Virus record (IMG/VR): IMGVR_UViG_3300015360_001306 | Coordinates: 1-33,741 of that record | DNA length: 33,741 bases | Reading direction: 5' to 3' (one strand) | Source of the DNA: a virus | Shown: piece by piece, positions 1-33,741 of the stretch | Layout of the letters: the number at the start of each line of letters is the position of its first letter | How positions within the stretch are numbered: the stretch's first letter is position 1 | Program-made: the position numbers and the translations under genes | The notes under the pieces: model-generated | Databases searched by the model: none | The model's input: only the letters and a program-made list of their open reading frames with translations | Told to the model about the DNA's origin: nothing

Positions 1-389
1 ATTTAACGGCATGCGATTTATCGAGATGTGATTTCTCAGATAGTGATTTAAAATCTGCCAATTTAGTTGAAATTTTAGAGGATTTTACGGAAATCCTAAA
101 CGTAGCTCGAAACGAGGTACCGGATCTGTACTCGGCGCTAAAAAGTGGGCGAGTAGACGGATCGGTTTACAAAGGTGAATGCGCGTGTTTAGTCGGGACG
201 ATTGCGAATATTCGAGGTGAGTATTTTAAAAATCTGTCGATAGATCTAGAAGCCGACGAGGCTAGACCGGCAGAAAGATGGTTTTTAAATATTCGCGAAA
301 ACGACACCCCCGAAACTAATCAAGTTGTCGCGATCACGTGCGAGTGGATCGAGGAATGGGCGAGAAATAACTCTGTAGAATTGAACTAA
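1..389 (+). CDS. pentapeptide-repeat protein, C-terminal part (5' end outside window)
   Basis: This is the open 3' end of a gene whose start lies left of the window; the reading frame begins at base 3. The visible protein starts with the last pentapeptides (CDLSR, CDFSD, SDLKS, ANLVE). It then has the same C-terminal domain as the next three genes, with the blocks EILNVARNEV, YKGECACLVGTIANIRG, ARPAERWFLNIR and ITCEWIEEWA. Pentapeptide proteins form a right-handed square beta-helix, and some (Qnr, MfpA) mimic DNA and bind gyrase; whether this one does is unknown. The C-terminal domain has no function I can name. It is followed after 34 bases by the next family member, so it belongs to the same plus-strand operon. 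Confidence 0.85.
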   Translation, partial: LTACDLSRCDFSDSDLKSANLVEILEDFTEILNVARNEVPDLYSALKSGRVDGSVYKGECACLVGTIANIRGEYFKNLSIDLEADEARPAERWFLNIRENDTPETNQVVAITCEWIEEWARNNSVELN

Positions 390-423
390 CTAACCAACCA
401 ACTAATAAATAACAGGATATAAA

Positions 424-1314
424 ATGAGAAAACTAACACGAGAGCAGGTTCTCGAAACGCTAGAATCGAGCAAGGATTTTTCAAGGTGTGATTTATCGTA
501 CAGTAATTTAATTAGGTGCGATTTTTCAGGGTGTGATTTTTCGGGTAGCAATTTATCGTACAGTAATTTATCGATGTGCAATTTAACGGGGTACGATTTA
601 TCGGATAGCAATTTATCGGGCAGTAATTTATCGATGTGCAATTTAACGGGATGCGATTTGTCATACAGCGATTTTTCGGGCAGTAATTTATCGGGCAGTA
701 ATTTATCGCGGAGTAATTTATCGGATAGCAATTTATCGGGCAGTAATTTATCGAATAGCAAGTTACCGGATAGCAATTTCTCGGGCAGTAATTTATCGAT
801 GTGCAATTTAACGGGATGCAATTTAACGGGATGCGATTTTTCGGGCAGTAATTTATCGGGCAGTGATTTATCGCGGAGTAATTTAGGGTACAGTAATTTA
901 TCGCGTAGCAATTTAACAGGATGCGATTTAACGCGTAGTAATTTATGGGGCTGCAAGTTATCGGGATGCAATTTAAAATCTGCTAATTTAGTCGAAATTT
1001 TAGAGGATTTTACGAAAATCTTAAACGTAGCTCGAAACGAGGTACCGGATCTGTACTCGGCGCTAAAAAGTGGGCGAATAAACGGGACTCTATACGAGGG
1101 TGAATGTTCGTGTTTAGTCGGGACGATTGCGAATATTCGAGGTGAGTATTTTAAGAAACTGTCGATAAAACTAAAACCCAACGATACGAGACCGGCAGAA
1201 AGATGGTTTTTAAGGATTCGCGAAAACCAAACGCCGGAAACTAATCAAGTTAGCGCGATCACGTGCGAGTGGATCGAGGACTGGGCGAAAAATAACTCTA
1301 TAGAATTAAACTAA
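424..1314 (+). CDS. pentapeptide-repeat protein (copy 2 of the local family)
   Basis: The product has 296 residues. Residues 1-16 (MRKLTREQVLETLESS) look like a short helical cap. Residues 17-191 hold about 35 tandem pentapeptides of the form S/C-N/D-L/F-S/T-x (SNLSG, CNLTG, SNLSM), enough for roughly nine coils of a right-handed beta-helix. Residues 192-296 are the conserved C-terminal domain (EDFTKILNVARNEVPDLYSALKSGR, then GECSCLVGTIA, RPAERWFLRIR, CEWIEDWA). The ATG at 424 follows the Shine-Dalgarno cassette aacaggatataaa. Leucine is almost always TTA within the repeats, so the DNA is a 15-bp tandem array. Anti-gyrase, DNA-mimic or anti-defence roles are possible by family analogy only. 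Confidence 0.88.
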   Translation: MRKLTREQVLETLESSKDFSRCDLSYSNLIRCDFSGCDFSGSNLSYSNLSMCNLTGYDLSDSNLSGSNLSMCNLTGCDLSYSDFSGSNLSGSNLSRSNLSDSNLSGSNLSNSKLPDSNFSGSNLSMCNLTGCNLTGCDFSGSNLSGSDLSRSNLGYSNLSRSNLTGCDLTRSNLWGCKLSGCNLKSANLVEILEDFTKILNVARNEVPDLYSALKSGRINGTLYEGECSCLVGTIANIRGEYFKKLSIKLKPNDTRPAERWFLRIRENQTPETNQVSAITCEWIEDWAKNNSIELN

Positions 1315-1334
1315 GTAACTAAACAGGATATAAA

Positions 1335-2255
1335 ATGAAAAAACTAACACGAGAGCAGGTTCTCGAAAAGCTAAAATCGAGCAGGGATTTATCGGATAGT
1401 GATTTTTCAGGGTGCGATTTATCAGGGTGTAATTTTTCAGAGTGTTATTTAATCGGCAGTAATTTATCGCACCGTGATTTATCAGGGTGTAATTTTTCAG
1501 GGTCCAATTTATCGGATAGCAATTTATCCGGTAGTAATTTATCCGGTAGTAATTTATCCGGTAGTGATTTAATTAGGTGTGATTTTTCAGGGTGTAATTT
1601 ATCGGATAGTGATTTTTCAGGGTGCGATTTATCAGGGTGTAATTTTTCAGAGTGTTATTTAATCGGCAGTAATTTATCGGATAGCGATTTATCGGATAGC
1701 AATTTTTCAGGTAGTGATTTTTCAGGGTGTAATTTAACAGATAGTGATTTGTCGGACTGTACTTTATCGAGGTGCGATTTATCAGGTAGTAATTTATCGT
1801 ACAGTAATTTATCGGGTAGTAATTTGTCGCACTGTGATTTGTCGGACTGTGATTTGTCGGACAGTAATTTAACGGGATGCGAGTTTTCGCGGAGTGATTT
1901 ATCGGGTAGCGATTTAAAATCTGCCAATTTAGTTGAAATTTTAGAGGATTTTACGGAAATCCTAAACGTAGCTCGAAACGAGGTCGAACGGTTATACTCG
2001 GCGCTAAAAAAGGGTCGCATAGACGGAAATCTATACGAGGGTGAATGTGCCTGTTTAGTCGGGACAATCGCGAAGATTCGAGGTCAGAATTTTAGGAATC
2101 TGTCGATAAAACTAAAACCCAACGAGGCTAGACCGGCAGAAAGATGGTTTTTAAATATTAGAAAACACAACACTCCAGAAAATAGCCAATTTAGCGCGAT
2201 CACGTGCGAGTGGATCGAGGAATGGGCGAGAAATAACTCTGTAGAATTAAACTAA
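1335..2255 (+). CDS. pentapeptide-repeat protein (copy 3)
   Basis: The product has 306 residues with the same plan as its neighbours: a helical cap (MKKLTREQVLEKLKSS), about 37 pentapeptides (residues 17-201), and the shared C-terminal domain (VARNEVERLYSALKKGR, GECACLVGTIA, RPAERWFLNIR, CEWIEEWA). It contains an exact 83-bp internal repeat offset by 210 bp, which is 14 pentapeptides, so the helix was recently lengthened or rebuilt by in-register recombination. The start follows the aaacaggatataaa cassette, 20 bases after the stop of the previous gene. The cap and C-terminal domain are much closer between copies than the repeat order is. That fits selection on the ends and free drift in helix length. 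Confidence 0.88.
   Translation: MKKLTREQVLEKLKSSRDLSDSDFSGCDLSGCNFSECYLIGSNLSHRDLSGCNFSGSNLSDSNLSGSNLSGSNLSGSDLIRCDFSGCNLSDSDFSGCDLSGCNFSECYLIGSNLSDSDLSDSNFSGSDFSGCNLTDSDLSDCTLSRCDLSGSNLSYSNLSGSNLSHCDLSDCDLSDSNLTGCEFSRSDLSGSDLKSANLVEILEDFTEILNVARNEVERLYSALKKGRIDGNLYEGECACLVGTIAKIRGQNFRNLSIKLKPNEARPAERWFLNIRKHNTPENSQFSAITCEWIEEWARNNSVELN
1387..1679 (+). repeat. exact 83-bp direct repeat inside a pentapeptide gene (1387-1469 and 1597-1679)
   Basis: Bases 1387-1469 and 1597-1679 are identical by eye. The offset is 210 bp, an exact multiple of the 15-bp pentapeptide unit, so the reading frame and the helix register are both kept. The bases just outside the copies differ (g/a on the left, c/g on the right). 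This is what a recent duplication or conversion within the array would leave. Confidence 0.85.
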
Positions 2256-2282
2256 ATAACTAATAAATAAACAGGATACAAA

Positions 2283-3038
2283 ATGAGAAGACTGACAGAA
2301 AACGATATTCTCGAAGCGCTAAAATCGAACCGTGATTTATCGCACTGTCATTTATCGCACTGTGATTTATCGAGGTGCAATTTAACGGCATGCGATTTGT
2401 CCGGTAGTACTTTATGGAAGTGTAATTTATCGGGCAGTAATTTAGCAGGGTGTAATTTATATAATAGTGATTTCTCGGGTAGTAATTTTTCGGGTAGTGA
2501 TTTCTCGGGTAGTAATTTATCGTACAGTAATTTATCGGACTGTGATTTGTCGGACTGTGATTTGTCGGACTGTGATTTATCGTACAGTAATTTATCGAGG
2601 TGCAATTTATCGTACAGTAATTTATCGAGGTGCAATTTAACGGGATGCGATTTGTCCGGTAGTACTTTATGGAAGTGTAATTTATCGGACTGTGATTTAA
2701 AATCTGCCAATTTAGTTGAAATTTTAGAGGATTTTACGGAAATCCTAAACGTAGCTCGAAACGAGGTACCGGATCTGTACTCGGCGCTAGAAAGTGGGCG
2801 AATAAACGGAAATCTATACGAGGGAGAGTGCGCGTGTTTAGTCGGGACGATTGCGATTATTCGACGTGAGGATTTTAGGAAACTGTCGATAGATCTAGAA
2901 CCCGACGATACGAGGCCGGCAGAAAAATGGTTCTTGAATATTCGCAAGAACGACACTCCAGAAAATAGCCAAGTTAACGCGATCACGTGCGAGTGGATCG
3001 AGGAATGGGCGAAAAATAACTCTGTAGAATTAAACTAA
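2283..3038 (+). CDS. pentapeptide-repeat protein (copy 4, short helix)
   Basis: The product has 251 residues. After the cap MRRLTENDILEALKSN come only about 26 pentapeptides (residues 17-146), nine to eleven fewer than in the two upstream copies, then the shared C-terminal domain (EILNVARNEVPDLYSALESGR, GECACLVGTIAIIR, RPAEKWFLNIR, CEWIEEWA). The units STLWK-CNLS occur twice, showing another internal duplication. Some positions deviate from the core pattern (STLWK, CHLSH) but keep a hydrophobic centre. The start follows aaacaggatacaaa, 27 bases after the previous stop. It is the last pentapeptide gene of the series. Function is unknown beyond the fold. Confidence 0.87.
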   Translation: MRRLTENDILEALKSNRDLSHCHLSHCDLSRCNLTACDLSGSTLWKCNLSGSNLAGCNLYNSDFSGSNFSGSDFSGSNLSYSNLSDCDLSDCDLSDCDLSYSNLSRCNLSYSNLSRCNLTGCDLSGSTLWKCNLSDCDLKSANLVEILEDFTEILNVARNEVPDLYSALESGRINGNLYEGECACLVGTIAIIRREDFRKLSIDLEPDDTRPAEKWFLNIRKNDTPENSQVNAITCEWIEEWAKNNSVELN

Positions 3039-3062
3039 ATAAATAAATAAACAGGATACAAA

Positions 3063-3299
3063 ATGAAACGAAGATTCTGCTTGTTCCACAGTGTGCAAAA
3101 CTTAGCTTATACAAACGGCAAACTCGTGGGTCAAATATTGGTTACGGACGAGGCTACCAGTGAGGTTCTAGTATTATGCCGATTTAAAACCGATGAGGCG
3201 CTTTTTGATTTTGAATTCCCACACTACTACTACCCGAGCCAAATTTATCAGGGAATTAACGAGGCGATTGTAGCGGAATTCAACCAAACAACTAACTAA
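3063..3299 (+). CDS. small hypothetical protein in the pentapeptide operon
   Basis: The product has 78 residues and I do not recognise it. It looks like a small soluble alpha/beta protein: a beta-rich first half (RRFCLFHSVQNLAYTNGKLV, then QILVTDEA), a run of three tyrosines at HYYYPSQIY, and a C-terminal helix. There is no signal peptide or membrane segment. It uses the same Shine-Dalgarno cassette (aaacaggatacaaaATG) as the pentapeptide genes and starts 25 bases after the last of them. It is therefore almost certainly co-transcribed and was probably amplified or shuffled with the same 5' module. Confidence 0.7.
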   Translation: MKRRFCLFHSVQNLAYTNGKLVGQILVTDEATSEVLVLCRFKTDEALFDFEFPHYYYPSQIYQGINEAIVAEFNQTTN

Positions 3300-3319
3300 A
3301 TAAATAAACAGGATACAAA

Positions 3320-3505
3320 ATGAAATTATTAGCTAAACGACAGCGCGTAGCTGCACGAATCACTCAAGAAACTCAGCGCCAACTACACGCTCTAGGGGAT
3401 AAATGGGGCGAATCGGCGAGTGAGGTGGTATCTAGATCGTTAGCGGAGGCGTATCTGATCCATTGCGAGGATTTAGTTAAGCGCCAACGGCTTCTTAAAC
3501 ACTAA
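3320..3505 (+). CDS. small ribbon-helix-helix-like DNA-binding protein
   Basis: The product has 61 residues. It has a basic N-terminus and a possible beta-strand (RVAARI), then two helices (residues about 14-28 and 33-48), in the order strand-helix-helix expected of CopG/Arc-type regulators. The segment GESASEVVSRSLAEAYL resembles the second helix of that fold. It is the last plus-strand gene here and ends six bases before the stop of the converging gene at 3512. Its start carries the same aaacaggatacaaa cassette as the upstream genes. By its position it could autoregulate the pentapeptide operon, perhaps at the 19-bp palindrome near 33436, but that is inference from gene size and context only. 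Confidence 0.6.
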   Translation: MKLLAKRQRVAARITQETQRQLHALGDKWGESASEVVSRSLAEAYLIHCEDLVKRQRLLKH

Positions 3506-3511
3506 TTATTT

Positions 3512-3946
3512 TTAACGTTCGGTGTTAGCGTCGTTTGGATCTGGCAGTAAACCACAGCGCTGGAATTCCTGCTCAATCTCGTGCCTCACTTTATACACGT
3601 ACCGTTTTGCCGTTTTATCTGATTTCCCGATAGCAATCGCTATTGCGTCGAAACCTAGTTGGTGCTCTCGAGGAAACAGATATCTAGCGGAAAACGCCCT
3701 AACTTGCTGCGACTCGGCTCCGAGGTAGTTTAAAAGTGTTGTAAGACGCCTACAGATAAATGACCACAGCGCATTCCTGTCTGTGAGAGTAGCGACCACA
3801 TCGCCCTGAGCGCCTCTGATCTCTAAATCCCAGGTTTCGGGAACTGAAACAGAATCAATCTCGAACATATTTTTCGCAATATACCGCCCTGGTTTACAGT
3901 AGGTATAGTACGCGAGAATTTGATCTACAGTTTCAAATCGCGGCAT
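3512..3946 (-). CDS. helix-turn-helix protein, candidate late transcription regulator
   Basis: The product has 144 residues. The C-terminal half (about residues 85-135: FDAIAIAIGKSDKTAKRYVYKVRHEIEQEF) reads like a sigma region 4 or ArpU/RinA-type helix-turn-helix, with AIAIAIGKSDKTAKRYV as the turn and recognition helix. The N-terminal half is unrecognised. It is the last gene of the leftward early operon, the usual place for a late activator or antiterminator, but no close family can be named. The ATG at 3946 lacks a Shine-Dalgarno site. The bases before it are the T-run of a strong terminator, so expression probably depends on readthrough or a separate start signal. Confidence 0.65.
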   Translation of the reverse strand: MPRFETVDQILAYYTYCKPGRYIAKNMFEIDSVSVPETWDLEIRGAQGDVVATLTDRNALWSFICRRLTTLLNYLGAESQQVRAFSARYLFPREHQLGFDAIAIAIGKSDKTAKRYVYKVRHEIEQEFQRCGLLPDPNDANTER

Positions 3947-3954
3947 AAGCGAAC

Positions 3955-3989
3955 AAAAAAAGAGCGGTTAGTGCAACCTAATCCGCTCT
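3955..3989 (-). terminator. strong intrinsic terminator just upstream of the 3512-3946 gene
   Basis: On the minus strand the stem AGAGCGG/CCGCTCT is extended by TTAG/CTAA with a one-base bulge. The loop is GTTGCA and seven Ts follow. It sits only eight bases before the ATG at 3946 and downstream of the rest of the early leftward operon. It therefore either ends that operon, with the last gene reached by antitermination, or ends a short separate RNA starting near 4040. Confidence 0.85.
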
Positions 3990-4040
3990 CAGAGGAGGTG
4001 ATCCCTACTAGATTTTCCGTTCAACGAATGCCGGGAACAA
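3955..4040 (-). ncRNA. candidate ~85-nt small RNA with a 16S rRNA 3'-end (anti-Shine-Dalgarno) match
   Basis: A TATAAT box on the minus strand (4052 to 4047) would start a transcript near 4040, and the terminator at 3955-3989 would end it, giving about 85 nt. The RNA would contain GGATCACCTCCT (4005 down to 3994), identical to the last bases of bacterial 16S rRNA including the anti-Shine-Dalgarno. It lies just 5' of the terminator hairpin, in single-stranded context. No good -35 box is visible; a 19-bp palindrome takes its place. No protein-coding frame of note runs through it. That the RNA exists is inference from promoter, terminator and match; the match itself is read directly. Confidence 0.45.
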
Positions 4041-4046
4041 TCTGTA

Positions 4047-4070
4047 ATTATAATTGTATCAAATACAATT
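4047..4070 (-). promoter_or_regulatory. 19-bp perfect palindrome abutting a TATAAT box
   Basis: AATTGTATCAAATACAATT (4052-4070) has 8-bp arms and a 3-base spacer. A perfect -10 box, TATAAT, occupies 4052-4047 on the minus strand and overlaps the palindrome by one base. The palindrome covers the -35/spacer region where an activator or repressor would bind. No consensus -35 hexamer lies 16-18 bases upstream, which suits an activator-dependent promoter. Confidence 0.55.
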
Positions 4071-4072
4071 CG

Positions 4073-4096
4073 GCCCACAAGACGGGCACTTTTTTT
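4073..4096 (+). terminator. possible plus-strand terminator closing the pentapeptide operon
   Basis: GCCC (4073-4076) and GGGC (4084-4087) form a short GC stem with a 7-base loop, followed by AC and eight Ts. The stem is only 4 bp, so the call is weak. No better plus-strand terminator lies after the stop at 3505. If real, the operon's mRNA would run antisense through the whole 3512-3946 gene and the small RNA candidate. Confidence 0.3.
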
Positions 4097-4521
4097 TATT
4101 TTTTACAGCGCTTGTGCGCCCTATATAATTTCCTATCACTAGGTTTTTTTGACAACTCCTCAGTCACGTAATCCTGCACGGCCTCCATTAAACCAGGTAC
4201 ATCCTCGGTCAACATAGAACAATCGTGTGAAAAAATGCCTTCGTATCCCTCTAGCTCAAACAGGTAACTTAAAGCGTCGTCCACCATTCTGGAGCGCTGC
4301 ATTTTTTCATTACTATCGATAGTAGTTTTACTATACTCCGAACCGCTCAATTTATAAGTCAGCAACCCGCCGACTAAAATATCAGCAACGGCTCTTTCAA
4401 TTATTGCCGCCCACAGCTGTTTTTCACCGCCTAAAAATTCCGGCATAACCTCTGAAAAATCCGAGTCTAACGTATAGTGTTGGTCTTGGGCTTCCGTTCC
4501 CAATGTGCTGTAGTCCGTCAC
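4096..4521 (-). CDS. hypothetical protein, coupled to the VRR-NUC gene
   Basis: The product has 141 residues, acidic in its N-terminal half and basic at the end (DRKLYRAHKRCKK). I do not recognise it. No membrane segment is clear, though VADILVGGLLTY is a short hydrophobic stretch. It starts with GTG at 4521, overlapping the TGA of the nuclease gene in GTGA, so translation is coupled. The partnership with a nuclease in an early operon suggests a DNA-metabolism role, but nothing in the sequence proves it. Confidence 0.65.
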   Translation of the reverse strand: MTDYSTLGTEAQDQHYTLDSDFSEVMPEFLGGEKQLWAAIIERAVADILVGGLLTYKLSGSEYSKTTIDSNEKMQRSRMVDDALSYLFELEGYEGIFSHDCSMLTEDVPGLMEAVQDYVTEELSKKPSDRKLYRAHKRCKK

Positions 4522-4931
4522 AATTTTGCCTTTGATTTACTTAATAAGGTGCTTAAATACTGCTCTGTGAGATCGATTGCTTCTGTGCCGGAAAAACAGA
4601 CAGCCGTTCGATATCCAGCGGCCGATAAATTGCTCAATACTCTAAGCTGGTCGGGAGAGGGTTTATTTCCCTGGCGCTTCATTTCAATGAAAAAACCGTG
4701 GTACGGGTGGACCGGTATAGCTACTAGTATATCGGGCACTCCTGAACGAAGCCCCTCGGATAGATAGTATTTCAGCGCGCCGTAGGTACGTTTGCCGGCA
4801 TTCGGAACTGAAAAAATATTAGTGGCGAGAATAGGGTAATTGCCGGACCGAACATTAACCCAGTCGAAGAACAACGATTGCTCCTCGTGCTCGCTCGGAA
4901 TGAGTGTTTTTAATTTTAAACTCCTAGCCAT
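4518..4931 (-). CDS. VRR-NUC domain nuclease
   Basis: From the ATG at 4931 the product has 137 residues, beginning MARSLKLKTLIPSEHEEQ. It shows the order of conserved pieces of the VRR-NUC branch of the PD-(D/E)xK nucleases: SEHEEQSLFFDW near the N-terminus, GVPDILVAIP with the first metal-binding Asp, FFIEMKRQG as the E-x-K strand, then SPDQLRVLSNLSAAGY. Stand-alone phage VRR-NUC proteins of this size act on branched or structured DNA, as Holliday-junction or flap-type nucleases. This one sits with Bet and the replication protein in the same operon. A TTG start at 4982 would add 17 basic residues, but neither start has a clear Shine-Dalgarno, and MAR...PSEHEEQ is the usual family beginning. 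Confidence 0.85.
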   Translation of the reverse strand: MARSLKLKTLIPSEHEEQSLFFDWVNVRSGNYPILATNIFSVPNAGKRTYGALKYYLSEGLRSGVPDILVAIPVHPYHGFFIEMKRQGNKPSPDQLRVLSNLSAAGYRTAVCFSGTEAIDLTEQYLSTLLSKSKAKL

Positions 4932-5066
4932 CGCCCGGTGTCTTTTAATTTTTGATTTTTTAAGGCGATTGCCCGCCCCCAAACGAGATTAATCACACAC
5001 TCGATAAACTGCTCAAATAGTGAACGCCTAAATACACTTGCGTGTTTTTTTAACCTAAAAATCATT

Positions 5067-5390
5067 TTACGTAATAACCCTATCTAGTAAATTAACACCG
5101 AACGGTGCCGGTTTTTTCGAGTAATCCTCCGGTCGTTTGTGAGTTTTTACGAGCGCGATTGCTTTTTCGAAACCGTCTTTTTCCCACTTCGATTGCTCTA
5201 TTTTGCGCTCAATCTCCTTTATCTTGTCCTGCCAACCCTTCACTTCTTGATCGTAAAATTCTAGCTGTTGCGCCATCAAATCTTCGTTCATTTTGTTATC
5301 GCCTTTTATATGTTTTTTACGGTTATTTTCTTCTAGGTCACTTTTATGAATTCCGGTTGCTCTAAACTTTGCTACCACGGCGCTCCCCAT
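5067..5390 (-). CDS. small coiled-coil protein
   Basis: The product has 107 residues. Residues about 42-80 (QQLEFYDQEVKGWQDKIKEIERKIEQSKWEKDGFEKAIAL) form a charged heptad-type coiled coil. The first 33 residues are basic and probably disordered. The ATG at 5390 has GGAGC nine bases upstream. An internal ATG (Met34, MNEDLMAQQ) has its own AAAGGCG site and would give a pure coiled-coil product, so two forms are possible. No enzyme motif is visible and the function is unknown. The 84 bases between this gene and the nuclease hold no convincing ORF or strong signal, only a weak ACAC-TTGC-GTGT hairpin before a T-run. Confidence 0.65.
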   Translation of the reverse strand: MGSAVVAKFRATGIHKSDLEENNRKKHIKGDNKMNEDLMAQQLEFYDQEVKGWQDKIKEIERKIEQSKWEKDGFEKAIALVKTHKRPEDYSKKPAPFGVNLLDRVIT

Positions 5391-5415
5391 TTTGTTTGCT
5401 CCTATGCGAATTGCG

Positions 5416-5649
5416 TTATGCTTCTTCGATATTAGCCAGGTACGCAGCTAATAGAGCAGCGTCGGACTTTTTCTGTTTTGTAAGAAACTTAACCGGGTTT
5501 TTACGCTCAGCAACATCGGCGTGAAACTCAACTGATAGTTCTGGCGCGACTTTTGCCATCAGCTTTAAAATAGCTGTTGTCAGCGAATACACGTAACACT
5601 CTAATATTTCAACTTTTTGTTCTAAATCGTTTGAACTGATCATTGTCAT
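5416..5649 (-). CDS. small hypothetical protein
   Basis: The product has 77 residues. The N-terminal half (SSNDLEQKVEILECYVYSLTTAILKLMAKV) is predicted amphipathic helix, and the C-terminal part (KSDAALLAAYLANIEEA) is another helix. It is small, soluble and alpha-helical, with no recognised family. Two ATGs lie six bases apart (MTMISS), neither with a good Shine-Dalgarno. It lies within the leftward early operon, 25 bases upstream of the coiled-coil gene. Confidence 0.6.
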   Translation of the reverse strand: MTMISSNDLEQKVEILECYVYSLTTAILKLMAKVAPELSVEFHADVAERKNPVKFLTKQKKSDAALLAAYLANIEEA

Positions 5650-5673
5650 TTTTATTTTTTATTACTCGCGTTA

Positions 5674-5784
5674 TTACCCTGCTAATACAAAGAAATGCTC
5701 CATATAGTAGACGAATGCCCAGATCAGGACGCCGAACAGAAGCAAAAAACATACGTGGTTAATCGTGATCGTTGCGCTGGTCAT
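5674..5784 (-). CDS. 36-residue single-span membrane protein
   Basis: This short ORF reads MTSATITINHV, then a continuous hydrophobic span (residues about 11-27, CFLLLFGVLIWAFVYYM), then EHFFVLAG. The ATG at 5784 follows ACAGGAAATT, a good Shine-Dalgarno site at normal spacing. It fits exactly into the otherwise empty gap between its neighbours. Small single-pass proteins in phage early operons often modify the host membrane or block superinfection, but the role here is unknown. Confidence 0.6.
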   Translation of the reverse strand: MTSATITINHVCFLLLFGVLIWAFVYYMEHFFVLAG

Positions 5785-5805
5785 AATTTCCTGTCGGGTT
5801 TTTCT

Positions 5806-6948
5806 CTAGTGTGATCTGTTTCTGACTGTACGAGTTAAATCCGTAACTAAGTTTTTTACGATTTGAGGAGCGCCAGATCCGTTTGAGCGGGACTCTGGCG
5901 CTTCGATTGATTTTTTAAAATAAACAGCAAATTCTTTTTGGAGGTCTTTTAGTTTCGAATGATCACACCGTCCAATTAGCCTAAGCCATTTGTTGGAAAT
6001 GAGTTTTCGGTTTTTTTCCGGCAACCCGATGAATAACTTTTCGTCGGGAAACTCAGGACTCGAGGACGCTTTTAGAGCAATTTCCCAGGCTCGATCAACG
6101 TCGGCACCGTAGCTGTTTTTAGCGTAATTGGGCTGGTTTTTAGCGTTTTCTAGTCGCACCTTGCTTGTTTCTAAATTAAGAATTTTGGCGTGTAGCTCCA
6201 GAATTTCGTTTAAAATAAAATCTCGTAAATCGTGGGAATCAAACCCTTTTTTTACTCGTTCGGGTTTTGACAGGTACCAGCGAGCTAGTTTGGGAATTGC
6301 ATCGTTTTCGACGTGTTCAGCAGTCAAACCCTTGCGAATATACGCCATTTTCACGTGATCTAGCTCGAAATCATCGAGCCACACCATGCCCTCGTAGCAC
6401 GTTTTGCCGCTCCAATCGACGATCTCGGGCTCAATCCGTAGTTTTTCGGCCTGACAGTTATTTTTTAGATCTAAGAATTCCTTAGATCCTAGTTCCTTGT
6501 TCCTAGGCAATTGATTATCAATTGATAATTGATTGTTAATTGATTGATACTCAGTAGCTAAGCTATTGATATCAGGTTGTTCATCGATAGTTTTTTGGTT
6601 TTTGCCTTTCCCGAGTCGGTTAGCGGCGTAGGTCAGCTGCTTGGATTTCAACTCTAAATAATCGTCGAGAACCTCCTGATTCCAAAAACTCTCACCGTCA
6701 GTAATGAGTAGTTTGTAAGAAATGCACTGCTCAATAAGGGTGAGCAGCTTCTCGTGGTCAATTCGTAGGGTGAAAGCCAAGCCTTTAGACAGCGAAAGTA
6801 AATGCTTCCCCTCGCAGTCGTGAAACAGGACTTGCAGCAGAGCCACTAGAATGCCGAGAGACTCATAGCCGCACTCAGCAATAAATTCCCGACCCAAAGG
6901 GCTGCTGATAATTTTATCTGGAAAAAACCATCTGTCGTTCCTAGCCAC
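5806..6948 (-). CDS. replication initiation protein, DUF4373/lambda-O-like
   Basis: The product has 380 residues. Residues 1-115 (MARNDRWFFPDKIISSPLGREFIAECGYESLGILVALLQVL) match the start and pattern of phage replication N-terminal winged-helix domains of the DUF4373 kind. A polar linker follows (about 115-165, with QSINNQLSIDNQL), then a C-terminal helical region. This plan, a DNA-binding head, a linker and a helicase-loader-contacting tail, is like that of lambda O. The start is GTG at 6948 with an excellent GGGGAGGGGG site. It overlaps the stop of a small upstream ORF (TAGTG), so it is coupled. The linker DNA carries four AATTGAT repeats, a plausible origin. No separate helicase gene is visible, so the host helicase is probably recruited. 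Confidence 0.72.
   Translation of the reverse strand: MARNDRWFFPDKIISSPLGREFIAECGYESLGILVALLQVLFHDCEGKHLLSLSKGLAFTLRIDHEKLLTLIEQCISYKLLITDGESFWNQEVLDDYLELKSKQLTYAANRLGKGKNQKTIDEQPDINSLATEYQSINNQLSIDNQLPRNKELGSKEFLDLKNNCQAEKLRIEPEIVDWSGKTCYEGMVWLDDFELDHVKMAYIRKGLTAEHVENDAIPKLARWYLSKPERVKKGFDSHDLRDFILNEILELHAKILNLETSKVRLENAKNQPNYAKNSYGADVDRAWEIALKASSSPEFPDEKLFIGLPEKNRKLISNKWLRLIGRCDHSKLKDLQKEFAVYFKKSIEAPESRSNGSGAPQIVKNLVTDLTRTVRNRSH
6509..6544. repeat. AATTGAT iterons inside the replication gene, candidate origin
   Basis: AATTGAT occurs four times on the plus strand, at 6509, 6520, 6527 and 6538 (spacings 11, 7, 11), in a very AT-rich stretch. It lies in the linker-coding part of the replication gene, the same place where lambda has its origin within O. 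Origin function is inference; the repeats are read directly. Confidence 0.45.
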
Positions 6949-7088
6949 TATACCCCCTCCCCTAAAATTGATCGGTTAGAGGGATATCTGTGAGAAATGC
7001 CGCTTAAATGCAGATTTACGGAAATATTAGAATGTTTTTTGTTGCACGCTGATTCGCCATGCTTTAGATTAGAGGAAGAATCAAACAC
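6948..7088 (-). CDS. small ORF translationally coupled to the replication gene
   Basis: This ORF begins with GTG at 7088 behind a strong AGGAGG six bases upstream, and encodes 46 residues (MFDSSSNLKHGESACNKKHS, then mostly polar residues ending in SILGEGV). Its TAG shares a base with the GTG of the replication gene (TAGTG), so even if the peptide has no function, its translation could deliver ribosomes to the next start. It is His/Ser-rich with one Cys and resembles nothing known. A longer reading from an ATG at 7166 would begin inside a terminator hairpin and is unlikely. Confidence 0.5.
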   Translation of the reverse strand: MFDSSSNLKHGESACNKKHSNISVNLHLSGISHRYPSNRSILGEGV

Positions 7089-7105
7089 AACTCTCCTCCT
7101 TGTAG

Positions 7106-7139
7106 AAAAGCTCTTTTGTGTAAAAAAGCTCTTTTGTGT
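7106..7139. repeat. two 16-bp direct repeats, AAAAGCTCTTTTGTGT
   Basis: Identical copies lie at 7106-7121 and 7124-7139 (period 18). Each contains the near-palindrome AAAAG-CT-CTTTT. They fall between the minus-strand terminator and the Shine-Dalgarno of the 46-residue ORF, that is, in the leader of the replication genes. Two helically phased copies could be protein-binding sites. Confidence 0.6.
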
Positions 7140-7143
7140 TGAG

Positions 7144-7169
7144 AAAAAACGATGGCGACGAACCATCGT
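7144..7169 (-). terminator. intrinsic terminator between Bet and the replication genes
   Basis: On the minus strand ACGATGG-TTCGTCG-CCATCGT forms a 7-bp stem followed by TTTTTT. It lies within the leftward early operon, downstream of the Bet gene and upstream of the replication genes. Replication genes would thus need readthrough, antitermination or a promoter between 7144 and 7089. Confidence 0.75.
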
Positions 7170-7196
7170 GAGATTTGTTTTTTAGGTGATTTGTTG

Positions 7197-7224
7197 CCGA
7201 CCCCCGCCAGGGTCGGTTTTTTTT
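7197..7224 (+). terminator. orphan plus-strand intrinsic terminator
   Basis: CCGACCC-CCGCCA-GGGTCGG is a 7-bp GC stem followed by eight Ts on the plus strand. No plus-strand gene lies upstream of it within 3.6 kb. The minus strand has no T-run after the stem, so it is not bidirectional. It implies an antisense RNA transcribed across the leader of the replication genes. Confidence 0.75.
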
Positions 7225-7341
7225 GGCTAGCATGGTTACCGATTTCAGGATAATACCACTCAAACGCTCAATTGAAACAGTGTTCCACTTCTCGTGAAAT
7301 TTAACACTATCCGAAAAAGGGCCTACTAGTGGCAAAGGTTG

Positions 7342-7412
7342 TTGTGTTTAGAGTACTCTGATCTTAATCATGCCTCAAGGCAAATTAAGATCATCAAGCG
7401 GCCGCAACACAA
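7342..7412. other. 71-bp multi-hairpin element after the Bet gene
   Basis: Outer arms TTGTGTT (7342-7348) and AACACAA (7406-7412) enclose three further dyads: AGAGTACTCT (7350-7359), a long hairpin with GATCTTAAT/ATTAAGATC (7360-7368 with 7384-7392) and TGCCT/AGGCA around a 2-base loop, and GCGGCCGC (7398-7405). The set can fold on either strand as a closed multi-branch structure. It lies in the 375-base stretch without a convincing gene between 7089 and 7463. That stretch also holds the two terminators and the 16-bp repeats. Confidence 0.6.
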
Positions 7413-7463
7413 AAATTACAATCTTGGGACAATATATAACATTCGCAGTCGGGGGTGAACCAG

Positions 7464-8249
7464 TTAATCGTCATCTGACTCCCAGGCGGGCGCCTCGTCA
7501 ACATCAGCGTCAACATCAGCGTCGTACGGTGCTGGTACTAAACCTCGTATTTTTTTCGGGGAAATTACGAATAATCCCTCCACTTTTGCACCACCCGATT
7601 CTAATTTCGCTTTTAGCTTTCTATTATCAGATTCGGTACCGATTGGGAACTTATATCGATACTCGTCCCGCGCCTCATCCTCTCCGCTACTAGCCACGAC
7701 GGTGGGAGCTGAAAATTTTGGCGGCATCTCTTCCTCTGTATACATTCCGTTCGTTTCCTGGGGAAACGCTTCTCGAATCGCTATCGATTTCGCGACTTTA
7801 TCGAGCATAACGTGCGGTTTGGAGTTCCAAATCGGCGTCGCTTGCTTAAACTCCACCATTAACGCCTTTCCTATTGAGGGTAGACGCCGGTCTTTTCGAT
7901 AAACTCTACAGATTGACGCTACTAGCCTATCGCCGTCGTATAGATTATCCATCTCCATCCCGTCAAACTGCGCATGACGATTCGCAATCGTGAGGTAGCC
8001 GTTTATGCCCGTCATCATTTGCACTCGACCATTGGTTTTTATAAACCACACCTCTTTTTTAAACGGATTTAAACCGCTCGACTTGCATAGTTCGGCGAAC
8101 ATGACAAACTCTTCGTCACTGGCTCCCTGGGCCACGGTTTTTTTTAAAGTTTCTTTAATGACTGCGTTACCCCAGTCAATTACACTAGGTGCATTACTGT
8201 TTTTGAGTACAGCGGGCAATTGTGCCGCTGTACCGTTATTACCGTCCAT
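7464..8249 (-). CDS. bet: single-strand annealing protein, Bet/RecT superfamily
   Basis: The product has 261 residues. The core (about residues 28-175) matches phage Bet proteins: VIKETLKKTVAQGASDEEFVMF, then FAELCKSSGLNPFKKEVWFIK, the hallmark MMTGINGYLTIANRH, and PHVMLDKVAKSIAIREAFPQ. Such proteins anneal complementary single strands during phage recombination and replication. The tail, residues about 240-261, is strongly acidic (DADVDADVDEAPAWESDDD), encoded partly by a tandem 12-bp repeat (7499-7522), and recalls the acidic tips of SSB-like proteins. No exonuclease partner is in view; the VRR-NUC gene is the only nuclease of this operon. The ATG lies one base after the TGA of the preceding gene. 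Confidence 0.9.
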   Translation of the reverse strand: MDGNNGTAAQLPAVLKNSNAPSVIDWGNAVIKETLKKTVAQGASDEEFVMFAELCKSSGLNPFKKEVWFIKTNGRVQMMTGINGYLTIANRHAQFDGMEMDNLYDGDRLVASICRVYRKDRRLPSIGKALMVEFKQATPIWNSKPHVMLDKVAKSIAIREAFPQETNGMYTEEEMPPKFSAPTVVASSGEDEARDEYRYKFPIGTESDNRKLKAKLESGGAKVEGLFVISPKKIRGLVPAPYDADVDADVDEAPAWESDDD

Positions 8250-8250
8250 A

Positions 8251-8433
8251 TCAATCCCCTTTTTCAGTTATCTCTAAAAGTTTTACGTATTGCGCCGTAT
8301 CGAGCATATCCTGAGCAACCCTCAGCAGAGCGATACACACCAAAACCGCGTGCTGATTCTCTGCCGGATTGCTCCGAAACTCTCCCCGATACCGCATCCA
8401 CTCCTTTGCTAACTCCTCGACCTGAACGTTCAT
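8251..8433 (-). CDS. small helical protein upstream of Bet
   Basis: The product has 60 residues, mostly helix (VEELAKEWMRYRGEF, then HAVLVCIALLRVAQDMLDTAQYV). The family is not recognised. GGAGTGAGG sits just before the ATG at 8433, a good ribosome site. Its TGA is one base from the ATG of the Bet gene, so the two are coupled. By position it may assist recombination, but no motif supports a specific role. A competing ORF in another frame (8264-8461) lacks any such signal. Confidence 0.65.
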   Translation of the reverse strand: MNVQVEELAKEWMRYRGEFRSNPAENQHAVLVCIALLRVAQDMLDTAQYVKLLEITEKGD

Positions 8434-8482
8434 ACCTCACTCCCGTGAATAAATGTTTCATAGCGTCAAAGGTGCTATGGTA

Positions 8483-8680
8483 TTACATGTTATCTCGCGC
8501 AAAATTGCAACGAGTAAATCGAAGAATCGCCCGTAAATACGCGTTTTTCGCCTGTTCTGTCGGCGCGTAAAACGTCGCCGAGATCAGGTGTTTGTACGCT
8601 TGTAAATACTGCTCTTTTTTCTCGCACGCTTTAGCGAGTGTGTACTGCTCCACTGCACGTTCCATTCGTAGCTGCTCCAT
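8483..8680 (-). CDS. small helical hypothetical protein
   Basis: The product has 65 residues and is basic and helical. A segment such as EQYLQAYKHLISATFYAPTEQAKNAYLRAILR has the size and alternating small/aromatic pattern of a single TPR-like helical hairpin. The ATG at 8680 follows AAAAAGGACGCA, a good Shine-Dalgarno. It lies in the first part of the leftward early operon, between other small proteins. Function is unknown. Confidence 0.6.
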   Translation of the reverse strand: MEQLRMERAVEQYTLAKACEKKEQYLQAYKHLISATFYAPTEQAKNAYLRAILRFTRCNFARDNM

Positions 8681-8696
8681 TGCGTCCTTTTTGTTT

Positions 8697-8867
8697 TTAT
8701 TCTGATTCCGCTTGATACTGGTTTAAGAAAAAAAAGAGAGCCTCCAAAGATTCAAAATCCTCTTCGAACATTTTATCCTCATCTATCGATCCGTAAGCCC
8801 GAATACCGGACGTAGTTTTAAAACAGAAAATCTGTACCCACTTGTTGAACATAAAATTGAAAGTCAT
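8697..8867 (-). CDS. 56-residue acidic hypothetical protein
   Basis: This ORF fills the gap between its neighbours. It starts MTFNFMFNKWVQIFCFKTTS and ends in an acidic helical half (DEDKMFEEDFESLEALFFFLNQYQAESE). The ATG at 8867 follows GAGGTGAGGTG, a strong site. The stop is 17 bases before the next start and the spacing suits an operon. The family is unknown. A small acidic early protein could be an inhibitor of a host enzyme, but that is only a possibility. Confidence 0.6.
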   Translation of the reverse strand: MTFNFMFNKWVQIFCFKTTSGIRAYGSIDEDKMFEEDFESLEALFFFLNQYQAESE

Positions 8868-8880
8868 CACCTCACCTCAC

Positions 8881-9135
8881 CTACTTGTTGTTATCTAACC
8901 AACGGTCGAGCTCTAGATACGTTTGTTTTACCGCTCTATAGCTACTGACCTCGACGTCATCCCACGTGTTGCGGCAAACCGTCGAACAAAAAATAGAACC
9001 TGATAGCGAACAATTGACTCGGCACTGGTCGCACACCGCGCAATTGCAATAATCACACAAAATCAACCCGTCGCCAGGTACGTCACCCAATTCGCCGAAT
9101 CGCTCATCGCATATTTTGCAGTTGTTTAGTTCCAT
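8881..9135 (-). CDS. small zinc-binding (Cys-rich) protein, first gene of the leftward operon
   Basis: The product has 84 residues with nine cysteines in paired CxxC-type spacing: CKIC (residues 6-9), CDYC-N-C-x2-C-x2-C (27-38) and a CSTVC late pair. This looks like two interleaved zinc sites of a PHD/RING-like or zinc-ribbon mini-fold. The last 30 residues are helical (SYRAVKQTYLELDRWLDNNK). It is the first gene leftward from the switch region, with AAAGGCG before the ATG, a position typical of early regulators or takeover proteins. The exact family is not identified. Confidence 0.65.
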   Translation of the reverse strand: MELNNCKICDERFGELGDVPGDGLILCDYCNCAVCDQCRVNCSLSGSIFCSTVCRNTWDDVEVSSYRAVKQTYLELDRWLDNNK

Positions 9136-9254
9136 GTTTCGCCTTTGTAATTTGCCTACGTTGTATAAGTATTGTTACATACATTTTGATGCATAGTCAA
9201 CAATTAATATACATATAAACTTGTATTGTAGAAAAAAAAATGTATAATTAGACT
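9136..9254. promoter_or_regulatory. divergent switch region with operator-like dyads
   Basis: These 119 bases separate the leftward early operon from the rightward regulator. Leftward, TTGACT (9200 to 9195) stands 18 bases from AACAAT, a fair promoter. Two 18-bp imperfect dyads are visible: TGTA-N10-TACA, which covers the leftward -10 region, and ATACA-N8-TGTAT (9210-9227), which overlaps the rightward -35 box. Operator use by the adjacent HTH protein is inference from position. Confidence 0.5.
9221..9248 (+). promoter_or_regulatory. promoter for the regulator, giving a leaderless mRNA
   Basis: TTGTAT (9221-9226), a 16-base spacer and a perfect TATAAT (9243-9248) are followed only six bases later by the ATG at 9255. 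Transcription would start at or within a base or two of the A of ATG. No Shine-Dalgarno sequence is present upstream, only an A-run. This mirrors the leaderless cI message of lambda PRM. Confidence 0.65.
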
Positions 9255-9497
9255 ATGGCTGTGAAATTTTTCCAAAAATTTAAAAATCTTAGTGGGTTGA
9301 AAAACTACGGTGTGGCTCAAGCTTTGCGTCGGCGACACGGTGTGGAAATATCAATCACTGGTTTAAGTGGCTACGATAAACCGAAAGCGAGAGGGATGCG
9401 CTTAGACGTACTTTGCGGAATACGCCGTCTGTCAGAACAACCCTGGGACGAGTTCGGCAAGTGGTTGGATGAGGAGTTCTTAAAGCAACAAAAATGA
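9255..9497 (+). CDS. Cro/CI-like helix-turn-helix regulator, likely leaderless
   Basis: The product has 80 residues. Residues about 14-50 (LKNYGVAQALRRRHGVEISITGLSGYDKPKARGMRLDVLCGI) fit an XRE-type DNA-binding domain: VAQALRRRHG as helix 2, SITGLSGYDK as the recognition helix, and MRLDVLCGIRRLS as the following helix. There is no peptidase or oligomerisation domain of the LexA type, so it is Cro-sized rather than full CI-sized. It is transcribed away from the leftward operon across a compact region with operator-like dyads. The -10 box ends six bases before the ATG and there is no ribosome site. It probably represses the leftward promoter, its own, or both. Confidence 0.7.
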   Translation: MAVKFFQKFKNLSGLKNYGVAQALRRRHGVEISITGLSGYDKPKARGMRLDVLCGIRRLSEQPWDEFGKWLDEEFLKQQK

Positions 9498-9506
9498 GGT
9501 GGGGTG

Positions 9507-9893
9507 ATGAAAATAGTAGTGTCGTCGGTATTGGTGTCGGTGTTTGTCGCTAGTTCAGCGCTCGGTCAGCAGGTAGGCTGTTTCGTAAATTTTAGCAGTC
9601 CGACCCAATGCGACGAGGACGAGATCGCGTGTGGCGAGAATGTTACAGAGAACCTAGGAAAATACGGTTACCCGATTGCTTTTCTGTGCACCTCCGCCAA
9701 TCGCGCGGCTCGAGCGGCTCAAGACGCCGTGAGTCTCCAACAGGTGTGCACCAACTATCTCAGAGAGTGTCAAACGGCGTATAACAACACTGAATGGAAT
9801 CGTGAGCAGTGGGTAGCCTACTCTAATTATCAAGCGGGCGTAATAAAAAAATTGGTGCGAGCCTGCGGCTCAAAGTGCAAGCGAATTAGGTAG
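9507..9893 (+). CDS. exported cysteine-rich protein next to the regulator
   Basis: From the ATG at 9507 the product has 128 residues. MKIVVSSVLVSVFVASSALG is a clear Sec signal peptide with a likely cut before QQ. The mature part (about 108 residues) holds eight cysteines, suggesting disulfides in the periplasm or outside the cell, and ends in a basic tail (CGSKCKRIR). The Shine-Dalgarno GAGG precedes the ATG by seven bases; a GTG three bases earlier is also in frame. It follows the regulator by nine bases and would be expressed in the same state. That suits lysogenic conversion or superinfection exclusion, but no family is recognised and the function is unproven. Confidence 0.65.
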   Translation: MKIVVSSVLVSVFVASSALGQQVGCFVNFSSPTQCDEDEIACGENVTENLGKYGYPIAFLCTSANRAARAAQDAVSLQQVCTNYLRECQTAYNNTEWNREQWVAYSNYQAGVIKKLVRACGSKCKRIR

Positions 9894-9899
9894 CGCACT

Positions 9900-9965
9900 T
9901 TTTATCACTCTGTCCTTTGTCTGTCTCTTGTCTGCCTCCATTGTCTCTGCTATTACTGTCTCTAG
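9900..9965 (+). repeat. TGTCT-rich pyrimidine leader before the two-HTH gene
   Basis: TGTC occurs six times within 50 bases (9911, 9918, 9922, 9929, 9942, 9957), nearly always within C/T-rich sequence. The gene that follows is rich in the complement (AGACAG, GACAG). No promoter or coding frame is evident in this short gap. Confidence 0.6.
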
Positions 9966-9989
9966 ATGTCGGCATTAGAGAAGGGGATT

Positions 9990-10532
9990 ATGCGCTGGAT
10001 AGAAAAGCGAGCAGCAGCGGAATATCTGGGTGTCTCTGAAAAGAGCATCGAACGGTACAAAGACAAGTACAATTTAGAAGTAAAGACAGAATCCCGACCG
10101 GGCCGCACCAGGCCTGTCGTCTTATTCCTGCATGACGATTTATCGAGTCTTAAAAGCAAGTTATCACAGACAGTATACAGACCACCCGTCGCTATTACCC
10201 CCAAAAACCTACCAGTAGAGTCGATAGATGTTCCACGGGAATGTTCCACGACGGCCGTAACGACAACAAAAAAAGAGGGAGATGGGGAGCGCCTATTAGA
10301 GTTTTTTAGGGCGTTGGAGGACAGGGTAATTAAGACAGCGACAAAATACAGACAGGACGTCCCGATCGAGGTAAAACTGCTATTGAGTATTCGAGAGGCT
10401 CAAAAACTTACGGGACTGAGTAGGGACAGATTAAGACAGGCAATACAGACAGGAGGTCTGAAAGCGCAGTTGATAGGGCGGGGGTGGAGAGTGAAGCGGT
10501 CGGATCTAGAGAGGTATATAGACGGGATATGA
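9990..10532 (+). CDS. protein with two helix-turn-helix domains, excisionase-like C-terminus
   Basis: The product has 180 residues from the ATG at 9990, chosen for its GAGAAGGGG site; an ATG at 9966 has none. The N-terminal domain (MRWIEKRAAAEYLGVSEKSIERYKDKY, with a wing RPGRTRPVVLF) and the C-terminal domain (LLLSIREAQKLTGLSRDRLRQAIQTGGLKAQLIGRGWRVKRSDLERYI) both have the MerR/excisionase winged-HTH pattern. A Thr-rich linker (about 80-105) joins them. Two such domains in one chain would let it bridge or bend two sites. The gene is unusually rich in ACAG/GACAG words. It ends 11 bases before the 28-bp palindrome. No integrase is in view, so a recombination directionality role is unproven; transcription regulation is equally possible. 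Confidence 0.7.
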   Translation: MRWIEKRAAAEYLGVSEKSIERYKDKYNLEVKTESRPGRTRPVVLFLHDDLSSLKSKLSQTVYRPPVAITPKNLPVESIDVPRECSTTAVTTTKKEGDGERLLEFFRALEDRVIKTATKYRQDVPIEVKLLLSIREAQKLTGLSRDRLRQAIQTGGLKAQLIGRGWRVKRSDLERYIDGI

Positions 10533-10543
10533 AGACAGAATCC

Positions 10544-10571
10544 ACCATTTTCCTGGCGCCAGGAAAATGGT
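10544..10571. repeat. perfect 28-bp palindrome
   Basis: The left arm ACCATTTTCCTGGC (10544-10557) is followed directly by its reverse complement (10558-10571). There is no mismatch and no spacer. It lies between the ends of converging genes (10532 plus, 10657 minus). No T-run follows on either strand, so it is not a standard intrinsic terminator. The remaining 85 bases up to 10656 show no gene. Confidence 0.9.
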
Positions 10572-10656
10572 CAAAGCGCTAAACAAATAATTGTACGAGC
10601 TTATAGCCGTTTGTCTCAAAGACTTTAACGAGAATACAGAAACTAGTGAAATTAAG

Positions 10657-10878
10657 TTAAGAGATCTCCTCGCCGACGAACCCGTCCAAACTTCTCCCTT
10701 TGGTTATTTCTGTTTCTTTATCCACACATAACGCTCGTATAACTGATCGCGCTGCGGGCTTAGTTGTACCGAGAGGGAACGAAATCGTTTCCTCCTGTTC
10801 GTTGTGGGTGTAACGGATGCGAACTTGCAGGGAGTCGTGTTGCTGAAAAACTTGGAGTATTTTTGCGCGTACTGTCAT
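10657..10878 (-). CDS. small hypothetical protein at the end of the late operon
   Basis: The product has 73 residues from the ATG at 10878, which overlaps the stop of the holin-like gene (TAATG). A longer frame from 10923 would run through that gene. The pattern is alternating beta strand (MTVRAKILQVFQQHDSLQVRIRYTHNEQEETISF) then helix (TKPAARSVIRALCV) and a polar tail. There is no membrane segment or signal peptide. As the last gene after the lysis genes it could belong to lysis or be a late accessory protein. The family is not recognised. Confidence 0.6.
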   Translation of the reverse strand: MTVRAKILQVFQQHDSLQVRIRYTHNEQEETISFPLGTTKPAARSVIRALCVDKETEITKGRSLDGFVGEEIS

Positions 10879-11072
10879 TACACAAACCCTTTGATTGATT
10901 TTTCCGCCTTCACTCGCCCCCATATTCCGAGTAATCCGCCCAAAACGGCCGATATTCCCTCTATATACTGCTCTTGCGCAATAAGTGCCACACCCGTCGC
11001 GACGCTAATCACACCGCCTCTTATACTCACTGACGAAAGTGCGGGCTTTGTAAAACGATCAAATACGCTCAT
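10878..11072 (-). CDS. holin-like small membrane protein
   Basis: The product has 64 residues. Two hydrophobic segments (about 17-33, SIRGGVISVATGVALIA; and 37-53, IEGISAVLGGLLGIWGR) are separated by a short acidic turn (QEQYIEG). The N-terminus is polar and the C-terminus is basic (RVKAEKSIKGFV). Size and two-span layout fit class II or III phage holins, which open the inner membrane for the endolysin. It lies two genes downstream of the lysozyme, and its ATG overlaps the upstream stop in TAATG. Identification is by context and topology, not by family motif. Confidence 0.6.
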   Translation of the reverse strand: MSVFDRFTKPALSSVSIRGGVISVATGVALIAQEQYIEGISAVLGGLLGIWGRVKAEKSIKGFV

Positions 11073-11818
11073 TAGTGTCTCCTCAACATTAGATTTACAG
11101 CCTCAATATCCGAGTCTCGAATAATGATCACTCGTTTTCTCGGCTCGATAAACTTTTTCGTAATTCCTTGAGCGTTCCACCAGTAAAACGCGTAACGCTT
11201 ACCGTGAGCGTTCATCGCAAACTCATCAGGAGTGAGGTATTCCCCGTCGTTTGAGTAGGCATCCGTACGATCGTCTTTTACGTGCCGCTCGATAATAGCG
11301 ACAGGTCTAGACACCCAGTTGACGGGATTTGACGCTATTATAAATGGCCAATTTCGTTGAAGAATTTTGTGTACTTTCGTGAACCTGGTTTTCGAATAGG
11401 CATCCTCTAGCCCTGTTGTTAGAATCAATTCTGTGTTTTTATTCGCGTGCCTGAGGGTGAACTGTGTGATCTGCCGAACACGTCGGCGAAGTTTCGAGGA
11501 ATTGCCGACATCGTGCAGGTCGTACGGTGTGCAGTGCCGCCCATTTCTAGTACAAGTCTGATTGCTCACGTGAATATAAAGCGTATGCGGGGAAGTTTTA
11601 AATCGAGTTAGAAACTTATTTAAACAACTCGTGGACGTTCCAAACGAGCCCCACAAAAACGCAAGTGTCGGATGCGATACAGCACGAAATACCTCGAGAG
11701 CACGCTCACACGGGAAGTTTTCGTGCTGTATCGCGAGGTAGGAAACTCCCACGCGATTAAACTCCTCCGCTCTTACTGGCCTACTCACCAATAAAAAACA
11801 AAAAAGAATATATCTCAT
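11072..11818 (-). CDS. exported protein of unknown function in the lysis cassette
   Basis: The product has 248 residues. MRYILFCFLLVSRPVRAEE is a signal peptide with an AxA-like cut (VRA-EE). The mature part alternates strands and helices (VGVSYLAI, THPTLAFLWGS-type segments, TLYIHVSN, TELILTTGLED, WPFIIASNPVNW, YAFYWWN). That looks like a TIM-barrel such as a glycoside hydrolase, with acidic residues at strand ends (GLED). It begins right after the lysozyme stop (TAAATG) and ends overlapping the holin-like gene. Its export and place suggest action on the cell wall or surface glycan, or protection from superinfection. I do not recognise the family, so the enzyme call is a guess from fold pattern. 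Confidence 0.55.
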   Translation of the reverse strand: MRYILFCFLLVSRPVRAEEFNRVGVSYLAIQHENFPCERALEVFRAVSHPTLAFLWGSFGTSTSCLNKFLTRFKTSPHTLYIHVSNQTCTRNGRHCTPYDLHDVGNSSKLRRRVRQITQFTLRHANKNTELILTTGLEDAYSKTRFTKVHKILQRNWPFIIASNPVNWVSRPVAIIERHVKDDRTDAYSNDGEYLTPDEFAMNAHGKRYAFYWWNAQGITKKFIEPRKRVIIIRDSDIEAVNLMLRRH

Positions 11819-12256
11819 TTATGCGTAGGGAAATGTTCCGTTCAAAAGAAGCGCTACTCGTGCGGCCCGACTTTTTACTTGACTAGCGTACTTGCTTTTT
11901 AATAGTCTTTGGCTTGCTTCTTCCCATCGCCCGGCTTTCATCAGCGCGATAGTAGGAGCGAATTTTAAAAAACCAGCCTCCCCCATGTTGAATACTAAAT
12001 TTATTAGTCCAAGGCGTCTTTCTTCCGAAATTGTTTCGATAAACTCAGATCCGAATATTCGTACTAATGCCTCCTCAACGTCGGCAACATCATCCGCCAG
12101 GATCTGAAATACAGACGTATGGGAAATGCCCTTATCATCTAAATTATGTCCCACTCCGATAGTAAGTTTTCCGGCCGTGCATCGATAAGGTTTTAAACGG
12201 ATTCCCTCATCGTAAATGAGCATTTTTTTTGTTTTTTCAAACGTAGAGCTATCCAC
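11819..12256 (-). CDS. endolysin, T4-type lysozyme (GH24-like) with a Glu-Cys-Thr active site
   Basis: From a GTG at 12256 with AGGGGGG just upstream, the product has 145 residues, a normal size for the family. YDEGIRLKPYRCTAGKLTIGVGHNL matches the T4 lysozyme active site: Glu17, then a Cys at 26 in place of the usual Asp, and Thr32, with the same 9 and 6 spacing as Glu11, Asp20 and Thr26 of T4 lysozyme. Cys is a natural variant there, as in P1 Lyz. It hydrolyses the glycan of peptidoglycan. An in-frame GTG at 12307 would add 17 residues with a hydrophobic stretch and two cysteines (KCAVCLALLF), which could act as a weak signal-arrest segment, so the start is uncertain. Confidence 0.85.
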   Translation of the reverse strand: MDSSTFEKTKKMLIYDEGIRLKPYRCTAGKLTIGVGHNLDDKGISHTSVFQILADDVADVEEALVRIFGSEFIETISEERRLGLINLVFNMGEAGFLKFAPTIALMKAGRWEEASQRLLKSKYASQVKSRAARVALLLNGTFPYA

Positions 12257-12299
12257 CGCAACCCCCCTATTAAAAAGCAGTGCTAGACACACCGCACAT

Positions 12300-12584
12300 T
12301 TAACCACCGGCTAAAAGTTTTTTTAAAGAAGCTAGAAATTCCAACGCAATCGGCGACCCGGCCGTACTTACTGCCGCAACGAAATACAACGCTTGACGCA
12401 CTTTTGCGAGTTCGGTAGCAATGGACGAAACGGAAGTTGCAACTTGATTAACTTTCATATCCATGTCCTTTATCTGTAATAGTTGCGCGTGGAGCACATT
12501 AGCGTGATTGTGTAGTGTGGTTTCTACACGAGCTATTCGTTCAAACGTATTAATTTCTCTGTCATTATCTCTAGAAGGAGTCAT
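12300..12584 (-). CDS. coiled-coil plus membrane-segment protein, holin-associated type
   Basis: The product has 94 residues. Residues about 12-62 are a heptad coiled coil (INTFERIARVETTLHNHANVLHAQLLQIKDMDMKVNQVATSVSSIATELAKVRQAL). A hydrophobic segment (YFVAAVSTAGSPIALEFLASL) and a short basic end follow. The layout is like XhlA-type haemolysin or holin-associated proteins. It lies directly before the lysozyme, four bases after the stop of the tail fibre gene, so it belongs to the lysis cassette. Antiholin, second holin or spanin-like roles are all open; no lipobox or N-terminal signal is visible. Confidence 0.6.
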   Translation of the reverse strand: MTPSRDNDREINTFERIARVETTLHNHANVLHAQLLQIKDMDMKVNQVATSVSSIATELAKVRQALYFVAAVSTAGSPIALEFLASLKKLLAGG

Positions 12585-12588
12585 GTAT

Positions 12589-13491
12589 TTACGCTCTGTA
12601 AAACCCCTGAATGTATAGTGTAACCGTGCCCAGAGTGAAATTGGTGTTGTCGAACCGTTGAACGCCTACCACCGTAGTGCTAACCGCTATTCCGAGAGCG
12701 CTCCGCAGATTGCCGACATCGTTGACAAAACCAGCAAAATTAATATACCCGGTTCCTAAAGCAGCAACGGGTAGGGTGAACTGAACTTGATTCGACGCCA
12801 CGCCGCCAGTTGTGACCGTCGCTTGAATCGTGAACCAAACGATTTCGCCTTCCCGGTGAAAGTGCGCCTGATTTATCGACGGTGCCGTGGTGGTCATTGA
12901 ACCGCTGCCGGCGAATGTCGGCGTCCAGGACTCAAGGCCGCCGCGTTGCGCTGTCAGCTGCCACACCGTACCGTCGTGCATACATTCTATTATATCACCG
13001 TTGCCAATATCCCCTCCGTTTAGAAATATTGTGCCGGCGCGTTTTGTGATATTGACAATACCGAGTCCGTTAACCTGTAGTGTTGCCGTGCCGGTGTTGG
13101 CCTGGTGGCTTCTAAATCGTACCGTCAGTCCCGCTGTATACGCGGTGATTGCGGGGGAGAGTAGTATCGTGTAAACGTTCGCGGCTCCGGTAGACGTGCC
13201 GCCGTACATGTACGCTGAATCTTGCGTTTGAGAAACTTTTGAATAATCACTTCTAGTCGTAGCGTCGGCGACATTAGTGTGTCTAAAACCCCCCATTGGA
13301 AGGTTCGCCGTTGGCGCGTTCTCGCCATTTTTTGCTATTGCTGCATTTATACCCGTGGCTAAATCGTTGTCGTGCGTTTCGTGCCTATCACGAGCAATTC
13401 CTATTCCACCGGCTTCGTCTAAAGACCAAGTTGTGGGTCCGGTATTGATTCCGTTGGTCCTACTAAAACTACCCGCTCCGCTCCAAGGCAT
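12589..13491 (-). CDS. tail fibre protein
   Basis: The product has 300 residues. The start MPWSGAGSFSRTNGINTGPTTWSLDEAGGIGIARDRHETHDNDLATGIN, followed by TANLPMGGFRHTNVADAT and then RSDYSKVSQTQD, is a well-known head part of short phage tail fibres, where the conserved piece attaches the fibre to the tail. From about residue 100 it is beta-rich with small residues (YTAGLTVRFRSHQANTGTATLQVNG), then a C-terminal domain (residues about 190-300) likely to bind the host surface. No chaperone or glycosidase signature is seen. It is the last virion gene before the lysis cassette. A second receptor-binding candidate lies at 29765-31267. Confidence 0.8.
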   Translation of the reverse strand: MPWSGAGSFSRTNGINTGPTTWSLDEAGGIGIARDRHETHDNDLATGINAAIAKNGENAPTANLPMGGFRHTNVADATTRSDYSKVSQTQDSAYMYGGTSTGAANVYTILLSPAITAYTAGLTVRFRSHQANTGTATLQVNGLGIVNITKRAGTIFLNGGDIGNGDIIECMHDGTVWQLTAQRGGLESWTPTFAGSGSMTTTAPSINQAHFHREGEIVWFTIQATVTTGGVASNQVQFTLPVAALGTGYINFAGFVNDVGNLRSALGIAVSTTVVGVQRFDNTNFTLGTVTLYIQGFYRA

Positions 13492-13550
13492 GTTAAAAAT
13501 CCCCCTAATGGTGGTTCAATTAAAGTGTATTTTAGTGTCTAGTAGTAGAC

Positions 13551-15575
13551 CTATGACTTGCTGGTAATGGCTTGCACGATTTTATTAACGTAAGGTACGG
13601 TTTCTTTTGGCTTCGGTAAAAAGCTCTTTACTGAAGACCAATTATCACTGCCGCCTTTTTTGATCGCTTTATCAACGTTGCCCATCCCTGCGTTATAAGC
13701 TGCAAGGGCAACGCGCACATTGCCGTCGTATTTTTTTAAAAGCATATCTAGGTAAGCGCTTCCAATTTTTACGTTCTGCTCTGCATTAAAAGGGCTGTAT
13801 TTGCCTGGCAAGCTGAGCTTGCCGTGCCATTCTTTGCCAGTGGCTGGCATTAGCTGCATCAACCCCTGCGCACCGAGGGGACTAACAGCATTTGCTTTTC
13901 CGGCTGATTCGGCCCGAATTACGGCACTCACCAGAGGAGAAAGCGGAATTTCTCGTCTTGGTGGTAGATTTGCTGCCTCGTTTGTTTCTGAAACAAACGA
14001 GGGTAATTCCCCCACTTGATCGTCGCTGGTAGCGGTATTGGCAACAATACCACCCATGCCTAACCGTGAAATAAATCGATTGTTCGATAATCCGTTGGAC
14101 AGGCTATTGAGCTTTCCGGCGGATTTTTCAGCGATAGAAGCAGACGTATTAGGCGCAAATTTACTAGCAGCACGAACAGCAGGCAAAGCGAGGCCAAGGA
14201 CCGGGCTTCCTAACGTGTACCCTATCGCTGTGCCACTACCGCCGAGTCCGAGATTTCCGTAACTAAACAACTTTCCGATTACGCTTTCCGCCATCCGATT
14301 GATAATAGGATCTTTTACTCCTTGATATGCCTCATAAAGTTTATTCGCCTCTTTTAAAGCATTGCCTTTACCGGGAAGAATTTTGGTAAAATTATCTTCC
14401 ATGGTTTTTTTAAACCCATTGTACAACCGCCTTTTCATGGCGTTCATAACACTTTCGCTTTGAGTGCTTCCGAAAACGTTAGGAACTTTTCCGAGACTCG
14501 TTTTAAATTCTGCTAAAGATGCAAAATCCATACGTGAGTCGGTCCAATTGCGCCGAATGCCTCCTAACTCCCGTTGTAGCGTTTTAGCAAGAGAGGGATT
14601 GGCGGTACGGATCTCCGAAATGTACGTTTCGGCACCTGACCAGTCCGGCCGAAACTTTACTTTTATTCCAGCCGTTTTTACGACACTATCAGCCTCATTA
14701 ACAAGGGTTCCGATATTTTTTCCGATCTCAGCGCTTCTTTTTTCAGCCGCCAGTTTCACGGATTTTCCAGAGTTCCCCGCTACTGTAAAAAAACCGTCAT
14801 TCTTTAACGCTCCGACATGTTGGTCTAATTTCGACGACAGGTCGGTTGCCGCATCGTCGGCGGATACCGCAATGCCCGTATCATCATAAAACGTGGTGCC
14901 CTTCTTAAATGATTTTTTAATGTCACTCGCCCGAATTCCGAGAGTATTCTCTCTAAAACCTTGGGCCATGTCCTCCGCCCCGCTTCCCAGAGCACCCACA
15001 ACTTTACTTCCCACTTTTGCCGCGCCGTATATACCGCCACCAAACGCGGCCCCTAAAGCCCCGCCCCTTGCAGCGTCGGCCACACGGTTAGCGATCCCGC
15101 CTTCCCCCTCGCCGAATCCGTACGCAGCACCCGTTGCCGAGCCTAGTTTTAAAGCCCCTTTTAGCGATCTTACTTTCGCAGCCGCGAGAACTGGATTTTT
15201 AAATGAGGTGCCTATTTCCATCACGGTTGAGGCTATAGGTGCCGCGTTTTCTACTGATTGCTCAGCTGCACGTGTAGTAGCTAAATACCTATCGTAGGAT
15301 TTGCTGTACTCATCTTGCCCCATGGCATAATCGATAGCAGCGTTTCCACCTGCTACAATTTCATCACCATTGCCGAAGGTAAGGCCGTCGAGAGCTTTGG
15401 TGAATGTTCCGCCAATTGCCTCGGCAACACTTCCCGGCATTCTGGTACTACGTTCGTGTGCGTGGGCATCATAAGCCGCTGATAGCTGTTCCGAACTGTA
15501 CCCTGTCGTTGCTGGTGATGGAGCAGGAGCATACGAGTCGTACGCAGCGGCTAATTCATCGGGTGACCAAGGCAT
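13551..15575 (-). CDS. internal virion protein with C-terminal SLT lytic transglycosylase
   Basis: The product has 674 residues. The C-terminus (about 545-660) is a Slt70-type lysozyme-like domain: AVIRAESAGKANAVSPLGAQGLMQLMPATG, with catalytic Glu near 556, and later VALAAYNAGMGNVDKAI. It cuts peptidoglycan during DNA entry. The long middle holds small-residue helices (GALKLGSATGAAYGFGEGEGG) that could cross the membrane. The N-terminus has a duplicated motif, WSPDELAAAYD (3-13) and YSSEQLSAAYD (26-36). By analogy with T7 gp16 and P22 ejection proteins it is probably expelled into the host envelope. In T7 gp16 the transglycosylase is N-terminal; here it is at the other end. The ATG follows AGGA, two bases after the upstream stop. 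Confidence 0.85.
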   Translation of the reverse strand: MPWSPDELAAAYDSYAPAPSPATTGYSSEQLSAAYDAHAHERSTRMPGSVAEAIGGTFTKALDGLTFGNGDEIVAGGNAAIDYAMGQDEYSKSYDRYLATTRAAEQSVENAAPIASTVMEIGTSFKNPVLAAAKVRSLKGALKLGSATGAAYGFGEGEGGIANRVADAARGGALGAAFGGGIYGAAKVGSKVVGALGSGAEDMAQGFRENTLGIRASDIKKSFKKGTTFYDDTGIAVSADDAATDLSSKLDQHVGALKNDGFFTVAGNSGKSVKLAAEKRSAEIGKNIGTLVNEADSVVKTAGIKVKFRPDWSGAETYISEIRTANPSLAKTLQRELGGIRRNWTDSRMDFASLAEFKTSLGKVPNVFGSTQSESVMNAMKRRLYNGFKKTMEDNFTKILPGKGNALKEANKLYEAYQGVKDPIINRMAESVIGKLFSYGNLGLGGSGTAIGYTLGSPVLGLALPAVRAASKFAPNTSASIAEKSAGKLNSLSNGLSNNRFISRLGMGGIVANTATSDDQVGELPSFVSETNEAANLPPRREIPLSPLVSAVIRAESAGKANAVSPLGAQGLMQLMPATGKEWHGKLSLPGKYSPFNAEQNVKIGSAYLDMLLKKYDGNVRVALAAYNAGMGNVDKAIKKGGSDNWSSVKSFLPKPKETVPYVNKIVQAITSKS

Positions 15576-15577
15576 TT

Positions 15578-16858
15578 TTATCGTCCTGAAAGTCTTAGTA
15601 TGTAGTCAGATTTACTCTCGCCCTGCATCGGTGGAGGAGGAGCGCTTAGTGTGTCGCTACCGCCTACCGTTTCGTTTGTCGTCGGTGCTGAACCGCCGCC
15701 AAAAACGCGCTCGGCTCCACTTTGAAAATCGTATTGTGTCCATGGTGTTCTCTCTGCATTGAGCGTCATATTCCCCTCGGGTGACTTCGATAAGAGAGGA
15801 TTTTCTTTTTCGTAGACGTTCCATAAATTCTGGGCCGCATCGGGCCCTAGACCGTAGTCTCGAGCGTACTGAAAGAAAGAGTGCCTGTCTTTTAAACGCT
15901 CGAGCCCTATTTTATATTGTTCCAGGGTTTTTTCATTCTGTCCCGGCGTCTTATCCGTGCTCATCGCTGTGTTAAAAAGCGCTTTAGTTTCGAAATCACT
16001 CTGGCTACCTGATCCAACAATTCGCCCCGCTGCTGCTCCTAATTGTTGAGTGTCGTATAAAAGTTTATCTCCTTGGGTTTGTTTAGTAGCCTCCTCACTT
16101 CCGAATAAAGACGCTATTTTTTCGTATCCAGACGCGAATCCTTGGAAAGGCATTCCGGTTTGTCCGGCTATCCTAATCCCCTCTTCGCCCTTTCTTACTA
16201 ACTCGTCGAGTTGCGCTATTTTTTCTTCTTCTGCTGCGAGCGTTTTAAATTGCGCCTTTCCTAGATCTCTCAGACTGTCGACTTCTTGACGCGCCGACGC
16301 TGCGGCTTGAGTAGGAGGCATTCGGCGCTGCAAATTCTCTTGATATCGCTCTAATTCTAAATCCCTCAAACTTTTTCCCAGATTCGGCCCTGGCTGGTCG
16401 GATTGAGTAGTAGCAGGTGGGAGAGTCGCAAAAGGGGCATTCTTCACCTCGTCTTCGTATCTAATAATCTCTTTTCTGTCCCCGAGATCTTGCGCTCTTA
16501 GTGCTGCCTGCACTTGCACTGCTCTCTGAGCTTCCAAATCATCGGCCGCTAGCGATAAGCTCAGTTTTCTAGCAGAGGGATATTTATCTGATAGAGCGTC
16601 CACAGCGCCCTTATCGCCACCTTGATACGCTCGTACGGCATCCAGTAGAGACCCCTGCTCTTGCGCCTGTGCTCTTGCGCCGAAAAAAGAGAGTGGTGCG
16701 CTCGATAATCCTTTAGCCGCTCCACCGATTAGATTCCCCCAAAATCCATTATCGGGATTCGTGACATCTGGCCCGGCCTGTATGCTATTAGCTGCGGCAA
16801 GGTAGGGATTTTGAGCGCTATCTAAAATTGCCTGAACTATCGGACTATAATTAGTCAT
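15578..16858 (-). CDS. putative internal virion (ejection) protein
   Basis: From the ATG at 16858 the product has 426 residues; a longer frame to 16960 overlaps the preceding gene and is not needed. The N-terminal quarter has hydrophobic Gly/Ala stretches (FWGNLIGGAAKGLSSAPLSFFGARAQAQ). The middle is charged helix (EAQRAVQVQAALRAQDLGDRKEIIRYEDEVK; LRDLELERYQENLQRR). The end is polar and Pro-rich (SAPPPPMQGESK). No enzyme motif is seen. It sits between two other helix-rich proteins and the transglycosylase, the usual block of three or four ejection proteins in podoviruses. It is one base from the upstream stop. Confidence 0.65.
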   Translation of the reverse strand: MTNYSPIVQAILDSAQNPYLAAANSIQAGPDVTNPDNGFWGNLIGGAAKGLSSAPLSFFGARAQAQEQGSLLDAVRAYQGGDKGAVDALSDKYPSARKLSLSLAADDLEAQRAVQVQAALRAQDLGDRKEIIRYEDEVKNAPFATLPPATTQSDQPGPNLGKSLRDLELERYQENLQRRMPPTQAAASARQEVDSLRDLGKAQFKTLAAEEEKIAQLDELVRKGEEGIRIAGQTGMPFQGFASGYEKIASLFGSEEATKQTQGDKLLYDTQQLGAAAGRIVGSGSQSDFETKALFNTAMSTDKTPGQNEKTLEQYKIGLERLKDRHSFFQYARDYGLGPDAAQNLWNVYEKENPLLSKSPEGNMTLNAERTPWTQYDFQSGAERVFGGGSAPTTNETVGGSDTLSAPPPPMQGESKSDYILRLSGR

Positions 16859-16859
16859 T

Positions 16860-18179
16860 TTATTTTCCACTCCCGTATCGCGTTCCGTAAGCACTAGCTG
16901 CTGCGTTAGCAAAGGCCCCCCCGGCTGCACCGGCTGCCGCACCGAATTGAGATCCGGCACTAGGTTTCCTCGCCCTATTGCGTTCGAGTAAAACGTCCTC
17001 TCTCGCGTACCTCCGATCTTCGTCTTCTCTGGCGGCTTCTCGCGTCAGGTTGAATTTGGTTTGCCAGTCGGGACCCTCAGCACCCCCGCCACTACCAGCC
17101 TTGGCTATGCCCATACGTTGCGTTGCGTCTTGCCGTAAAAATTGCTTTCGGGCTTGTTCTCGATCAGCTGCACGTGAGGCATTGTCGAGATCCGCTCCGT
17201 ACATGCCCGCAGCGATTCCAGCGCTATCGACCGCCGAAATCTGTCCGGCGTCATAGCCTTGGAATTGCGGGTTCTGGGAACCTCTACGCATTCCAATTAA
17301 ACCACCCATCTCATCTAATGGTGCTCTTCGCTGCGTCATTCGCTCGTTAATGCCTTGTTGCCTGGACGTCAGCCCTTGATTATAGTATCGCTCTTGCTCG
17401 GCTCCGCCTTGCTCAGTCGCTGCATTTAGGGCTTGTTGGTTTGCGTCAGTCTGACTCTGTTTGTACTGACCGAATAGTCTATTGTATTTCTCGCTTCCTT
17501 CAGAGACGCCCTCATTTGCCATTCGTTGACGAAACGATTCATCGTCTTGCTTAAACCTCTCGTTTAACCGTGCGGAGTACCCTTGATAAAGTTGATCTTC
17601 TACGCGCTTTCTAGCACCTGCTAAATCCTCCTGGCCTGGTATCTCTGAAATACCGTTGAAATCCAACGGTTGCGAAAAGTTTTTATTGGCTTGTTGTTGC
17701 AGGCCCCCTATTGTTTGGTTACTTTGATAATCGATATCTCTTTCTTGATCTAGTAATCGCTGCTCATACGGATTCAGCGATTGAGTGATTGTTGGGTTGC
17801 CATTGGCGTCGTACGTGACGTTTTGGCTTCCGTAGGGATTATTTACGTTAGGATTATTCAGCCGTGTTTGAGCTGACGCATTTTCCCGATTCTGCTCATT
17901 ACTATACTCAATTATCCCCTGTGGATTCGTAAGATCTGGCCGGGTCGTGGTTTCTTGAGGTCCTGATTCTGCACCAGGAGTTGAACGGCCGATCCTTAAC
18001 TCTTTTCGTTGTTGTTGTAATTCCAAGGCTTTTTTTGTATTCCCCGCTTTCTGCGCGGCTGAAATTTGCCTTACCAACTGCTCATCAGCACTAGGGCTCT
18101 TGCCAAGATTTTTATCTTTGGCTCGTACTCCAATAAGGCCCCCGGTCAAACTTTTTTTATTTTGCGTTTTTTTAGCCAT
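16860..18179 (-). CDS. putative internal virion protein, Gln-rich helical
   Basis: The product has 439 residues. Basic start (MAKKTQNKKSLTGG). Residues 30-66 (starting SADEQLVRQISAAQKAGNTKKALELQQQRKELR) are a copy of a helical motif found twice in the next gene upstream. Then comes a long Asn/Gln-rich, strongly charged helical region (REQARKQFLRQDATQRMG; REAAREDEDRRYAREDVLLERNRARK). The C-terminus is a short Gly/Ala hydrophobic tail (GSQFGAAAGAAGGAFANAAASAYGTRYG). No known catalytic motif. Its ATG has AGGATATAAAG upstream. It probably forms part of the internal core or ejectosome. Confidence 0.65.
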   Translation of the reverse strand: MAKKTQNKKSLTGGLIGVRAKDKNLGKSPSADEQLVRQISAAQKAGNTKKALELQQQRKELRIGRSTPGAESGPQETTTRPDLTNPQGIIEYSNEQNRENASAQTRLNNPNVNNPYGSQNVTYDANGNPTITQSLNPYEQRLLDQERDIDYQSNQTIGGLQQQANKNFSQPLDFNGISEIPGQEDLAGARKRVEDQLYQGYSARLNERFKQDDESFRQRMANEGVSEGSEKYNRLFGQYKQSQTDANQQALNAATEQGGAEQERYYNQGLTSRQQGINERMTQRRAPLDEMGGLIGMRRGSQNPQFQGYDAGQISAVDSAGIAAGMYGADLDNASRAADREQARKQFLRQDATQRMGIAKAGSGGGAEGPDWQTKFNLTREAAREDEDRRYAREDVLLERNRARKPSAGSQFGAAAGAAGGAFANAAASAYGTRYGSGK

Positions 18180-18203
18180 TAGCTTTATATCCTGGTAGTG
18201 CTA

Positions 18204-18896
18204 TTAAGGGCGCTGCTTACGCATAGCTTGGCGTTGCTGTTGCAATCGATTAACCTGCCCATTATTTCCACTCAGCCGTGCTGCTTTCTGTTGTCGAACC
18301 AACATTTCGTCGGGAGATAATTGCCGTTCCGAGGCATTGCCGGCGATTGCCTCTCGCACACCCGTCGCCATTGCCGCGCCGTACTGTCCTTGTTCTTGCG
18401 GATTTAAAAGTGCAGTAGCATCTTGTGCGGCCATTGTGTCGCCTTGCTCATTAGGTGCGTAGCCACCGGGTGGGCGATTTTTTCGAAACGCTTGACGCTG
18501 CTCTATAATTCTATTCCGCTCCCCCATGTTTCCGGCTTGGAAGGCCGCCTCTTGTCTCCGCACCATTTGCTCGTCCGGTGATAACGGTTGCCCCGCTTTA
18601 TTAAGAGGAGTTGCCGCTAGGTACGGCCCTTCAGTTTCGCCACGCGGCTGTGCCATAATGCCCCATTTCGACACGTCCTCGTTTTGAAATGCATTTAAAA
18701 TCGGATTATTCTTGCTAGTAGCTTTATCTTGCGCGTTGTATCCCTGTATCGCTGTGCCGGTGGCGGCACCGGCTAGATCTAACGCTTGTCGTTCTTTTAC
18801 TGCAATACGATTATCGTCTTGTGATCGACCTTGACGTACTGCGGGTTTAGTGCCTACAGGATATTGGCCTGCTCGTTGATTTTGTAAAGTTCTCAT
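18204..18896 (-). CDS. putative internal virion protein with a duplicated 38-residue motif
   Basis: The product has 230 residues. Residues 105-142 and 193-230 are two copies of the same helix-turn-helix-like motif (LSPDEQMVRRQEAAFQAGN and LSPDEMLVRQQKAARLSGN, each ending QRQAxRKxRP). A third copy is in the downstream gene. The rest is Gly/Ala and Gln rich. There is no signal peptide or membrane span. The ATG directly abuts the previous stop (TAAATG). Being encoded between the tail nozzle gene and other internal proteins, it is likely packaged in the virion. Function is unknown. Confidence 0.65.
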   Translation of the reverse strand: MRTLQNQRAGQYPVGTKPAVRQGRSQDDNRIAVKERQALDLAGAATGTAIQGYNAQDKATSKNNPILNAFQNEDVSKWGIMAQPRGETEGPYLAATPLNKAGQPLSPDEQMVRRQEAAFQAGNMGERNRIIEQRQAFRKNRPPGGYAPNEQGDTMAAQDATALLNPQEQGQYGAAMATGVREAIAGNASERQLSPDEMLVRQQKAARLSGNNGQVNRLQQQRQAMRKQRP

Positions 18897-20420
18897 TTAT
18901 AAAAGCCCCCCTTGTTCCAAAATAATATTCATTGCCGAAAGCGAAAAACGAGTTCCTTTGAATCGTCCGAGTAACTTCATTGCTGCGCATTTTCCGAGGC
19001 CGCTAATGGATTCCCAGTCTTGAGTAGCTGTATTATCACTGCCCCACGGACTACCCCACAGACTACCCCAAGCGGTCCCTGAGTAGACATTATCTATCAT
19101 TGATACCGCTGAAATATCAGTAAAATCCGTATCAACATCGAACGCAAACGAGATATTTTGGCTGCCGGTATACATGGGCCGAGCCATTGTGAAAAGCTTA
19201 GTGCTCGTTCTATCACCAAAGTAGTTAAAAGCCCATTTTATATCGACTGGTATATAAGCACCGTTGTCGTCAAGACCGTAATCGGCCTGATAAACTCTAC
19301 CGTCAATACCACCGAAATAAAGATTTTCGTTAAAAGTGCACCACGTGACTGCATTTTGATTGGTGAATTTACACCACGCTCCCGTATGAGTATTAATAAC
19401 GTACTGTTCGTAAGTAAGGCCCGCCGCCGTGGGAATGTTAATTGCTATATATTTGCCCAGAGCGTAGTGAACGACATCCCACCCAAAATTGTCTTTATAA
19501 AGACGCGCAACATCATTAAAAGCGCTATTAATTTTGTCAGTGAGTTTTACGTAATTACTGTCCTCAGCGTTTATAATTGTACTGAAAGGTATCGCCCCCT
19601 GCAAAGTGAGGATTAGGACGTCATTAGCAACATTAATTGCACCACGTCGTCCGAGTGGAGCTGAAGTATAATAGCGGCCCGTTAATTGCCATTCTGTAGC
19701 GCCTGGAAATGATCCCGTGTACGCTAATATTTCGCCTTTATTACTCACTATAATAAAGAGATCTTGCAAACCTGATCCGGTATCCTGCGTCCAAGAGCTG
19801 GCGTAAATTACCATGCCCCCCATCTTCAACTGTGGCCCGACGTCAATTTCTGTCAACGCGCCAGTATAGGCGTTCGTCCCCCCATACCAGATGCTTGTGG
19901 AGTTTTTTTGCACGAAATAAAGACGGTTTTTGTAGGCGCTGACGTGTATTAGGGAAGAGGGCGTGGCAATAACACTATAAGTAGCGGCAGTGACTGCCGT
20001 GCCGTCAAACTGCTGAGGAATATCGGTGCCATTAACCATTATCAGACGACTACCGGAAGAGCCCCGAAAATTTTGTGTTTGCCACTGATTAGAGCTAAAC
20101 CCGGTTGCTATTTGAGCGCCTAAAGCGCCGTAAACAGAACAGTCGTAGATTTTTCCAGCCGCTGCCCCTATTAGTTTTCTCGTATTGTCGAACCCGTGAT
20201 ACTCAACGAGAGTTTCTACTAGTGTTGTTCCAACACCAGTAGAGTGAACCCTATAACCGCCGCGTACTGTGAGCGCGTCGTTATCAGGAAATGCATTGAC
20301 TAAACGAATAGCATCGGTGGGCGGCATTCCACGACCAGTGGTGGGATCAAAAGGATCGAGCGGATCTCTCGCGTTCCAGCCGCCCAAGGGCGCTAGAAGT
20401 GTCGCACTACGATTCGCCAT
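18897..20420 (-). CDS. tail nozzle / stabilisation-type protein (gp10-like)
   Basis: From the ATG at 20420 (TAATG overlap with the preceding stop) the product has 507 residues. It starts MANRSATLLAPLGGWNARDPLDPF, then RGMPPTDAIRLVNAFPDNDALTVRGGYRVHSTG and LVEYHGFDNTRKLIGAAAGKIYD, a recognisable opening of podovirus tail proteins built on repeated beta motifs. Further beta segments follow (NRLYFVQKNSTSIWYGG; DLFIIVSNKGEILAYTGSFPG), consistent with a beta-propeller. It probably joins the adaptor and forms the tail tube or plug, like P22 gp10. The family name is by pattern, not by a full alignment. It follows a Gly-rich ejection-type protein and precedes the internal proteins. Confidence 0.75.
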   Translation of the reverse strand: MANRSATLLAPLGGWNARDPLDPFDPTTGRGMPPTDAIRLVNAFPDNDALTVRGGYRVHSTGVGTTLVETLVEYHGFDNTRKLIGAAAGKIYDCSVYGALGAQIATGFSSNQWQTQNFRGSSGSRLIMVNGTDIPQQFDGTAVTAATYSVIATPSSLIHVSAYKNRLYFVQKNSTSIWYGGTNAYTGALTEIDVGPQLKMGGMVIYASSWTQDTGSGLQDLFIIVSNKGEILAYTGSFPGATEWQLTGRYYTSAPLGRRGAINVANDVLILTLQGAIPFSTIINAEDSNYVKLTDKINSAFNDVARLYKDNFGWDVVHYALGKYIAINIPTAAGLTYEQYVINTHTGAWCKFTNQNAVTWCTFNENLYFGGIDGRVYQADYGLDDNGAYIPVDIKWAFNYFGDRTSTKLFTMARPMYTGSQNISFAFDVDTDFTDISAVSMIDNVYSGTAWGSLWGSPWGSDNTATQDWESISGLGKCAAMKLLGRFKGTRFSLSAMNIILEQGGLL

Positions 20421-21793
20421 TAAGATTTCTTTTTCGAAGGACCTAAAAGACCACCGCCACCAAGTTTGTGTGTAGCCTCTGCGGCAGTCGGTGTATACCA
20501 CCTGCCGTTCGAGCCCATAATTTGCCCGTTTCGAACGTCGACGTTTTGCTGTCTTCCTAAATCGGCGAGGCTGGGCCCGGTTGGTGGAGGAGATCTAACG
20601 CTAGTCCCCGCGCCAAGTGCCCGTTGCGAGGCTTGGCCATCGTACGTGTAGCGCTCCACGCCCGTTGAAGATTTCGAGCCCGGTTTCGGCGCGTCGAAAA
20701 CATCGTGAAGCCCCGCCTTATATATCTGCCCGGTTTGAGCGTCCATTTTTCCCGCCTTCACGAGCGCGTCAACCTGAGCTTTGGCCGTTGCCAGATCTTT
20801 AATACCGTGCGACTCGTAAATCTTTCGCGCGTTAGCAACAGCATCGCCACCAGACGCAGCAGCATTAGTGTAGTACCCGGCCATATTCGAACGATACCCG
20901 CTTCGATCATCTCCCACCACAATCGCTGATAGCGGGTTCATCATCCCAATGACCTGCCCGATATTTTTCCGCGTCATATCGACCGCGTGCGGACTGTATC
21001 CGCCGAATTCGGCGCGTGGCCCTCCGTCCACGCCGATATTATAGGTATGTCCATCTGCGAGTGTGATATTGAAATCTTTATCGATTGCCTTGCTTTTTAC
21101 GAGTGACTCTCTGATTCGATCTCGATAATAATGATCGACGTGCTTGCCGCTGCGTATAGAGCCTAGTGCCGTACCCGCAAGCCCACCCAATAATGTGCCA
21201 ATCCCAGGCATTATGTAAGTGCCGACTGCCGCCCCTGCGAGAGCGCCTTTAGTCCGGCCACTAGCTCCACCGCGTTGCTTGTGGTTTAGCGCCATGTCGC
21301 CCAATGTATAACCGCCGTAAAGAGCTGCCGCACCACCAAGGACTTGCCCCGCTGTGCCCGCGTAAGAGCCCGCCGTGCTTGTTGCGGCACTGCCGCCTGT
21401 GGTAGTGCCGTTAGCTAACATGGTGCCGCCATTCGCCGCCGTGCCTATTCCTGCACCACCTCCTGCACCTGCACCTGCACCGGCACTAGCTCCGGCACTA
21501 GCTCCGGCACCAGTACCGACATGATAGGCGGCATGAATGACGGGCGCTGCTGTAGCAGCCCCTCCTGCTGTAGCGCTGCTGGCGGCTTGAGCTGCTAAAT
21601 ACGTACCTGTAAGGGTGCCGCCGGCACCAGCAACTTGTCCAATAGCACCACCGCCACCTTGTGCTTTTTGTTGAGCTTCGGCATCAACTTCCGCTTGCTG
21701 CCGCGCGAGAGCGTCATAATAACTCTGGCTATAAAACGTATTAGTCGGATAGACAGGATCGTCGTTGTAATTGTATTTGTATTGATATGGCAT
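20420..21793 (-). CDS. Gly/Ala-rich virion protein with glycine-zipper segments
   Basis: From the ATG at 21793 the product has 457 residues; a longer frame to 21844 overlaps the adaptor gene. After a Tyr/Asn-rich start (MPYQYKYNYNDDPVYPTNTF) it has low-complexity Gly/Ala tracts (about residues 90-130, encoded by 6- and 12-bp repeats near 21465-21515) and glycine-zipper segments (ALAGAAVGTYIMPGIGTLLGGLAGTALGSIR), then a soluble part. Glycine zippers are frequent in proteins that insert in membranes, and ejection proteins of short-tailed phages carry them. It lies between adaptor and nozzle genes. Function is not proven. Confidence 0.65.
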   Translation of the reverse strand: MPYQYKYNYNDDPVYPTNTFYSQSYYDALARQQAEVDAEAQQKAQGGGGAIGQVAGAGGTLTGTYLAAQAASSATAGGAATAAPVIHAAYHVGTGAGASAGASAGAGAGAGGGAGIGTAANGGTMLANGTTTGGSAATSTAGSYAGTAGQVLGGAAALYGGYTLGDMALNHKQRGGASGRTKGALAGAAVGTYIMPGIGTLLGGLAGTALGSIRSGKHVDHYYRDRIRESLVKSKAIDKDFNITLADGHTYNIGVDGGPRAEFGGYSPHAVDMTRKNIGQVIGMMNPLSAIVVGDDRSGYRSNMAGYYTNAAASGGDAVANARKIYESHGIKDLATAKAQVDALVKAGKMDAQTGQIYKAGLHDVFDAPKPGSKSSTGVERYTYDGQASQRALGAGTSVRSPPPTGPSLADLGRQQNVDVRNGQIMGSNGRWYTPTAAEATHKLGGGGLLGPSKKKS

Positions 21794-21797
21794 TTTT

Positions 21798-22655
21798 TTA
21801 ACCCGGTATCTGATTGAAGTAGTACGGCGTATCGGGCTCACCATCTAGACTCAAAGTTCTAGCGCCGAGTGAATCAGTTTTTACTGCGCGTTTTACCGCC
21901 TCATAGTCAGAACGGAAACTTTGCCATTCTAGCCCTTTATGATGACGAAACCGCCACTTAATTCCGAGCGTAAACAGATCGTCATCGAATAACGGTATAT
22001 CAGTATCCGCGGTAGGAGATTCATACACACCGTTGAAAAAAATCCACGTCACAGTACCGTCTACCACACTACCCGTTGTGTGGGTTGGTGGTGCGGCACT
22101 AGTTGTGCCTCCGACCGTGGCTCTATAATAATTACCGTTAAAAAAACAAAACGAATTGAGCGCGAACGCTGTGAAACCGATCCAGTCCCTCGGCCGTACC
22201 CAGTTAATTGATTGATACTCAAACGCTATTGTTTGGCCTGTCGTAGTAGCACTAGGCGTCGGACTAATGAAAAACTTTTTTTCCGAGATCCCTTTAATGC
22301 GCCAGTAGTCCGACGCCACGGCTACACTCGCACCACTTGCTAAACTCTGCCAGTCCCGTGGACTTATAGGTCCGGTCATCTCGCCAATCGTGGAACGGTT
22401 CCAAACCGTGTCAAAAAGACTGTAATTAAAATCGACCGGGAGTGCATAACTAGCCTGGCTTGCCACAGTCGTGATCGTTGCCTCTCTCGTTAGTTCCGGC
22501 CATGGGAACTCTTTTCGTAACTCCCTCCCTTCTCGTTTAGCAAGCGCTAACAGTTGCCGTGCCTGGGCGTTCGTAGTTACCACAGCACTAGATATATCTG
22601 GCAGACCTATCTCGCCGCACGCTTGATTTATGATCGTAAGAATCGATTCTCTCAT
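21798..22655 (-). CDS. head-to-tail adaptor (gp4/tail tubular A-like)
   Basis: The product has 285 residues. The start (MRESILTIINQACGEIGLPDISSAVVTTNAQARQLLALAKREGRELRKEFPWPELTRE) is the classic helical domain of podovirus adaptors, which binds under the portal ring. The later PRDW, YWRIKGISEKKFFISPTP and FEYQSINWV segments also fit. Residues about 168-213 are an insertion (FFNGNYYRATVGGTTSAAPPTHTTGSVVDGTVTW) of a small beta module usual in tail fibres and surface proteins. It is unusual here, and could be an outward-facing decoration or carbohydrate-binding site. The C-terminus (WQSFRSDYEAVKRAVKTDSLGARTL) resumes the helical adaptor part. Confidence 0.8.
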   Translation of the reverse strand: MRESILTIINQACGEIGLPDISSAVVTTNAQARQLLALAKREGRELRKEFPWPELTREATITTVASQASYALPVDFNYSLFDTVWNRSTIGEMTGPISPRDWQSLASGASVAVASDYWRIKGISEKKFFISPTPSATTTGQTIAFEYQSINWVRPRDWIGFTAFALNSFCFFNGNYYRATVGGTTSAAPPTHTTGSVVDGTVTWIFFNGVYESPTADTDIPLFDDDLFTLGIKWRFRHHKGLEWQSFRSDYEAVKRAVKTDSLGARTLSLDGEPDTPYYFNQIPG

Positions 22656-22668
22656 GGCCCCGTAATAC

Positions 22669-23253
22669 CTACTCTACTACCACTGCATTAGTCTCGTGCT
22701 TCTTACTTTTTGACATTTTCATATGCAAAAGTGACTGCATTTGTGATCGAAGTTCTTCTATCTGTTTTCGTAAAGCGTTTTTCTCAATGGTGTCTTCCGA
22801 CTTAGCATCCTCAATTACTTTTCCGCTTAGAAACGCACGAGCTTTATAATGAAGGTCCCTCGAGCCAATGCCCAGGGAGGACAGCATGGCGTCACCCGAC
22901 GCTGCCAATTGCTCAACGTATTTGACTCCCATATATAAATAGTGGTGGAGCCTCTCTTTAGGAAATTCGGTCCACTCATCAAGCTTGGTGCCACCTGTTT
23001 CAGTGCCATCCTTCCAAGCAGCGTATTGTCTGGCGAATCTGACCTTAAACACCTCATCGACCGGAAAATCCTGAGTATTAAATGCGTCAATCTTAATCCT
23101 CACCATCTCCTCAAAGTTTTCAGTTTCAATAAAAACAGTTCTACCGTCTGGGCCGGTAACCTGTTTTTCGACAGGCCGAGAGTAAAACTCAACGCTTAGC
23201 GCATCGTCAGCGCCGTAAATTATAATACCGTTGAGACCAATTGTTTCTTTCAT
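22669..23253 (-). CDS. hypothetical structural protein with C-terminal coiled coil
   Basis: The product has 194 residues. The first half is beta-rich (GLNGIIIYGADDALSVEFYSRPVEKQV). Residues 115-140 are hydrophobic/small. A heptad coiled coil follows (about 147-175, DTIEKNALRKQIEELRSQMQSLL), then a Lys-rich tail. Similar small proteins are found between decoration and adaptor genes in podoviruses, but I cannot name a family. It starts just after the terminator that ends the decoration gene, so it needs readthrough or a weak local promoter. No Shine-Dalgarno of strength is seen. Confidence 0.6.
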   Translation of the reverse strand: MKETIGLNGIIIYGADDALSVEFYSRPVEKQVTGPDGRTVFIETENFEEMVRIKIDAFNTQDFPVDEVFKVRFARQYAAWKDGTETGGTKLDEWTEFPKERLHHYLYMGVKYVEQLAASGDAMLSSLGIGSRDLHYKARAFLSGKVIEDAKSEDTIEKNALRKQIEELRSQMQSLLHMKMSKSKKHETNAVVVE

Positions 23254-23270
23254 AACTGACCATTTTCATT

Positions 23271-23302
23271 AAAAAAGGAAAGGATACTATTATCCTTTCC
23301 TT
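23271..23302 (-). terminator. intrinsic terminator after the decoration gene
   Basis: AAGGAAAGGATA and TATCCTTTCCTT form a perfect 12-bp stem with a 4-base loop. On the minus strand a T-run (bases 23276-23271) follows. It begins nine bases after the stop of the decoration gene at 23311. It would attenuate transcription into the adaptor and tail genes. Confidence 0.85.
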
Positions 23303-23310
23303 CGTGGTTA

Positions 23311-23793
23311 CTATCCGTTTCCGTTAAGTGCCGGTCTCGCAAGCTGCAAGATTGCAAAGCCAGCTGCTGGAGATCCATCAGCCGTCTTGTACCTTGCGCC
23401 GTCGATTTTGTCAGTAGCTACTACAGCGTCGTCTATCAATCCTGCACCAGCAGTTACGTACGGTGACGCATTATTGACTGCTGTATTAGTCCGCACTATT
23501 GCGGCCCCAGAGATCTGGTACCAGCCGAATTGGAGAGCCACACACGCGGACATAGCCACCGCGCAGGGTCCCCTAGATCCGGCAACGGCGCGAGTAGTGT
23601 TACCGGTGCTCTGATCGAAAATAACCAGGTCGCCTATCACTGTTGAAGCAACACCGCGGAGATATACGAACTCTCCCACTCCGTACAATCCGTCAGTAGC
23701 TACGACAATACGGCCCATTGGGTGGGCGGCTATCGGTTCTATATCGTGAATCCCCTGTTCAATAACGACGTTATCAATTGCTGTATATGGCAT
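23311..23793 (-). CDS. putative capsid decoration / head protein
   Basis: From the ATG at 23793 (GGAG site six bases upstream) the product has 160 residues. It is beta-rich and Gly/Ala/Val rich (MPYTAIDNVVIEQGIHDIEPIAAHPMGRIVVATDGLYGVGEFVYLRGV), with an evenly spaced pattern like head-decoration proteins. There is no signal peptide. It directly follows the major capsid gene and, like it, ends in its own terminator, so high stoichiometry is likely. It could alternatively be a capsid-stabilising fibre; the exact family is not recognised. Confidence 0.65.
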   Translation of the reverse strand: MPYTAIDNVVIEQGIHDIEPIAAHPMGRIVVATDGLYGVGEFVYLRGVASTVIGDLVIFDQSTGNTTRAVAGSRGPCAVAMSACVALQFGWYQISGAAIVRTNTAVNNASPYVTAGAGLIDDAVVATDKIDGARYKTADGSPAAGFAILQLARPALNGNG

Positions 23794-23811
23794 TTTATTC
23801 TCCAAAATATT

Positions 23812-23836
23812 AAAAAGGGCGTCTTATAAGACGCCC
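23812..23836 (-). terminator. intrinsic terminator after the major capsid gene
   Basis: GGGCGTCTTATAAGACGCCC (23817-23836) is a perfect 20-bp palindrome followed on the minus strand by five Ts, then AATATTTT. It lies eight bases beyond the capsid stop at 23845 and before the decoration start at 23793. It would leave a stable 3' end for the capsid message. Confidence 0.85.
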
Positions 23837-23844
23837 GAATTGCG

Positions 23845-24822
23845 TTACGCTCTGAGTACGCCTTGAACGAATCCGCACCCAAGAGTGAGGTTTCCCATCA
23901 GGCCGATAAGTTTTACAAGCGCGTCCTGGTTGTGGGGAGAGCCTTCCCCGTACTCAAGAGGGTCCATAAAACAACCCTTCATCGCGCAAAAATGGATGTA
24001 CTTAGTGTTTAGAAAATACATACGATTGGTCGGTGCACTTCCAGAGTAGCCCCCATCGAGAACGACGTCCGCTCCCATGAATTTAATGCTCTGGTACCCC
24101 GCATCAGCGAGTTTCGAATCAACGAATTGTCGTAGATTTTGGCAGGCCTGTAAGTACAAAACAAAATAGTTATTATCCGCTACAATAAGGTCGACGTTAT
24201 CGTTTCCGCGAGTAGTGCCAACCCAGACACGATCCATGTAGCCGACAATATTCGCAGCGGTAGCAGCTCCACCACCATCACTTATCGAACTGTAAGCGAA
24301 ATTTCTCCAAAACGGCCAGGTCGCCCTGTTAATTCCACCAACAGTTCCGGTTGCTGGCGAATCAGCAACGAGAAGCTGCAATCCACCAACCTGTTTTCCA
24401 CCGTCAGCGGTACCGTTTGAATAAATATCGCCTGAAAATTTATTCATGAACGTTGCTTCAGCAACTTCTAATCGGCTCTCTAGCAGATTTAGAATCTGTG
24501 TCTTACTACCACCGTTAATTTTCTGCTCACGGCCGGAAATAGTAACGGCAATCGCCGCTTGTTTCCAATCAAATTCAGCACTAGTAAGGACGTCCATTGG
24601 CGTAACGTCTAGAGTCTCGTAACCAGAGTACCTTTTGTACGTGCCGTTTTCAGCGTACGAAAGTTCATGACGAATGGTGACACCGCCATCGAGAGTTTTG
24701 ATCTTGCCTTTTTGCTTCAATCGAAGTGCAAGAGCGTTATTTCTAGTGACGTTATCTCTAAGTTCACCACTTCGATTCTCAATCGTTGTGGTTAAAAGTT
24801 CGGATATATTCGGATTTGGCAT
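23845..24822 (-). CDS. major capsid protein
   Basis: The product has 325 residues. It starts MPNPNISELLTTTIENRSGELRDNVTRNNALALRLKQKG, typical of HK97-fold capsids of podoviruses without a long delta domain. Next come VTIRHELSYAENGTYKRYSGYETLDVTPMD (the E-loop zone) and FDWKQAAIAVTISGREQKIN, then the P-domain spine helix (ILNLLESRLEVAEATFMNKFSGDIYSNGT) and the C-terminal LVKLIGLMGNLTLGCGFVQGVLRA. Ends in a strong terminator, which fits very high expression. The gene follows the scaffold gene with the stop and start 18 bases apart. No protease gene is visible, so maturation cleavage is not expected. Confidence 0.88.
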   Translation of the reverse strand: MPNPNISELLTTTIENRSGELRDNVTRNNALALRLKQKGKIKTLDGGVTIRHELSYAENGTYKRYSGYETLDVTPMDVLTSAEFDWKQAAIAVTISGREQKINGGSKTQILNLLESRLEVAEATFMNKFSGDIYSNGTADGGKQVGGLQLLVADSPATGTVGGINRATWPFWRNFAYSSISDGGGAATAANIVGYMDRVWVGTTRGNDNVDLIVADNNYFVLYLQACQNLRQFVDSKLADAGYQSIKFMGADVVLDGGYSGSAPTNRMYFLNTKYIHFCAMKGCFMDPLEYGEGSPHNQDALVKLIGLMGNLTLGCGFVQGVLRA

Positions 24823-24840
24823 TTTAAACTCATTTATTGT

Positions 24841-25899
24841 TTAACTTAAAGCGTCATAACTTGCCTCTAAAACTGACCTCCAATCTTTTCCGGTTTGCGC
24901 CTGACCGTGCGAGCCTCCTGGTGATCCCCGCAACGATGAAGCAGCACGCCGAGCTTTTTCAGATTTTTGGCGAAGTGCGTCTGAGTGTTGGGATTTCGCA
25001 CTATCTCGGATGGGGCTTACGACATCGTCGTACGCCTTCTGCAATAGTGCGGGAACAGGAAGAGTCGGGTCGGACTGTCGAAGTTGACGAATACGGGTCG
25101 CCATTGCGTCTTCTATCAAGTCGATATGAGGACGCATCGGTTGACCGTTTACATCAGCCTCGTTTTTAAAGTAGTCAATCTGTTCTGACAGGGACTGTAT
25201 CGACGCTTGGTGCTGAGCCTCAGTCGAGGCTGCTTGCTGCTCTTCCCATGCACGGATTTTATACTCTAATTGATTAAGTCGAGGGTCGTTTTGAGGAGCT
25301 TCTGACGGCTCTAATAGTAATTGGGACGGATGAACACCATTAATCTCACACAAATATCGTAGCTGATTAACCGGATCGGTTCTCAGCAGAATATCGGCAT
25401 CAATGAGGCGCGATACTAATTCCCCAGGAGAATCCACGCCCATATCGGCGTACATGTCAGCGTGAGGAGCTATGGCACTAGTGAGATCAGAAATGCTTTC
25501 TCTGTCCCGCGATATTTCAAGGGCTTTCTGTTGGAATCCTCTTACCACCTGGGCTTCCCGCTCCGCGATAAATTCACGAAGTGCGGGTGAAGCCTCAGCA
25601 AAAAGAGCTTTCTTTTCAGCGGGCCACGATTGAGGCGCACTGATGGATGCCTTTTCGGGAATTTCAGTACTATCACTCAGCCCTGTGGCCCCTAAATCTG
25701 TTTCGTCAGCCTTAGCATAACGTCCCCTCTCATCTCGGGAGCGTTGCGTATCGGAGGAGGCATCATGCTCACTGCCGTCCACCTGGCTGTCATAGGCGTC
25801 TTCTAAAGCGTCTCTAAGTGACGATTTAGACTCGTCGGCACTACTGTCTGGTTCTAGATCAGAAGTGTCGAAATCGGTATCTGTATCGAAATCTTTCAT
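24841..25899 (-). CDS. capsid scaffolding protein
   Basis: The product has 352 residues. The N-terminus is very acidic (MKDFDTDTDFDTSDLEPDSSADE). The middle is charged helix (SPALREFIAEREAQVVRGFQQKALEISRDRESISDLTSAIAPHADMYADMG; NQLEYKIRAWEEQQAASTEAQHQASIQSLSEQIDYFKNEADVNG). The C-terminus is basic and helical (QHSDALRQKSEKARRAASSLRGSPGGS), where scaffold proteins bind the coat. The place right before the capsid gene, the size and the composition are those of P22/T7-type scaffolds. The start ATG at 25899 has no obvious Shine-Dalgarno. Confidence 0.82.
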   Translation of the reverse strand: MKDFDTDTDFDTSDLEPDSSADESKSSLRDALEDAYDSQVDGSEHDASSDTQRSRDERGRYAKADETDLGATGLSDSTEIPEKASISAPQSWPAEKKALFAEASPALREFIAEREAQVVRGFQQKALEISRDRESISDLTSAIAPHADMYADMGVDSPGELVSRLIDADILLRTDPVNQLRYLCEINGVHPSQLLLEPSEAPQNDPRLNQLEYKIRAWEEQQAASTEAQHQASIQSLSEQIDYFKNEADVNGQPMRPHIDLIEDAMATRIRQLRQSDPTLPVPALLQKAYDDVVSPIRDSAKSQHSDALRQKSEKARRAASSLRGSPGGSHGQAQTGKDWRSVLEASYDALS

Positions 25900-25916
25900 A
25901 TAGTAATTTTATACGT

Positions 25917-26216
25917 TTATCGTGAGGAAAGTTTTTCGTAAGCTTCGTTTAGTGTGTAAGACACAGAACTCATTTTGGGTGCTGGCTGTTTCAGTTTCGA
26001 AATTTCCTCGGGGGAAGCTTCATAACACCCGGACCGCTCAGCCGCTCGTCGCATTTTATTCGGACACGAGTACCACCGGTTATCAACAGGGCTTTTTTGA
26101 TTAAAATGTGCATCACAGTTGATAAAGAACGCCCTGGGTATATCAGGGTCCATATCAGACTCTTCGACTGGAATTACACCAAGACCTTTACGCCATACAA
26201 AACGCTGATTAGGCAT
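25917..26216 (-). CDS. small hypothetical protein between portal block and scaffold
   Basis: The product has 99 residues. The N-terminal half contains two cysteines 18 apart (INCDAHFNQ, WYSCPNKMRR) with nearby histidine, possibly a zinc site, and a third at SGCYE. The C-terminal half is helical and basic/acidic (SPEEISKLKQPAP; SYTLNEAYEKLSSR). The ATG at 26216 follows GAGG. It may be a head-completion or assembly factor by position, but no family is recognised. Confidence 0.6.
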   Translation of the reverse strand: MPNQRFVWRKGLGVIPVEESDMDPDIPRAFFINCDAHFNQKSPVDNRWYSCPNKMRRAAERSGCYEASPEEISKLKQPAPKMSSVSYTLNEAYEKLSSR

Positions 26217-26240
26217 ATTACATCCTCCATATTGTGTTGG

Positions 26241-27149
26241 TTATTCGTCGTCGTCTAACAAAAGTAGTAATGCGATTTCGTCAGCGATTTCGTCGTCCTG
26301 TTCTCCGACGTTTATTTCGTCGTCGTCTAACAAAAGTAGTAATGCGATTTCGTCGTCTTCAACAGACATTTTAAATGCCGGCGCATATTCCGGCGGTCGC
26401 GTTATTTCTGCCGTGTCGGCATAGTGCCGTTTTTGCTCTTCTGCCGCAGCCTTTCGTATCTCTTCTAACTCGTGTTTAAGAGAGCTAGGAGTTTCCACTA
26501 GTAGTGGTGCACTCACTACGGGCGTAGAGAGCGTGAAGGCGGACACCTCTATAGGCGCGGCTTTAAGCTTATCTTGCTCCTCGTCTTTTTTCTTTTTACG
26601 CTTTTTCTTTTCGTGCTTACTGGGCACACGTTCGGGATGCAAATATGTAGTTCGGCCGCCACTAGATACGGTGTGTATTCGTATCCACGCCGTATCTAGA
26701 AATACCGTACCGCCTGGATCGAGTCCGACGGCCAGTATTCCTAGTCCGAACGTTGGGCTATTCACGATTGTTGGATTCAGGGTTCCCCCTGCAATTGTGA
26801 GAGATGCCGAACCCCCGACTATCAGAGTTGCCTCTGTGAAATCAGTGCTCCATTGTGAAGTGCCTAATACAACCCCTTCATGTAAAACCTTGAGCTCGTG
26901 CCGATCATTGGTTAAATCTACACCGTCTGTGTAGGACTCGATACCTACCTCAATACCAACCACTCGTTCCGTCTGCGGGATATTAAACCCGTAGGCAGTC
27001 AGGTTTAATCTGTCTGATGCGTCATCAAAAACGAAAACGTCAGCGTACAGATTATTGCTCGTGAGCGCGTTGTTGGGATTGTTCCAGTTATATGTGGTAA
27101 CGTCTGTTATAGACTGACTAGTCGGGAAACGTGGCCCATAGGTAGGCAT
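26241..27149 (-). CDS. hypothetical head-associated protein with duplicated acidic-Leu5 tail motif
   Basis: The product has 302 residues. Residues 1-170 are beta-rich (VVGIEVGIESYTDGV; HELKVLHEGVVLGTSQWSTDF; FGLGILAVGLDPGGTVFLDTAWIRIHTV), like a jelly-roll or fibre domain. Then a very basic stretch (KHEKKKRKKKKDEEQDK, about 179-195), a mixed helical linker, and a tail holding DEIALLLLLDDDE twice (266-278 and 290-302, the last ending the protein). The tail copies come from an exact 39-bp DNA repeat. The ATG abuts the stop of the portal gene (TAGATG). Family unknown; it could be a portal-associated or capsid surface protein. Confidence 0.6.
   Translation of the reverse strand: MPTYGPRFPTSQSITDVTTYNWNNPNNALTSNNLYADVFVFDDASDRLNLTAYGFNIPQTERVVGIEVGIESYTDGVDLTNDRHELKVLHEGVVLGTSQWSTDFTEATLIVGGSASLTIAGGTLNPTIVNSPTFGLGILAVGLDPGGTVFLDTAWIRIHTVSSGGRTTYLHPERVPSKHEKKKRKKKKDEEQDKLKAAPIEVSAFTLSTPVVSAPLLVETPSSLKHELEEIRKAAAEEQKRHYADTAEITRPPEYAPAFKMSVEDDEIALLLLLDDDEINVGEQDDEIADEIALLLLLDDDE
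26244..26354. repeat. exact 39-bp direct repeat (26244-26282 and 26316-26354)
   Basis: Two identical 39-bp copies, 72 bp apart start to start, lie at the 3' end of the gene at 26241-27149 and encode the doubled acidic-Leu5-acidic tail. Both copies keep the frame. The remaining 33 bases between them code IN-VGEQDDEIA. Confidence 0.85.
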
Positions 27150-29306
27150 CTAAATCTCATGCAGATCGATTAGTCTGTTACCGTTCTCATCGTGCGAAAT
27201 AACCACCCTTTTGCGCTTTGGTGTCGTAGCACCGACTCCAATCGGTGTAGTAATACCTGATTGTTTAAGCGCATCGGCGGCCGCTTTTTTCGTCGCCTCC
27301 TCAACCTTGGCTTGTAAGACTGCTACCTGAATTGCTTGATCTCCCCGGACTTTTTCGATGTCTAGAGCGTGCTTGTCTTTTTGAGCGCCGACGGTAATTT
27401 GCGCGTTTAGCGAAATTTCCTGCTCACGAAGAGATACTTCGCGCTCCTTTAATTGTAATTCTCGCTCTTTATATTGAGCATCGAGCTGTTGTTGTTGGGC
27501 TGCCTGTTGAGCTTTAAACGTTTCCATCTGCATTTTGGCTTGTGTATCCGCCTGTGCGTGCTGTATTTGTATTTCTTCGGGTGAGGGTTGCATTTCCTGA
27601 GGATTCTCGGCCGCCTCCGTTGCAGCATCTTTCATCGATTGAAACGCACTTTCAATTGCCCCCTCCACAGTTCGTGACCAACGGAACGGCTTAATAAAAG
27701 CCATCAAGATCGGTTCAAGAATATTTTGGAATTCCGGCATAATTTGAACGACTGGCGTCATTTGACTAAAAAAATTAGAGATCGCACCGATTGCCTCGCT
27801 AGCATCCTGTTTTTCCTGACTCTCGTCGACGGCGATTGTTGAATCGGTCTCAATATCAATAATAAAAGAGCGTAGCTTGTCAATTCGCAATAATTCCAAC
27901 GATTGAGCAAAAACGTCCTGTTCTTTTGGTTCGGCAAAATCCATGCCGGCCATCTGATACAGCGTCTCATCACTAAAATGCTCTACCGCAATCTCAGTGA
28001 TAATGCGGATATTATCACGGCAAAATTCCTGCATTTGCTGCTGCCGTTCGGAAATGCGAAGCGTGGCGAATTTCCCTTTAATTTGTTGCGCGGTAGCAGT
28101 CTCGTTAGGGTCAGTATTACCCCTAATAATGTCTGCCATGCCGGTAATGGCATACACTTCCTGCACTTTTTTATCAGCGGCGGTATAGAGGCCACCCAGT
28201 ACCTCACTGATCTCTTTTAACGGTAGAAACGATATACCACCCGCGATACCGTTTTGAGCGACTATCGCCGCCCAGTCTTTTACCGGTATAAGTCTGTTTT
28301 CGCAGCCCTCTTCTAAAAGGCGCGACAATTCCTGCATAGACGCATCTCTAACACCGGCCACTTTTAACGCTCGGGTCAGTTTCGAAATTCTGTGTGTTAT
28401 TTCATCAAGCTCTACCGCCTGATCTTGATAGAGACTAAAATCTGGTACAGGTTCCAGCGACTCGTTCGTTGTCGTCGCGTAAAGCGGCCGAGCACAAGGC
28501 AAGAATTTCTCTAGGCCGAGTATGTCCTCCTCTACTTTTAGAAACTCCTGGGACGAGCGAGTAAACCAATACGTTGTCCGAGTTGATATGCACCAGTACT
28601 CGATTACCCTCGCTTTATTGTACTTTTCATCGTCTTTCTTATCGGAGTGTCCTTCGTCCGCCTCTGGAGCATAATCAAGAGCAACGTCTGTTGCGACGTC
28701 CCCGAACTGCTCCTCCAGCTCCCCCCGAGATAGGTAGATCTCGCGCCAGACGTCCTTAATCTCTTCCCAAAACCGACCGCCGTCATGACCGAATTCCGTC
28801 CAGGGCACGTAATCCGTTTCTACTCGCTCGCTGTATGGCACTAGTAGGCCGTCGTCGTCGAAATCAGCTCGAAACCTGTGCCATGCACTACCGCGCCCTG
28901 GGAGTAGATAATCATCTCTACATTGCCGCATAACTTTATCGAAATTATTGCTCTCGATCTGGTACTGTGTGCAGCGCTCGGCAATCTGACACGCCACACG
29001 ACTGACGATATCGCTATTTTTCCAACGACGTAACACAACGACTTTGGGTGTACGTGCGTAAATTACGGGTTTTAATGTCTGTATATTGCTCCACAGAATG
29101 TTGTACCGTTTGCCACGAGTCGAGGAGTTGCCACGTTCGTCCCTGTAGCGTTTGATTATTTTATTGCTTCGTTTTTTCCAGTTTTTAAAATTCTTCTCGT
29201 AGGTTTTAACCGTTTTTTTGTATGTTTCAAGTTCTTCCGTCAGTTTCGGCGCGAGCCTCTCCTGTTTACTCGTAGAGTCGGTGTCTAAATCGTATCCTGC
29301 CGCCAT
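27150..29306 (-). CDS. portal protein
   Basis: The product has 718 residues, the size of P22-like portals. After a charged helical start (EELETYKKTVKTYEKNFKNWKKRSNKIIKRYRDERG) comes YNILWSNIQTLKPVIYARTPKVVV, a signature of podovirus portals, then the clip/stem and wing parts. Further on are SLYQDQAVELDEITHRI, IIRGNTDPNETATAQQIKGKFATLRISERQQQMQEF and IITEIAVEHF, all family-typical. The end (about 560-690) is a long Gln-rich coiled coil (FKAQQAAQQQQLDAQYKERELQLKEREVSLREQEISLN) like the barrel of P22 gp1. It forms the dodecameric ring through which DNA is packaged and ejected. Its TAG abuts the next ATG. Confidence 0.88.
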   Translation of the reverse strand: MAAGYDLDTDSTSKQERLAPKLTEELETYKKTVKTYEKNFKNWKKRSNKIIKRYRDERGNSSTRGKRYNILWSNIQTLKPVIYARTPKVVVLRRWKNSDIVSRVACQIAERCTQYQIESNNFDKVMRQCRDDYLLPGRGSAWHRFRADFDDDGLLVPYSERVETDYVPWTEFGHDGGRFWEEIKDVWREIYLSRGELEEQFGDVATDVALDYAPEADEGHSDKKDDEKYNKARVIEYWCISTRTTYWFTRSSQEFLKVEEDILGLEKFLPCARPLYATTTNESLEPVPDFSLYQDQAVELDEITHRISKLTRALKVAGVRDASMQELSRLLEEGCENRLIPVKDWAAIVAQNGIAGGISFLPLKEISEVLGGLYTAADKKVQEVYAITGMADIIRGNTDPNETATAQQIKGKFATLRISERQQQMQEFCRDNIRIITEIAVEHFSDETLYQMAGMDFAEPKEQDVFAQSLELLRIDKLRSFIIDIETDSTIAVDESQEKQDASEAIGAISNFFSQMTPVVQIMPEFQNILEPILMAFIKPFRWSRTVEGAIESAFQSMKDAATEAAENPQEMQPSPEEIQIQHAQADTQAKMQMETFKAQQAAQQQQLDAQYKERELQLKEREVSLREQEISLNAQITVGAQKDKHALDIEKVRGDQAIQVAVLQAKVEEATKKAAADALKQSGITTPIGVGATTPKRKRVVISHDENGNRLIDLHEI

Positions 29307-29312
29307 GAATCG

Positions 29313-29759
29313 CTAGCTAATTATAAACCCATTGATATAAACGTCCGCAAACGCACGGCTTCTACTTTCTACGGATAGTGCAAGCACCGGGACAGTGAAT
29401 AGTACCTCTGTGATTACCTCTAATTGCAATTTTAAAAACTTGCGCCTCGTCAGAACATTAACCACCTCGGTATCGTCGATGTCTCTTCGCTCCTCGTTCG
29501 TGGTAAGTAGCGCGTCCCAATTCTGGAGCGCACTTACCAACTGAGAAGAGCCCTTGCTTTTATAACCGTTATAAATCCCGCCGACACACGCACTATCTGC
29601 GTCACCCGACGATCCAATTGCGAAGATAGAATCGATGACGAACGAATTAAATTCAGCTTGTTTGATAAACGGTTGCTCTTCTAACGTTGCTAAATTGGCG
29701 TCGGAGAGAATGAACAGATTTTTTAAAATCATGTCGCTTGAGGATAAAAGTCTTTCCAT
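29313..29759 (-). CDS. hypothetical protein between receptor-binding and portal genes
   Basis: The product has 148 residues. No signal or membrane span. It looks like a mixed alpha/beta protein with a helical N-terminal half (MILKNLFILSDANLATLEEQPFIKQAEF), a Gly/Ser-rich middle (SSGDADSACVGGIYNGYKSKGSS) and a beta end (LQLEVITEVLFTVPVLALSVESRS; DVYINGFIIS). The family is not recognised. It stops seven bases before the portal ATG and starts five bases after the stop of the SGNH gene. By position it may be a virion protein attached to the receptor-binding protein. Function is unknown. Confidence 0.6.
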   Translation of the reverse strand: MERLLSSSDMILKNLFILSDANLATLEEQPFIKQAEFNSFVIDSIFAIGSSGDADSACVGGIYNGYKSKGSSQLVSALQNWDALLTTNEERRDIDDTEVVNVLTRRKFLKLQLEVITEVLFTVPVLALSVESRSRAFADVYINGFIIS

Positions 29760-29764
29760 ATCGA

Positions 29765-31267
29765 TTATATAAAATTATTATTTCCGTAAAGGCCTGTCAG
29801 ATTAAACATACCAATTTGAGCCTGGCGAAGAATAGTTGAAACGTTACTACTAGTAATAAGACTTGTAACTAGTTGAGAAATTCCGCCTGTCGCTGGATAA
29901 GTAAAATCGCCAGCGTACGCACACCCACCGACCGGATTATAGTCGAACACCATCGCGCTCGCTTTTCGCATCGCTAATGATCCACCCGCTCCTGCCTCAG
30001 CAGCTATATTAAACGTACCAATTCCCTCAAACGCCTCGGATTGATATAGCCCCGACATGTACATCCTATCGCCGGGTGCAGGAGCGCCGCCGCCGTAACC
30101 CCAATTTCCGATCATCCCCGTGGTTCCTAATACTGTCGCGCAATTTCTATTTAACGTCGCCGTAGTTGTTGATACTGCTGTGATTATATAATCGCCTGGA
30201 ATTATGCCCGCGGGACTTGCCGTAGAAATTCGTAAAATACTTCCGATGTGCACGGTGGAAGACCACGCCGTATTTTTTACAACTTCGTTTAAATTCGTAG
30301 CACTCACTGATACTGTTACTGTTGTGTTGTTTATCCTTGCCCCGAATAGGTTTTGATACATCGCGTATCCACTCGATGACGCATTGACCTGGAACTGCTG
30401 CCAATTGCCTAAAATATTCGCATCGGTAACAATTGTTTTTGTGAGACTTGGGGTAGCGGACTGGTGCATATCGGTAGCTATACCACCCGAATGCACAAGC
30501 ATTAACCCGTTTTGCGCCATGTTGATAAAATTTGGAAAGCCAGTAGTAAGGCCCTTATTCATTGCTCCTGCTGCAAGATGTATTCGAGAGCCTGATACTG
30601 TTCCGATGAGCACATCAGCTACCGCTTGAGCAATTATTTTTACAGCTGGAGTGTCGGGATGTACGCCGTCAGTTGAAAAAGTTGCTTTCCAATCAGCCGT
30701 CGCAGGATCATAAAGTTTCGAAAATATATCAATAAACGGCAGATGCCATTTCTGAGCGTACAGGTGAAGCCAGAGATTCCACGCCCACGTGTTATAGATA
30801 GTGCCGAGGACTCCGGCTGTCGGAGGTGCAGCATCGAGTACACTTCTTCGGCGAGGTGGAATATTGACAATAACCGGTAAAATACGAGCATTTAAGCAGG
30901 TTTGCACCATTGAATTCATGTTTGCGTACGACGCATCTAGTAGCACGTTGTTTGAAACATCATTAGTGCCGGCTAGTATTACGCAAATATCGGGTTTTTT
31001 AGCGAGGACGTCAGCGCTAAATCGGGTGACCATTTGAGCTGTTTGATCGCCCGCAACCCCTGCGTTTAGCGCCAATTGAAAACGTCCTTGAGTATAATAC
31101 TCGAACAGGGATGGCCAAGAAAAACCTTGGAGCGTTAAATTTCTGTCGCCAATTATGTACGATCCGGCAGTTATAGAATCACCGATGCAGACAACTCTAA
31201 CAGCACCCGTACCGCCTACCGACGAGGCACCCGTACCACTATTTGTATTTGTTAGCGCTCGTAACAT
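29765..31267 (-). CDS. SGNH-hydrolase receptor-binding (tail spike-like) protein
   Basis: The product has 500 residues. Residues 25-220 are an SGNH/GDSL esterase: GDSITAG with nucleophile Ser31, LNAGVAGDQT with the oxyanion Gly, GTNDV with Asn102, and STDGVHPD with the Asp200-x-x-His203 pair. All catalytic blocks are present. Residues 230-500 are beta-rich and low in charge, typical of a trimeric fibre body and host-binding tip. Such proteins deacetylate surface polysaccharide. The location is odd: between terminase and portal, not with the tail genes. The ATG overlaps the previous stop (TAATG). Activity on a host polysaccharide is inference; the catalytic residues are seen. Confidence 0.85.
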   Translation of the reverse strand: MLRALTNTNSGTGASSVGGTGAVRVVCIGDSITAGSYIIGDRNLTLQGFSWPSLFEYYTQGRFQLALNAGVAGDQTAQMVTRFSADVLAKKPDICVILAGTNDVSNNVLLDASYANMNSMVQTCLNARILPVIVNIPPRRRSVLDAAPPTAGVLGTIYNTWAWNLWLHLYAQKWHLPFIDIFSKLYDPATADWKATFSTDGVHPDTPAVKIIAQAVADVLIGTVSGSRIHLAAGAMNKGLTTGFPNFINMAQNGLMLVHSGGIATDMHQSATPSLTKTIVTDANILGNWQQFQVNASSSGYAMYQNLFGARINNTTVTVSVSATNLNEVVKNTAWSSTVHIGSILRISTASPAGIIPGDYIITAVSTTTATLNRNCATVLGTTGMIGNWGYGGGAPAPGDRMYMSGLYQSEAFEGIGTFNIAAEAGAGGSLAMRKASAMVFDYNPVGGCAYAGDFTYPATGGISQLVTSLITSSNVSTILRQAQIGMFNLTGLYGNNNFI

Positions 31268-31557
31268 TAGGACCCGTCTCCCGACGTAATATAAATAATC
31301 GCCGTCTCACCAGTTGCGCAAATTACTGCGATAGTGTCGGCGACACCGTCGCTAAACAACTCAATAGTACCTGGCGCAATAGGCATATCTGTAATAACTG
31401 CCGTTTGAGCACCGACGCCGAAACGCACGAACGCCCTCACGGTGCCGGCGTTGTAAATTCGTACGATTGGACTATTAACGTTCAGGGCTGCACTTGCACT
31501 AACTGACGTAGCACTAATTGATGTTGTTATACCTGGGCTAAACGCTGGTTTACTCAT
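31267..31557 (-). CDS. small beta-rich structural protein
   Basis: From the ATG at 31557, which overlaps the terminase stop in TAATG and follows GAGGAGAA, the product has 96 residues. The longer frame to 31686 runs inside the terminase gene and is not used. The protein is beta-strand and Ala/Ser/Thr rich (SPGITTSISATSVSASAALNVNSPIVRIYNAGTVRAFVRFGVGAQTAVITDMPIAPGTIELFSDG). No signal peptide. It overlaps the SGNH gene start in the same way, so the three genes are coupled. It could be a small capsid or fibre-base protein; the family is not named. Confidence 0.7.
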   Translation of the reverse strand: MSKPAFSPGITTSISATSVSASAALNVNSPIVRIYNAGTVRAFVRFGVGAQTAVITDMPIAPGTIELFSDGVADTIAVICATGETAIIYITSGDGS

Positions 31558-33026
31558 TAATATTTCTCCTCTCGTGTTGTATTTCGATCTCTCGAGCTCT
31601 CCATGAGCTCTTTGAACGTGATTTGGCTGATGCTTTTCGGCGGTTGTTCGACCACTAGGTCGTTTTCCCACGGGCGTGACATGCACCCGTACCGGAGCTG
31701 ATCCGCAGCGTGGTCCTCCATGTCCGTATCGATATCCTCTAGCCGGTGCTCATCGTGTTGGAGCGCTGGTAATGTGCGAATCGTGTCACGACAGGTCTCG
31801 AAAAAATACAGCATCGGCCGACCCTCTTCGCCGTTTAACCTCGTCCGTATCTGTTGCCAACCCGCTACGCGAGTGTTATCAGCAGCCCTCATCGAAACAC
31901 CGTGACGTCGAAACGTTTCGGCGGGACACGGGCCGCCATCGGATTTAAACATAGACGGATCAGCTACTGTGTACGCAATATCCTCGTCCCCTGTACGTTC
32001 CACGATTCCCCGCGCAATCTCGGGGTCTTGGAGCCTTAGGCCAACGTTCGGTTCTGATCGGCCGTACCACTCGCGATATTTAATTATGGCCCCTCGTGGG
32101 TACGTTACACAATTTTTGTTGCGGCAACCTGTCCCGTAACACGTGATGCAAGCGCCATCACTTACTGTGTACCATCCGCAAGAAAATGGCCGAGCATAAC
32201 CCCAATCGAACGCTCGAAATCTCGTCCAGTGTTTTGGTAACGCGAAAACCGGCAGAACGTGACGATTTTCAGAAAATTCTTTGAAAAATGCTCCGGCTAT
32301 TATTGACCAATCACCGTTGAGCATTGCGTCAACCAGCTCGGGCGACCCAAGCCCTTTTAACTGTCGAGAGTACTCTAGACCGTTTAGACTCGGATTATCA
32401 GCGAGTTTAGCAGGTATAAATACGCGTTTCATTCCGCCGTCGTTTTCTGGCGCGTCGAATAACGTTAGCGGTGGATGCGGATCGATAAACCCGGTTTTTA
32501 AATAATCGTGCCCAACTCCACCAGGATTCGATGTGTAAATCGCACGAGGAAAAACGCCTAGGTACTTGTCGGGAATTTTTAACGTGTCGGGAATCCGCAA
32601 TCGACTCCGCAAAAAACGCAGCATTTTGGCACTAAACTGGGTAGCTTCCTCGATAAACAAAAAATGGAACTCCGGACCCAGGTGATTATAAATATCCTTT
32701 TCGTGCTGCGCATGATTTAAAAATATACGGCTACCCCATTTAAACCTGATTTCCAACTCCACGATTTCGCAAAGTTTCGCTGTTACCCAGGGCGCTAGCA
32801 GCGCACGGAACCCGGTCGGACCCTCCATATGATTTTTTATTAGCTGATCGTATTTACGACGAAAAAAATAACCTTGTATACCGGGCACGTCAGAACACCA
32901 AATTATTGACGCTACCCGTGCTAAATGAGATTTGCCGCCACCGGCCGCACCCCCATACAGGATCTCATTAGCTGGCGTCAGTAATGCCTGTCCCTGCCGT
33001 TGATGGAGCGACAAATCAATTTGCAC
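31557..33026 (-). CDS. terL: terminase large subunit
   Basis: The product has 489 residues from GTG at 33026. ATPase domain: Walker A GGAAGGGKS (25-33), Walker B FLFIEEA (122-128) with catalytic Glu, and coupling motif YTSNPGG (164-170). Nuclease domain: Asp274 in AFDWGY, Asp356 in VADPSMF and Asp438 in DMEDHAADQLRYG, the three acidic residues of the RNase H-like fold. Residues 293-306 (CITCYGTGCRNKNC) form a CxxC-x4-C-x4-C cluster inside the nuclease domain that could bind zinc. The protein drives DNA into the prohead and cuts it. It follows the small-subunit candidate by 11 bases. Confidence 0.93.
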   Translation of the reverse strand: MQIDLSLHQRQGQALLTPANEILYGGAAGGGKSHLARVASIIWCSDVPGIQGYFFRRKYDQLIKNHMEGPTGFRALLAPWVTAKLCEIVELEIRFKWGSRIFLNHAQHEKDIYNHLGPEFHFLFIEEATQFSAKMLRFLRSRLRIPDTLKIPDKYLGVFPRAIYTSNPGGVGHDYLKTGFIDPHPPLTLFDAPENDGGMKRVFIPAKLADNPSLNGLEYSRQLKGLGSPELVDAMLNGDWSIIAGAFFKEFSENRHVLPVFALPKHWTRFRAFDWGYARPFSCGWYTVSDGACITCYGTGCRNKNCVTYPRGAIIKYREWYGRSEPNVGLRLQDPEIARGIVERTGDEDIAYTVADPSMFKSDGGPCPAETFRRHGVSMRAADNTRVAGWQQIRTRLNGEEGRPMLYFFETCRDTIRTLPALQHDEHRLEDIDTDMEDHAADQLRYGCMSRPWENDLVVEQPPKSISQITFKELMESSRDRNTTREEKY

Positions 33027-33037
33027 GTGTGCCTACG

Positions 33038-33355
33038 CTAATTAATCGGCGACGAATCGATATTACTGATCGTCACGTTTAAAATTGGTACGAGCGCGGC
33101 TCCATCGAGCCCTGCGTGCTCCAACTCCTGTTTCGGACGCCCATAACCTCGGTCTAATAGAGCGTTAGCAGCCGCAACACGCGCTTGGTCCTTGGTCGAA
33201 TTTTGCATAACATCAACGAGTGCGTTAATAGCAGCAGGCGCATGTATTCGCGCAAGCGCGATAACGTCGTGCACCACTTTTGGCCGACCACCTGGGTTAC
33301 CGCTAACGCCGAGCTTGAATCCACCTTTACCTGTCGGGTTTTTAATAGCTCTCAT
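33038..33355 (-). CDS. putative terminase small subunit (DUF5681-like)
   Basis: The product has 105 residues. GGFKLGVSGNPGGRPK is the signature of the DUF5681 type, common in phage genes directly before terL. Residues about 30-95 are helical with ARVAAANALLDRGYGRPKQE, a segment typical of small terminase DNA-recognition/oligomerisation helices. It is the first gene of the leftward late operon and directly precedes terL, the usual order. It would recognise the packaging site, which could lie in the 33356-33502 gap. No Shine-Dalgarno is clear before its ATG. The call rests on motif plus position. Confidence 0.75.
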   Translation of the reverse strand: MRAIKNPTGKGGFKLGVSGNPGGRPKVVHDVIALARIHAPAAINALVDVMQNSTKDQARVAAANALLDRGYGRPKQELEHAGLDGAALVPILNVTISNIDSSPIN

Positions 33356-33427
33356 AACTTGCTTTCGACTTGTTTTGTAGTTTCGTGACTCACACGATTA
33401 TTTTTTTAAATAAAATAGATTATTATG

Positions 33428-33457
33428 TTGACATGGTACACCATAACGGTGTACATT
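33428..33457 (+). promoter_or_regulatory. early rightward promoter overlapped by a 19-bp palindrome
   Basis: Consensus -35 TTGACA (33428-33433), 18-base spacer, -10 TACATT (33452-33457). The spacer and -10 contain GTACACCATAACGGTGTAC (33436-33454), with 7-bp arms and a 5-base centre. A repressor bound there would block polymerase. The promoter leads into the truncated gene starting at 33503. The 33356-33502 gap otherwise holds an AT-rich tract next to the small terminase start, with no strong late promoter seen. Confidence 0.7.
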
Positions 33458-33502
33458 ATAAATATAGAGAGTAACAACGCTCTGACGAAAAAAGGATACA
33501 AA

Positions 33503-33741
33503 ATGGGACGCAAAACACGATTAGTCACCTGGATCAAAAAAGCACTCCACGATTACCAAAACAACGACGAGACCGCTACCGAGCAGGACCTACTAGCCGG
33601 GATACAAAATGGCAGTATCGAGACACCGAGCTGGCTAGGGCACGGTCTCGAGGATTGCAATGGCTGGTGTCTATACGACGAGCGGTGCCCACACAATGTG
33701 TGGATAATCTCAGAGGACGACGAGCCAGTCCTCGAGGACGA
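33503..33741 (+). CDS. hypothetical protein (3' end outside window)
   Basis: The 79 visible residues start MGRKTRLVTWIKKALHDYQNNDE, a basic helical opening, followed by a middle with ETPSWLGHGL and a Cys/Trp-rich part (CNGWCLYDERCPHNVW), then an acidic run. The sequence is not a pentapeptide gene. Its Shine-Dalgarno cassette aaaggatacaaaATG is nearly the same as that of the genes at 424, 1335, 2283, 3063 and 3320, so it was shuffled with them or belongs to the same operon. It is the first gene after the promoter with the palindromic operator. It continues past the right edge, so its full length and family are unknown. Confidence 0.65.
   Translation, partial: MGRKTRLVTWIKKALHDYQNNDETATEQDLLAGIQNGSIETPSWLGHGLEDCNGWCLYDERCPHNVWIISEDDEPVLED

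Follow-up and report, generated by a model that had tools for sequence, protein, structure and literature searches.

A candidate anti-Shine-Dalgarno RNA before an intrinsic terminator in a tailed-phage genome

The window analysed here, a 33,741-base virus record, contains on its minus strand, at positions 3993-4004, the sequence GGATCACCTCCT, an exact match to the 12 nt that stand just before the terminal residues of bacterial 16S rRNA (the anti-Shine-Dalgarno, or aSD). The site is non-coding, and the 30-nt hairpin of an intrinsic terminator begins 2 nt downstream of it. A terminated transcript bearing the aSD is plausible at this locus, and a matching layout is found in two other phage sets. 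That the window encodes a working anti-Shine-Dalgarno RNA, including its pairing in trans, is a tentative reading that falls somewhat short of probable. It would be a possible phage version of a kind of RNA known from bacterial chromosomes and, if real, would let phages reset an infected cell's translation by a very small RNA route.

The 12-mer and its surroundings in the window

The window belongs to a tailed phage with mostly minus-strand genes, including those for terminase, portal, major head protein and tail protein, and it also encodes a GDSL lipase, lysozyme-type genes and a RecT/Bet-like annealing protein. The 12-mer is present in a single copy, within the 149-nt gap between the minus-strand genes 4096-4521 and 3512-3946. 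The first-pass annotation had its letters and strand exactly, but placed it one base off, at 3994-4005. Identity with 16S rRNA ends at 12 nt, the next window base being C where 16S usually has T. No identity was found beyond this point: the flanking bases differ and the window has no Rfam rRNA match, and the site does not class as a fragment of a 16S rRNA gene. The 12-mer appears in none of 100 dinucleotide shuffles of the window, and a first-order Markov estimate over both strands gives approximately 0.0016 expected copies, in line with the earlier claim that it should occur well under once. When the copy must also lie no more than 30 nt ahead of some terminator-like hairpin, the expectation in the window is about 2.5e-5. 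Such a 12-mer beside a terminator is striking in a single window, but not in a large collection.

The terminator (minus strand, 3955-3990) consists of a hairpin at 3990-3961 and a T-run at 3961-3955, that is, GAGAGCGGATTAGGTTGCACTAACCGCTCT followed by T7, with a folding energy of -15 to -17 kcal/mol and a shuffle p of 0.001. Its strength is as first described, and the element possesses the intrinsic terminator of its own that is expected of a functional trans-acting anti-SD small RNA. The candidate 5' hairpin of the RNA (minus strand, 4010-4042) is weak, at -6.4 to -8.6 kcal/mol with a shuffle p of 0.10-0.20, and lies 5 nt away from the 12-nt tail. Taken whole, the RNA has a modest fold (z = -1.8). 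The aSD core, with a mean unpaired probability of 0.58, is only partly unpaired, so its earlier placement in a loop is half right.

Of the promoter claimed in the first-pass annotation, the TATAAT is present as a possible -10 box (minus strand, 4052-4047), but no -35 box accompanies it and the promoter scan of the window lists nothing there, which leaves an independent promoter unproven. The TATAAT also reads on the opposite strand, since ATTATAAT is its own reverse complement. The adjoining 19-bp palindrome is indeed present at 4052-4070, as the inverted repeat AATTGTAT-caa-ATACAATT, a possible operator or RNA hairpin. A search for AATTGTATcaaATACAATT with at most three mismatches yielded three matches in the window against 1.75 expected, ruling it out as a repeated operator.

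The gene upstream (minus strand, 4096-4521) encodes 141 aa and the gene downstream (minus strand, 3512-3946) encodes 144 aa, with a possible helix-turn-helix by eye. Both have positive codon scores; family searches place neither in a known family, no relatives of either were found in the collections searched, and the window DNA had no useful relatives there. The ATG of the downstream gene stands 9 nt past the T-run of the terminator, and its leader forms a duplex of only -1.8 kcal/mol, which agrees with the earlier statement that it has no Shine-Dalgarno.

In the proposed mechanism, the minus-strand RNA would most likely be the 3' end of an operon ending with gene 4096-4521 and would stop at the 3955 terminator, with the 12 nt of the 16S end lying between the 5' hairpin and the terminator hairpin. 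Alternatively, it might start at the TATAAT and form a transcript of its own, about 87 nt long. The element could just as well be the 3' UTR of gene 4096-4521. Once transcribed and released as a small RNA, it would act in trans: CACCUCCU would pair with Shine-Dalgarno leaders, whether on host or on phage mRNAs, and reduce translation from them, possibly to the benefit of the phage. For the binding of S1 or initiation factors, also suggested in the first-pass annotation, the evidence gathered speaks neither way. Given many phage genes in the window have GAGG or GGAGG leaders, targets for an anti-SD RNA exist.

Two phage sets with the same layout

In the IMG/VR scan, the layout of a stable hairpin, GGATCACCTCCT and a terminator was also found in two mutually unrelated phage sets, which provides outside support for the idea of an anti-SD RNA. 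For the small RNA first proposed at the window locus, the terminator is thus joined by a recurring layout, but not by a proven promoter. All comparison loci were chosen by the exact 12-mer, and its invariance among them proves nothing. The stable hairpin, which the query did not ask for, abuts the 12-mer in these loci, not in the window, and has a shuffle p of 0.001-0.008 in five of the six loci (0.09 in L249).

The first set comprises L105 (4042-4128, plus), L189 (3660-3738), L193 (2419-2495) and L249 (6084-6163, minus), the last of which came from scanning genomes and lies on a contig catalogued under a Lachnospiraceae MAG. By eye, the element stands behind the last of the structural or lysis-type genes; it consists of a hairpin with a GAGA loop, GGATCACCTCCT and the terminator. 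Comparable proteins of these phages are at most 44% identical, and the element is 69-83% identical over 84-119 nt; it is the sole DNA match between L249 and either L189 or L193, and the best match between L249 and L105. Stem pairs vary with pairing kept, both sides having changed in 2 of 20, and the folding of every member is more stable than that of its shuffles by 4 to 5 standard deviations. At least in this set, then, a structured RNA element is conserved, one that is open to direct testing and is a better candidate and test case than the window's own. A common upstream sequence, TAGACCTTTAA(G/A)TCAGTAAA, is shared by L105, L193 and L249.

The second set consists of the related phages L101 (1702-1770, minus) and L180 (7918-7990, minus), in which the element comes directly after a gene judged porin-like by eye, whose protein is without a match in the collection of named phages. 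The terminator stems of the two differ, and the 5' stem takes in GGAT. The aSD core has an unpaired probability of 0.98-0.99 in this set and of 0.53-0.64 in the first.

The window element has its parts in the same order as the first set. Under the covariance model of that set it scores 13.1 bits (E = 0.13) versus 87-95 bits for the members, and homology was rejected. When some 1,200 bacterial genomes were scanned with covariance model R1, a high score was confined to the genome of L249; a match of 36.9 bits (L296) was rejected as coding DNA, and six weaker ones (L290-L295) were rejected for having no aSD before the terminator. At the gathering score, Rfam gave no family for the window or the other loci, the best window E-values being 3.5-4.6 to unrelated families. 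The elements of L189, L193 and L101 have no copy among the named phage records.

Database counts and rival explanations

The IMG/VR query required GGATCACCTCCT not followed by T, with a T-run 19-38 nt on, and the reversed word served as the control. The real word matched 33 stretches and the control word 13, the majority of the real-word matches being coding sequence or antisense Shine-Dalgarnos. Non-coding matches with a strong terminator numbered four for the real word (L101, L180, L189 and L193, in two sets) versus one for the control (L208). These counts alone show no clear excess, as the real word barely exceeds the control. A wider scan with GGATCACCTCCTN{18,48}TTTTTT gave 119 matches, again mostly coding or antisense Shine-Dalgarnos; L105 was found there, and one recurrent small gene with TGGDPK is among the coding matches. 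A genome scan for GGAGAC followed by the 12-mer gave 76 matches, with the full layout in L249 only. No general enrichment of the aSD before phage terminators was found, since among 92 terminators in the loci collected for this analysis only the pre-selected matches have it. Three other loci were set aside, L196 because it falls in an open frame with a possible TAA stop just inside the 3' flank of the 12-mer, and L084 and L123 for lacking a 5' hairpin. In L141 (a contig of about 157 kb; minus strand, around 1705-1804), a long perfect hairpin, with T6 after it, carries the 12-mer in its apical loop.

For the window locus alone, chance is almost as likely as an anti-SD RNA, because the element has no homology to the L189 set, its 5' hairpin is weak, its fold is modest and the flanking genes have no relatives. 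On this reading the element would be an operon's usual terminator, with a 5' flank that by accident agrees with the end of 16S rRNA for 12 nt and no more. The control match L208, itself non-coding and before a strong terminator, speaks for this, and suggests that, across the collection, roughly one accidental match of this sort should be expected for each word. The stop of the 16S identity at exactly 12 nt points the same way, as does the absence of the exact 12-mer from 48 records of distant portal or TerL relatives, many of them fragments (one has a match with one mismatch). The weak 5' hairpin, the modest fold and these relatives count against the anti-SD RNA together with the missing -35 box; the four IMG/VR records in two sets versus one control, the selection of loci by the 12-mer and the lack of homology to either set also weigh against it. 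Chance, however, has to account for the 2.5e-5 expectation beside a terminator in the window, and for a layout seen again in two phage sets that are not related to each other, one of which is conserved.

A role in cis is rather improbable. Here the terminator would be an attenuator of gene 3512-3946, expressed by read-through only, and the aSD stretch would enter an alternative helix with the first arm of the terminator. The terminator does stand directly before that gene, which has no Shine-Dalgarno itself, and a truncated transcript folds ACCUCCUCU against AGAGCGGAUUAGGU. Yet the alternative helix is far weaker than the terminator, and the elements of the other phage sets close operons instead of standing directly before a start codon.

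It is very unlikely that the plus strand is the one that works, through a transcript running to a terminator at about 4097 whose Shine-Dalgarno would be bait for the 30S subunit or the antisense partner of the minus-strand RNA. As first noted, the plus strand reads a full-length Shine-Dalgarno-like AGGAGGTGATCC with no start in range, the closest ATG being 29 nt after AGGAGG. A terminator-like hairpin (GCCC-N7-GGGC, by eye) with a T-run follows at 4073-4097, and the strand is structured at the site (z = -2.35). No plus promoter precedes the site, however, and there is no coding frame, the 83-aa plus frame across it having a negative codon score and non-coding codon usage; in the other sets the T-run is on the aSD strand. 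Finally, an attP carrying the 16S gene end, restored on insertion, is barely credible: an excisionase-like regulator at 9966-10532 and an integrase gene near the element in L189 and L193 would fit, but no integrase was recognised among the window proteins scanned, the 16S identity stops at 12 nt, and the neighbouring gene in L105 and L249 is not an integrase.

Known RNAs and further features of the window

In the literature searched, to which most subscription papers did not belong, no phage-encoded anti-Shine-Dalgarno RNA was found. The closest comparison is with the alpha-r14 ("cuckoo"-type) anti-SD small RNAs, e.g., NfeR1 of Sinorhizobium, which carry CCUCCUCCC unpaired in each of three hairpins with divergent stems; they are chromosomal in alphaproteobacteria, and pairing with Shine-Dalgarno leaders has been proposed for them (PMC10746234). 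The proposed window RNA would likewise be small and structured, with its anti-SD motif in part outside stems that are free to diverge. Unlike them, it is phage-borne and has a single copy, in which CACCUCCU forms part of a 12-nt match to the 16S end immediately ahead of a terminator. With that single copy and no Rfam match at the gathering score, it does not belong to the alpha-r14/cuckoo family; by analogy, it would most likely work like these RNAs without being one. The SisA-D small RNAs of Caulobacter share a 10-mer with an anti-SD signature, and differ from the window element in being chromosomal siblings with measured expression (PMC12559287). AgvB and AsxR are phage-encoded RNA sponges (PMC12559287) and, like the proposed window RNA, small RNAs of phage origin acting on host RNA regulation, but they bind small RNAs (GcvB and FnrS) and not Shine-Dalgarno sites.

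The 12-nt tail is shared with the 3' end of 16S rRNA. That tail is preceded in 16S rRNA by helix 45; the corresponding place in the L189 set, just before the tail, is taken by an 8-bp hairpin whose GAGA loop is a purine tetraloop. We consider it unlikely, although conceivable, that unrelated phage lineages converged on RNAs mimicking the 16S 3' end (a hairpin plus GGAUCACCUCCU), which would compete with ribosomes for Shine-Dalgarno leaders, or draw off factors acting on the 16S tail, late in infection. The resemblance is poor in the window, which, unlike the 16S end, has its weak hairpin at a distance and no identity past the tail.

Elsewhere in the window, a small plus-strand block at 9255-10532, in an otherwise minus-strand genome, is possibly a control region; it holds the excisionase/HTH_17-like regulator, and no integrase was recognised. 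Another plus-strand run, at 424-3505, has five genes, of which at least two encode pentapeptide-repeat proteins by Pfam and a third by PHROGs. Each of the five is preceded by a near-identical leader, AACAGGATA(T/C)AAA.
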